A DNA stretch of 44,590 nt from the NCBI GenBank assembly GCA_016763755.1, contig JAESTD010000246.1, forward strand, positions 1-44,590. Reading direction: 5' to 3'. Positions 1 through 44,590 of the stretch are shown one piece after another. Each line of letters starts with the position of its first letter. Position 1 is the first letter of the stretch. Position numbers and translations under genes: made by a program. The notes under the pieces are model-generated. The model did not search any database, was not told where the DNA came from, and saw only the letters and a list, made by a program, of their open reading frames with translations. The stretch is from Mucilaginibacter sp. (lineage in GTDB: Bacteria > Bacteroidota > Bacteroidia > Sphingobacteriales > Sphingobacteriaceae).

Positions 1-295
1 TTGCCTTCTCCAAAAACCACTCTATCCTGTCCAGATTTTTAGTTGGGGCAATGGCGATATGCAGGTAGTGGTTCCGCTTGTTAAATTGCTGGATAACCGA
101 ATTTATCTGCAGGATGGTGCGTTTTGGGTGCGCATCTTTTATCTCCGCTTTATACAGGCCGCCTTTGCCATCTATCAGGGTAACCTCGTCGCCAACAGTT
201 AAGCGCAGTACACGCACGGCATGTTTGCTCTCTTCCTCGCTCAAAAAATATTGAGACAGTTTGGGGTCGATATCGGGCGTATAAAAAAGCTGCAT
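1..295 (-). CDS. rsmE: 16S rRNA (uracil-1498-N3)-methyltransferase RsmE, 5' part
   Basis: The frame starts with ATG at 295 and stays open to the left edge, so only about the first 98 residues are present. They begin MQLFYTPDI and include the block SEEESKHAVRVLRLTVGDEV, followed by IDGKGGLYKAEI. This is the N-terminal PUA-like RNA-binding domain typical of RsmE. The last visible residues (IAIAPTKNLDRIEWFLEKA) enter the SPOUT methyltransferase domain, which is the usual position for the family. RsmE methylates N3 of U1498 in 16S rRNA using SAM. The catalytic knot lies outside the window and cannot be checked. Identification rests on sequence pattern; confidence is high because both the start and the domain transition fit. 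Confidence 0.88.
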   Translation of the reverse strand, partial: MQLFYTPDIDPKLSQYFLSEEESKHAVRVLRLTVGDEVTLIDGKGGLYKAEIKDAHPKRTILQINSVIQQFNKRNHYLHIAIAPTKNLDRIEWFLEKA

Positions 296-310
296 TCTTA
301 AGCTGAAAGC

Positions 311-333
311 AAAAAGCCTAAAGCGAAAGGCTT
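311..333 (-). terminator. Probable intrinsic terminator of the ppa/CorC-family genes
   Basis: AAGCCT (314-319) pairs with AGGCTT (328-333) around an 8-base loop. Read on the minus strand, the hairpin is followed by a run of T. It lies 16 bases beyond the stop of the CorC/HlyC-family gene and just before rsmE. A second AGGCTT copy at 335-340 offers an alternative pairing. Confidence 0.5.
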
Positions 334-348
334 AAGGCTTTGAATATT

Positions 349-1692
349 TTAATGTAAATCTACCGCGTCTTCCTCGTTGATGAGTAACTCCAGCTTCACC
401 GATTCTATGTTCTGGTCAGATTTTTTAAGCACGGTGATGTTGTAACCATTACTTTCCTTTTGTTCGCCCACATCAGGTATCTTACCGAAGATGTGGCCTA
501 ACCAACCGGATACGGTATCAAAGTCGCCATCCTCGGGCAGGTCATGCGGTAAGTGTTCGTTCACATCATAGATCGGTGCCAGGGCATTTACCACAAACTC
601 GCGGTCGTTCAGTTTCTCTACAATTGGTTTTTCCTCATCGTACTCGTCCTGTATCTCGCCTACCAGTTCCTCAACAATATCTTCAAGGGTAACCATACCC
701 GCAGTACCGCCAAACTCGTCAGATACGATAGCAATCTGTATACGTTTCTGCTGCAGTTCAGCCATCAGATCATTAATCTTTTTGGACTCCGGGACAAAGT
801 ATGGTTTGCGGATGATGTCCTTTAAAACCACTTCCTGGCCGCGGGCCAGCAATGGCAAAATATCTTTGGCATGTACAATGCCGATGATCTTATCAATCAC
901 CTCGTCATATACCGGCATGCGCGAGTATCCTTCTTCTATCAAGGTATCCAGCAATTCCTGTTTGGTAGCTTCAATCTCGATGCCCTGTATCTTGGTACGG
1001 GGCACCATGATGTTCTTTACCACGCGTTCGTTAAAATCGAAAACGTTCTGTATAAGTTCGTGTTCGTTCGAATCGAGCGCACCGGTTTCTTTGCCCTGCT
1101 CAAGCAGGTATTGCAATTCTTCGGATGAATGATGTGTTTCGCTACCCTCAACATTAGTAATACCAATTAACTTTAGAATGAAATTGGCAAAACCGTTAAG
1201 CAACCATATCAAAGGTTTAAATACAATAAAGAAAAACCTTAATGGCCATGAAACGGCCAGCACTGTACGTACCGATTTTTGGATAGCCAATGACTTAGGT
1301 GCCAACTCGCCGAATACGATATGCAATACCGTAATTACAACAAACGAAAGGATATGAGCAACAGTAATTAATGCCGGAGCAAGCGTTATGCCTACGGCTA
1401 AAAAGGCACGCACAACTACATTAGTAACCACCTCTTCACCTACCACACCAAGTGCCAGTGATGCAATGGTGATACCCAGCTGCGTTGCAGCCAGGTAACC
1501 ATCTAAATTGTGTAAAATACCGCGTGCTATTTTGGCAACCCCGCTGCCCGATTTGGCTTTTATCTCTATCTGAGATCCTCTTACCCTCACCATCGCAAAC
1601 TCTGCGGCTACAAAGAAACCGTTAAGCAATACCAAAAAAATGGTTGCAAATATGTAAAAGGCACTTATTTCGTATTGATGCGCGGGGTCCAT
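349..1692 (-). CDS. CNNM/CorC-type membrane protein (HlyC/CorC family)
   Basis: This 447-residue inner-membrane protein has the usual three-part build of the family. There is an N-terminal CNNM (DUF21) membrane domain with about four hydrophobic segments (roughly residues 12-34, 63-90, 107-135 and 142-172). Next comes a paired CBS module (about 215-335, containing IMVPRTKIQGIE and SRMPVYDEVIDKIIGI). The C-terminal CorC_HlyC domain (about 350-430) has GTVSGWLG-like sequence around DFDTVSGWLGHIFGKIP. Relatives are linked to magnesium/cobalt efflux or tolerance; GldE of gliding Bacteroidota is another relative. The exact role cannot be read from sequence. It sits 7 bases downstream of ppa and probably shares its transcript, ending at the terminator near 311-333. 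Confidence 0.85.
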   Translation of the reverse strand: MDPAHQYEISAFYIFATIFLVLLNGFFVAAEFAMVRVRGSQIEIKAKSGSGVAKIARGILHNLDGYLAATQLGITIASLALGVVGEEVVTNVVVRAFLAVGITLAPALITVAHILSFVVITVLHIVFGELAPKSLAIQKSVRTVLAVSWPLRFFFIVFKPLIWLLNGFANFILKLIGITNVEGSETHHSSEELQYLLEQGKETGALDSNEHELIQNVFDFNERVVKNIMVPRTKIQGIEIEATKQELLDTLIEEGYSRMPVYDEVIDKIIGIVHAKDILPLLARGQEVVLKDIIRKPYFVPESKKINDLMAELQQKRIQIAIVSDEFGGTAGMVTLEDIVEELVGEIQDEYDEEKPIVEKLNDREFVVNALAPIYDVNEHLPHDLPEDGDFDTVSGWLGHIFGKIPDVGEQKESNGYNITVLKKSDQNIESVKLELLINEEDAVDLH

Positions 1693-1699
1693 TTATGTT

Positions 1700-2245
1700 T
1701 TATTGGTGATTGGGAAAGGTTGTTTTGTAAAGCTCAAGGCTTTCTTCTATCACTTTATGTGCATAGCGTATTCCCAATAAATGCTCTATTGTAACGTTTT
1801 TACCTTCAAGGATCTTGTAATCGCTGAAGAAACGCACTATCTCTTTCATAAAATGCGGAGGCAGTTCATTCAGGTCGTTGATGTAGTTTACAGACATGTC
1901 GTTCTTAGCAACGGCAATGATCTTATCGTCTTGCTCGCCGTTATCAACCATGTGCATAACGCCTACAACTTTAGCCTCAATGATAGACATCGGGTAAACG
2001 TCTGTAGAACAAAGTACCAGTATATCCAAAGGGTCTTTATCATCGCAATAGGTTTGCGGGATAAAGCCGTAGTTGGCCGGGTACATTACTGAAGAGAACA
2101 AAACGCGGTCAAGTTTTAAAAGACCTGAATCTTTATCGATCTCATATTTTCCTTTCGATCCTTTAGGGATCTCGATTATAGCATTTACTATCTCGGGAAC
2201 GTTATCGCCCGGTGAAACCTGGTGCCAGGGATGCTGTGTGCTCAT
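1700..2245 (-). CDS. ppa: Inorganic pyrophosphatase, family I
   Basis: This cytosolic enzyme hydrolyses pyrophosphate to two phosphates and so pulls biosynthetic reactions forward. The protein is 181 residues, close to the roughly 176 of the E. coli enzyme. The metal-binding signature D-x-D-P-x-D is intact as D69, D71 and D74 within [12 protein letters not shown]. Flanking family blocks are [14 protein letters not shown] (about 25-38) and [13 protein letters not shown] (53-65). The start ATG at 2245 gives the expected N-terminus. The dedA-like gene ends 19 bases upstream, and the CorC-family gene starts 7 bases downstream, so the three probably form one transcription unit. Confidence 0.95.
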
Positions 2246-2264
2246 TTATCTAATTTATTAATTT

Positions 2265-2906
2265 TTACTTTTCCTTTTGATCGTTGTTAAAACGCCTTCT
2301 CACATAAGCAACAATCAGCGGAATTGTTGTAATTATTATTAATCCGAGTACTACGTACTGTAAATAATCTTTTAACTGCGGAAAACGCCTGCCTAAAAAA
2401 TAACCGGCTAACGTTAATGTTGTTACCCAGGCAATGCCCCCAACAATGTTGTAAAGACTAAACCTCTTAAAATCAACCTTTACAATGCCTGCAAATATAG
2501 GGGCAAATGTCCTTACTATCGGGAAAAATCTTCCTAAAATAAGCGCAGTCCCGCCGTATTTGGCATAAAACTCTTCGGCTACGGTTACGTACCGCTTTTT
2601 AAAAAACCACGAATCCTTGCGCTTAAATAATACGGGGCCCGTTCGATAGCCAAACCAGTATCCTGTGTAATTACCCAATACCGCTGCCGCTACTAATGAT
2701 GGAACCAATATGTAGATGGGTACGTGGATAATGCCGGCCGCAGTTAGTATGCCTGCTAAAAACAATAAATAATCTCCGGGCAAGAAGAAACCGAAAAACA
2801 ATCCCGTTTCTGCGTACACTACAATCAACAAAAGGGCAAACCCGCCATTACTAAGAATGGATTTTGCATCTGTAAGATTTTGCAGGTATTCCCAAAAATT
2901 TTCCAT
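2265..2906 (-). CDS. DedA family (SNARE-associated) membrane protein
   Basis: This 213-residue integral membrane protein has the DedA hallmark region: ETGLFFGFFLPGDYLLFLAG near residues 32-51, then a hydrophobic segment with GNYTGYWFGYRTG and the motif GRFFPIVRTFAPIFAG (about 125-140). About five hydrophobic helices are visible. DedA proteins have been connected with undecaprenyl-phosphate or phospholipid flipping, membrane-potential homeostasis and drug resistance. Nothing here discriminates among these. It heads the group dedA-ppa-corC-like on the minus strand, separated from nuoN by a hairpin. Confidence 0.88.
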   Translation of the reverse strand: MENFWEYLQNLTDAKSILSNGGFALLLIVVYAETGLFFGFFLPGDYLLFLAGILTAAGIIHVPIYILVPSLVAAAVLGNYTGYWFGYRTGPVLFKRKDSWFFKKRYVTVAEEFYAKYGGTALILGRFFPIVRTFAPIFAGIVKVDFKRFSLYNIVGGIAWVTTLTLAGYFLGRRFPQLKDYLQYVVLGLIIITTIPLIVAYVRRRFNNDQKEK

Positions 2907-2922
2907 TAACCGATATCCGTAA

Positions 2923-2951
2923 AACTACAAATATTAAATCAATTTGTAGTT
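2923..2951 (-). terminator. AT-rich hairpin at the end of the nuo operon
   Basis: AACTACAAAT (2923-2932) and ATTTGTAGTT (2942-2951) form a perfect 10-bp stem with a 9-base loop, 8 bases past the nuoN stop on the minus strand. The T-run that follows is short, so it may end transcription only partially or protect the 3' end. The right arm also holds a TTTG that could belong to a promoter for the dedA-like gene. Confidence 0.45.
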
Positions 2952-2958
2952 AATGCCT

Positions 2959-4347
2959 TTATTTAATGAGGCCGGATATTAGCGTAGGGTATACCCCCAC
3001 TACGATGGTCGCTAATGCAGAGAAGCCCAAAACGAACTTATAGTAGGCCGGAACTTCAACCTGCTCGCGTTCTGCACTGCGGAAATACATAGCCACAATA
3101 ATGCGGAAATAGTAGAAAATACTGATAATAGCATTAACCACCGCGACTATCACTAACCATATACGATATTGCGATAAAGCGCCCGAGAACATGTAGAATT
3201 TACCGATAAAGCCAGCTGTAAGCGGGATACCCGCTAACGATAACATGGCAACAGTAAGTACAAAAGCCAGGAAAGGATTTTTACCCGCCAAACCGTTAAA
3301 GCCCTCAAAGTTATCGCTGCCTGTTTGCTGGCGAACCAATATCAAACCACCAAATGCAATTATAGATGCAATTGAGTAAGCTGTAGCATACATAAATATC
3401 GATGTAGCCGAGCTTGCACCAATGGCCACAATAGCAAACAACAGATAGCCTGCATGCGATATGCTTGAGAAAGCCATCATACGCTTAAAGCTTTGCTGGT
3501 ATAGCGCCGTTATATTACCGATAAACAACGTGATAATGGTGATCACCAACAGCACTGGTGTCCAGAATTGGGCAACAGGTAGAAAGCAAGCCGAGAATAA
3601 ACGCAAAAACGCTGCAAAGCCAGCCACCTTAACGACAGTAGACATGAAAAGGGTGATCAGCGATGGTGCGCCTTCGTACACATCCGGTGTCCAGAAATGG
3701 AACGGCGCGGCGCCCACTTTGAAGCAAAGCCCTACAATGATCAGCATAACACCGGTGTAGAACATAGGATCTACCTTGCGACCGCTACCGGCTACCCAAT
3801 CACGAATGGCATCGATATCAAAACTACCTGTAGCGCCGTATATAAGCGCGATACCAAACAACAGGAAGCCTGTTGAAAAAGCACCCATAAGGAAGTATTT
3901 TAAAGCTGCCTCGTTTGATGCAAAATCATTTTTACGGATACCTGCCAAAATGTATAAACTTACCGACATGATCTCGATACCGATGAACATCATAGTAAGG
4001 TTATGAAACGATACCATAACCAATATACCTGTTAACGAGAACAGGATAATGGCGTAGTATTCTGCAATGTGATTGCTTATCTTTTCAAAGTATCCTTTAG
4101 ATAACAACAGGATAAGGATTGTGGAAACTATGCTGATGGCCGAAAAGGCTACCGAGAAGTTATTATATAATATCATCCCGTTATACTCAGACTGTGCCAC
4201 ATCAAGTTTGCTCCATTGCATTACTGATGTTACCAATGCAGCTAAAAGGCCAAGCACGGCAACAGGCAGTAAAGCTTTTTGTGCCTTATATAATCCCAGG
4301 TACAAAAGTACAATGGGTAAAATAGATATGATAATTATCGAAGTCAT
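2959..4347 (-). CDS. nuoN: NADH-quinone oxidoreductase subunit N
   Basis: This antiporter-like membrane subunit of complex I is 462 residues long with about 14 hydrophobic helices. The conserved glutamate region in helix 5 is visible as FIGIEIMSVSLYILAGI. The proton-channel lysine/histidine segment appears as FKVGAAPFHFWTPDVYEGAP, and there is a later block KRMMAFSSISHAGYLLFAIV. It pumps protons together with NuoL and NuoM. It is the last gene of the operon, 9 bases after nuoM, and is followed by an AT-rich hairpin. Length and order match other bacterial nuo operons. Confidence 0.95.
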   Translation of the reverse strand: MTSIIIISILPIVLLYLGLYKAQKALLPVAVLGLLAALVTSVMQWSKLDVAQSEYNGMILYNNFSVAFSAISIVSTILILLLSKGYFEKISNHIAEYYAIILFSLTGILVMVSFHNLTMMFIGIEIMSVSLYILAGIRKNDFASNEAALKYFLMGAFSTGFLLFGIALIYGATGSFDIDAIRDWVAGSGRKVDPMFYTGVMLIIVGLCFKVGAAPFHFWTPDVYEGAPSLITLFMSTVVKVAGFAAFLRLFSACFLPVAQFWTPVLLVITIITLFIGNITALYQQSFKRMMAFSSISHAGYLLFAIVAIGASSATSIFMYATAYSIASIIAFGGLILVRQQTGSDNFEGFNGLAGKNPFLAFVLTVAMLSLAGIPLTAGFIGKFYMFSGALSQYRIWLVIVAVVNAIISIFYYFRIIVAMYFRSAEREQVEVPAYYKFVLGFSALATIVVGVYPTLISGLIK

Positions 4348-4356
4348 GTATCTATA

Positions 4357-5823
4357 TTAAAATTTCGTCGTTGTAAATTTCGCCGAAACTGTTTGAATCA
4401 AATTGGTAACCGATGCTTCTGACAAATGCAGCAACGGCTGCGGATAAACACCGATGATGATAATTAAAGCGCAAATGATACCCAGCACCAGTCTTTCGGA
4501 TCCTTTGATATCTGTGAACGTAGCTGTAAGCTCGTTCAGTTCGCCTTGCATTACATTTTTGTACATGCGCAGCATGTAAACCGCACCAAAGATGATGGTT
4601 AAACCTGCAACTGCCGCAAATACGATGGTATAATTATAAACACCCTTCAGCAACAGGAACTCGCCCACAAAACCATTGGTTAGTGGCAACGCTACTGTAC
4701 CCAAAACGATGATCAAAAATGCAATTGAGAACTTTGGTGCTACTTTAGCTATACCACCTAACTCGCTGATATCACGGGTACCTAAACGGCGACTGATGAT
4801 ATCCCAGATAAAGAACATACCTACCACGTTAATACCGTGGCTGACCATTTGTATCATGGCACCTTGCACACCCTGAACGCTCCAGGCAAAAATACCGGCA
4901 GCGATAAGGCCAACGTGTGCTATAGATGAGTAAGCAACTAAACGCTTACCGTCTTTTTGTTTAAATGCGATAACAGAACCGTACACAATGCCAATAACCG
5001 AAAGTACTAATGCATAGTAACCCAGGTTAGCAAATGCAATAGGCGCATTCGGGATTAACCAACGGATAACACCATAGATACCCATTTTCAGCATAATACC
5101 AGATAACATCATGGTGCCCGCTGTAGGTGCCTCGGTATAAGTATCAGGTTGCCATGTATGGAACGGGAACACTGGCATTTTAATGGCAAATGCGATAAAG
5201 AATCCCCAGAAGATCCAGGTTTGTTGTTTCAAGCTAAGGCTTAACTCGTAGAATGAGTTAATATCATAAAGCTTATTTGGCGTTTGCAGGTACAGGTAAA
5301 TAATAGCTACCAGCATGAACAATGAACCCGCAAAGGTGTAAATGAAGAATTTGAGATTTACCCGGATGCGGTTCTCGCCTCCCCATAACGCACAAATAAA
5401 GTAGATAGGAATCAAAGCTGCTTCCCAACCTACGTAGAAAAGAAAACCATCCAGCGCGGTAAATACAGTAAGTAAACCTGCCTGCATAAACAGTATGAGC
5501 GCATAAATAGCCTTGCCATGTTTGTATTGATGCTCGTAAGTGCTCAGGATAATTAATGGCACCAATACTGTAGTTAACAGTACCATCACCATGCTTATGC
5601 CATCAATACCTGCACTAAAGTAGATACCGAACTGCGGAATCCACGGCATATCAACCAAATACTGAACTAAAGCGTTTGGAACAAAGCCGGTCACGAATGA
5701 TATGGCCAAACCAAGCTCTACGAGGGCAAAAAACAATGCGGCATGCTTTGCCACTTCATTCTTAAAGAACAGAGTTAAAACTGCTGCTACTACCGGTAAA
5801 AAAAGTAAAATGCTAACCGTCAT
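4357..5823 (-). CDS. nuoM: NADH-quinone oxidoreductase subunit M
   Basis: This antiporter-like proton-pumping subunit of complex I has 488 residues. The essential helix-5 glutamate is seen in FYVGWEAALIPIYFICALWG. The channel region reads AIKMPVFPFHTWQPDTYTEA, and KRLVAYSSIAHVGLIAAGIF carries the second lysine/histidine path. About 14 hydrophobic segments run the whole length. It lies 23 bases after nuoL and 9 bases before nuoN. Confidence 0.95.
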   Translation of the reverse strand: MTVSILLFLPVVAAVLTLFFKNEVAKHAALFFALVELGLAISFVTGFVPNALVQYLVDMPWIPQFGIYFSAGIDGISMVMVLLTTVLVPLIILSTYEHQYKHGKAIYALILFMQAGLLTVFTALDGFLFYVGWEAALIPIYFICALWGGENRIRVNLKFFIYTFAGSLFMLVAIIYLYLQTPNKLYDINSFYELSLSLKQQTWIFWGFFIAFAIKMPVFPFHTWQPDTYTEAPTAGTMMLSGIMLKMGIYGVIRWLIPNAPIAFANLGYYALVLSVIGIVYGSVIAFKQKDGKRLVAYSSIAHVGLIAAGIFAWSVQGVQGAMIQMVSHGINVVGMFFIWDIISRRLGTRDISELGGIAKVAPKFSIAFLIIVLGTVALPLTNGFVGEFLLLKGVYNYTIVFAAVAGLTIIFGAVYMLRMYKNVMQGELNELTATFTDIKGSERLVLGIICALIIIIGVYPQPLLHLSEASVTNLIQTVSAKFTTTKF

Positions 5824-5846
5824 TTTATATCGTAAACGCTAAGCGC

Positions 5847-7751
5847 TTAAATTTTAACTAAACTGTAAATCAAAATACCGATGATGCCAAGCACCATCAT
5901 AAATATGTAGAAACCAACGTTACCGGTTTGCAGTAAACGCAGGCCTTTACTTGTATCCATAGTTCCCTGGCCTAAGCCATTCACAAAACCATCAATACCC
6001 ATTTTCTCTACCACACGGTACAAGAAGTTTGAAAGTGAATCCAATGGTTTGCGGATAATTTTATCGTACAATTCGTCGATGTAGAATTTGTTGTATGATA
6101 GGTTGGCCAATGCAGGGCGCTCTTCTTCATCAGACACCGGCACGCTTGCACCTGATACATACTTGCTGTAAGCATAACCCATAGCTGCAAGAGCGATCAC
6201 AACTGATGTTCCCATCAGGATCCACTCGGTGCTGTGGCTAACTTCGTGCTCGCCCAATAATTTAAGAGATCCTTCAAATACCGGATGCAGGAAAGCAGCC
6301 AGTTCGTGGTGGCCACCCATTACTGCCGGTACACCGATCAATCCGGCGATAGCCGAAAGGATAGCTAAGATGATCAACGGGATGGTCATGTTAGCAGGCG
6401 ACTCGTGCAAGTGATGCTCTTGCTCATGCGTACCGCGGAACTTACCCCAAAAGGTAAGGTACATCATCCGGAACATGTAGAATGATGTTAAACCTGCGGT
6501 GATAACACCTATTACATAAAATACGGTGCTGTGTGCAAAAGCTGCTGCTAAAATTTCGTCTTTAGAAAAGAAGCCCGAGAATGGCGGGATACCTGCTATG
6601 GCAATGGTACCAACCAGCATGGTGATGAAGGTAGTTTTGATCTTACCTTTCAAGCCGCCCATTTTGCGCGTATCCTGTTCCCCGCTCATAGCGTGGATAA
6701 CAGAACCTGCACCCAGGAACAACAATGCTTTAAAGAAAGCGTGTGTTAACACGTGGAAGAAAGCACCAGTGTAAGCGCCAACGCCTAAACCCAGGAACAT
6801 ATAACCCAACTGCGATACGGTTGAGTAAGCCAACACCTTTTTGATGTCGGTTTGTGTAAGTGCTATCAGTGCTGCAAACGCTGCGGTAGCCAAACCAATA
6901 ATGGCAATAACTTCCATCGTGGTAGGGGCCAGCGTGAACAGGATGTTTGAGCGTGCTATCATGTAGATACCTGCAGTAACCATGGTTGCAGCGTGTATCA
7001 AAGCAGATACAGGGGTCGGGCCGGCCATTGCATCCGGTAACCAGGTAAACAATGGCAACTGTGCCGATTTACCAACCGCACCTACAAATAATAATAAAGT
7101 GATCAGTACGATAGGGGCACCGTGTGCTACCGCGCCAACTGCTTTAGGGAAAATATCAGCATAAGCAACGCTGCCAAACTGATCCATCAGCAGGAATATA
7201 CCTAACAGGAAACCAAGGTCGCCTATACGGTTCATGATAAAGGCTTTCTTAGCGGCATCGGCGTAGCTTGGGTTGGTATACCAGAAACCGATAAGCAGGT
7301 ATGAACATAAACCTACACCTTCCCAGCCAATAAACATTACCACATAGTTGCTACCCATTACCAGCAGCAGCATGAAGAACACGAACAGGTTCAAGTAAGC
7401 GAAGAACTTACCAAAACCGGCATCGTCATGCATATAACCTACCGAGTACAGGTGAATTAAGAAACCTACACCGGTGATGATCAACAGCATAATTGAGCTA
7501 AGCTGATCTATCAAAAACGCCATTTGGATGTGGAAATCGCCTACGCTTATCCAGTCAAACAAGTTAACGTTTACAGGTACACCGGTTGATTTAACCTGGA
7601 AAAATGTAGCAATGCTTAAACCAAATGATGCCAATACCAGTAAACTGCCAATGGTGCCAATAACACCTTTCGACAAGGCATTGCGCCCAAGGCCGTTGAT
7701 AATAAAACCGGCTAAGGGTAGTACAGGAATAAGCCAGATAAGTTTGTCCAT
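5847..7751 (-). CDS. nuoL: NADH-quinone oxidoreductase subunit L
   Basis: This is the largest antiporter-like subunit of complex I (634 residues). Visible landmarks are FIGWEGVGLCSYLLIGFWYT (helix-5 glutamate), the signature TWLPDAMAGPTPVSALIHAA, and DIKKVLAYSTVSQLGYMFLG. The C-terminal 150 residues contain SYNKFYIDELYD and KPLDSLSNFLYRVVEKM, then a final hydrophobic helix. This fits the long lateral helix that runs along NuoM and NuoN. A palindromic repeat separates it from nuoK by about 107 bases, the second-largest gap in the operon. Confidence 0.96.
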   Translation of the reverse strand: MDKLIWLIPVLPLAGFIINGLGRNALSKGVIGTIGSLLVLASFGLSIATFFQVKSTGVPVNVNLFDWISVGDFHIQMAFLIDQLSSIMLLIITGVGFLIHLYSVGYMHDDAGFGKFFAYLNLFVFFMLLLVMGSNYVVMFIGWEGVGLCSYLLIGFWYTNPSYADAAKKAFIMNRIGDLGFLLGIFLLMDQFGSVAYADIFPKAVGAVAHGAPIVLITLLLFVGAVGKSAQLPLFTWLPDAMAGPTPVSALIHAATMVTAGIYMIARSNILFTLAPTTMEVIAIIGLATAAFAALIALTQTDIKKVLAYSTVSQLGYMFLGLGVGAYTGAFFHVLTHAFFKALLFLGAGSVIHAMSGEQDTRKMGGLKGKIKTTFITMLVGTIAIAGIPPFSGFFSKDEILAAAFAHSTVFYVIGVITAGLTSFYMFRMMYLTFWGKFRGTHEQEHHLHESPANMTIPLIILAILSAIAGLIGVPAVMGGHHELAAFLHPVFEGSLKLLGEHEVSHSTEWILMGTSVVIALAAMGYAYSKYVSGASVPVSDEEERPALANLSYNKFYIDELYDKIIRKPLDSLSNFLYRVVEKMGIDGFVNGLGQGTMDTSKGLRLLQTGNVGFYIFMMVLGIIGILIYSLVKI

Positions 7752-7762
7752 ATAGTCTATTT

Positions 7763-7853
7763 GCCCCCTAACCCCCTGAAGGGGGAACTGAAGCTTAAGT
7801 TATTCATTATTATTTTTGCTCTCCTACTCCCCCTTCAGGAGGCTGGAGGGGCT
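7763..7853. repeat. Palindromic intergenic repeat between nuoK and nuoL
   Basis: Two G/C-rich copies lie in inverted orientation. The left arm (7763-7788) contains CCCCCTGAAGGGGG; the right arm (7826-7853) contains CCCCCTTCAGGAGG, and its reverse complement matches most of the left arm. Each arm has its own short CCCCnTGAAGGGG palindrome, so the RNA could fold as one long imperfect hairpin or as two small ones. The element lies between the nuoK stop and the nuoL start. The composition is quite unlike the flanking coding DNA and looks like a REP/MITE-type element, which is my inference. Confidence 0.75.
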
Positions 7854-7858
7854 CCGTT

Positions 7859-8188
7859 TTACCATTTCAACCTATTCAACACGTTGATATCGATCGAATT
7901 GGTGTTACGGTATATCATTACTATAATGGCAAGGCCTACTGCAACTTCGGCAGCGGCAAGTGCCATAATAAAAAATACAAAGACCTGCCCTGCTGCATCA
8001 CCACGATAAACAGAGAATGCGGTAAGCAACAGGTTAACCGAGTTAAGCATCAGCTCAACCGACATGAATATGATGATAGCATTACGACGTAGTAATACGC
8101 CCATAACACCTATCGAAAAAATGATAGCGCTTAAAAATATGTAGTGATTAAGCGGAACCGCTTGAATGGTATGGGTTAAACTTTCCAT
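7859..8188 (-). CDS. nuoK: NADH-quinone oxidoreductase subunit K
   Basis: This small complex I membrane subunit is 109 residues with three hydrophobic helices. The two buried glutamates needed for proton transfer are visible in FMSVELMLNSVNLL and ALAAAEVAVGLAIIV. Its ATG shares one base with the nuoJ stop (TGATG), which suggests translational coupling. The downstream gap before nuoL holds a palindromic repeat. Confidence 0.95.
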   Translation of the reverse strand: MESLTHTIQAVPLNHYIFLSAIIFSIGVMGVLLRRNAIIIFMSVELMLNSVNLLLTAFSVYRGDAAGQVFVFFIMALAAAEVAVGLAIIVMIYRNTNSIDINVLNRLKW

Positions 8189-8694
8189 CAGATGGTTGCT
8201 TTTGTTTCTTTCTCTTTTGTTGCCAATAATACCGCGCCTACCATTGCAGATAGTAACAGTACGGATGATATCTCAAACGGCAATAAAAATTGGTTGAATA
8301 ATACCTTGCCCAGGTTTTTAACCAAGCCAAGGTTAGGATCTTTTAACACTACGGGATCTGATACGCCTAAAGATTTCAATGACGATACCAGCGCTACGGC
8401 TAAAATGCCCCCGCCAAAAACTGCAGATATTTTCACCATGAACGGCTTAACAGGCTCGGCCTCTTTATTGAGGTTGATGAGCATCAGCGTATACAGGAAC
8501 AGTACCAAGATGGCACCCATGTAAACAATAAAGTTTACTACCGCCAAAAACTGCGCGTTAAGTAATATGTAGTGAATGGTAAAAGTAAAGAAGGTGAGCA
8601 CCAGGTACAAGATACTATGCACCGGGTTTTTTGCAGAAATAACCAGTATTGAAAAAAATATGGATAAAAACGCAATGAAGTAAAATGTACTCAT
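8188..8694 (-). CDS. nuoJ: NADH-quinone oxidoreductase subunit J
   Basis: This complex I membrane subunit is 168 residues with five hydrophobic helices. The family segment NPVHSILYLVLTFFTFTIHY (about 24-43) and the pi-bulge helix region FIVYMGAILVLFLYTLMLIN (about 56-75) are clear. It helps transmit the conformational signal from the quinone site to the pumping modules. The stop overlaps the nuoK start by one base; nuoI ends 62 bases upstream. Confidence 0.94.
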   Translation of the reverse strand: MSTFYFIAFLSIFFSILVISAKNPVHSILYLVLTFFTFTIHYILLNAQFLAVVNFIVYMGAILVLFLYTLMLINLNKEAEPVKPFMVKISAVFGGGILAVALVSSLKSLGVSDPVVLKDPNLGLVKNLGKVLFNQFLLPFEISSVLLLSAMVGAVLLATKEKETKATI

Positions 8695-8756
8695 GGTTGA
8701 TATTTACAAATACCTTTAGCCCCGTTTAAAAGCTGGCCAAAGGTATAAAACTTTGT

Positions 8757-9254
8757 TTACTGATTTAAAGGTGCCTCTACTAATTTGTCTTTACCGTATA
8801 TAAAATCCTTACGCAGGTAATCCGATGGAACGATATCACCGTCCAGGTAGATCGCCTCTTTAGGGCATGCTTCTTCGCATAATCCGCAGAAAATGCAGCG
8901 CAGCATATTTATTTCGTAAACCGCAGCGTATTTCTCTTCGCGGTATAGGTTCTCTTCACCTTTCTGGCGCTCAGCAGCCTGCATGGTAATCGCCTCAGCA
9001 GGGCATGATAATGCGCATAAGCCACAAGCTGTACAACGTTCGCGGCCTTCTTCATCACGTTTAAGCGAGTGCATGCCACGGAAGTTTTCAGAGAACTCAC
9101 GTTTTTCTTCGGGATACTTAATGGTCACCGGCTTTTTAAAAAAGTGGCTCATGGTGATAGAAAGCCCCTTAGCTATAGCAGGTAGGTAAGCACGTTCCCA
9201 AAAATTGAGCGGCTTTACTTCTAATTGCTTCTTTTTATTACTTAATGATTCCAT
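8757..9254 (-). CDS. nuoI: NADH-quinone oxidoreductase subunit I (2x[4Fe-4S])
   Basis: This peripheral-arm ferredoxin-like subunit carries clusters N6a and N6b, which pass electrons towards NuoB. Both C-x2-C-x2-C-x3-C motifs are complete: C74, C77, C80, C84 in CTACGLCALSCP, and C120, C123, C126, C130 in CIFCGLCEEACP. The length of 165 residues is normal. It lies 12 bases after nuoH on the minus strand. Confidence 0.95.
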   Translation of the reverse strand: MESLSNKKKQLEVKPLNFWERAYLPAIAKGLSITMSHFFKKPVTIKYPEEKREFSENFRGMHSLKRDEEGRERCTACGLCALSCPAEAITMQAAERQKGEENLYREEKYAAVYEINMLRCIFCGLCEEACPKEAIYLDGDIVPSDYLRKDFIYGKDKLVEAPLNQ

Positions 9255-9266
9255 TAAAGTCTTTCT

Positions 9267-10307
9267 CTATTTAAAAATAGTCATTACAATACCTGTCAGC
9301 ACTATGTTGGCAATTGCCAGCGGGATAAGTGTTTTCCAGCCCAGATCCATCAACTGGTCATAACGGAAACGCGGGATGGTCCAGCGTACCCACATAAAGA
9401 AGAAGATGAACAGGAATATTTTAGCAAACAACGCCACCACGCCTAAAATGGCAACCAGGTTTGGCGAGTGTATCATATCCATAAAAGGGAAGTTGTAGCC
9501 GCCAAAGTAAAGCGTAGCCATAACTGCCGATGAAATGAACATGTTGATGTATTCTGCAAACAGGTAGAAACCCAGTTTCATTGACGAGTATTCGGTGTGG
9601 TAACCACCTACCAGCTCAGTCTCACATTCAGGTAAGTCGAACGGTGAACGGTTGGTTTCCGCAAAGGCACACACAATAAACAATAGGAAGCCTAAAGGCT
9701 GTTTAAATACGTTCCAGCTAAAATAGCCATCTACCCAGAAACCGTGCTGTTGTTTAGCAATTTCGCCAAGGCTCAAAGTACCGGTTACCATCAGCAAAGC
9801 GATGATAGAAAGGCCCATTGAAATTTCGTAGCTGATATTTTGTGATGCTGCGCGGATAGCACCCAACAAAGAGTATTTATTGTTTGATGCCCAGCCACCT
9901 ATCATGATACCATAAACACCTAATGATACTACACCAAAGATGTAAAGGATACCTACGTTGATATCAGTCACCTGTAACGGGATAACACGGCCGCCTATCT
10001 CCAGGTTTTGTCCCCATGGAATAACTGCCGAACCGATACAAGCTGTTAAAATAGCCAATGAAGGGCCTACAATGAACAGGAAACTTGTTGCATTGGTAGG
10101 GATGATCTCTTCTTTCAAAAACATTTTACCACCATCGGCCAAAGGTTGTAAAATACCCCATGGGCCTGCACGGTTAGGGCCAACCCTGTCCTGGAAAAAT
10201 GCTGCGATCTTACGCTCAGCATAGGTAGAGTACATGGCTACTACCAGGCTTATCGCAAATATGATAACGATGAGTGCGATCTTAATAAGCAGGTCTATAG
10301 TTTCCAT
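9267..10307 (-). CDS. nuoH: NADH-quinone oxidoreductase subunit H
   Basis: This membrane subunit (346 residues, about eight helices) forms much of the quinone-binding chamber and links it to the pump. Signature blocks are RVGPNRAGPWGILQPLADG near residues 41-59 and FAETNRSPFDLPECETELVG near the middle. C-terminal family sequence includes WVRWTIPRFRYDQLMDLGWK. Its ATG shares one base with the nuoG stop (TAATG). Confidence 0.95.
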   Translation of the reverse strand: METIDLLIKIALIVIIFAISLVVAMYSTYAERKIAAFFQDRVGPNRAGPWGILQPLADGGKMFLKEEIIPTNATSFLFIVGPSLAILTACIGSAVIPWGQNLEIGGRVIPLQVTDINVGILYIFGVVSLGVYGIMIGGWASNNKYSLLGAIRAASQNISYEISMGLSIIALLMVTGTLSLGEIAKQQHGFWVDGYFSWNVFKQPLGFLLFIVCAFAETNRSPFDLPECETELVGGYHTEYSSMKLGFYLFAEYINMFISSAVMATLYFGGYNFPFMDMIHSPNLVAILGVVALFAKIFLFIFFFMWVRWTIPRFRYDQLMDLGWKTLIPLAIANIVLTGIVMTIFK

Positions 10308-11305
10308 TACAGGCGTGTCTCCCTTTCAAATTGTTCTTTATTGGCTTCCTGCAATGCCGGGTTGGTTTTAACTACCGGCAGCGGTTTAAGCGTATCGTAG
10401 TGGTTTGAGCTGATAACCGATTTGTTTGAAACCTTGCGCGGGCCTTCAATAACCCAGTCAGCAGTTTTCTTTTTATCAAAGCGACAGGTGTTGCAGATAA
10501 ATTCTTCTACTTCGCCGTACTCATCTTTGCGGCCGGTTACGCGGATAACATCCTCGCCTTTGTACCAAAGGGTCACTTTACCGCAGCAGCCTTCGGTTTC
10601 GCAATCGCGGTTTGCCTCAACTGGCTTGGTAAACCAAACACGATTTTTAAAGCGGAAAGTTTTATCGGTTAAAGCACCTACAGGGCAAACGTCAATTACG
10701 TTACCGCTAAAGTCATTATCAACGGCTTTTTGTATATAGGTTGAGATCTCTGAATGATCACCACGATTTAAGATACCATGGATACGGTGATCGGTTATCT
10801 GATCGGCAGTGAAAACGCAACGGTAACAAAGGATACAACGTGTCATGTGCAGTTGTATCTTGTCACCGATATCTATCTTATCAAACGTGCGGCGGTCAAA
10901 CTCATAACGGGTTTTAGCAGCACCGTGCTCGTAACCAAGATCCTGCAAATGACATTCGCCGGCCTGGTCGCAAACCGGGCAATCAAGCGGGTGGTTGATC
11001 AAAAGCATCTCCACCACACCTTTACGTGCTTCAATTACCTCGGGCGAAGTAATGTTTTGCACCACCATACCATCCATAACGGTAGTACGGCAGCTGGCAA
11101 CCAGCTTAGGCATAGGGCGAGGGTCTTTTTCAGAACCCTGACTTACTTTAACCAAACAGGTACGGCATTTACCGCCACTACCCTGCAGTTTTGAGTAATA
11201 GCACATAGCAGGCGGAACAATCTCACCACCTATCATCCTTGCGGCGTTAAGGATGGTTGTCCCGGCTTCTACCTCTATTGATATGTTATCAATTGTAACC
11301 TTCAT
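10307..11305 (-). CDS. nuoG: NADH-quinone oxidoreductase subunit G, short form
   Basis: This electron-transfer subunit of complex I is 332 residues, against about 900 in E. coli. It retains the [2Fe-2S] ligands C35, C47, C50, C72. The His-ligated [4Fe-4S] motif is H105, C109, C112, C118, and the second [4Fe-4S] motif is C157, C160, C163 with C207. After that, only the beginning of the molybdopterin-type domain remains, with extra cysteines C235, C240, C241, C271 and C274. The large C-terminal domain is missing. This short form appears normal for Bacteroidota, so it is not called a pseudogene. The C-terminal cysteines might still hold an additional cluster. A palindromic repeat lies between nuoF and this gene. 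Confidence 0.9.
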   Translation of the reverse strand: MKVTIDNISIEVEAGTTILNAARMIGGEIVPPAMCYYSKLQGSGGKCRTCLVKVSQGSEKDPRPMPKLVASCRTTVMDGMVVQNITSPEVIEARKGVVEMLLINHPLDCPVCDQAGECHLQDLGYEHGAAKTRYEFDRRTFDKIDIGDKIQLHMTRCILCYRCVFTADQITDHRIHGILNRGDHSEISTYIQKAVDNDFSGNVIDVCPVGALTDKTFRFKNRVWFTKPVEANRDCETEGCCGKVTLWYKGEDVIRVTGRKDEYGEVEEFICNTCRFDKKKTADWVIEGPRKVSNKSVISSNHYDTLKPLPVVKTNPALQEANKEQFERETRL

Positions 11306-11356
11306 AGACTTGCGTCCTCTATTTTCTTTTCGTTTTTCAACGATTTAATTCATTTA

Positions 11357-11432
11357 TGTCATTGCGAGCGATAGCGTGGCAATCTCATCTTATCCGATGT
11401 CCTATGAGATTGCTTCGTTCCTCGCAATGACA
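11357..11432. repeat. Palindromic intergenic repeat between nuoF and nuoG
   Basis: The left arm 11357-11387 begins TGTCATTGCGAGCGATAGCG and ends GCAATCTCA. The right arm 11404-11432 begins ATGAGATTGCTTCG and ends CTCGCAATGACA. The two arms are near-perfect inverted copies around a 16-base loop, giving a long stem-loop inside the operon. Repeats of this TGTCATTGCGAG type are familiar to me from intergenic regions of Sphingobacteriaceae. An 11-base piece identical to the right arm recurs at 24477-24487. Confidence 0.8.
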
Positions 11433-11448
11433 TGGTTTATCAGAGTTA

Positions 11449-12813
11449 TTATGCTTCAGCAGCTTCCGGCTTCGGCAATGGGTCTGCATAATGTGCTAAA
11501 CCGTAATTGCTTGTTACTGCTACCGACGGGTTAGTTACGTGCCACTCAAACTCATCTCTAAAGTGGCGGATTGCGCTGGCCACCGGCCATGCTGCCGCAT
11601 CACCCAGCGGACAAATTGTATTTCCTTCTATTTTTTTGCTTACATCAACCAGCAGGTCCATGTCGCTCATTTTACCGTGACCGTACTCAAGGCGGTGAAG
11701 TACTTTCTCCATCCATCCTGTACCCTCGCGGCATGGCGAACACTGGCCACAGCTTTCGTGGTGATAGAAACGGGCAAAGTTCCAGGTGTTGCGAACAATA
11801 CACTGGTCTTCATCATAAGCTATAAAACCACCCGAACCTAACATTGTACCTGTTGCAAAACCCCCATCAGATAATGATTCGTAACTCATTAAACGGTTCT
11901 CATTGTTGATGGTCTTCAATATCAAATTAGCAGGCAGGATAGGTACTGATGAACCACCAGCAACCACTGCTTTTAAGCGTTTGCCGTTGGCTATACCTTG
12001 GCAATAATCATCGCCATAAATAAAATCCTCAACGCTAACACCTAATTCTATTTCGTAAACGCCGGGGCGCTTAAGGTTACCACCTGCTGAGATCAGCTTG
12101 GTACCTGTACTACGGCCGATGCCTATTTTAGCATACTCGTCGCCACCTTCATTAATGATAGGCACTACTGCCGCAATAGACTCAACGTTGTTTACCACGG
12201 TAGGGCAACCATACAAACCCGCAATAGCCGGGAATGGTGGTTTAATACGCGGATTACCACGTTTGCCTTCTAATGATTCTAACAAGGCGGTCTCTTCGCC
12301 ACAGATATAAGCACCACCGCCCGGCTGCACATACAGCTCAAGATCGTAACCGGTGCCTAAAATATTTTTACCCAGAAAGCCTGCATTTTTTGCCTCGGCA
12401 ATAGCACGTTCAAGGATGCGGATCTGCGGCATCATCTCACCACGCAGGTAGATGTATGATGTTTTTGCACCTAAAGCGTAGCTGGCTACTATCATCCCCT
12501 CAATTAATAAGTGAGGGATATGGGTCATTAAATAACGGTCTTTGAAAGTTCCCGGCTCAGATTCGTCGCCGTTGCAAACCAGGTAACGTGGTACACCTTC
12601 GGGCTTAGCCAAAAAGCTCCATTTCATACCGGTAGGGAAACCTGCACCACCACGGCCGCGCAAGCCCGATTTTTTAACCTCTTCTACCACATCATCAGGC
12701 GAAAGGGTTTTCAGGGCTTTCTCTACCGATGCATAGCCGCCTTTTGAGCGGTAAACATCAAAGGTATTGATGCCGGGTACGTTTATATGTTCAAGTAAAA
12801 GTTTGCGTCCCAT
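11449..12813 (-). CDS. nuoF: NADH-quinone oxidoreductase subunit F (NADH dehydrogenase, FMN)
   Basis: This peripheral subunit oxidises NADH through FMN and passes electrons to cluster N3. The 454 residues contain the glycine-rich [18 protein letters not shown] (NADH/FMN site), the FMN segment [16 protein letters not shown], and [20 protein letters not shown]. The N3 cluster cysteines appear in [15 protein letters not shown] and [14 protein letters not shown]. It starts directly at the nuoE stop (one-base overlap at 12813). The gap to nuoG is 143 bases and is filled by a palindromic repeat. Confidence 0.96.
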
Positions 12814-13337
12814 TAGTTGTTCGCCTTTCCTTTTAAATCGCTTATCAGCTTATCAACCGATTCATTGGTTAAGTTCTCGTAGAAAGTATATTCGGGGCCA
12901 ATTTGCAGTACCGGGCCGTAACCACAGGCTGCAAGGCACTCAACACCTCTCCAGCTAAATAAACCATCAGGTGTTACGTCACCTTCTTTAACACCAAGGG
13001 TTTTTTCAATGTGTTCCATTATCGGCGTAGCGCCAACAATTTCGCAAGGGCCGGTACGGCAAACCTCAAGCATGTATTTGCCTTGCGGCTTTAAGAAATA
13101 CATGGTGTAAAAAGTTGCCACCTCGTAAACCTCAATCGGTTCAATTTTCAAATACTCAGCAACCTTATCCATTGCAGGTGCGCTAACCCAGCCTAATTCG
13201 GCTTGTACAAGGTGCAGGATAGGCAACAATGCCGATTTCTGCTTACCCTCGGGGTAGCGGCTAACTACATCGGCAAATTTGCCAAGCAGTTCCGGTGTAA
13301 AGGTTACCGGCGCGTCGGTATTTTGTACACTAAGCAT
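12813..13337 (-). CDS. nuoE: NADH-quinone oxidoreductase subunit E ([2Fe-2S])
   Basis: This 174-residue thioredoxin-fold subunit binds the N1a [2Fe-2S] cluster. The ligand pattern C-x4-C (C93, C98) and C-x3-C (C134, C138) is complete. The family block VYEVATFYTMYFLKPQGKY is present. It overlaps the nuoD stop by 8 bases and abuts nuoF, so the D-E-F genes are probably translated in a coupled manner. Confidence 0.95.
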   Translation of the reverse strand: MLSVQNTDAPVTFTPELLGKFADVVSRYPEGKQKSALLPILHLVQAELGWVSAPAMDKVAEYLKIEPIEVYEVATFYTMYFLKPQGKYMLEVCRTGPCEIVGATPIMEHIEKTLGVKEGDVTPDGLFSWRGVECLAACGYGPVLQIGPEYTFYENLTNESVDKLISDLKGKANN

Positions 13338-14541
13338 CTAACTCTCCGGCTATAACGTTTAAACTACTCATGTTAATAATCGCATCAGACAGCAGCATAC
13401 CGCGGCTCATTGGTGCATACATCTGGTAATTGATAAAACTTGGCCTGCGGAAATGCAAGCGGTAGGGCGAACGGCCGCCATCGTTTACCAAATAAAACCC
13501 AAGTTCGCCGTTAGCGCCTTCAACGCTGTGGTAAACCTCGGCAGTTGGTGTTTCCACCTCGCCCATCACAATTTTAAAGTGATAGATCAATGCTTCCATG
13601 TTGTTGTGCACTTCCTCTTTCGGGGGCAGGTAAAACGCAGGTACATCGGCATGGAAAATATCTGATGGCTCTTTTTCTATTTTATCCAAAGCCTGTTCAA
13701 TTAAGCGAAGGCTCTGCCACATTTCTTCATTACGTACCAGGAAACGGTTGTAAACGTCGCCGTTCTCGCCTACAGGTACTTCAAAGTCAAACTCATCGTA
13801 TGATGAATATGGCTCCATTGCGCGCACGTCGTAATCAACACCTGCTGCACGCAATAAAGGACCGCTCCAGCTATAGCTCAAAGCACCCTCAGCAGATACA
13901 GCCGCTACGCCACGGGTACGGTCAACAAATATGCGGTTACGGTTAAACAGCGCTTCAAACTCTTTTAATACCGGCGGGAATTTCTTTACAAATTTCCTGA
14001 TCTTATCAAAAGCTATCTGATTGAAGTTACGCTCAAAACCACCTATACGGCCAATGTTGGTTGTTAAGCGAGAACCGCAGATCTCTTCGTAGATCTCGTA
14101 GATCTCTTCGCGGTACTCCATCATGTACAGGAAGCCGGTGAAGGCACCTGTATCTACACCCAATACACCATTACAGATTATGTGGTCGGCAATACGTGCC
14201 AACTCCATAATAATGATGCGCATGTAATCAACACGCTTAGGGGTAGTGATATTTAAAAGCTTCTCAACCGTCATGTGCCAGCCCATGTTGTTAATAGGCG
14301 ACGAACAGTAGTTCAAACGGTCGGTAAGCGGGGTTATCTGGTAAAATGGGCGGTGCTCGGCAATTTTTTCAAATGCACGGTGTATGTAACCAATGGTTGA
14401 TACGCCGCTTACAATACGCTCGCCATCCAATTGCAAAACGTTCTGGAACACACCGTGGGTTGCAGGGTGGGTTGGGCCCAGGTTTAGCGTAGAGTATTCA
14501 CTCTGCGGATCGGTATCAGTATATACGGGATGGTTCTGCAT
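13330..14541 (-). CDS. nuoD: NADH-quinone oxidoreductase subunit D
   Basis: This 49-kDa-type subunit, with NuoB, forms the quinone-reduction pocket. It is 403 residues long and not fused to NuoC. The motif LGPTHPATHGVFQ (about residues 21-33) contains the quinone-contacting histidine. Other family blocks are YCSSPINNMGWHMTVEKLL and the C-terminal FINYQMYAPMSRGMLLSDAI. It starts 3 bases after the nuoC stop. Confidence 0.96.
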   Translation of the reverse strand: MQNHPVYTDTDPQSEYSTLNLGPTHPATHGVFQNVLQLDGERIVSGVSTIGYIHRAFEKIAEHRPFYQITPLTDRLNYCSSPINNMGWHMTVEKLLNITTPKRVDYMRIIIMELARIADHIICNGVLGVDTGAFTGFLYMMEYREEIYEIYEEICGSRLTTNIGRIGGFERNFNQIAFDKIRKFVKKFPPVLKEFEALFNRNRIFVDRTRGVAAVSAEGALSYSWSGPLLRAAGVDYDVRAMEPYSSYDEFDFEVPVGENGDVYNRFLVRNEEMWQSLRLIEQALDKIEKEPSDIFHADVPAFYLPPKEEVHNNMEALIYHFKIVMGEVETPTAEVYHSVEGANGELGFYLVNDGGRSPYRLHFRRPSFINYQMYAPMSRGMLLSDAIINMSSLNVIAGELDA

Positions 14542-14544
14542 ATC

Positions 14545-15048
14545 TTATCTTCCGAAAAAATAATCTTTTTTATCAACGCGGTTAGGGTCTTCTAACGGGT
14601 ACTCCTTACGCATCGGGAATACGGTCATGTCATCAACATTCAATATCCGGCGAAGGTCAGGGTGTCCGTCAAATATCACACCGAAGAAATCGTAGGTTTC
14701 ACGTTCCATCCAGTTGGCGCCATCCCAAATGGTAGAGGCGGTAGGGATGTGCAGGTTATCTAACGATAAGAAAACCTTTAACCTGATACGTGTATTTGTA
14801 GTAAGGCTGTGCAGGTGATAAATTACACCGATAGGTTTTTCCAGCTCGGGGTAATGTATGGCAGTAAGATCTGTAAGGAAAATAAACTGCAGCGCAGCAT
14901 CAGTTTCTAAGAACGTTAAAACCTCGGTAATAACTGAGGGATCTATTTCTACGGTAAGCAGCCCAAAATCGGCACCGGTTTGTGTTACCTTGCCGGCGAA
15001 GTTTTCATCAAGCCTTTTCAGCAGCTCTTCGTTAGCTATCTTACCCAT
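14545..15048 (-). CDS. nuoC: NADH-quinone oxidoreductase subunit C
   Basis: This 30-kDa-type peripheral subunit (167 residues) stabilises the NuoB-NuoD interface. Family sequence is seen in FIFLTDLTAIHYPE and in ANWMERETYDFFGVIFDGHP, followed by RRILNVDDMTVFPMRKEYPL near the C-terminus. Its start shares one base with the nuoB stop at 15048. It is a separate gene, not the NuoCD fusion of enterobacteria. Confidence 0.94.
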   Translation of the reverse strand: MGKIANEELLKRLDENFAGKVTQTGADFGLLTVEIDPSVITEVLTFLETDAALQFIFLTDLTAIHYPELEKPIGVIYHLHSLTTNTRIRLKVFLSLDNLHIPTASTIWDGANWMERETYDFFGVIFDGHPDLRRILNVDDMTVFPMRKEYPLEDPNRVDKKDYFFGR

Positions 15049-15590
15049 TATTGTATTCCGTATTTAGCAAGTAATTCCTGGTATTTAGGTTCGTTACGGC
15101 GGCGCAATGTCTCTGTTTTAACCAGATGTTGGATTCCCATAAAGCCATCGATGATAGCCTCGGGGCGTGGCGGGCAACCAGGTACATAAACATCTACCGG
15201 GATAACTTCGTCAATACCCTGTAAAACAGAGTAAGTATCAAATATACCACCGCTTGATGCGCAGGCACCAACAGCCATTACCCAACGGGGCTCGGCCATT
15301 TGCAGGTAAACCTGGCGAAGTACAGGAGCCATTTTTTTAGAAATAGTACCCATTACCATTAACAGGTCGGCCTGGCGTGGTGAGAAGCTTAAACGCTCGG
15401 CACCGAAGCGAGACAAGTCATAGTGCGAGCCCATGGTAGCCATAAACTCAATACCGCAGCATGAAGTAGCGAATGGAAGCGGCCATAGTGAGTTGGCACG
15501 CGCCAATCCTATCGCCTTATCAAGTGAAGTAGCGAAAAACCCCGATCCCTCAACTCCAGCAGGGGCATCAACTATTTGTATATCGCTCAT
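15048..15590 (-). CDS. nuoB: NADH-quinone oxidoreductase subunit B (cluster N2)
   Basis: This PSST-type subunit holds cluster N2, the direct electron donor to quinone. The ligands are tandem C44-C45 in [12 protein letters not shown]110 in [10 protein letters not shown] and C139 in [12 protein letters not shown]. The 180-residue length is normal. A 113-base gap separates it from nuoA, unusually wide for this operon. The gap contains a TAnnTTTG match that could give nuoB and the genes after it a second start of transcription. Confidence 0.95.
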
Positions 15591-15632
15591 TATTTTTTGT
15601 AATGAAATTAATATCAGCTAACACTGAATAGG

Positions 15633-15640
15633 CAAATTTA
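15633..15640 (-). promoter_or_regulatory. Possible internal -7 box upstream of nuoB
   Basis: TAAATTTG on the minus strand matches the Bacteroidota -7 consensus TAnnTTTG exactly. It lies about 43 bases before the nuoB start. No convincing -33 element is visible at the right spacing, so this is only a candidate. Confidence 0.3.
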
Positions 15641-15703
15641 CAACAAAGTGCTGTAAGAAATACACTATGTTGGATTGTACGATATATTTAGAATCAGTCT
15701 AAA

Positions 15704-16075
15704 CTAATCCCAGTCTAAAGCTTTCTTTTTGATAACGTAGATGAAGCCGGCAAGTAAGGTGGCCATAAAGATGAACATCTCTATCATACCGGTCTTACCC
15801 ATCTCACGGAAATTTACCGCCCATGGGTACATAAAGATCACCTCAACATCAAACAACACAAAAAGAATTGCAACCAGGAAGTATTTGATAGACGCAGGGG
15901 TACGCGCGTTACCTACTACCTCAATACCTGATTCAAACGGGGTAAGTTTGTCTTTTGTTTGGCGTTTAGGGCCAATTTTGTGTGTAACAAACATGGTTGT
16001 AACCACAAAACCAATAGCCACCAGCATCTGAAAAATGATGGGCAAATAATTAACCGGTAAACTTTGTGCTTCCAT
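15704..16075 (-). CDS. nuoA: NADH-quinone oxidoreductase subunit A
   Basis: This small complex I membrane subunit has three hydrophobic helices. I place the start at 16075 (MEAQSLPVNY, 123 residues). The in-frame ATG 15 bases upstream (MYICS...) is rejected because it adds no family sequence and lies between the gene and the upstream terminator. The typical acidic/loop region KLTPFESGIEVVGNARTP and the segment FLVAILFVLFDVEVIFMYPW are intact. It is the first gene of the nuo operon. TATATTTG on the minus strand (16087 to 16080) resembles a -7 box, but sits so close to the ATG that the message would be almost leaderless. Confidence 0.93.
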   Translation of the reverse strand: MEAQSLPVNYLPIIFQMLVAIGFVVTTMFVTHKIGPKRQTKDKLTPFESGIEVVGNARTPASIKYFLVAILFVLFDVEVIFMYPWAVNFREMGKTGMIEMFIFMATLLAGFIYVIKKKALDWD

Positions 16076-16105
16076 GCTGCAAATATACAAATGTGCTTAT
16101 AATAA

Positions 16106-16135
16106 AAAAGCCCCCACTGGTTAGTGGGGGCTTTT
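16106..16135 (-). terminator. Strong intrinsic terminator after the TonB/TPR operon
   Basis: AAAAGCCCCCAC (16106-16117) and GTGGGGGCTTTT (16124-16135) form a G/C-rich perfect stem with a short loop, followed on the minus strand by a T-run. It ends the exbB-to-TPR transcript and isolates the nuo operon, whose promoter must therefore lie in the roughly 30 bases to its left. Confidence 0.85.
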
Positions 16136-16161
16136 GAATAATTATTTAGAAACGTTATCGC

Positions 16162-17847
16162 TTACTTACCTTTAGCAGCACCGCCTTTTTTAGAGAAGAA
16201 CGATACAACTTGCTTATTAGTTGGATCCTGCTCGCGGGCTTTAGTGAAATTGTCGGTGGCTTTAGCCATGTCTTTTTCTTTAAACTCGGCAAAAGTACCT
16301 AAGTAAACATAGGCCTCGGCAAGGTCTTTTTTGGCCTTATCCGCCGGCGCACCCTTCGCTAAGGTAACTTCTATGAATTTTTCATAGAAAGGCTTAGCCA
16401 AGCCGCTAATGTTGTTACGATCTTTTTCTTTAAGGTCGTTTGTACGTGCACGGTATAAATATGCATCAGCTGTTGAAGGGCTTTTTTGTGCAACGTAGCT
16501 AAATGCTGAGTCTGCTTTTACCAACAGTGAATCTGAACCGGCTTTTTTATCATCATAACCGTAATAGTAGCTTAAACCTTCATAGAAGTGATCTGATAAT
16601 TTAGCATTTCTACTTTTCTTGGTATAAGTAGCGTAAGCATCAGCAGCCTCTATGTATTTCTTTTGACCAAACAATGTTTTACCGATCTCTGAGTAAACAT
16701 CTGCCTGGGTAGTATCTAATGAAGCGGCTTTACGCAATGAACCGATACCTAATGAATCTTGTTTTGATGCGATCTGCAAACGTCCTAAATAAAGGTAATC
16801 ACGAGGGATAACACGTTTAGGGTCTGCTTTAGTGATCCAGGTATTCATCGCTTGTAAACCTGCAGGATAATCTTTGTTTTCGTAAGCGGCATAAGCCAGA
16901 TAACGGTAAACTTTTAAGTTGTTAGCAGCATCTTTTGATAATGCCTGTGCTTCTGTTTGCAGGGTTTTATAATCACCTGATAGCAACAAGAAGTCGGCAT
17001 AACGTAAGCGTGAATCAAGAGAAAGGTCTGTTAACGACAGGTATTTTTTATACTGATCTGTTGCTTCTTTGATCTTAGCAGATGCCATTTTAGGATCGCT
17101 AAATGCCCAACGTACATCGGTCTCAGCCCATTCGCGGTAAGCAGGGCCATAGTTAGGATCGATAGCTAATGCAGCTTTGTACTCAGTTTCTGATGATTCA
17201 AAGTTGTTAGCATATTTCCAGATCACACCGGTTGCCACCTTAGCATGTGCCAGTTTCGGATCAAGATCCAAAGCTGCCTGATAACTGCCTAAAGCTTCTG
17301 TATTTTTTAACTGTGTGCGGTAAGCGTCCCCTAAAGCAACCAAAATATCAGCGTCTTTAGCATTAACTGCTTTGCCTTTGTTAAGCGCTGCAATTGCGGC
17401 GTTAGCATCAGCAGCAGCAACTTTACCCTCCACGTTGTTTAAAAGGTAAGATAATCCTACATACAGGTAAGGTTTGCTGTCTTTACCAGCTAACGTCATA
17501 GCTTGGTTAAAATTGGTAGTAGCACCGTTTTTGTCTTTATCCAAAATAGCTGCGGCACCTAAACCAGCGTAATTAAGAGCAGATTTTGGGTTAACGGCAA
17601 TACCTTTCTGAAAAATTGCCTTTGCAGAATCCGGATATTCCTGAAGTATATAAACCCAGCCATAGTAAAAGAAATTCTCATCTTTATTAGCCTGAGTAAC
17701 GGTTAAGTTTTTAAGCATCGTTTTAGCTTTCTGATACTGTTCTGCGTCAATCGCTTTCTTAGCATCAGCTAAACTTTGCGCGAAAGCTGACGAACCCACA
17801 ACACTCAGCGCCAGTACGATCTTACTTATTTTACTGATCATTTTCAT
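16162..17847 (-). CDS. Periplasmic tetratricopeptide-repeat protein
   Basis: The 561-residue protein starts with a clear signal peptide (KIVLALSVVGSSAFAQS, cleavage near residue 24). It then consists almost wholly of TPR-like helical repeats, for example AKTMLKNL, SAKAIFQKGIAVNPKSALNY, ALGSYQAALDLDPKLAHAKV and AADAYATYTKKSRNAKLSDH. There is no enzymatic motif. TPR arrays are protein-protein scaffolds, so a periplasmic partner or adaptor role is likely. It is the last gene of the exbB-exbD-exbD-tonB-pstS-like cluster, 28 bases after the PstS-like lipoprotein gene. The context points to work with the TonB energising machinery, which is inference. Confidence 0.85.
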   Translation of the reverse strand: MKMISKISKIVLALSVVGSSAFAQSLADAKKAIDAEQYQKAKTMLKNLTVTQANKDENFFYYGWVYILQEYPDSAKAIFQKGIAVNPKSALNYAGLGAAAILDKDKNGATTNFNQAMTLAGKDSKPYLYVGLSYLLNNVEGKVAAADANAAIAALNKGKAVNAKDADILVALGDAYRTQLKNTEALGSYQAALDLDPKLAHAKVATGVIWKYANNFESSETEYKAALAIDPNYGPAYREWAETDVRWAFSDPKMASAKIKEATDQYKKYLSLTDLSLDSRLRYADFLLLSGDYKTLQTEAQALSKDAANNLKVYRYLAYAAYENKDYPAGLQAMNTWITKADPKRVIPRDYLYLGRLQIASKQDSLGIGSLRKAASLDTTQADVYSEIGKTLFGQKKYIEAADAYATYTKKSRNAKLSDHFYEGLSYYYGYDDKKAGSDSLLVKADSAFSYVAQKSPSTADAYLYRARTNDLKEKDRNNISGLAKPFYEKFIEVTLAKGAPADKAKKDLAEAYVYLGTFAEFKEKDMAKATDNFTKAREQDPTNKQVVSFFSKKGGAAKGK

Positions 17848-17875
17848 CTTAGTTTATTGTATAATAAAAATATAG

Positions 17876-18802
17876 TTAGTGTACAATGTTGATCTCCCTT
17901 TGCGGAAGAGAATCAGGCAACAAGCCCGATTTTAATATTATTCGCTGGCCCCTATCGCTCTTCAAAAATGATGCGAAACCGGCTCCTAGGCCCTTGCGGC
18001 CTGTGCAGTCGATGATATACAAAGGCCTGCTTAACGGATATGTCTTTTCGACAAGCGTTGTCTGCGAAGGTTTAAAATACTCGTTAGGTACGGTCTTATT
18101 ATTTTCGTCCTTAACGCCCATAATTTTAACCTTGTCTACAGCCTCGGCATAGTCTTTATCTGGGTCATTAAGCCAACTAAAGCCGGTTATCCCTATTGAA
18201 TTAGGGTGGGTACTTACGTATTTTATAACCTCTTTATTTGAGCTTAAAGCATAAATATTTTTCTGTTTAAACCCTTGATTTCCAGATAATGACTTCAAAT
18301 ATCTTACCAAACTGGAGTTAGGGTTATCAAACACTATACTTTTATCGGTTTTTGACTGTCCGTTAAGCATACGCTTAATTTCGCTAACCGAGATAGTGGT
18401 ATCATTTGATGCCTCATTAACTATTAATGCAACAGCATCAATAGCAAATTTGTTTACGTCTGGGTAAAGTTCGCGTCTTTTAAGCACGCCCAATTCTGTA
18501 GTATCCAACTGGCGCGATAAAATGGCAACCCTTGTTTTATCGTTAAGCAGATCACTTATTACGCCAGTCTCAGGCTTGTAATTTATAACGGGCTTAGCAT
18601 CCCTGAAAATGCCTTGAAAAACAAATAATTCTTCGTTAACTATCGGAGAGAAAGAGTCATCTGCCGAAAAATTTGCAGTACCGGTAACAAATCCATCCAA
18701 AGACGTTTTGCTTTTATTATCTGCACTGCCACCCTGCCCGCAACTTTGCATAAAAAGCGAGCCGGCGATAGCATAAATAAATAGGCTGACGTTAATTTTC
18801 AT
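17876..18802 (-). CDS. PstS-like periplasmic substrate-binding lipoprotein
   Basis: The 308-residue protein has a lipoprotein signal ending in the lipobox MQSC (C21). The mature part resembles PstS/phosphate-type binding proteins of the type II periplasmic fold: VAILSRQLDTTELGVLKRRE, FAIDAVALIVN, SEIKRMLNGQ, then NSSLVRYLKSLSG, and GLGAGFASFLKSDRGQRIIL near the end. There are no pstA, pstB, pstC or phoU genes beside it. Instead it overlaps the small membrane protein gene by 11 bases inside the tonB-exbBD operon. It is therefore probably not a component of a classical phosphate importer. The ligand is unknown; phosphate or another anion is possible. Confidence 0.8.
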   Translation of the reverse strand: MKINVSLFIYAIAGSLFMQSCGQGGSADNKSKTSLDGFVTGTANFSADDSFSPIVNEELFVFQGIFRDAKPVINYKPETGVISDLLNDKTRVAILSRQLDTTELGVLKRRELYPDVNKFAIDAVALIVNEASNDTTISVSEIKRMLNGQSKTDKSIVFDNPNSSLVRYLKSLSGNQGFKQKNIYALSSNKEVIKYVSTHPNSIGITGFSWLNDPDKDYAEAVDKVKIMGVKDENNKTVPNEYFKPSQTTLVEKTYPLSRPLYIIDCTGRKGLGAGFASFLKSDRGQRIILKSGLLPDSLPQREINIVH

Positions 18803-19022
18803 TAGGGTTCTTCCTTAGGTAACGTGAAAAACGTAATACAGCGTATAATAAAATTACCGAACCAAAAATTGTTCTGCGCGATTGAGGCATATCTAATGGA
18901 AAATTGTCCCAAAAGATGATGAGCAGTCCCAGTGCTATAAAACAAACAAATGCGGTTACGCCTAAAATAAGCAAAAACCGCCTTTTGGGCGATTTTTGCT
19001 GTTCTTTGTTATTTTCTATCAT
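18792..19022 (-). CDS. Small two-helix membrane protein of the tonB operon
   Basis: This 76-residue protein has a basic, Lys/Gln-rich N-terminus (KEQQKSPKRRF) and two hydrophobic helices (about residues 15-37 and 48-65). They are joined by a short loop with NFPLDMPQSRR, and the C-terminus is basic. I recognise no domain. It lies 6 bases after tonB and overlaps the PstS-like gene by 11 bases, so it is very likely a genuine co-translated gene. A role as an inner-membrane accessory of the TonB/ExbBD system is possible but unproven. Confidence 0.72.
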   Translation of the reverse strand: MIENNKEQQKSPKRRFLLILGVTAFVCFIALGLLIIFWDNFPLDMPQSRRTIFGSVILLYAVLRFSRYLRKNPNEN

Positions 19023-19028
19023 TAAATT

Positions 19029-19853
19029 TTACTCTTCTGCCAGTGCAAAGTTTACAGGGATACTGTATTGTACACGCACCGGACGGCCGTTCTGAATACC
19101 AGGTTTCCATTTCGGAGAAGATTTAAGTACACGTACCGCTTCTTCGTCACAACCGCTACCGATACCTCTAACAACTTTAATGTCTGTTAGTGAACCATCG
19201 CGCTCAACAACGAATGTTAAGATAACACGGCCTTGTACGTTATTCTCTCTCGCAACAGCCGGGTAACGGATGTTTTTACTCAAATATTTACCGAAAGCTG
19301 CATCGCCACCAGGGAATGCCGGAGATTGCTCTACCGCGGTAAAGATCTGGTTAGGATTCTCTTCCACAACCTGTTTAACGTCTGAGTTACCAACCGGCTC
19401 ATCGATACGGATATCGGCGTTTGGATCACCTTTCTGATCTTTTGGACCAGGGTCAGCAACCTCAAGTTCCATAATGGTTGGCGGTTCTTTTTCACGCACC
19501 TCGTTATCCGGTTTTACTACCGGAGGTGGAAAACGCACCTGGTCAACTTTTGGTTTAGGTGGTTCCGGTGGAGGTGGAGGTGGTTTTTGTTGTTCATTTA
19601 CCGGAGGTGGTGGTAAAACCACCTCGGTCACCTTTACTTTTTCAGGTGCTTTCGGGATAATACCCTCAATGGCATTCAATATTGTTTTTAAGGAAATAAG
19701 GAATACAAATACTAATACGCCTATTAAAAGAGCCCTGTTGGTATGGCGAGGGTTATCTTTTCTTAGTTCGTATGCACCGTATGCTTTGTTACGTCCCGTA
19801 AACACAACGTCGATCCATTGCTGGTTTAGTATGTCTAATTTTGATCCGAACAT
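19029..19853 (-). CDS. tonB: Energy transducer TonB
   Basis: TonB couples the proton-motive force harvested by ExbB/ExbD to outer-membrane receptors. The 274-residue protein has a cytoplasmic N-terminus, one transmembrane helix (about 42-62) and a proline-rich periplasmic stretch (about 80-115, with repeated PPPP and KPK). The C-terminal TonB domain occupies about 185-274 (YPAVARENNVQGRVILTFVV, GCDEEAVRVLKSSPKWKPG, VQYSIPVNF). The cytoplasmic N-terminus (IDVVFTGRNKAYGAYELRK) is the form usual in Bacteroidota. It follows the second exbD gene by 29 bases. Confidence 0.92.
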   Translation of the reverse strand: MFGSKLDILNQQWIDVVFTGRNKAYGAYELRKDNPRHTNRALLIGVLVFVFLISLKTILNAIEGIIPKAPEKVKVTEVVLPPPPVNEQQKPPPPPPEPPKPKVDQVRFPPPVVKPDNEVREKEPPTIMELEVADPGPKDQKGDPNADIRIDEPVGNSDVKQVVEENPNQIFTAVEQSPAFPGGDAAFGKYLSKNIRYPAVARENNVQGRVILTFVVERDGSLTDIKVVRGIGSGCDEEAVRVLKSSPKWKPGIQNGRPVRVQYSIPVNFALAEE

Positions 19854-19882
19854 TGTTATAACGTTTGTTTGTTAATTATCAG

Positions 19883-20416
19883 TTAGTAGTTACCATCACG
19901 CTTCAAAAGCTCAACCTCGCCTGGTGTGATATCTACAATAGCGTATGACTGCACTTTAGTGATATTCATCTCATCCAAAACGTCAACTACGTTTTTGTAG
20001 TTTGATTTATCGCTTGGTTTGATCAGCACTGTCATATACTTACCGGTTGATTGTTGTACTTTCTCTCCGTTTTCAATAAGGACTTTGCGTAAGCCATCTT
20101 TGCCATAAGAGGTAGTTTCTGGCGGGGTTTTACCCGGTTCGCCAATAAACCACTCTACTTTATTGTTAGATCCTAACAAAATTGTCATAGATCTTGATGC
20201 AGCAACGGCTAACTCATCTTTAACTTTTTCGTCCTTATCAGGCATGGTAACATCCATTGCCTTAGGCTTAGCCAACGTTGTAGTTAGCATGAAGAAGGTG
20301 ATCAGCAAGAACGCAAGGTCCACCATCGCGGTTAAGTCAACGCGCGTAGAGGCTTTTTTACTTCTTACCTTCCCGCCTTTTTTCCCCCCGCCGGAGGAGG
20401 TGTCTAATTCTGCCAT
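19883..20416 (-). CDS. exbD: ExbD/TolR family proton-channel protein (second copy)
   Basis: This inner-membrane partner of ExbB and TonB has 177 residues. A basic N-terminus (KKGGKVRSKKASTRVD) precedes one helix that includes the essential aspartate, TAMVDLAFLLITFFMLTTTL. The C-terminal periplasmic domain contains YMTVLIKPSDKSNYKNVVDV and VDITPGEVELLKRDG. It differs strongly from the preceding exbD, so the two may form a heteromeric channel or serve different TonB proteins. It lies 7 bases after the first exbD and 29 bases before tonB. Confidence 0.9.
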   Translation of the reverse strand: MAELDTSSGGGKKGGKVRSKKASTRVDLTAMVDLAFLLITFFMLTTTLAKPKAMDVTMPDKDEKVKDELAVAASRSMTILLGSNNKVEWFIGEPGKTPPETTSYGKDGLRKVLIENGEKVQQSTGKYMTVLIKPSDKSNYKNVVDVLDEMNITKVQSYAIVDITPGEVELLKRDGNY

Positions 20417-20423
20417 TTCTTAA

Positions 20424-21041
20424 TTATTTTTTTGGCGCAGCACGCAGCGTCGTTACTAAATTAAATTTGTTAATTTTCTGTTTTTGGAAAACAGTGATCA
20501 CATCCTTAATAACAGGATACTCTTCCTTGTTATCGCCTTTGATAGATATCCTCAACGATTTGTTGTGTAAGGCTACGTCGGCTTTACGGGCTTCGCGAAT
20601 CCAGTCTGACAACTCGTTGTTGTTAGTTGTATCGCGAGGGATACCAGGCTGCTTAAACTCTTTTCTTTGATCGGGTTCAAGGGCCAGGAAACCTTTTAGC
20701 TGCGCAATTGGTACGCCAAACACAGGAAGGCCTGAAAATTTAATTTGCTCCTCAGGGGTGAAATTGATTTTATATTTCTCGCCCATTTGGATAAGCGTTT
20801 GCTTGCGGATATCATTACCATCAACACTAAAGAACACTTTACCTTCTCCAACGGTTAACATCAGCATGTTATCGTCAGGAACGGGCTGCTCAATAGAAGA
20901 GGCAGGAATATCAACTTGCACCGGATCCTCTGTTCTCGGTTTTGCAGTTAATATGAAGAAAGTAAGCAGCAGGAAAGCTACGTCGCACATGGCGGTCATA
21001 TCTATCGAAGTGCTCTTTCTTGCAACTTTTACTCTTGGCAT
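20424..21041 (-). CDS. exbD: ExbD/TolR family proton-channel protein (first copy)
   Basis: This is the longer of the two ExbD proteins (205 residues). The N-terminus (MPRVKVARKSTSID) leads into the transmembrane helix with the conserved aspartate, MTAMCDVAFLLLTFFILTAK. The periplasmic part is larger than in E. coli ExbD (about 141 residues). It includes an insert around QMGEKYKINFTPEEQIKFSG and a C-terminal block SLRISIKGDNKEEYPVIKDV. Two tandem exbD genes after exbB are usual in this phylum. It follows exbB by 100 bases. Confidence 0.9.
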   Translation of the reverse strand: MPRVKVARKSTSIDMTAMCDVAFLLLTFFILTAKPRTEDPVQVDIPASSIEQPVPDDNMLMLTVGEGKVFFSVDGNDIRKQTLIQMGEKYKINFTPEEQIKFSGLPVFGVPIAQLKGFLALEPDQRKEFKQPGIPRDTTNNNELSDWIREARKADVALHNKSLRISIKGDNKEEYPVIKDVITVFQKQKINKFNLVTTLRAAPKK

Positions 21042-21141
21042 TTTTCCTTTGTTTATGTAATAATGTAAAATTAAAGACTTTAAATTTAATAACCAAATTT
21101 AATTTTGCTAAAAATGGTTATGCAAGAACTTTATTTTACGA

Positions 21142-21975
21142 TTATTTGTTTTTGTGTGATGCTGCAAATGTTTGAACGATGCTGAAACCAGTTTCGTCGA
21201 TAGCGTAAGTCAGTTTATCAATTTTAGATGTAAATACGTTGTACATTACAATTGATATAGCTGAAGTACCGATACCTAATGCAGTATTGATAAGTGCCTC
21301 AGAGATGTGAGAAGATAGTTCTGCTTGGTTTGGAGCACCTGATGCTGCCAGAGTAGCGAACGCACCGATCATACCGATTACCGTACCTAACAGACCGGTT
21401 AATGTACCGATAGATACCAAAGTAGCGATGATAGTTAAGTTTTGCTCTAACATAGGCATTTCTGAAGCAGTTGCTTCTTCGATGTCTTTCTGGATAGCTA
21501 AAGTTTTTTGATCAACGTCTAAAGCCTGATCAACTTCCATTTCGCGGTATTTTTTCAAACCTGATTTGATAACGTTAGCTACAGAACCTTTTTGTTTGTC
21601 GCATTCAGCGTTAGCGGCATCAATGTTACCAGCGTTTAATGAAGATTGAACTTTTCTTACGAAAGCGTCAACGTTTCCGGTACCAGAAGCTTTACCAATT
21701 ACCACAAACCTCTCAAGAGAGAATACGATTACCATTAACAGGTAAGACATGATCAAAGGTACAATTACACCACCTTTGTGTACAGTACCGTATATATCTG
21801 TAGGTTCGTTAGCTGGGTCGCCGCCTTTATAGTGACTTGGATGGCCTAAAATGAAAATGAAGATCAAAACAGCCACTACAAGACAAAGTGGAATAGTCAA
21901 AGTCGCAAATGCGCCCGATGCACTTGAGCTTTCTTTTTTTACAGGAGTAGTTGGTTTTGTTGGTGCGTTTGCCAT
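21142..21975 (-). CDS. exbB: MotA/TolQ/ExbB proton-channel family protein
   Basis: This 277-residue protein has three or four hydrophobic helices. The first (about 23-45) follows a Thr/Pro/Lys-rich start. The second contains GGVIVPLIMSYLLMVIVFSL. The last pair contains the family signature TLVSIGTLTGLLGTVIGMIG and SHISEALINTALGIGTSAIS. It forms the pentameric channel core around ExbD that powers TonB. It opens the seven-gene cluster, preceded by an AT-rich 294-base region with a good -7 box. Confidence 0.92.
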   Translation of the reverse strand: MANAPTKPTTPVKKESSSASGAFATLTIPLCLVVAVLIFIFILGHPSHYKGGDPANEPTDIYGTVHKGGVIVPLIMSYLLMVIVFSLERFVVIGKASGTGNVDAFVRKVQSSLNAGNIDAANAECDKQKGSVANVIKSGLKKYREMEVDQALDVDQKTLAIQKDIEEATASEMPMLEQNLTIIATLVSIGTLTGLLGTVIGMIGAFATLAASGAPNQAELSSHISEALINTALGIGTSAISIVMYNVFTSKIDKLTYAIDETGFSIVQTFAASHKNK

Positions 21976-22048
21976 TACTTTTTAATTTTTAGTTTTCGTT
22001 TTGTTTATAATATAAGTTAAATAAAATGTGTGCGCATTAAGCGAAAAA

Positions 22049-22056
22049 CAAAATTA
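22049..22056 (-). promoter_or_regulatory. Probable -7 box for the exbB operon
   Basis: TAATTTTG on the minus strand fits TAnnTTTG exactly. It lies about 73 bases before the exbB start and downstream of the pckA terminator, in the very AT-rich gap 21976-22269. A -33 element is not obvious. The rest of that gap holds only the pckA terminator and A/T tracts. Confidence 0.45.
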
Positions 22057-22162
22057 GAATTTCTATGAAATAAAAAAACTATTTCTGTAATTCTTTATAA
22101 TAATTTAATATACAGCAAAAAACGTTCTGCAAAATTGGTTTTTACATAACGCTATTAAACAC

Positions 22163-22191
22163 AAAAATTGTCTGTAGCGAAGACAATTTTT
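22163..22191 (-). terminator. Intrinsic terminator of pckA
   Basis: AAAAATTGTCT (22163-22173) and AGACAATTTTT (22181-22191) form a perfect 11-bp stem with a 7-base loop, ending in T on the minus strand. It lies about 80 bases beyond the pckA stop and upstream of the exbB promoter region. Confidence 0.78.
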
Positions 22192-22269
22192 TACAATAAA
22201 ACCGATAATTTTTAATAATCGCAAGTTATAACACATAAAAAATGTGTAACTAAACTGATATAGTACAGT

Positions 22270-23874
22270 CTAAAATATTGCCGAAGGTGCGTTCGGACCT
22301 GCGTTTATTAGGTTTACCGGGCTGATTGCCATATATTTTTCGAAATTATTAACAAAGGCTAAAGCCAACTTGTTTGCCTGCTCCCGATACTTTTCTGGTT
22401 GGGCCCAGGTATTTTGAGGATTTAGTACCTCATCAGGCACATTGGGACAGGTTAGGGGTATGTTTATTTTAAAAATCGGATGAGATTGGTAGTTCACATT
22501 ATCAAGGCTTCCGTTAAGTGCCGCATTCACCATCGCCCGAGTATATGACAACTTTATGCGTTCGCCTACACCATAAGGCCCACCCGTCCAGCCGGTGTTT
22601 ATCAACCATACTGTAGCATCCTGTTCTTCTATTTTTTTGCCCAGTAAACTGGCGTACTCAACAGGGTTTAACGGCAAAAAGGCTTCGCCGAAACAGGCCG
22701 AAAAGGTGGCAACCGGTTCATTGATACCAGCCTCGGTACCGGCTACTTTTGCCGTATAGCCTGATATAAAGAAGTACATGGCCTGCTCCGGAGTTAGGTT
22801 TGCAATGGGAGGCAGCACCCCAAAGGCATCAGCCGTTAGAAAGAAGATATTTTTGGGTGCTTTACCCACTGATGGGATTACCGCATTATTAATATAATGT
22901 AGAGGGTAAGCAACGCGGGTATTCTCTGTTTTGGCAATATCATTAAAGTCCACGTTGTTACTCCCCTCAAAAAATTTAATATTCTCCAGCAAGGCGCCTT
23001 GCTGTATGGCATTAAATATCTGAGGTTCGTTTTCTTGTGTCAATCCCACGCATTTGGCATAGCAGCCCCCTTCAAAATTAAATATAGCATCGTCACTCCA
23101 GCCGTGTTCATCATCGCCTATCAGGTTACGACTTGGATCAGCAGATAACGTGGTTTTTCCGGTGCCCGACAACCCAAAGAAAATGGCCGTATCGCCATCG
23201 GGGCCCACATTTGCCGAGCAATGCATGGGGAGTACTTTATTATAATGAGGTAACGTGAAGTTCAATACCGAGAATATACTTTTCTTGATCTCGCCAGTGT
23301 AGCCCGTGCCACCGATCAATATAATGCGCTTGCTAAAACTAATGATCGTGAAATTTTTTTGCCTTGTACCATCTACTTCAGGATCGGCTTCAAATCCCGG
23401 AGCTGCAATAACTGTCCAATCGGCAGGATTATTAATATCAGATTCCTGCGGACGTATAAATAAATGATATGCAAACAGATTTTGGTAAGCTGTTTCTGTG
23501 ATCACTCTTATGCTCATGTGATGGCGTTCATCAGCACAAACGCTACAATCACGCACAAACAAATCGCGGCCATTTAAATAGGCCATCATTTTTTTATGGA
23601 TGCCTAAAAAATGGGCGCCATCTATTTTAAAGTTTACTTTGCCCCACCACACATTATCGTGCGAAATACTATCATCAACAATAAAACGGTCTTTAGGCGA
23701 ACGACCTGTGAATTTACCTGTATCAACAGCAAGCGCACCCGTGCCTGCCAACACGCCTTCATTACGTTGCAAGGCAGCTTCAATTAAAGCCTGCGGTGTT
23801 AACTGATAAAATATATTGGATTTATGTAAACCTAAACCGGCTAAAGAGCCTGTTGGAATGGCTGCGTTTTTCAT
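22270..23874 (-). CDS. pckA: Phosphoenolpyruvate carboxykinase (ATP)
   Basis: This enzyme converts oxaloacetate and ATP to phosphoenolpyruvate, CO2 and ADP, the entry step of gluconeogenesis. The 534-residue length is normal for the ATP-dependent type. The kinase-1a P-loop appears as FGLSGTGKTTLSADPSRN. The following metal site is IGDDEHGWSDDAIFNFEGGC, and the arginine/oxaloacetate region TGRSPKDRFIV is near residue 53. It appears monocistronic: it has its own promoter candidate at 23905-23936 and a terminator at 22163-22191. Confidence 0.96.
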   Translation of the reverse strand: MKNAAIPTGSLAGLGLHKSNIFYQLTPQALIEAALQRNEGVLAGTGALAVDTGKFTGRSPKDRFIVDDSISHDNVWWGKVNFKIDGAHFLGIHKKMMAYLNGRDLFVRDCSVCADERHHMSIRVITETAYQNLFAYHLFIRPQESDINNPADWTVIAAPGFEADPEVDGTRQKNFTIISFSKRIILIGGTGYTGEIKKSIFSVLNFTLPHYNKVLPMHCSANVGPDGDTAIFFGLSGTGKTTLSADPSRNLIGDDEHGWSDDAIFNFEGGCYAKCVGLTQENEPQIFNAIQQGALLENIKFFEGSNNVDFNDIAKTENTRVAYPLHYINNAVIPSVGKAPKNIFFLTADAFGVLPPIANLTPEQAMYFFISGYTAKVAGTEAGINEPVATFSACFGEAFLPLNPVEYASLLGKKIEEQDATVWLINTGWTGGPYGVGERIKLSYTRAMVNAALNGSLDNVNYQSHPIFKINIPLTCPNVPDEVLNPQNTWAQPEKYREQANKLALAFVNNFEKYMAISPVNLINAGPNAPSAIF

Positions 23875-23904
23875 GAAAGGGCAATTTCAGTAATTGATAA
23901 TCCC

Positions 23905-23936
23905 CAAACTTAGGATACGCCCACGCCAGCACCCAA
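23905..23936 (-). promoter_or_regulatory. Probable promoter of pckA
   Basis: On the minus strand, TAAGTTTG (23912 to 23905) matches the Bacteroidota -7 consensus. A TTG (23936 to 23934) sits 21 bases upstream as a -33-type element. The start of transcription would fall around 23900, giving a leader of roughly 25 bases. Confidence 0.5.
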
Positions 23937-24037
23937 GTAAAAAAGCGCAAATAATCTACCTGATGTACTTTTTACACATCATCTATATTATTGATTAACA
24001 GATAATTGGTAGAAATAAAATATTTTATCCGGATACA

Positions 24038-24373
24038 CTATCCACCGGCCTTTTTAGCCTTATAACCATCGGTTTGCAGCATTGCAAGTACCTTATCGCG
24101 AAAATCGCCTTGTAAAAGTATTTCACCATCTTTAACAGAACCACCTACACCGCATTTACTTTTGAGCTTTTTGCCTATAGCTTCCAGATCGGCATCAGTA
24201 CCGACAAAGCCGTTTACACGGGTTACCAATTTGTTGCCTTTTATCCTGTCCAGAAATATTTTAAGATTTTGCTGCTGAGGTGGCAGCGTATCGTGTTGGC
24301 CATTATCCTCTTCCTGATATTGGAAATCAGGATCGGTAGAATACATGATGCCGGTGTAGTTTTTCTTTGCCAT
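24038..24373 (-). CDS. SUI1/YciH-family translation factor
   Basis: This 111-residue protein has a C-terminal eIF1/SUI1 fold: [20 protein letters not shown], then [20 protein letters not shown] and [20 protein letters not shown]. The first 35 residues are polar and variable. YciH-type proteins act in start-site selection and translation control in bacteria, though the exact role is poorly defined. The downstream gap to pckA is 163 bases and holds the pckA promoter. Upstream lies a palindromic repeat. Confidence 0.9.
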
Positions 24374-24389
24374 GATTTTAAGTTCTTAT

Positions 24390-24469
24390 GCCTCACCCTG
24401 CCCTCTCCAAAGGAGAGGGTTCTGATCGTTCCTTTTCAAGTCCTCTCTTTTGGAGAGGATTTAGGTGAA
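24390..24469. repeat. Third type of palindromic intergenic repeat
   Basis: The left arm (24390-24424) carries CCCTCTCCAAAGGAGAGGG. The right arm (24436-24469) carries CCTCTCTTTTGGAGAGG, flanked by a TTTAGGTGA that matches the outer TCACCCTG end in inverted orientation. Each arm is itself a near-palindrome and the two arms are inverted copies. It fills the gap between the lipid kinase gene and the SUI1 gene. Just beside it, 24477-24487 (CTCGCAATGAC) matches the right arm of the repeat at 11357-11432, as if two element types were inserted side by side. Confidence 0.72.
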
Positions 24470-24506
24470 CCCTCATCTCGCAATGACGCGTCTTCTATTT
24501 CAAAAG

Positions 24507-25400
24507 TCAATTACTTTTATACGAACTCCCCACTATAACATTTAGTACCGATGGTACTACCTCTATGTTAATATCCTCATCGGCAGATTGCGGTTCACCA
24601 TCCAAATGGATAGGGCCCGGTTTTACACGAGTGATATGAACATGCTTGCCTTTAATGATCTCAACGTATTTTGATTTGTCGGCCGTTTTGGTAAACATCC
24701 TTAAACCCATTTCAGGGAAACGCCAAAGAGGGAAAGGTTTTATCACGCATACATCCAGCAAGCCATCCTGTACTGATGCAGTTGGCGATACGTGTGCATT
24801 ATTACCATACTGCGATGAGTTGGCAATGCTCAGCATAAAGGCTTCGCGATCTAAAGCTTTGCCATCAACTTCTATATGATATTCCTGAGCACGATATTGC
24901 GAGATCTCCTGTACCGACGATTTAAAATAGTTCACAAACCCGCGTTTCTCGCTTCCCTGAGCAAAAACATGGCTGATGTGGGCGTCAAAACCCATTCCTG
25001 CCATATTAAAGAACCATTGGCCGTTCATTTTGCCGGCATCGATAGTTACGGTGCGACCGGTGTTCATGTTTTTTATAGCATCTACAGTACCCATTGGGAT
25101 GCCTAAGAAACGGGCCAATCCATTGCCCGAGCCAAATGGAATTACTGCCAGCTCGGTGGTGGTCTCTACAATGCCCGATGCTATCTCATTGACGGTGCCA
25201 TCGCCGCCAACGGCAACTATGGTGTCATATTCGCCAACGGCAGCCACGGCAAGGTCATGCGCATGGAAAATACCGGTAGTAAATTCAATATCGTATTCAA
25301 AAACAGATGCATCAAGGTGTTGCTTTACCAGCCCCGGCACGTCATCCTTTTTCTTACCGCCCGATACGGGGTTTATAATAAATAAAGCTTTCCTTTTCAA
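24507..25400 (-). CDS. Diacylglycerol kinase-family lipid kinase (YegS/DagK type)
   Basis: The 297-residue protein phosphorylates a lipid hydroxyl using ATP; which lipid is not certain. The N-terminal FIINPVSGGKKKDDVPG and the nucleotide-binding GGDGTVNEIASGI (about 64-76) are the family hallmarks, followed by IPFGSGNGLARFLGIP. The C-terminal beta domain includes VSPTASVQDGLLDVCVIKPF and IHLDGEPQSADEDI. The start at 25400 gives a 13-base leader behind a perfect -7 box. Transcription is divergent from metK. Confidence 0.9.
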   Translation of the reverse strand: MKRKALFIINPVSGGKKKDDVPGLVKQHLDASVFEYDIEFTTGIFHAHDLAVAAVGEYDTIVAVGGDGTVNEIASGIVETTTELAVIPFGSGNGLARFLGIPMGTVDAIKNMNTGRTVTIDAGKMNGQWFFNMAGMGFDAHISHVFAQGSEKRGFVNYFKSSVQEISQYRAQEYHIEVDGKALDREAFMLSIANSSQYGNNAHVSPTASVQDGLLDVCVIKPFPLWRFPEMGLRMFTKTADKSKYVEIIKGKHVHITRVKPGPIHLDGEPQSADEDINIEVVPSVLNVIVGSSYKSN

Positions 25401-25419
25401 CTATCTATGTTTGAGCGGG

Positions 25420-25427
25420 CAAAAGTA
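25420..25427 (-). promoter_or_regulatory. -7 box for the lipid kinase gene
   Basis: TACTTTTG on the minus strand matches TAnnTTTG. It is 20 bases from the ATG at 25400. Together with the metK box at 25458-25465 it makes a compact divergent promoter pair. No clear -33 element is seen. Confidence 0.5.
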
Positions 25428-25457
25428 AATGTTTTTCGGGTTTGTGGAAAATTGTTT

Positions 25458-25465
25458 TATTTTTG
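25458..25465 (+). promoter_or_regulatory. -7 box for metK
   Basis: TATTTTTG matches TAnnTTTG exactly. Transcription should begin near 25469-25473, just before the first paired base of the riboswitch (25476). That makes the aptamer the extreme 5' end of the metK leader. A TTTG at 25441-25444 is closer than the usual -33 spacing. Confidence 0.55.
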
Positions 25466-25475
25466 CCACCTGAAA

Positions 25476-25543
25476 GTGGACTGATTTAATGCCCTTACCC
25501 TGTGTAAAGGCTGGATTGCAACCACGTAAAAAAGTGCTAACCC
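25476..25543 (+). promoter_or_regulatory. SAM-II-type riboswitch with enlarged loop, metK leader
   Basis: The conserved SAM-II pieces occur in order. P1 5' strand GTGG is at 25476-25479 and CTGATTTAA at 25481-25489. TTGCAA lies at 25516-25521, then the P1 3' strand CCAC (25522-25525), GTAAAAAAG (25526-25534) and TGCTAA (25535-25540). GGATTGCA (25513-25520) can pair with TGCTAACC (25535-25542), leaving the U-U and A-A mismatches; the U-U position corresponds to the SAM-binding site of SAM-II. The first loop is 26 bases, compared with about 5 in the well-studied alphaproteobacterial form. It holds its own hairpin (GCCCTTAC with GTAAAGGC). The site ends about 72 bases before metK, whose enzyme makes SAM, so feedback repression is expected. 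How binding is transmitted is not visible: there is no Shine-Dalgarno or clear terminator. A competing stem GTAAAA (25526-25531) with TTTTAC (25552-25557) would disrupt the pseudoknot. Confidence 0.82.
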
Positions 25544-25614
25544 TGCTCTCCTTTTACAGCGTTTCAACAATAAATCTCCTACCTTTCGGCTTTAACGTTT
25601 TTATACATTATTAT

Positions 25615-26865
25615 ATGTCATATTTATTTACATCGGAGTCTGTTTCAGAAGGACATCCGGATAAAGTTGCCGACCAGATATCTGACGCGTTAATTGATAA
25701 CTTCCTGGCTTTTGACCCCGAGTCGAAAGTAGCGTGCGAAACCTTGGTTACTACAGGCCAGGTGATACTTGCCGGCGAGGTAAAATCAAAAACCTATTTA
25801 GACGTTCAAAAAATTGCCCGCGATGTAATTAATCGCATAGGTTATACAAAAGGCGAGTATATGTTTGATGGCAACTCTTGTGGTGTGCTATCGGCCATTC
25901 ACGAGCAATCGCCTGATATTAACCAGGGTGTTGACCGCACAAGCAAAGAAGAGCAAGGTGCCGGCGACCAGGGTATGATGTTTGGTTACGCTACCAGCGA
26001 AACCGACAACTACATGCCGCTTGCATTGGATATTGCACACGCTTTATTACGCGAGCTTGCTGCTATCCGCCGCGAAAACACCGACATCAAATACCTTCGC
26101 CCAGATGCAAAATCACAGGTGACTTTGGAGTATAACAATGATAACCAGCCGCAACGCATTGATGCCATTGTTATATCAACCCAGCACGATGATTTTGCTG
26201 AAGAGAAAGAAATGTTAGAGAAGATCAAGAACGACATTATCAGCATTTTGATCCCTCGCGTAAAAGCTAAATACCCTAAATACGCGCACTTCTTTAACAA
26301 CGATATTAAATACCACATTAACCCTACCGGTAAATTTGTTATTGGCGGCCCGCATGGCGATACAGGCCTCACCGGTCGTAAAATCATCGTGGATACCTAT
26401 GGTGGTAAAGGCGCACACGGTGGTGGTGCTTTCTCTGGTAAAGACCCATCAAAAGTTGACCGCTCTGCTGCTTATGCAACCCGCCACATTGCTAAAAACC
26501 TGGTAGCTGCCGGTGTTTGCAGCGAGGTATTGGTACAGGTATCATACGCTATAGGCGTGGCTCAGCCGATGGGTATTTACGTAAATACTTACGGTACTGC
26601 TAAAGTTGGTTTAACCGATGGCGAGATCGCTAAAAAGGTTGAAGCAATCTTTAACATGACCCCATACGCTATCGAAACCCGTTTTAAACTGCGTAACCCT
26701 ATCTACAGCGAAACTGCTGCTTACGGTCACTTCGGTCGCCCTAACGAAACGGTTACCAAATCATTTAACGCGCACGATGGCAGCGTAGTAACCCGCGAGG
26801 TAGAGCTATTTACCTGGGAGAAACTTGACTACGTAGACCAGGTTAAAAGCGCCTTCGGTTTGTAA
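25615..26865 (+). CDS. metK: S-adenosylmethionine synthase
   Basis: MetK makes SAM from methionine and ATP. I start at 25615 ([20 protein letters not shown], 416 residues). The upstream in-frame ATG at 25489 is rejected because it lies within the riboswitch core and its extra 42 residues resemble no MetK. Family motifs are complete: the ATP/methionine site [16 protein letters not shown], the signature [12 protein letters not shown], and the P-loop-like [16 protein letters not shown]. It has its own promoter, a SAM-II-type leader and a strong terminator, so it forms a single-gene unit. A cluster of about 15 extra residues around [17 protein letters not shown] is ordinary for this family. Confidence 0.96.
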
Positions 26866-26893
26866 TAATTTTATATCGGCATAGATTTTTCAG

Positions 26894-26925
26894 AATAGCG
26901 GCGGGTTTTTCCCGTCGCTATTTTT
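26894..26925 (+). terminator. Intrinsic terminator of metK
   Basis: AATAGCGGCGGG (26894-26905) pairs with CCCGTCGCTATT (26911-26922), with one G-T pair and a T5 loop, followed by T residues. It lies about 30 bases after the metK stop. Confidence 0.85.
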
Positions 26926-26956
26926 GTTTAGCACCAATTATCAGCAACTTAGTGGC

Positions 26957-28597
26957 ATGCCTTTTACTTTCTCACATCCGGCAATTGTGTTTCCGCTTAG
27001 CTATGCGCCCAAACGTTGGTTTTCGCTAACGGCTTTGGTTGCAGGCAGTCTTGTGCCCGATTTTGAGTATTTTATAAGGATGCGGATTTTATCCCTTTAC
27101 AGCCATACTATCGGCGGCTTGTTTTGGTTTGATCTGCCGGTTGGGATACTGATGGTTGTTATCTACAACTCCGTTATTAGAAATCCATTGATAGATAACC
27201 TGCCTAAGTTTCTAAGCAACAGATTTGCCGCATTTAAAAATAAAAGAGAACCGCTTGGCAGTCCTTTACTTATCATCATAATATCTCTATTTATCGGTGC
27301 AGTTTCGCATTTACTTTGGGATAGCTTTACCCATCCTACAGGTTATTTTGCAGAGCGTGTAGAGGCCCTTCAGCATACTACAGCTGTTGGAGAATATTCT
27401 TTCCCGGTATATAAGTTGCTGCAACATGTCAGTTCGTTCGTTGGAGCTACTATCATTATCATAGCTACGATACAATTACCGGTGACACCATCCGCCGGGA
27501 AACATAGTTACATGATGTATTGGGCTATTGTAGCAGCTATCACTCTATTGGTGCTTGCGATAAAAACACTAACGGGATTAAGTCAAATTGGCAATATAGT
27601 TGTAACGCTCATATCCGGCGGCTTACTGGGTATCGTCACCGCATCAGCATTCACGTTATTCAAAAGTATGACCAATAAACTCCCATCAGTCTTTCTTGTA
27701 GCGTTTGCCTTCTTCGCTATTTATGTGGTGTGGGGCGCTACCTATTTGGCGGTGATTTACGGGTTAAAAACCATACCGCCGTTTATACTGGTTGGCTTGC
27801 GTTATGTGGCAGCGGGGCTGATACTGATGGCCTGGTGCAAGATCAAAAAAGAGAAACTCCCCGAGTTGAAATACCTTTGGCGGCATGCACTTAGTGGTAC
27901 CATGATGCTGGTTGGCGGCACGGGCATGATAGCCTGGGCCGAACAATACATCAGCTCGGGGCAGGCGGCTATACTGGTGGCTACCGAGCCGCTGATCTTC
28001 TTACTGGTTGATAAAAAGCGCTGGCCCGAATATTTCTCCAACAAATACATCCTCAGCGGATTGGTCATAGGCTTTACCGGCATCTTTCTGTTCCTTAAAC
28101 TCGGCGTTACCGAAACCAATACTTCATCAATGGCTATTATTGCGAGTGTGGTGGTTATCATCAGCGCATTGATATGGGTGTTAGGGTCGTTAATTACCAA
28201 GGATGCCAAAGGCGATAGCTCAACAGTGATGAATGCCTCGGTGCAATTGATTTCGGCGGGGATAGCATGTGCTATCATCATCGCAGTTAAAGGAGAATAC
28301 ATCGGGTTTTCTTTCGGCGAAGTGAGCAGGGAAAGCTGGGGCGGCTTACTGTTCTTAATAGTAATGGGATCATTAGTAGCTTACCTGTCTTTTATCTGGC
28401 TCATCGGTATAAAACCACCTGCTGTGGTAAGCACACACACCTACGTCAACCCGGTAGTGGCGGTGCTTTTGGGGTGGCTATTCATCAACGAACCGGTGAA
28501 CGGGCAGCAGTTATTGTGCCTGCTCATCATACTGGTTGGCATCTTGTTGGTAAATGTACCCGGCTACATGAAAAAGAAACAGGAAATATCTGTCTGA
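26957..28597 (+). CDS. DUF4184 - EamA/DMT transporter fusion protein
   Basis: I choose the ATG at 26957 (MPFTFSHPAIVFPLSYAP), the usual N-terminus of DUF4184 proteins. The reading frame also has an ATG 33 bases upstream, but that overlaps the terminator tail. Residues 1 to about 235 form the DUF4184 membrane domain (VAGSLVPDFEYFI, SHLLWDSFTHPTGYF, metal-ligand-like Asp and His). From M238 (27668) the sequence is a full-length EamA-type drug/metabolite transporter of 309 residues with two five-helix halves: FFAIYVVWGATYLAVIYGLK, GMIAWAEQYISSGQAAIL, and STHTYVNPVVAVLLGWLFIN near the end. Both parts are normally separate proteins. The join falls exactly at a methionine, so a separately started EamA product is possible. 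Function and substrate are unknown. Confidence 0.85.
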   Translation: MPFTFSHPAIVFPLSYAPKRWFSLTALVAGSLVPDFEYFIRMRILSLYSHTIGGLFWFDLPVGILMVVIYNSVIRNPLIDNLPKFLSNRFAAFKNKREPLGSPLLIIIISLFIGAVSHLLWDSFTHPTGYFAERVEALQHTTAVGEYSFPVYKLLQHVSSFVGATIIIIATIQLPVTPSAGKHSYMMYWAIVAAITLLVLAIKTLTGLSQIGNIVVTLISGGLLGIVTASAFTLFKSMTNKLPSVFLVAFAFFAIYVVWGATYLAVIYGLKTIPPFILVGLRYVAAGLILMAWCKIKKEKLPELKYLWRHALSGTMMLVGGTGMIAWAEQYISSGQAAILVATEPLIFLLVDKKRWPEYFSNKYILSGLVIGFTGIFLFLKLGVTETNTSSMAIIASVVVIISALIWVLGSLITKDAKGDSSTVMNASVQLISAGIACAIIIAVKGEYIGFSFGEVSRESWGGLLFLIVMGSLVAYLSFIWLIGIKPPAVVSTHTYVNPVVAVLLGWLFINEPVNGQQLLCLLIILVGILLVNVPGYMKKKQEISV

Positions 28598-28635
28598 CCT
28601 TTCAACCGCTCAACTATTTCCTGCATCTTTAGGTT

Positions 28636-29493
28636 ATGGACGGTTTAAAAATCATTGGCATAGATCTTGGCGCAACCAATGTGCGCGGGGCAATTGTAAA
28701 CAGTGGCACGCTATCAGATATTGTAGGCTCGCCCATCCAAAGCCAGGGCAGCGAGAGCGATGTGCTCGATGATATTTGTGCCATTATTGATACCCTGTTA
28801 AGTCAGCAACAGGCAACAGCTATAGGCATTGGCGTACCAAGCATGGTTGATGTTAAAGAAGGCATCGTATACGATGTTCAAAATATCCCATCATGGAAAG
28901 AAGTACACCTGAAACGTTTCCTCGAAGATAAATACAATATGCCCGTATGCGTAAATAACGATGCCAACTGCTTTGCTATAGGCGAATACTATTATGGCAA
29001 AGGGCAGGGCTATGACAGCATGGTTGGCCTTACGCAAGGTACCGGGCTTGGTGCTGGTGTCATCGTAAATAGGCATCTCTACAGCGGTCGCAACTGCGGC
29101 GCCGGCGAATTTGGCTTGCTGCCTTATATGGATAGTGTGCTGGATTTTTATGCGGGCGGGTCTTTCTTTACCCTCACCAAAGGCATTAACGGTAAAGAGG
29201 TTTATCAGAAAGCTTTAGAAAACGATGCGCAGGCGCTTGAAATGTATGCAGAATACGGCCACCATGTGGGTTATGCGATAAAATCCGTAATGTATACCTA
29301 TGACCCTGAGCTGATTGTTCTCGGTGGCTCGGCGAGCAAAGGCTATCCATTTTTTGAGAAAACGATGTGGCAGGAGATCAACACATTAGCCTACCCACGT
29401 GCTGTGCAAAATTTAAGGATAGAGGTATCGGCATTAGAAAATAGCGGCATACTGGGCGCGGCGGCGTTATACCTTGATTCGGTAAGGTCTTAA
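28636..29493 (+). CDS. ROK family sugar kinase (glucokinase-like)
   Basis: The 285-residue ATP-dependent kinase has the phosphate-1 motif IGIDLGATNVRGAIVNSG (about 7-24). The catalytic aspartate region is CVNNDANCFAIGEYYYGKG, and phosphate-2 is GLTQGTGLGAGVIVN. The adenosine motif LIVLGGSASKGYPFF is near residue 230. The cysteine-rich zinc motif of classical ROK proteins is absent: after GAGEFG there is only LLPYMDSVLDFYAGGS. So it belongs to the zinc-free branch. A hexose or N-acetylhexosamine is the likely substrate, most simply glucose. It lies 38 bases after the DUF4184-EamA gene and may be cotranscribed. Confidence 0.85.
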   Translation: MDGLKIIGIDLGATNVRGAIVNSGTLSDIVGSPIQSQGSESDVLDDICAIIDTLLSQQQATAIGIGVPSMVDVKEGIVYDVQNIPSWKEVHLKRFLEDKYNMPVCVNNDANCFAIGEYYYGKGQGYDSMVGLTQGTGLGAGVIVNRHLYSGRNCGAGEFGLLPYMDSVLDFYAGGSFFTLTKGINGKEVYQKALENDAQALEMYAEYGHHVGYAIKSVMYTYDPELIVLGGSASKGYPFFEKTMWQEINTLAYPRAVQNLRIEVSALENSGILGAAALYLDSVRS

Positions 29494-29577
29494 AAAACGA
29501 AATCCCCCGGTGCTCGCCACCAGAGGATTTCAACCTAAACCTTATCACAATTACCCGGCAAGGATGCCGGTATAATG
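29494..29577 (-). ncRNA. Candidate two-hairpin small RNA or 3'-UTR element
   Basis: The 224-base gap between the ROK kinase and antiporter genes contains, on the minus strand: a near-match -7 box TACTTTG (29589 to 29583); a small stem CCGGCA/TGCCGG (29555-29560 with 29565-29570); a 23-base unpaired stretch; and a strong imperfect hairpin whose ends are GAAATCC (29499-29505) and GGATTTC (29525-29531). It closes with a six-T run. The order of promoter, hairpin, linker and terminator looks like a small RNA of about 84 bases. The alternative is a terminator for the antiporter gene at the end of a 190-base 3' region. Confidence 0.38.
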
Positions 29578-29717
29578 AACTGCAAAGTAATAACTTATAT
29601 TTGGCTTTACAGCGTTTTAACAGAAATCTAATACAACTTATAGTGCTTATAAAATCAGCTCGAACTTAAACCAGTTGTTACTAACTGATTTTCAGCAACA
29701 TATGCAACTCGTGGTTT

Positions 29718-31301
29718 TTAGATAATTTTAAGGCGTTCTTCTTCCAGGTCTATCTGATAAAGCTGGATGCGGATAAGTTCTTCGTCTATCCCGGGATCTT
29801 TGTTCAATTCGGTAAGATACTGGCGCTGGCTTTCTAACAATTCAACAAAAACAGCCTTTGTTTTTTCGTTCATGAAAGTATCTTCTGTGCTTTTGGTTCG
29901 CTCTTCCCAAATTTTCAGCATCTTTTCTATACCGGCATGGCCGTTTAGCTCACCGTCGTGTTTTTCTTTCAGAAATTTGTATATGTGCTGTTTCAACCCT
30001 TTCTTCATTTCCTGCTTTGCATGTGCGCTGGCCTCTTCGCTCATAAGGCCATCAAACACACCAGAATATTTGATAAATAAAGGAAGCGTGAGCCCTTGCA
30101 CCACTAAGGTTAGCAATATAACAACAAAGGTGATGAACAAAATGAGATTACGCTGAGGGAACTCGGTAATACTATCCAACGTTGTGGGGATAGCCAGCGC
30201 CGCCGCCAATGATACCACTCCCCGCATACCCGACCAGCCCAATATCAGTGGCAGTTTAAACAATCGCGAGCGTGTACGCGCCCTCGGGGCCACACTCGGC
30301 CTGAATATATATGTAGCTATCATGGCGCAATATGAGCTAATAATACGCGCACCTATCAGCACACAAGTAACTAATATTCCATAACCGATAGCTGTATATA
30401 AGGGTGTGCCATGGGCACGCAAACCTTCAACAATTTCCGGCAGGTCTAAACCTATTATGAGGAACACAATTCCGTTGAGTATAAACACAAAGCTTTCCCA
30501 AACACTAAAGGCCTGGATCCTGCTGCTGCTGTTCAGGAACTGCAATCGCCGGGTCGACATAAAAAGTCCACCGCTTACCACAGCAAGTACGCCCGAGCAA
30601 TGTAATTGCTCTGCCAGCCAGTACATAAAATAAGGTTCGATAAGTGTAAATGCGATATTGGACGAAACATCCATATTAAGGCCTTTATGCATTTTAACAA
30701 ATATCCAGCCCAGCAGCAAGCCTATGCCTACACCGCCAACAACCATCCAAACAAAGCTGGTAGCTGCCTCTTGCCAAACAAATTGCCCGGTGCCCACCGT
30801 TACCAACGCAAAGCGAAAGATAATTAATGAAGAAGCATCGTTAAGCAAACTTTCGCCCTCTAAAATTGCCGAAGTGGTCTTCGGGATTTTAACAAATTTG
30901 GTAATTGCGGCAGTGCTCACCGCATCTGGCGGGGCCACTATACCGCCAAGTAAAAAACCCAATGGCAAGGTAAAGCCGGGTATATAGTGGTTAACCACCA
31001 GGGCTACAGACAAGGCCGTGAAAAATACCACCAGAAAAGCAAAGCTGGTAATAATGCGCCACCATTTTTTCATCTCCTTGAACGATATTGTCCACGATGC
31101 CTCGAATAATATTGGCGGCATAAAGATGAAGAAGATGAGGTCGGGGTCTATTTTAACCGGTGGCAAGCCTGGTATAAAGCTTACCACTAACCCTGCTACA
31201 ACCAGCAATATGGGGTAAGCTATCCTGAGTTTGCTGGCCCACATCTCCAGCAAAACAACGGCAGCTACCATTAAAAGTAAAAAAGGCAGTATAGTGTGCA
31301 T
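29718..31301 (-). CDS. Na+/H+ antiporter, CPA1 family
   Basis: This 527-residue integral membrane exchanger has about 12 hydrophobic helices in residues 1-405, followed by a cytosolic helical tail of about 120 residues rich in Lys and Glu (KQEMKKGLKQHIYKFLKEKH). The ion-binding regions FLLGGIVAPPDAVSTAAITK and ILEGESLLNDASSLIIFRFA (with the Asn-Asp pair) are typical of bacterial NhaP/NHE-type CPA1 proteins. It uses the proton gradient to expel Na+ and regulate internal pH. It is a single gene on the minus strand, bounded by terminators. Confidence 0.9.
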   Translation of the reverse strand: MHTILPFLLLMVAAVVLLEMWASKLRIAYPILLVVAGLVVSFIPGLPPVKIDPDLIFFIFMPPILFEASWTISFKEMKKWWRIITSFAFLVVFFTALSVALVVNHYIPGFTLPLGFLLGGIVAPPDAVSTAAITKFVKIPKTTSAILEGESLLNDASSLIIFRFALVTVGTGQFVWQEAATSFVWMVVGGVGIGLLLGWIFVKMHKGLNMDVSSNIAFTLIEPYFMYWLAEQLHCSGVLAVVSGGLFMSTRRLQFLNSSSRIQAFSVWESFVFILNGIVFLIIGLDLPEIVEGLRAHGTPLYTAIGYGILVTCVLIGARIISSYCAMIATYIFRPSVAPRARTRSRLFKLPLILGWSGMRGVVSLAAALAIPTTLDSITEFPQRNLILFITFVVILLTLVVQGLTLPLFIKYSGVFDGLMSEEASAHAKQEMKKGLKQHIYKFLKEKHDGELNGHAGIEKMLKIWEERTKSTEDTFMNEKTKAVFVELLESQRQYLTELNKDPGIDEELIRIQLYQIDLEEERLKII

Positions 31302-31371
31302 TGGCTCTGTGCATAAGCCCGTAGGCGATGTGCCCCTAAATTAAATTATTTTCTTGGCTACTAAAAACAAA

Positions 31372-31399
31372 AAGCCGCTTTACAATAGCAAAGCGGCTT
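31372..31399 (-). terminator. Intrinsic terminator of the AhpD/MFS/TonB-receptor operon
   Basis: AAGCCGCTTT (31372-31381) and AAAGCGGCTT (31390-31399) form a perfect 10-bp stem with an 8-base loop, followed on the minus strand by TTTTTG and further T residues. It lies 35 bases past the stop of the last AhpD-like gene. Confidence 0.85.
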
Positions 31400-31433
31400 A
31401 GAATTATAACCAAGTGGCATGCTTTAATACGTT

Positions 31434-31982
31434 TTACTTAAACACGCTCCCCAAATATCCTTCTTCGGCACGTTGAGGGGCGCGGTTTACATAGAACATT
31501 CTATCTTGCGGCGCCCATGTGCCCAGGCCATCAACATAGCGGTTAAACATGCAGAACGCTGCTGCGATCAATACCACATCATGGATCTCTATATCTGTTG
31601 CACCGGCTTCGCGGGCTTTGGCAATGTCATCTTCGGAAACATGTTTACCACCTATTTGCACGCGCGCTGCAATATTTAAAAATGCCTTCATCTTGGGCGA
31701 TAGATCAGTCTCGCTGAAATCTGCCTTTATCTTATCTATTTGCTCAATATTGCAATTGAGGTAGTGCCCGGCAATGGAACCATGTACGTTCTGGCAAAAG
31801 AAGCAATCGTTTAAGTACGATACATAGGTGGCAATTAGTTCCCGCTCACCGCGACTAAGCGTATTGTTATCATCGCGAAGCAAAACCTCAGCGAGAGCGT
31901 TTAAGGGCTTTTCTGTTTCCGGTCGATAGGCCATCAATCCGCGAATGCCGGGCAGGTCGTTATTTAATTCAATATGTGCCAT
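31434..31982 (-). CDS. AhpD-like / carboxymuconolactone decarboxylase family protein (third of three)
   Basis: This 182-residue all-helical protein of the AhpD core family carries the complete peroxidase pattern E48-x11-C60-x2-C63-x3-H67 in ERELIATYVSYLNDCFFCQN. AhpD-type enzymes use the CxxC pair to reduce peroxides or to reduce partner thiols. The conserved C-terminal block TDIEIHDVVLIAAAFCMFNR is shared with the two neighbouring paralogues, as is the N-terminal LPGIRGL motif. It has no signal peptide, so it acts in the cytosol. It begins 3 bases after the preceding paralogue and is the last gene before the terminator. Confidence 0.85.
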   Translation of the reverse strand: MAHIELNNDLPGIRGLMAYRPETEKPLNALAEVLLRDDNNTLSRGERELIATYVSYLNDCFFCQNVHGSIAGHYLNCNIEQIDKIKADFSETDLSPKMKAFLNIAARVQIGGKHVSEDDIAKAREAGATDIEIHDVVLIAAAFCMFNRYVDGLGTWAPQDRMFYVNRAPQRAEEGYLGSVFK

Positions 31983-31985
31983 AGT

Positions 31986-32528
31986 TTATTGTTTAGTTGG
32001 TAAGGCATAGCCTTGTATCATGCGTTTTCCCATTTCTTTATATGCTTCAGGGTCGGTTGGTGTAAGGCTGCCCAGGCCATCAACATAACGATTAAACATG
32101 CAGAAGGCCGCCGCTATCAATACCGTATCATGTATCTCTTTGTCTGTAGCTCCCAGTGTTTTGGCAACCCTGACAATCTCCGGAGTTACTTCTAAACCTA
32201 ATATCTGCACCTTGCCTGCTATATGCAGCAAGGCTTTCATTTTAGGGCTAACGTTGGCGGCCTGCAAGTCGTTCAGCACATCATCTACCGTGGTATCGTC
32301 ATCGCCGTAAAGGCAACGGGCAGCGGCTGCGTGGCTATTGCTGCAAAAAACACACTCGTTTCGGCGAGATACATAGGCGGCTATCAACTCACGCTCTGCC
32401 TGCGACAGAGGCGATTCGCCACGCAATAAGACCTCTGCCAGATCATACAGGTATTTGCCTGTCTCCGGCCGGAACATCACCAGCGACCGGATGCCCGGCA
32501 CGCCTTCAGGAACATTTATATATGCCAT
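31986..32528 (-). CDS. AhpD-like / carboxymuconolactone decarboxylase family protein (second of three)
   Basis: This 180-residue cytosolic paralogue of the flanking genes has the active site E47-x11-C59-x2-C62-x3-H66 (RRNECVFCSNSH). The N-terminus reads VPEGVPGIRSLVMFRPETGK and the C-terminus keeps ATDKEIHDTVLIAAAFCMFN. A small insert GDDDTTVDDV distinguishes it from the other two. It lies 22 bases after the MFS gene and 3 bases before the last paralogue. Redox or hydroperoxide chemistry on an imported compound is a reasonable inference; the substrate is unknown. Confidence 0.85.
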   Translation of the reverse strand: MAYINVPEGVPGIRSLVMFRPETGKYLYDLAEVLLRGESPLSQAERELIAAYVSRRNECVFCSNSHAAAARCLYGDDDTTVDDVLNDLQAANVSPKMKALLHIAGKVQILGLEVTPEIVRVAKTLGATDKEIHDTVLIAAAFCMFNRYVDGLGSLTPTDPEAYKEMGKRMIQGYALPTKQ

Positions 32529-32550
32529 ATTTTAGTTATTAATTAAATGA

Positions 32551-33795
32551 TCAATTTATATTTCCGACCTTGCGCGGCATCATTAATACCGCTATAAAGC
32601 CAAGCACAAATACCAGCGAGAACAGAAATATCGCATTCCCGTATCCGCCTAAAGTGGTTACCAATACCCCGATGAACAAAACAGCCGTAGCTGTAAACAA
32701 CCTGCCTATGTTGAAACAAAAACCGGTTGCTGTTGCCCGTATCCCGGTATGAAACAATTGCGGGATATACGCAGACAACACACCCTGACTTGCGCCAAAG
32801 AACAGCGCGATTACGGCAATTTCAACAAACACGATGTTGGAGATACTGCTGTTAGTTTTGAACAGCACAAATGACAGTACGGTACAAACGCCAAAGCAAA
32901 GCACCATAGAGCGACGTAAACCTAAAAGGTTAACCAGCCAGCCCGAGAAAAAGCCGCCCGTTAATCCGCCCATGCCCATAAACATCATGCTAAGACCACG
33001 CTCTTTGGCGGCATCGCCGGTGGTAAGGCCTTGGATCCAGGTGGGTAGCCACGAGAATATGGCCCAAAGACCTATCAGCATGGTGCCAAATATCAGCGAA
33101 CCAAATATCAGTTCACCGCGGTTATCTGCCGAAAACAGCGAACCACTTTTTGCTGGCCCGCTCTTATGCTCGCGCCACTCTGCCGATCCATTGATAACAA
33201 AAATACCTATCAAAGCCATAGCTAATGGCACCGCGCCGATAAAGAAACCCTGTCGCCAAAGCGGGGTGATCACATTGATGGCACCTGCGCCAAATATCCC
33301 GATAGGGAAAGCTATAGAGAGGATACCTATCATAATGGCTTTGCTTTTCTTGGGCCATATTTCTGATATCAAAGTCATGGCAATAACCATTTCGCCGCCT
33401 ACGCCAAAACCACTCAGGAAACGGCATATTATTACACCCGCCCATTGCGGCATTTGTCCGGTAAGGATAGTGAACACGCCATAGCAAATGATAGAACTCA
33501 GCAAAGCCTTTTTACGGCCGATGCGGTCGCTTATCATGCCCCAGGTAAAGCCGCCCAATGCCCATCCGTAAATAAAAAGGGCATTTATCAATCCGCTTAC
33601 ACTATCTACTTCGCCGGGTTTAATACCAGCCTGCAGGTCTTTAAGCACCACAGGCAAATAAACCGACATAAGCGTTGATACCGAGCCGCCCAGCACGCTG
33701 CTTACAAAGCATAGGGTAAATACGGCTGCATAGTAGGCCTTGCTGTTACGCAAGGCCTGTTGTTCCGTTTCCATTGTCATCGTTTTCATCTCCAT
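32551..33795 (-). CDS. MFS transporter, metabolite:H+ symporter type
   Basis: This 414-residue inner-membrane carrier has 12 hydrophobic helices. The MFS signature between helices 2 and 3 is WGMISDRIGRKKALLSSIIC, and helix 4-5 carries CRFLSGFGVGGEMVIAMTLI. This resembles the aromatic-acid/nicotinate symporter branch (AAHS/NiaP-like). The ATG overlaps the TonB-receptor stop by one base (TAATG), so translation is coupled to the receptor. It presumably moves the receptor's ligand from periplasm to cytosol. Alternative ATG codons at residues 3, 6 and 8 exist. Confidence 0.88.
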   Translation of the reverse strand: MEMKTMTMETEQQALRNSKAYYAAVFTLCFVSSVLGGSVSTLMSVYLPVVLKDLQAGIKPGEVDSVSGLINALFIYGWALGGFTWGMISDRIGRKKALLSSIICYGVFTILTGQMPQWAGVIICRFLSGFGVGGEMVIAMTLISEIWPKKSKAIMIGILSIAFPIGIFGAGAINVITPLWRQGFFIGAVPLAMALIGIFVINGSAEWREHKSGPAKSGSLFSADNRGELIFGSLIFGTMLIGLWAIFSWLPTWIQGLTTGDAAKERGLSMMFMGMGGLTGGFFSGWLVNLLGLRRSMVLCFGVCTVLSFVLFKTNSSISNIVFVEIAVIALFFGASQGVLSAYIPQLFHTGIRATATGFCFNIGRLFTATAVLFIGVLVTTLGGYGNAIFLFSLVFVLGFIAVLMMPRKVGNIN

Positions 33796-36560
33796 TATTT
33801 TAAAGGACTATCAAACACAAGCGCTACGTAGTAAATAGCACCCACAGCAGGTGATCCATAAGCTTGTGAAATGTATTTGTTAAAGATGTTGCTGCCACCC
33901 AGTTTAATGGTGGTATGCGCCGCAGGCAGTTTTTTGTTCACCTGCAAATCAACCATCGAGTAAGCGTTAACGCGGCCCGGTCTTACGCTGGTAAATGTTC
34001 CGTACCAGTCAAAGGCGCTTTGCCAGTGCCAGTTAATATTGAAGCCGTAGCCTTTGCCCACATTTGCATTACCAAAGCTGGCGTTGGTGCTCCATTTTGG
34101 TGTGTTATATTGTGCAATATTATTGATATTGGCTTTACCCAGGTTAAATACCGATAAAGTAGCGTTACCACCAACAAGATATCCTTTATCAAGCAGGTAA
34201 GTAAGGCCTAAACCTGCACCTTGTGCAGATACTTTATCCTGTGCATTGGTATATAATTGGTACAGGTGGTAATTGTTAGAAGCCACATCGCCGGCAGCCG
34301 CAGGGTTGGTTTTACCATCGGCACCTAAAACAGGGCTTACCGGATTAAGCACTACGGTGTTAAGAATAAAGTTGGTGTAAGAGCTGTAATAGTAATTCAC
34401 ATCCACCAATAATTTATCGGCGATGAGGCTTTTGTAGCCCAGCTCAAAGGCTTTTTGTTGTTCGGGTTTGATGTAGGGTACGTTTGATTTTACAAGCAGG
34501 TCTTTATTTTGAGCCGCAGCCTGCTGAGGCGGGGTGCCGCTGCCAATTGCCTGACCAATCGCTGCACCAAAAGCGCCCACCGACGCTATCGTGAATGAGT
34601 TTTGGTAAACATTTAGGTCGGCACTGTTTTTAGGTGCACCACCCAAAATGGTGATAGGCCCAACGTTAAGATGAATAAACTGATCTACAGGCGTTGGATT
34701 ACGGAACCCGGTTTGGTATGACGCTCTAAAGTTATGGATCTTATCAACCGTGTAAACTGCCGAGAACCTTGGCGTAAAGCTGCCTTTAAAGTTTTCGTTC
34801 TTATCATAACGGATAGAGGCAGTCAGTTTCAGGTTATCATCAAACAGCTTTTTACCTGCTTGTAAAAACGATCCGTATTCGTTGATCTTGATACGACTGT
34901 CCTTATCATCAAACAAGCTTCCATTGGTAAACATCGAATATTTACGGAAGCTACCGCCTGCTAAAAGCTCAAATACTTTTATAGCCTTTGTAAAATCGTA
35001 CTGGGCATCGGTATGGTAAAATTTACTGCTACTGAAAACGCCTGCGCCACTTAACCCATAATTGTGGATCGAAGCATCCTTAGCACTCTCAAATGCAGGC
35101 GTGCCCGGTAAAAATCTGCCCTGGTCTGCAAAGGTGCGTGCAGCAGCATGATTATTACCTGTAACGCCGGTAACACTTCCGTTAAAAGCAGCAGCGTAGC
35201 GGTTAAACCAGGTAGCATCCGCCTGGGCCGGCGACACGGTATTGCCATTAAGATCCTGCACCCAATCGCGGTTGATGAACTGTGCTAAAGAACGGGTGTT
35301 GTACGAGTCGTGCGAGTTTTCGCCTACCATGTAGCTGCGTATAAAAAAATTACTGCCTTTTATCTCTACACGATGATTTTGTAACACAAAGTTGTTCAGA
35401 TCAAAACGGCTGCTGCCGGTATAACTGGCTGTACCCTTGCCATAGTTGTATTGGTATATGGCTTCGATATCGTTAGTGATCTTATAATGTAAAGCACCGT
35501 TCAGTTTAAGGCTGTACACATCATAATTCATCAGGTCTTTTTCTTCATAACCTGTGCGCGATACCAGACCTATGCCGGGTAGTTGTTTGGTAACTTCATC
35601 GCCATAAATATTCAGCGCATCGCGGGCGGGATTATTAGAGCCGCGGTTTGCAGGAGCGGTTGTTGCACTGATGTCGGTATAGTTATTTGCATACCAATCG
35701 GTACCGGTTAAGTATGATGCATTCAGTTTAAAGGCAAAACGGTTGTTAAATGATTTTGCAAAGCGCAGCGCAAAGTCGTTGATGCTTTTTGCACTTGAGC
35801 CGGTCTCGCCAACATGGTTAATACCGCTTTTTACTTGTAAAGACAAACCCTCATATTTAAAAGGATCTTTTGTACGAATAGAAAGCAAGCCATTAAATGC
35901 TACCGGACCATATAATGCAGATGCTGCACCCGGGATCACCTCGGCCGATTCAATATCCAGGTCTGACGCGCCGAACAAGTTACCCACAGCAAAGTTTAAG
36001 CCCGGAGTTTGGTTATCAACGCCATCTACCAATTGCAAAAAGCGCGAGTTACCGGTGCTGTTAAAGCCGCGGGTATTTACCTGTTTGTAGGTAACGCTAC
36101 TGGTAACGGCTTCCATCCCTTTAAGCGCCTGCAAGCCATCGTAAAAAGTAAAAGATGGATTCTCTTTAATGGCTCGCTGCCCCATTTTCTCCACGCTTAC
36201 AGGCGATTGCAGGCTGCTTTGGTTTACACGGGTTGCGGCGCTTACCACCTCGTTAAGCATTACGGTTTTAACCGCCATGATTGCATTAACAGGTTGGCCT
36301 GCTCCAGAGACAGCTATATCCTGCTGATCAAACCCGATAGCAGAAACAACCAGGTTTACCGGGTAGCTCAGTCCCGCAGCGCGGATAGAAAAACGGCCAT
36401 CGGCACCTGTAGTAGTGGCCAGTGTTTTGCCTTTGACGGTTACAGTGGCGTTAGGAACCGGGTTCCCCTCGGCATCTTTCACTGTACCTTTAATGTGCGT
36501 ATCCTGCGCCAGGGCCGGCAGCGAGAATAATATGATGAGTATGAATAAAAGTTTTTTCAT
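33795..36560 (-). CDS. TonB-dependent outer-membrane receptor
   Basis: The 921-residue protein has a signal peptide (MKKLLFILIILFSLPALAQ). Residues about 22-105 form a carboxypeptidase-regulatory-like domain (IKGTVKDAEGNPVPNATVTV, TTGADGRFSIR). The plug domain is about 110-235 (RGFNSTGNSRFLQLVDGVDN, EVIPGAASALYGPVAFNGLL), and the remainder is the beta-barrel with alternating aromatic strands. There is no SusD partner beside it, so a small ligand and not a glycan is likely. It lies 36 bases after an AhpD-like gene and overlaps the MFS gene by one base. Energy would come from TonB/ExbBD. The ligand is not identifiable from sequence. Confidence 0.9.
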   Translation of the reverse strand: MKKLLFILIILFSLPALAQDTHIKGTVKDAEGNPVPNATVTVKGKTLATTTGADGRFSIRAAGLSYPVNLVVSAIGFDQQDIAVSGAGQPVNAIMAVKTVMLNEVVSAATRVNQSSLQSPVSVEKMGQRAIKENPSFTFYDGLQALKGMEAVTSSVTYKQVNTRGFNSTGNSRFLQLVDGVDNQTPGLNFAVGNLFGASDLDIESAEVIPGAASALYGPVAFNGLLSIRTKDPFKYEGLSLQVKSGINHVGETGSSAKSINDFALRFAKSFNNRFAFKLNASYLTGTDWYANNYTDISATTAPANRGSNNPARDALNIYGDEVTKQLPGIGLVSRTGYEEKDLMNYDVYSLKLNGALHYKITNDIEAIYQYNYGKGTASYTGSSRFDLNNFVLQNHRVEIKGSNFFIRSYMVGENSHDSYNTRSLAQFINRDWVQDLNGNTVSPAQADATWFNRYAAAFNGSVTGVTGNNHAAARTFADQGRFLPGTPAFESAKDASIHNYGLSGAGVFSSSKFYHTDAQYDFTKAIKVFELLAGGSFRKYSMFTNGSLFDDKDSRIKINEYGSFLQAGKKLFDDNLKLTASIRYDKNENFKGSFTPRFSAVYTVDKIHNFRASYQTGFRNPTPVDQFIHLNVGPITILGGAPKNSADLNVYQNSFTIASVGAFGAAIGQAIGSGTPPQQAAAQNKDLLVKSNVPYIKPEQQKAFELGYKSLIADKLLVDVNYYYSSYTNFILNTVVLNPVSPVLGADGKTNPAAAGDVASNNYHLYQLYTNAQDKVSAQGAGLGLTYLLDKGYLVGGNATLSVFNLGKANINNIAQYNTPKWSTNASFGNANVGKGYGFNINWHWQSAFDWYGTFTSVRPGRVNAYSMVDLQVNKKLPAAHTTIKLGGSNIFNKYISQAYGSPAVGAIYYVALVFDSPLK

Positions 36561-36596
36561 TGTGTGGTTTAAATTTCAGGGTTGGTTGTGTAGGGG

Positions 36597-37160
36597 TTAT
36601 TTTTTCTTCAGATGATCATAGCCTTCAGGCAGGCGAGTGTAGCCATGGTTAACTATCCTTTCAGCTAACACATCATAATAGGCCGGTTTATCCGGCAGAG
36701 CTGTGCCTAAGCCATCAACATAGCGGTTGTACAGGCAAAAAAGCCCTGCTATCAGTACCGTATCATGGATCTCAACATCAGTGGCGCCGGCGTCTTTGGC
36801 TTTTTGTATCGCTTCGGGCGTTACGCTTTTTCCGCTTTGGCGGGTAAGGTCGGCAATGGTAAGCAGGGCTTTCATTTTGTCGCTAACCGGTGCACTATTG
36901 ATATCTTGTTTTACCATTGCGGCGGTTTTGGCTTCGCCTGCAAGCAGGTCGGCAGCGGCGGTGTGCGCGGTGGTGCAAAAAGTGCATTCGTTACCGTGTG
37001 ATACCACAGTGGCGATGAGCTCGCGCTCGGCCTGCGTTAAGGTTGATGGCCCGCGCAACAAAAATTGGGTTAACTCGCGGATAGGCTGCGCCGTACCCTT
37101 ACTATATTCTAATAAGCCGGTGATGCCCGGCAGATGATCTTCAAGTGCTATATAAGGCAT
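36597..37160 (-). CDS. AhpD-like / carboxymuconolactone decarboxylase family protein (first of three)
   Basis: I start at 37160 (MPYIALEDHLPGITGLLEYS, 187 residues). The upstream ATG at 37235 adds 25 residues without counterpart in the paralogues. The active site is E47-x11-C59-x2-C62-x3-H66 (GNECTFCTTAH), at the same numbering as the second paralogue. The C-terminal region TDVEIHDTVLIAGLFCLYNR and YVDGLGTALPDKP matches the family; the tail is basic (HLKKK). It is upstream of the receptor gene, whereas its two paralogues lie downstream of the MFS gene. Confidence 0.85.
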   Translation of the reverse strand: MPYIALEDHLPGITGLLEYSKGTAQPIRELTQFLLRGPSTLTQAERELIATVVSHGNECTFCTTAHTAAADLLAGEAKTAAMVKQDINSAPVSDKMKALLTIADLTRQSGKSVTPEAIQKAKDAGATDVEIHDTVLIAGLFCLYNRYVDGLGTALPDKPAYYDVLAERIVNHGYTRLPEGYDHLKKK

Positions 37161-37294
37161 AAAATTACGGTCATAAATACTAAGCGGATAAATTACCTTG
37201 TCTGCCGTATAACGATGCAAAACACCCATACGCAAGCAAAATGCGGATACAGGTCAACTATATCGCAAGGCAATTGAATTAATTAAGCTTGGTG

Positions 37295-37846
37295 TTATGA
37301 CAATACTTCGGGCGGTTGCGCCGGAGATGAGAGATGAGATTCTGAAAAACGGTTGTTATCCTTTACAAAAGGTTTTTCCTGCGTTTTAAAAGGGGATAGG
37401 ATGTTAAAAATGGTAACCGCGTAATTAAAATCATTATCAGTGCCGGTTTTCTTCAGCGATGATGCACGATTTTTCTTAGCAAGCGGCGAGTCGCTTATCT
37501 CCTTAGCGTTGATGATGTTCTGGCTTATCAGTTTTGTTTTAGCGTAATTGGGCACGCACTTAACGTACATGGTATCGCGTGTCATTTTAAGGGCTACGTA
37601 GTTGTAGCAATTTCCTTGCAGCTGTATCTGGCCCGATATGTTCTCATACTGCAACTGCTCCTGGACATACGGCATGCGTACGGGGATCTTTATTTCTACC
37701 AGCTCATCGGGCCTGTAAAATCCTTTGCTTATTTGCTCGTTGGCAAAATCATCAGAAGCCTTAAGGCAATATTGAAACAATAGCATGTACCCGCCCATGT
37801 TAAACAGGAGCACAAACAGCATCGCTATTGCCAGTATTTTTTTCAC
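37295..37846 (-). CDS. Secreted or membrane-anchored protein of unknown function
   Basis: This 183-residue protein has an N-terminal hydrophobic helix (AIAMLFVLLFNMGGYMLLF, about 6-24) and no other membrane segment. The body is rich in short beta-like stretches (VEIKIPVRMPYVQEQLQYEN, LQGNCYNYVALKMTRDTMYV) with cysteines at about 27, 78 and 97. The tail is polar and ends in SSPAQPPEVLS. I do not recognise a named domain. It is 134 bases upstream of the first AhpD-like gene with no terminator between them, and a terminator isolates it from the next gene upstream. It probably opens the AhpD/receptor/MFS transcript. Confidence 0.7.
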   Translation of the reverse strand: MKKILAIAMLFVLLFNMGGYMLLFQYCLKASDDFANEQISKGFYRPDELVEIKIPVRMPYVQEQLQYENISGQIQLQGNCYNYVALKMTRDTMYVKCVPNYAKTKLISQNIINAKEISDSPLAKKNRASSLKKTGTDNDFNYAVTIFNILSPFKTQEKPFVKDNNRFSESHLSSPAQPPEVLS

Positions 37847-37936
37847 GAAGTGGTTAATAATCAGGTTAAGTAAATTTAAATGTTATAATTAAAAAAGCAA
37901 CAATTAATAAATAATTATGTGGAGCAAAACAAAAAA

Positions 37937-37957
37937 AGCCCCCGAAATTCGGGGGCT
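37937..37957 (-). terminator. Intrinsic terminator of the Spy-like gene
   Basis: AGCCCCCGAA and TTCGGGGGCT (37937-37957) form a near-perfect 10-bp stem around one base, ending in a seven-T run on the minus strand. It lies 25 bases after the stop of the Spy/CpxP-like gene. Confidence 0.88.
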
Positions 37958-37982
37958 CTATATGTTGATTGTTAAATTCTGC

Positions 37983-38354
37983 TTATGAATCTGCCGACCA
38001 ACCGGTTGACCAGCCTGCATTATTAGCACGCTCTTGCTTAACCAAGGCATCAAACTTAACTGCTTGCTTTTTGGTTAACTGGGCTTTAATTTTTGTGATG
38101 GTTTCTTTACGAACCGGGGCAAGTGCTTTCGCCATTTTAGCGTTATCGCCGTTTTCCTGCTTTTTGATAGTCTCAAACTTATTAGCTGATTCCTGGTAGA
38201 TTGCGCTAACTTTTTCGCACTGTTTGTCGCTCAAAGAAAGCTTTTTCTGTAACTCCATTGCTTTCTCTTTTGGAGCGCCGGTTTTAGCAGTTTGTGCAAA
38301 TGATGCCGATGTTAAGCCTATTAACAAAGCGGCAAGAAAAAAAAGTTTTCTCAT
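37983..38354 (-). CDS. Spy/CpxP-like small periplasmic protein
   Basis: I start at 38354 (MRKLFFLAALLIGLTSASFA, 123 residues); the longer frame from 38438 adds 28 residues ahead of an obvious signal peptide. After cleavage near residue 22 the protein is highly charged and helical. It has two LTxxQ-like segments: LSLSDKQCEKVSAIYQESAN and LTKKQAVKFDALVKQERAN. This resembles Spy/CpxP periplasmic chaperone or stress proteins and the many related Bacteroidota proteins annotated by the LTxxQ motif. It is monogenic, with its own strong terminator. It is divergent from the DUF3179 gene. Confidence 0.75.
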   Translation of the reverse strand: MRKLFFLAALLIGLTSASFAQTAKTGAPKEKAMELQKKLSLSDKQCEKVSAIYQESANKFETIKKQENGDNAKMAKALAPVRKETITKIKAQLTKKQAVKFDALVKQERANNAGWSTGWSADS

Positions 38355-38451
38355 TGTTTGTTTTATTTTAATTGATATATTGCTGTTGTAAATATATGTA
38401 ATTTTTGTGTTACGTATACTTAACCTATTATAAACCAAAAAGTTTCATTTA

Positions 38452-39732
38452 ATGCCAAGTATGCCTGCAGGTGTTGTCTTTGACGATACTGCTATCGCCC
38501 TTAACAACGACTTAACTGTTGGTGCAGCAAATGTTGCTGTAAAAAAAACATGGCTATTTTGGCTCGCCATGGCCTTCTTGTTTTTGCCCGGCCTGGTACA
38601 TGTTTACCTTTTGATGCCTTTCCCCGGCAGCCAAAATTTAGAGGCCATAAAACTCTGTTATTACCTTGAAAGGATAGTTTGGCCTTTACGTATAGTTGGG
38701 ATAATTGCTATCATAGCTTACGCATTTTACTTTTTAGCCGAGACACGTTTAAAGAAATTTCTATTCCCGGTTGTGCTGCTTGCCGGTGCTGCTACTTTTT
38801 ATGTTACAGATATACAATTCAAGGCCGAAGAAATGTTTAAGGAGCCAGCGGCTCCTTCCTTCGCCAATATTTTTGCAAACAAAGTTCCACAAAACTACCT
38901 GGTAGTGGGCGTAGTGCATAATGGGGTAGCTAAAGCATACCCGATTGTTTATTTAGGCTATCACCATAAAATTCAGGACGAGATCGGCGGCATGCCCGTA
39001 ATGGTTACCTACTGTACCATGTGCCGCACAGGCCGGGTATTTAGCCCTATTGTAAGCGGCAAACGCGAAACCTTCCGCCTGGTTGGCGCAAGGCATTATA
39101 ACGCGGTTATAGAAGATGAATCGACCCATACATGGTGGTATCAGGCAACCGGCGAAGCCGCTGTAGGCAGTCGCGCGGGGGAGAAACTTACCGAGATACC
39201 TTACCAACAGGCAACGTTAGCGGCATGGTTGGAACGGTACCCGCGCTCATTAGTATTACAGCCGGAAAGCCAATTCAAAGGCGACTATGCTGATCTGAAA
39301 AAATACGACATCACCCAACCACTTGATAAAGACTCTACCATCCTTAATAAGGATACACTGGTACGTAAAAGCTGGGTAGTAGGCATTAACCTTAACGGAC
39401 AAGCTAAAGCATACGACTGGCGACAACTGGTAAAAGCCAAACTGTTTAATGATGTTGTTGGCAAAACGCCGTTATTGGTTACCATCAATAATGATAAGCA
39501 AACCTTCCAGGCTTGGAAAGCGATGGTTGATGGCAAACAGCTTCATTTTAAAGCAGCGGGTACGGATCAACTGGCTGATATGGAAACCAACTCAACCTGG
39601 GATAAAACCGGCCTTTGCATAGCAGGTGCTAATAAAGGCAAACAGCTGACATCTGTGCAGGCTTACCAGGAGTATTGGCACTCGTGGAAAAATTTCCATC
39701 CTAAAACCACTTATACTGCCGAGTTTTTGTAA
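38452..39732 (+). CDS. DUF3179 domain membrane protein
   Basis: The 426-residue protein has three N-terminal hydrophobic helices (about 33-55, 76-96 and 101-118). The DUF3179 domain (about 140-420) faces the periplasm by inference. Family landmarks are YLVVGVVHNGVAKAYPIVYL, the cysteine pair C188-x2-C191 in MVTYCTMCRTGRVFSP, and WVVGINLNGQAKAYDWRQLV. The domain's biochemical role is not established. Most relatives lack the three-helix head. It converges with the serine hydrolase gene, 30 bases away. Confidence 0.82.
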   Translation: MPSMPAGVVFDDTAIALNNDLTVGAANVAVKKTWLFWLAMAFLFLPGLVHVYLLMPFPGSQNLEAIKLCYYLERIVWPLRIVGIIAIIAYAFYFLAETRLKKFLFPVVLLAGAATFYVTDIQFKAEEMFKEPAAPSFANIFANKVPQNYLVVGVVHNGVAKAYPIVYLGYHHKIQDEIGGMPVMVTYCTMCRTGRVFSPIVSGKRETFRLVGARHYNAVIEDESTHTWWYQATGEAAVGSRAGEKLTEIPYQQATLAAWLERYPRSLVLQPESQFKGDYADLKKYDITQPLDKDSTILNKDTLVRKSWVVGINLNGQAKAYDWRQLVKAKLFNDVVGKTPLLVTINNDKQTFQAWKAMVDGKQLHFKAAGTDQLADMETNSTWDKTGLCIAGANKGKQLTSVQAYQEYWHSWKNFHPKTTYTAEFL

Positions 39733-39762
39733 GCAGATATAGCAAATCTATATACCATCCCA

Positions 39763-41298
39763 TCAAAGGCTCATCCCCTTAAGTACGGTTTCTTTCCCGG
39801 TCTCAAAGCTATTAGTATGGTGGATGGTTAGCTTGTTGCCATCAAACTCGCAGTTGAACCTTTCGGTATGCGGGCTTTCAATATAACGCAAAGTCAGTTG
39901 CAGCGTATGCTCATCTTTCCAGGTGTAGCTTCCGGCCACTTTAGCGGGGAAAAGCATAGTACGTATCTCCCGGGTAAAGGCTGTTAAAGATGGGCCCGGT
40001 TTATTTGTTTTGCCCACATGCCAGTCCCCGCTATCAAAATCAATTTTGTAAGTAGCGGTGTCTCCCTTTATAGCTATTTGACAAGTGCCGCCGGTTGCGC
40101 TAAAAGTTATATCGCTAAACTTGAGGCTATTGGGCTCTAATGAATATTTTTTGCCGTTAATGCTGTTCGCGAAGTTATTATCATTCTTAGGGAAGGCTGG
40201 TAATGCCAGCTGTTTTATCGCCTTTTGTAGTTGTTCGTTGGTGTTCTTATCAGCCGTCAATTTGCCGGATTTCATAGCAGGTAACAAGTGTTGCCAAACC
40301 AGGTTTATCTCTTCCTGCATGTTTGACGTTTCTGCAGTTACGGCGAGTACTGCATCCTGATCGGGCATTACTATCATATACTGCCCAAAGGCACCATCCC
40401 CGCGGTAAGCATTGTTGCGGCAGCGCCACATCTGGTAGCAATAGCCCTGCTCCCAATCGCTCGAGTCTTTTTTGGCCTGCGGCAAATCGGGATGCTGGAT
40501 GATCTTCACACTGCTGGCTTCTTCAACCCAACCTTGTGGTAATATTTGCTTGCCATTCCATTTGCCTTTCTGCAAAAACAACTGCGCAAATTTGGCCATG
40601 TCTTCGGTTTTTAAACGCAGCCCCCAGCCTCCTGTATTGATTCCTTTGATATCTGTTTCCCAATCCATACCTGTGATACCCAAAGGATCAAACAATTTTG
40701 GTTTCAGATACGCAAGCACGGTTTGTCCGGTAACCTTTTGCACAATTGCCGACAGCATATATGTACCTACAGAATTATAAAGAAAAACCGACCCCGGTTT
40801 ATGCACAATAGGCGCAGCTAAAAATCCTTTCACCCAATTGCTATCCATTCCCACGCGGATAGGTTCGGGGTCTTGCCCGTCGGCCATCATCAATACATCT
40901 TTTACTGATAAGGCAGCCAGGTTATCGCTTACTTTAGCAGGCAGCTGATCGGGAAAAAATGAGATCACTTTATCAGTCAACTTTAGCTTCTTTTCGCCAA
41001 TAGCGAAACCTACTGCAGTGGCAGTAAAACTTTTACTGCATGAGTAGAGTGTGTGCCTTAGATCGGGTTTGTACGGATCCCACCATGCTTCGGCAACTAC
41101 CTTACCATGCCTCAAGAGCATAAAGCTATGGAACTCTGTTTTACCGGTTCGGGTTGCATTTACAAAATTAAGGATGCCTTTAGAGTCGACACCCTGGGCC
41201 TCGGGTGTACTGTGCGGTAAATGCTGAGCACTTAATGATAATGTAACTGCTATCTGCAGGGCAGCAAAGCATAGGAGAGAACGTAAAAATGATGGCAT
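39763..41298 (-). CDS. Serine hydrolase, beta-lactamase/penicillin-binding family (class C fold)
   Basis: The 511-residue protein has a signal peptide (LLCFAALQIAVTLSLSAQ, cleavage near 24). The catalytic S86-x-x-K89 is in HTLYSCSKSFTATAVG. A tyrosine motif (FLYNSVGTYMLSAIVQK) lies about 100 residues later. The third box is not certain; a glycine-containing segment near GDGAFGQYMIVMPD is the best candidate. A C-terminal beta domain of about 130 residues follows (SLEPNSLKFSDITFSATGG). Members include esterases, D-aminopeptidases and beta-lactamases, so resistance should not be assumed. Confidence 0.85.
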   Translation of the reverse strand: MPSFLRSLLCFAALQIAVTLSLSAQHLPHSTPEAQGVDSKGILNFVNATRTGKTEFHSFMLLRHGKVVAEAWWDPYKPDLRHTLYSCSKSFTATAVGFAIGEKKLKLTDKVISFFPDQLPAKVSDNLAALSVKDVLMMADGQDPEPIRVGMDSNWVKGFLAAPIVHKPGSVFLYNSVGTYMLSAIVQKVTGQTVLAYLKPKLFDPLGITGMDWETDIKGINTGGWGLRLKTEDMAKFAQLFLQKGKWNGKQILPQGWVEEASSVKIIQHPDLPQAKKDSSDWEQGYCYQMWRCRNNAYRGDGAFGQYMIVMPDQDAVLAVTAETSNMQEEINLVWQHLLPAMKSGKLTADKNTNEQLQKAIKQLALPAFPKNDNNFANSINGKKYSLEPNSLKFSDITFSATGGTCQIAIKGDTATYKIDFDSGDWHVGKTNKPGPSLTAFTREIRTMLFPAKVAGSYTWKDEHTLQLTLRYIESPHTERFNCEFDGNKLTIHHTNSFETGKETVLKGMSL

Positions 41299-41383
41299 GA
41301 TGGTTTGGATTGGTTCACTAATTTACATAATCACTTACATCCATCCAAGTTGTTAGCCTTATAGTTTGAAGGCGTTATTTAAA

Positions 41384-42718
41384 TTATAAAGCGATTTTAT
41401 ACTCGTCAAGCTTACGGTACAGCGTAGTTATCCCGATCCCGAGCAAACGTGCAGTCTCCGCTTTATTGCCGTGGGTGCGGGCGAGGATCTTTTGGATATG
41501 CTGCCGCTCGATAGTTGCCAGATCAACAGCGTTGTGGTCGGTATTAGGGTATTTAAAATCGGGCGGGAGCAAATCGGCAGTTAAGGTATCGCTATCTGCC
41601 AATATGGTAACGCGTTCCATCACGTTTTTTAGTTCGCGTATATTACCTTTCCAGTTATGGCTACTTAACAACGATGCAAATTCCTTGTTCATGGTTGGCG
41701 CCTTTTTGCCATCCCGGGCCGAAAAATCTTTCAGAAAATAATTAGCCAGTAGCTCAACATCCGTCTTACGTTCGTTCAACGATGGCAACGTGATGGTAAA
41801 TACCGAAAGACGATAGTAAAGATCGATTCTGAAATTGCCGGCTTCGGCCTCCTTTTGCAGATCGCGGTTGGTAGCAGCTATGATGCGGATATTGACCTTG
41901 GTCACCTGCGTATCGCCAACGCGGATATAGGTTTTGCTTTCAAGCACCCGCAGCAGTTTAGCTTGCAGATCAAGACTCATTTCGCCTATCTCATCCAAAA
42001 ATACGGTGCCGTGCTGTGCCTCTTCCAGCAAACCCTTTTTGTCCTTAAGTGCCCCTGTAGAAGCCCCCGCTTTATAGCCAAACAATTCGCTCTCTAAAAG
42101 CTCGGCCGTAAAGCTGCTGCAGTTGATGGCCACAAAAGGCATCTGCCTGCGTTCGCTCTCGTGATGGATGGCTGATGCAAAAACCTCTTTCCCGGTACCA
42201 GTCTCGCCCAAAAGCAAAACGGTAGTATCTGTTACTGCAACACGGCGGGCAAGGGAAACGGCTTCTTGTATCGCTTTTGAATTACCAATTATACTGGTAA
42301 AACTCGCCCTGGCACCTGCTTTCTTTTGCTGATCAAATACCAGTTTTTGCAACACGGCCTTATCAATAGCTTGGTTTACCAATGGAATAATTTTATCATT
42401 ATCGTCGCCTTTGGTTATGTAATTAAATGCTCCGTTCTGGATAGCTTTTACACCATCGGCAATGGTACCGTAGGCCGTAAGGTTGATCACTTCCACATAA
42501 GGTTTCTTTTCCTTAATGGTTTTTACCAGGTCAACGCCGTTCACATCGGGGAGCTTTACATCGCTTAATACCAGTAAAACATCTTCCTGCTGCAAAAGCT
42601 TAAGGCCTTCCTTACCGGTAAAAGCCTGCAGCACTTTGAACCCTTCCAGCCCAATGATGCGCGAGAGCAGATCGTTCAGTTTCTTTTCGTCGTCGATGAT
42701 TAGGATGGTGTGCTGCAT
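41384..42718 (-). CDS. NtrC-family sigma-54 response regulator with GASTGA loop
   Basis: The 444-residue regulator has a receiver domain (1-120) with phospho-acceptor D53 (LSDVKLPD) and acidic D9/D10. The AAA+ domain has Walker A GETGTGKE (171-178) and Walker [12 protein letters not shown] (237-247). A Fis-type helix-turn-helix occupies residues 404-444 ([20 protein letters not shown]). The sigma-54 contact loop reads GASTGA at 218-223 where nearly all family members have GAFTGA; the codon at 42059-42061 is TCT. The protein may be unable to remodel sigma-54 holoenzyme, or may contact it differently. The likely partner is the histidine kinase at 43824-44590, one gene away. Confidence 0.92.
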
Positions 42719-42775
42719 TTAAATGCAATACTATGATTTATTGTTGATAAGCGCCAAAAAATCATCTTCAACAAA

Positions 42776-42804
42776 AAAGCTGCCTAACTTACGCAGGCAG
42801 CTTT
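42776..42804 (-). terminator. Intrinsic terminator of the alpha/beta hydrolase gene
   Basis: AAAGCTGCCT (42776-42785) and AGGCAGCTTT (42795-42804) pair perfectly over 10 bp with a 9-base loop, ending in T on the minus strand. It separates the hydrolase gene from the response regulator, which therefore needs its own promoter in 42719-42775. Confidence 0.85.
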
Positions 42805-42829
42805 ACGTGTAAGGTTCGGCATCAATATC

Positions 42830-43705
42830 CTACTTCAAAAATGCATTCAGATAAGTTAAAAGTGTTGCATTTTGCATCATCAGGCTAACATGGCCCTGTG
42901 CAGGCACAATAGCCAATTGCGCTTTAGGCATAGGCTGCATATCCGCAGAAACCCCACCGCCCAATAACTTGTAAGTTTCTGCAAGTTCAACTTTATCCAG
43001 CCCATCATTATCACCCGCAATGATGAGCACTGGTGCTTTGATCTTTGCAATGTTGGCGTCGCCCATATCAAACGGCTCACCGGCAAAGGCTATCATTTGT
43101 GTAATAAATTTATTCCAATTTGTTTTGTCGGGTGCTACGGCATCATAAGCCGTTTTCATCGGGCTATTGTCAAAAAGTTCCGGTTTAAATGATTTAAAAG
43201 CATCAGCTATCTCGGGCAACCATCCTGTGCTTTTATAGGTAGAGGATATAATAACCAATTTATTCAATCGTTTTGGGTATAAGATAGCAAACTGGTAAGC
43301 TACAGATCCACCCATACTGTAGCCTGCAATGTCGGCACTATCCACTTTCAGATAATCCATTACGCCGGCAACATCTTTTGCTAAATTCAGGTTTGATAAT
43401 TTCCTGTCTGAATATGGCGTATGGCCATGTCCCTGCATCTCAATGGCTATCACTTTCCTGTTTTTTGAGAGTTGGGGCAGTAACTCGGCCCAGTTACCCT
43501 CGATGGTCATAAAGGCTCCGTGAAGCAACACAAGTGGTTTGCCTTCTCCGTATACTTCATAGTAAACTTTAATGCCATTTACGGGTGCGTAACCGCTGGA
43601 AGATGGTTTGGTCTGTTGCGCTTTAGACTGAATTGCGCTAATGAAAAACATAGCAACCATCAATACCAAGCCGGCAATCCTGGTTCTTGTAAATCCTCTT
43701 TTCAT
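42830..43705 (-). CDS. Secreted alpha/beta hydrolase
   Basis: The 291-residue protein has a basic, hydrophobic signal segment (MKRGFTRTRIAGLVLMVAMF; cleavage near residue 30). The oxyanion region is LVLLHGAFMTIEGNW and the nucleophile elbow is GYSMGG with S130. The acid lies in IIAGDNDGLDKVELAE and the histidine in VPAQGHVSLMM. It is a member of the ordinary alpha/beta-hydrolase fold, probably an esterase or lipase-like enzyme working in the periplasm. The substrate is unknown. It lies between the histidine kinase and response-regulator genes and ends at its own terminator. Confidence 0.87.
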   Translation of the reverse strand: MKRGFTRTRIAGLVLMVAMFFISAIQSKAQQTKPSSSGYAPVNGIKVYYEVYGEGKPLVLLHGAFMTIEGNWAELLPQLSKNRKVIAIEMQGHGHTPYSDRKLSNLNLAKDVAGVMDYLKVDSADIAGYSMGGSVAYQFAILYPKRLNKLVIISSTYKSTGWLPEIADAFKSFKPELFDNSPMKTAYDAVAPDKTNWNKFITQMIAFAGEPFDMGDANIAKIKAPVLIIAGDNDGLDKVELAETYKLLGGGVSADMQPMPKAQLAIVPAQGHVSLMMQNATLLTYLNAFLK

Positions 43706-43823
43706 GATATGGTTATTTAAATTGTTGTGTCAGTTGATTAACAATACAAATAACCGATGAATAGCAAAACTTTACACTGTATGAAAATGACAATTTAAGG
43801 GGCTATTTGCGACACAGGTATCC

Positions 43824-44590
43824 TTACAGCGGCAGTGTAAACCAAAAGGTTGTGCCTTTATCCAACTCGCTTTCAACCCCGATACTGCCACCGTGTTTTT
43901 TTATGATCTCCGAAGAAATATATAGCCCTAATCCCAGGCCCGAATACTGGTGACCGACGCTGCTTACGCGGTAATAGCGTTCAAACAAATGAGGGAACTT
44001 TTCTTCGGGTATACCCGGGCCATAGTCGGTTACGGATACTTTGGCATTTTGGCCCTCCTTTACAAACCGTACTTCTATCGTTTTTGAATCCGGCGCGTAC
44101 TTAACGGCGTTGTTGACCAGGTTTACCAGTACCTGCTCAATTTTAAACATATCGGCGTTAACCGTAAGGGATTCATCGCCGGTAGCCTCAATGCTAAATA
44201 CGCCTTCGGCACGCACATGCTGGCATGATTCTGCCACCATTGATGATAAAGCGAAATTGGTTTTATTCAAAGCCAAATGGCCTTCAGTCATTTTTGTGGC
44301 GTTCAGCAGGTCATCTATCAAAATACTCACCTTGTTAAGGCTTTTATTTGATTGCGATATCAGCTTAGGCATTATTACAGCGTGGGGGTTATCCTTCATC
44401 CTGTCCAATAACTGCAAGGATGCTTTTAAACTGGTGATGGGTGTACGCAACTCATGGCTTGCCACGCTGATAAACTCATCCTTTTGCTGTATTGCAAGGC
44501 GCCTGTGTGTTACATCCATAAACGTGCCAATGCCGCCAACCAATGCGCCGCTCTCGTCTCTTATCGGTGCAGCATTTATAGATATGTAAA
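43824..44590 (-). CDS. PAS-domain sensor histidine kinase, C-terminal part
   Basis: The frame is open to the right edge, so the N-terminus is missing. The first residues visible (YISINAAPIRDESGALVGG) are the end of a PAS domain, next to GTFMDVTHRRLA. The HisKA domain has the phospho-acceptor histidine in FISVASHELRTPITSLKASL. The HATPase domain has the N box (VNLVNNAVKYAPDS), G1 (VTDYGPGIPEE), F box (HLFERYYR) and G2 (SGLGLGLYISSEII). No transmembrane segment is in view. It is probably the partner of the NtrC-type regulator at 41384-42718, with a hydrolase gene between. Confidence 0.93.
   Translation of the reverse strand, partial: YISINAAPIRDESGALVGGIGTFMDVTHRRLAIQQKDEFISVASHELRTPITSLKASLQLLDRMKDNPHAVIMPKLISQSNKSLNKVSILIDDLLNATKMTEGHLALNKTNFALSSMVAESCQHVRAEGVFSIEATGDESLTVNADMFKIEQVLVNLVNNAVKYAPDSKTIEVRFVKEGQNAKVSVTDYGPGIPEEKFPHLFERYYRVSSVGHQYSGLGLGLYISSEIIKKHGGSIGVESELDKGTTFWFTLPL

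Follow-up and report, generated by a model that had tools for sequence, protein, structure and literature searches.

A SAM-II long-loop aptamer match upstream of metK in Mucilaginibacter and a leader strand predicted to compete with it

The action of riboswitches on their genes is mostly attributed to terminators or to the hiding of Shine-Dalgarno sequences. In the Bacteroidia, Shine-Dalgarno sequences are not recognized, and the metK leaders parsed in this study carry no classical terminators. A candidate S-adenosylmethionine (SAM) riboswitch located upstream of metK in a Mucilaginibacter species raises the question of how such an RNA might act on its gene. The stretch of DNA analyzed here (hereafter the window) comprises 44,590 nucleotides of contig JAESTD010000246.1. 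With moderate confidence, we propose that the leader of metK contains a SAM-II long-loop aptamer match, that the remainder of the leader is predicted to re-pair with this aptamer when SAM is absent, and that SAM would free the leader strand and thereby likely turn metK off.

An initial annotation of the locus had listed the motifs GTGG, CTGATTTAA, GGATTGCA, CCAC, GTAAAAAAG and TGCTAACC, in this order, as the conserved parts of a SAM-II-type aptamer. Every part is present at its assigned place, and the features of the promoter, aptamer and gene are as follows.

25458 to 25465, forward strand: TATTTTTG, Bacteroidota-type -7 promoter element (TAnnTTTG), assigned by sequence
25470 to 25550, forward strand: match to RF01726 (SAM-II long loop), the aptamer (cmscan, 40.7 bits)
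25476 to 25479, forward strand: P1 5' strand GUGG (GTGG in DNA), pairing with 25522 to 25525 (by sequence; P1 is formed in relatives)
25481 to 25489, forward strand: CTGATTTAA, assigned by sequence
25488 to 25512, forward strand: enlarged loop with its own hairpin (-6.2 kcal/mol, z -2.3)
25513 to 25520, forward strand: P2 pseudoknot 5' strand GGAUUGCA (GGATTGCA in DNA), by sequence and as conserved core in the RF01726 alignment
25522 to 25525, forward strand: P1 3' strand CCAC, by sequence and P1 pairing in relatives
25526 to 25534, forward strand: A-rich aptamer strand GUAAAAAAG (GTAAAAAAG in DNA), by sequence and the RF01726 alignment
25535 to 25542, forward strand: P2 pseudoknot 3' strand UGCUAACC (TGCTAACC in DNA) with the U-U position retained, by sequence
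25615 to 26865, forward strand: metK, methionine adenosyltransferase (TIGR01034, 519.6 bits, cut-off 309.4)

The Rfam comparison proposed along with the annotation, long-loop model included, aligns RF01726 end to end over 25470 to 25550, and the loop accommodates an insert of 26 nt. The score of 40.7 bits is below the gathering cut-off of 44 (E = 1.7e-6 for a 401-base stretch), and for this reason a gathering-threshold Rfam scan of the window reported nothing. When the whole genome was searched, the site had an E value of 5.0e-6 and the runner-up match scored 24.4 bits. Other Rfam families yielded chance-level matches only at the aptamer site. The annotated SAM-II-type aptamer with an enlarged loop upstream of metK in a member of the Bacteroidota is thus borne out, as is its spacing of about 72 bases, since the metK ATG at 25615 lies 72 nt past the pseudoknot 3' strand. 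These matches support the assignment of the metK leader as a carrier of the SAM-II long-loop aptamer, with SAM as its presumed ligand. SAM-I variants that sense spermidine exist, according to the accessible part of PMC10853860, and a matched class alone therefore suggests a ligand rather than fixing it.

This arrangement is widespread among relatives of the organism. Of the genomes sampled, 54 of 61 in the genus (34 above the cut-off) and 189 of 201 in the family (152 above the cut-off) contain RF01726 at E<=0.01. At E<=0.001, it occurs in 63 of 395 genomes of a phylum sample, and 62 of these belong to the same class as the window. We assembled a set of 171 sequences, consisting of the window and 170 sequences fetched around RF01726 matches. 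A pattern search found the core in 151 of them, always upstream of a metK start (151/151) and at a distance of 60 to 170 nt (median 78). Among 80 named metK loci located by protein, a similar pattern identified the aptamer in 37, and Rfam detects an aptamer in 6 of 20 checked loci that gave no pattern match.

All four P1 pairs are present in 149/149 parsed leaders, and the second pair is U-A in 134 and A-U in 15. The search pattern demands most P1 letters (the second pair is free on the 5' side and mismatches are tolerated on the 3' side) and fixes the pseudoknot letters UUGCA/UGCUAA, so the conservation of P1 and of the pseudoknot is partly by construction. P2 is nearly invariant; its variation is visible only with a looser pattern, which revealed one compensated case (L226, last pair A-U to U-A). 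The covariation anticipated by the initial annotation was therefore recovered for P1, whereas for P2 it is limited to L226 because the letters are required by the pattern. In four other sequences (L150, L151, L157 and L168), the P2 3' strand opens with GGCUAA or CGCUAA rather than UGCUAA while the 5' strand still reads UUGCA, and the terminal P2 pair is seemingly lost.

Classical SAM-II (RF00521) has a short loop. The loop of the window measures 28 nt when counted directly (26 nt as the insert in the Rfam alignment), and the z score of its hairpin was computed against mononucleotide shuffles. By the same measure, loops of at least 15 nt (92 leaders) have a mean z of -2.5, and 83% fall below -1. 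The fold predicted for the window pairs the 3' arm of the loop with 25550 to 25559, but loop-leader co-variation is absent within the genus (4,298 of 20,000 permutations reach the observed value), and we rejected the loop as a general part of the switch for this reason. It is most likely a passenger hairpin. The annotation was right that an enlarged loop with its own hairpin is present, but the loop is not new, because 'SAM-II long loops' were listed for Bacteroidetes and for marine sequences by Weinberg et al. in 2010 (RF01726; available text of PMC2864571). Likewise, the annotation had described SAM-II as best known from alphaproteobacteria, but Corbino et al. reported it in the Bacteroides group in 2005 (available text of PMC1273637).

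The window shares the core letters, P1, the pseudoknot letters, the A-rich strand and the long loop with RF01726. It also shares its aptamer architecture with the classical SAM-II or metA element (RF00521), for which the accessible portion of PMC1273637 mentions a possible transcription start site a few nucleotides before P1.

A comparable start is probable here from promoter letters. We take TAnnTTTG to be the consensus of the Bacteroidota-type -7 promoter element, and TATTTTTG at 25458 to 25465, whose last base is 11 nt upstream of P1, fits it. Of 149 related leaders, 136 have the form TAnnTT(T/A)G no more than 30 nt from P1, compared to 8.4 expected from shuffles. Because this count is far above the shuffled level, the RNA probably starts at the aptamer, in line with the annotation, which had the RNA begin within a few bases of the predicted transcription start. 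The divergent neighbor of metK in the window encodes a YegS/BmrU-type lipid kinase. In addition, a reading frame is open from an ATG at 25489 through the aptamer and leader (25489 to 25614) and is continuous with metK. This upstream frame was rejected as a gene and is probably due to chance, because the same frame stops after three codons in a close relative (L106).

The RF01726 model stops at 25550, soon past the pseudoknot, and includes no anti-aptamer strand. The approximately 60 to 75 nt between the aptamer and the AUG are partly antisense to the ligand-binding strands of the aptamer. The candidate anti-aptamer elements of the window are as follows.

25545 to 25557, forward strand: element 1 (GC...UUUUAC), complementary to GUAAAA at 25526 to 25531 and GC at 25536 to 25537 (RNAalifold; window fold with P1 forced)
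25550 to 25562, forward strand: alternative pairing of the same stretch with loop strand 25497 to 25510 (window minimum-energy fold, probabilities 0.80 to 0.96)
25571 to 25579, forward strand: element 2 (UAAAUC and UCC), complementary to GAUUUA at 25483 to 25488 and GGA at 25478 to 25480 (pair probabilities 0.95 to 1.00 and 0.67 to 0.74)
25583 to 25589, forward strand: element 3 (CUUUCGG), complementary to the RNA 5' end CUGAAAG at 25470 to 25476 (pair probabilities 0.77 to 1.00)

The best nested fold of the window leader (-27.0 kcal/mol, most pairs with a probability above 0.8) joins 25470-25476 with 25583-25589, 25478-25480 with 25577-25579, 25483-25488 with 25571-25576, and 25500-25510 with 25550-25559. 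When P1 is forced, the energy is -20.5 kcal/mol, a cost of 6.5, and GUAAAA at 25526 to 25531 then pairs with UUUUAC at 25552 to 25557. In the consensus fold of ten close relatives, P1 is kept and closed by CGAAAG/CUUUCG, and GUAAAA is again locked with UUUUAC (pairs retained in 9 to 10 of 10 by RNAalifold; GC/GC in 10 of 10). Therefore, two competitor folds are possible: one in which P1 is broken and one in which P1 is kept with the A-tract tied up. The gap of 6.5 kcal/mol is silent on which state would win because the folding model includes neither the pseudoknot nor a ligand.

When the fold of the window itself was scored in the ten relatives, GAUUUA/UAAAUC was paired in 94.4% of cells and the CUUUCGG/CUGAAAG helix in 95.7%, with double changes at one pair. 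The outer helix is 95% formed and nearly invariant, and its two cells with a double change were matched by 34 of 500 shuffles. Taken alone, the window gives a weak signal, with a fold z of -1.43 and duplex z values of -0.33 and +0.66 (the latter for the extended version). The whole window stretch has a z of -1.16, and 27 of 200 shuffles are equally good. Its leader residual is -1.4 with the loop; without the loop it is +0.9, which is no better than for the leaders of congeners. The proposal of an anti-aptamer strand in the window thus leans on its relatives.

Among these relatives, complements of the aptamer are frequent in the stretch past UGCUAA. When leaders are compared side by side, much of the genus carries CUUUUUUAC after UGCUAA, complementary to GUAAAAAAG, and AAUCC, complementary to GGAUU. 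Elsewhere, UUGCAAUC complements GAUUGCAA, and in some Flavobacteriaceae-type leaders CUUUAGCA complements UGCUAAAG. Complements to the P1/L1 strand lie close to the 3' end in some leaders. Exact complements of at least 8 nt to the first letters of the aptamer occur in 19 of 185 leaders and end about 12 to 40 nt upstream of the AUG. The longest are one of 13 nt in L085 (UCAAAUCCUUCCU versus AGGAAGGAUUUGA) and another of 12 nt in L241. After weighting by genus or record (68 units), exact complements are found at a rate of 21%, compared to 5% for the leaders of other units.

In most genera, this complementarity exceeds that of shuffled leaders. The duplex energy between the aptamer core and the first 60 leader bases has a mean z of -1.32 against dinucleotide-shuffled leaders (150 leaders), and the control, the initial 60 bases of metK, has a z of +0.07. 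By genus, 28 of 33 values are negative, and the five genera without an excess are g4, g6, g11, g14 and f11g69. A given leader also fits its own aptamer better than leaders taken from other genera (mean rank 0.285 against a null of 0.5). With an extended aptamer stretch and the leader taken from base 9, 26 of 33 genera are negative (all except g4, g6, g7, g10, g11, g24 and f3g27). For the minimum-energy fold of aptamer plus leader, again compared to dinucleotide-shuffled leaders, 31 of the 32 genera give negative values (mean z -1.75 over 149 leaders), and g22 is the sole exception. In these folds, the frequency with which the leader pairs with GAUUGCAAC and the A-tract is roughly double that in shuffles or higher. 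As a raw count that has no shuffled baseline, the leader pairs with at least 40% of either GAUUGCA or the A-tract/UGCUAA strand in 144 of 149 folds.

To assess co-variation, we computed the energy of joining each aptamer i with each leader j, centered these values on rows and columns, and compared the cognate mean with permutations. Four draws of 32 genera gave cognate values of -3.0 to -3.3 kcal/mol, each reached by 0 of 20,000 permutations; for 22 genera of the family, the values are -2.1 to -2.45 (0 of 20,000 each). A further 36 named leaders, including Bacteroidales, agree: 34 of 36 are negative with a mean z of -2.0, and their co-variation is -2.9 (0 of 20,000). Coding controls across genera were not significant in two draws (7,754 and 15,675 of 20,000 for metK 1-75; 10,938 and 11,645 for metK 75-150), nor were the 75 nt upstream (-0.34 and -0.45; 2,510 and 1,489 of 20,000). 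Reversed leaders gave -0.8 and -0.9 (260 and 192 of 20,000), which is a real but smaller effect and not a null. In two draws across genera, the whole core (0 and 0 of 20,000) and the first 20 letters (6 and 0) co-vary with the leader, and neither half of the aptamer core taken alone does so significantly.

Co-variation is also detectable within the genus (62 leaders), where the whole aptamer yields -0.73 (49 of 20,000) and the fold signal with the loop removed is -1.07 (0 of 20,000). Both the 5' part (151 of 20,000) and the core (0 of 20,000) co-vary with the leader there. The within-genus controls gave 3,247 (metK 1-75), 18,164 (metK 75-150) and 7,434 (reversed) of 20,000, and the upstream control lies in the opposite tail (+0.40, 19,922 of 20,000). 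Because the reversed control across genera and the upstream control within the genus depart from expectation and kinship is ignored, the permutations are imperfectly calibrated and serve as a rough yardstick within the genus. Based on these comparisons among relatives, we read the leader as a competing anti-aptamer fold that would serve as an expression platform where Shine-Dalgarno pairing is not used.

The aptamer class itself is already known; the novelty lies in a leader that co-varies with it as an anti-aptamer strand. No description of an expression platform or an anti-aptamer leader for RF01726 was found in the accessible parts of the literature searched, which lies outside the 2010 supplement and subscription journals. 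The RF01726 accession also occurs in PMC7682815, and the accessible portion of a Bacteroides thetaiotaomicron transcriptome study names three TPP riboswitches and no SAM riboswitch (PMC7366714). The anti-aptamer leader would supply a testable platform for a class that, since 2010, has mostly been known by its aptamer, and the co-varying competitor strand offers a concrete and mutable target for learning how metabolite-sensing RNAs act in this phylum.

In the proposed switch, the leader strand would pair back onto the ligand-binding strands of the aptamer when SAM is absent. When SAM is bound, the aptamer would close and release the leader strand, which would then be open to Rho or another reader of single-stranded RNA, and metK would be turned off. 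Because feedback by its product is the logic expected for metK, we infer that SAM acts as the OFF signal, and the two folds would presumably be mutually exclusive in the cell. If correct, the riboswitch could produce an output with no need for Shine-Dalgarno masking or an intrinsic terminator.

Rho-type termination is the output that we tentatively place first, ahead of RNase access and ribosome standby effects, even though we would not rate it as probable. This ranking was chosen because predicted access to the start region is unchanged, classical terminators are absent, Shine-Dalgarno sequences are unrecognized, the exposure of a G-poor strand is predicted to change, and a rho gene is encoded in the genome. 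Rho favors G-poor, pyrimidine-rich RNA. The predicted SAM-dependent change is whether approximately 45 nt of such RNA is single-stranded. The first 40 leader bases in the genus contain 30% C and 8% G. In a comparison set of 101 upstream stretches (75 nt each, from long open reading frames of the window and ten congeners), C and G each make up 18% of the first 40 bases. The leader of the window lies at the 97th percentile of this comparison set for C minus G. Across all genera, the mean percentile is 0.80, and 12 of 33 exceed 0.9. Composition was rejected as an argument for Rho in its own right, and the Rho step is a guess, because so few genera lie above the 90th percentile, because a strand antisense to a purine-rich aptamer will partly have this composition anyway, and because 17 named metK leaders that carry no aptamer are likewise G-poor.

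The ribB and mgtA riboswitches of Escherichia coli gate the access of RNase or Rho. The same has been described for the E. coli lysC riboswitch in the available part of PMC12121620. Ligand-dependent exposure of a leader is common to these systems and the window, but they involve other aptamers and other phyla, and a role for Rho or RNase is only proposed here. A broader proposal, which we regard as doubtful, is that SAM-II in its Bacteroidota carriers has a platform of its own, consisting of a co-evolving partial antisense copy, and that SAM decides whether this strand stays locked in a long hairpin or is freed as a G-poor single strand for Rho.

Among alternatives to this switch, translational control, in which SAM binding would alter access to the metK start region, is rather unlikely. 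A precedent exists in the S. meliloti metA SAM-II riboswitch, whose pseudoknot hides a Shine-Dalgarno sequence and which also acts across a long stretch to the start codon in use (74 nt compared to 72 nt in the window), according to the available text of PMC9373788. The position of the 19 exact complements relative to the AUG noted above would also suit such a mechanism. The metA system works via its Shine-Dalgarno sequence, whereas Bacteroidia ribosomes do not recognize such sequences, according to the accessible part of PMC9976891. Furthermore, the region from -15 to +18 is predicted, by a model that includes neither the pseudoknot nor a ligand, to be about equally unpaired in the free fold (0.559) and with the aptamer masked (0.552; t -0.8, 33 genera). 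We therefore rejected start-codon occlusion, and Shine-Dalgarno masking finds no support in this prediction. A freed strand would, if anything, aid ribosomes, which would give the wrong sign for feedback.

Intrinsic termination by one of the two folds is improbable. In the fold predicted for the SAM-free state, stems followed by at least 5 U in 8 positions occur in 66 of 149 leaders compared to 48 in shuffles, and putative intrinsic terminators have been noted in many representatives of RF00521 (accessible part of PMC1273637). Were the anti-aptamer stem of the SAM-free state the terminator, metK expression would rise with SAM, which is contrary to product feedback. Moreover, the excess of U-run stems may merely reflect the larger number of stems in real leaders. 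Classical terminators (a GC-rich hairpin followed by a U-run) were found in 0 of 149 leaders taken alone, where 1.5 were expected, and no terminator-like site was found in the window stretch.

An ordinary SAM-II RNA whose leader holds no dedicated competitor has a similarly low, perhaps slightly lower, probability. Here, the pseudoknot alone would block, for example, a pausing polymerase or an upstream ribosome standby site. Such an RNA would account for the conserved letters by the aptamer alone, and the complementarity of the window does lie inside the shuffled range. Against this stands the co-variation between leader and aptamer in the 32 genera and the 36 further records, which no permutation reached and for which the coding controls are null, as well as the corresponding signal within the genus. 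Finally, a chance resemblance in a leader that is not a riboswitch, to which the score under the curated cut-off might point, can be practically dismissed given the same position before metK in 151/151 parsed relatives, the 34 of 61 genus genomes above the cut-off, and a P1 pair found in both U-A and A-U versions.

The survey for the preferred reading, a leader that competes with its SAM-II aptamer, also yielded several unusual arrangements. Some Flavobacteriaceae-type SAM-II aptamers have a second hairpin inserted into the otherwise A-rich strand that separates the P1 3' strand from UGCUAA (L090, L092, L096, L224, L244 and L245). The first three were left out of the counts, and the last three are within the named set. 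In Flavobacterium hibisci, a Flavo-1 RNA (RF01705) is located downstream of metK (L205, positions 1981 to 2059). In a Bacteroidia genome from a metagenome (L243), a SAM-I (S-box) match on the reverse strand (219 to 327) and a SAM-II match on the forward strand (449 to 531) lie upstream of metK in a back-to-back arrangement.
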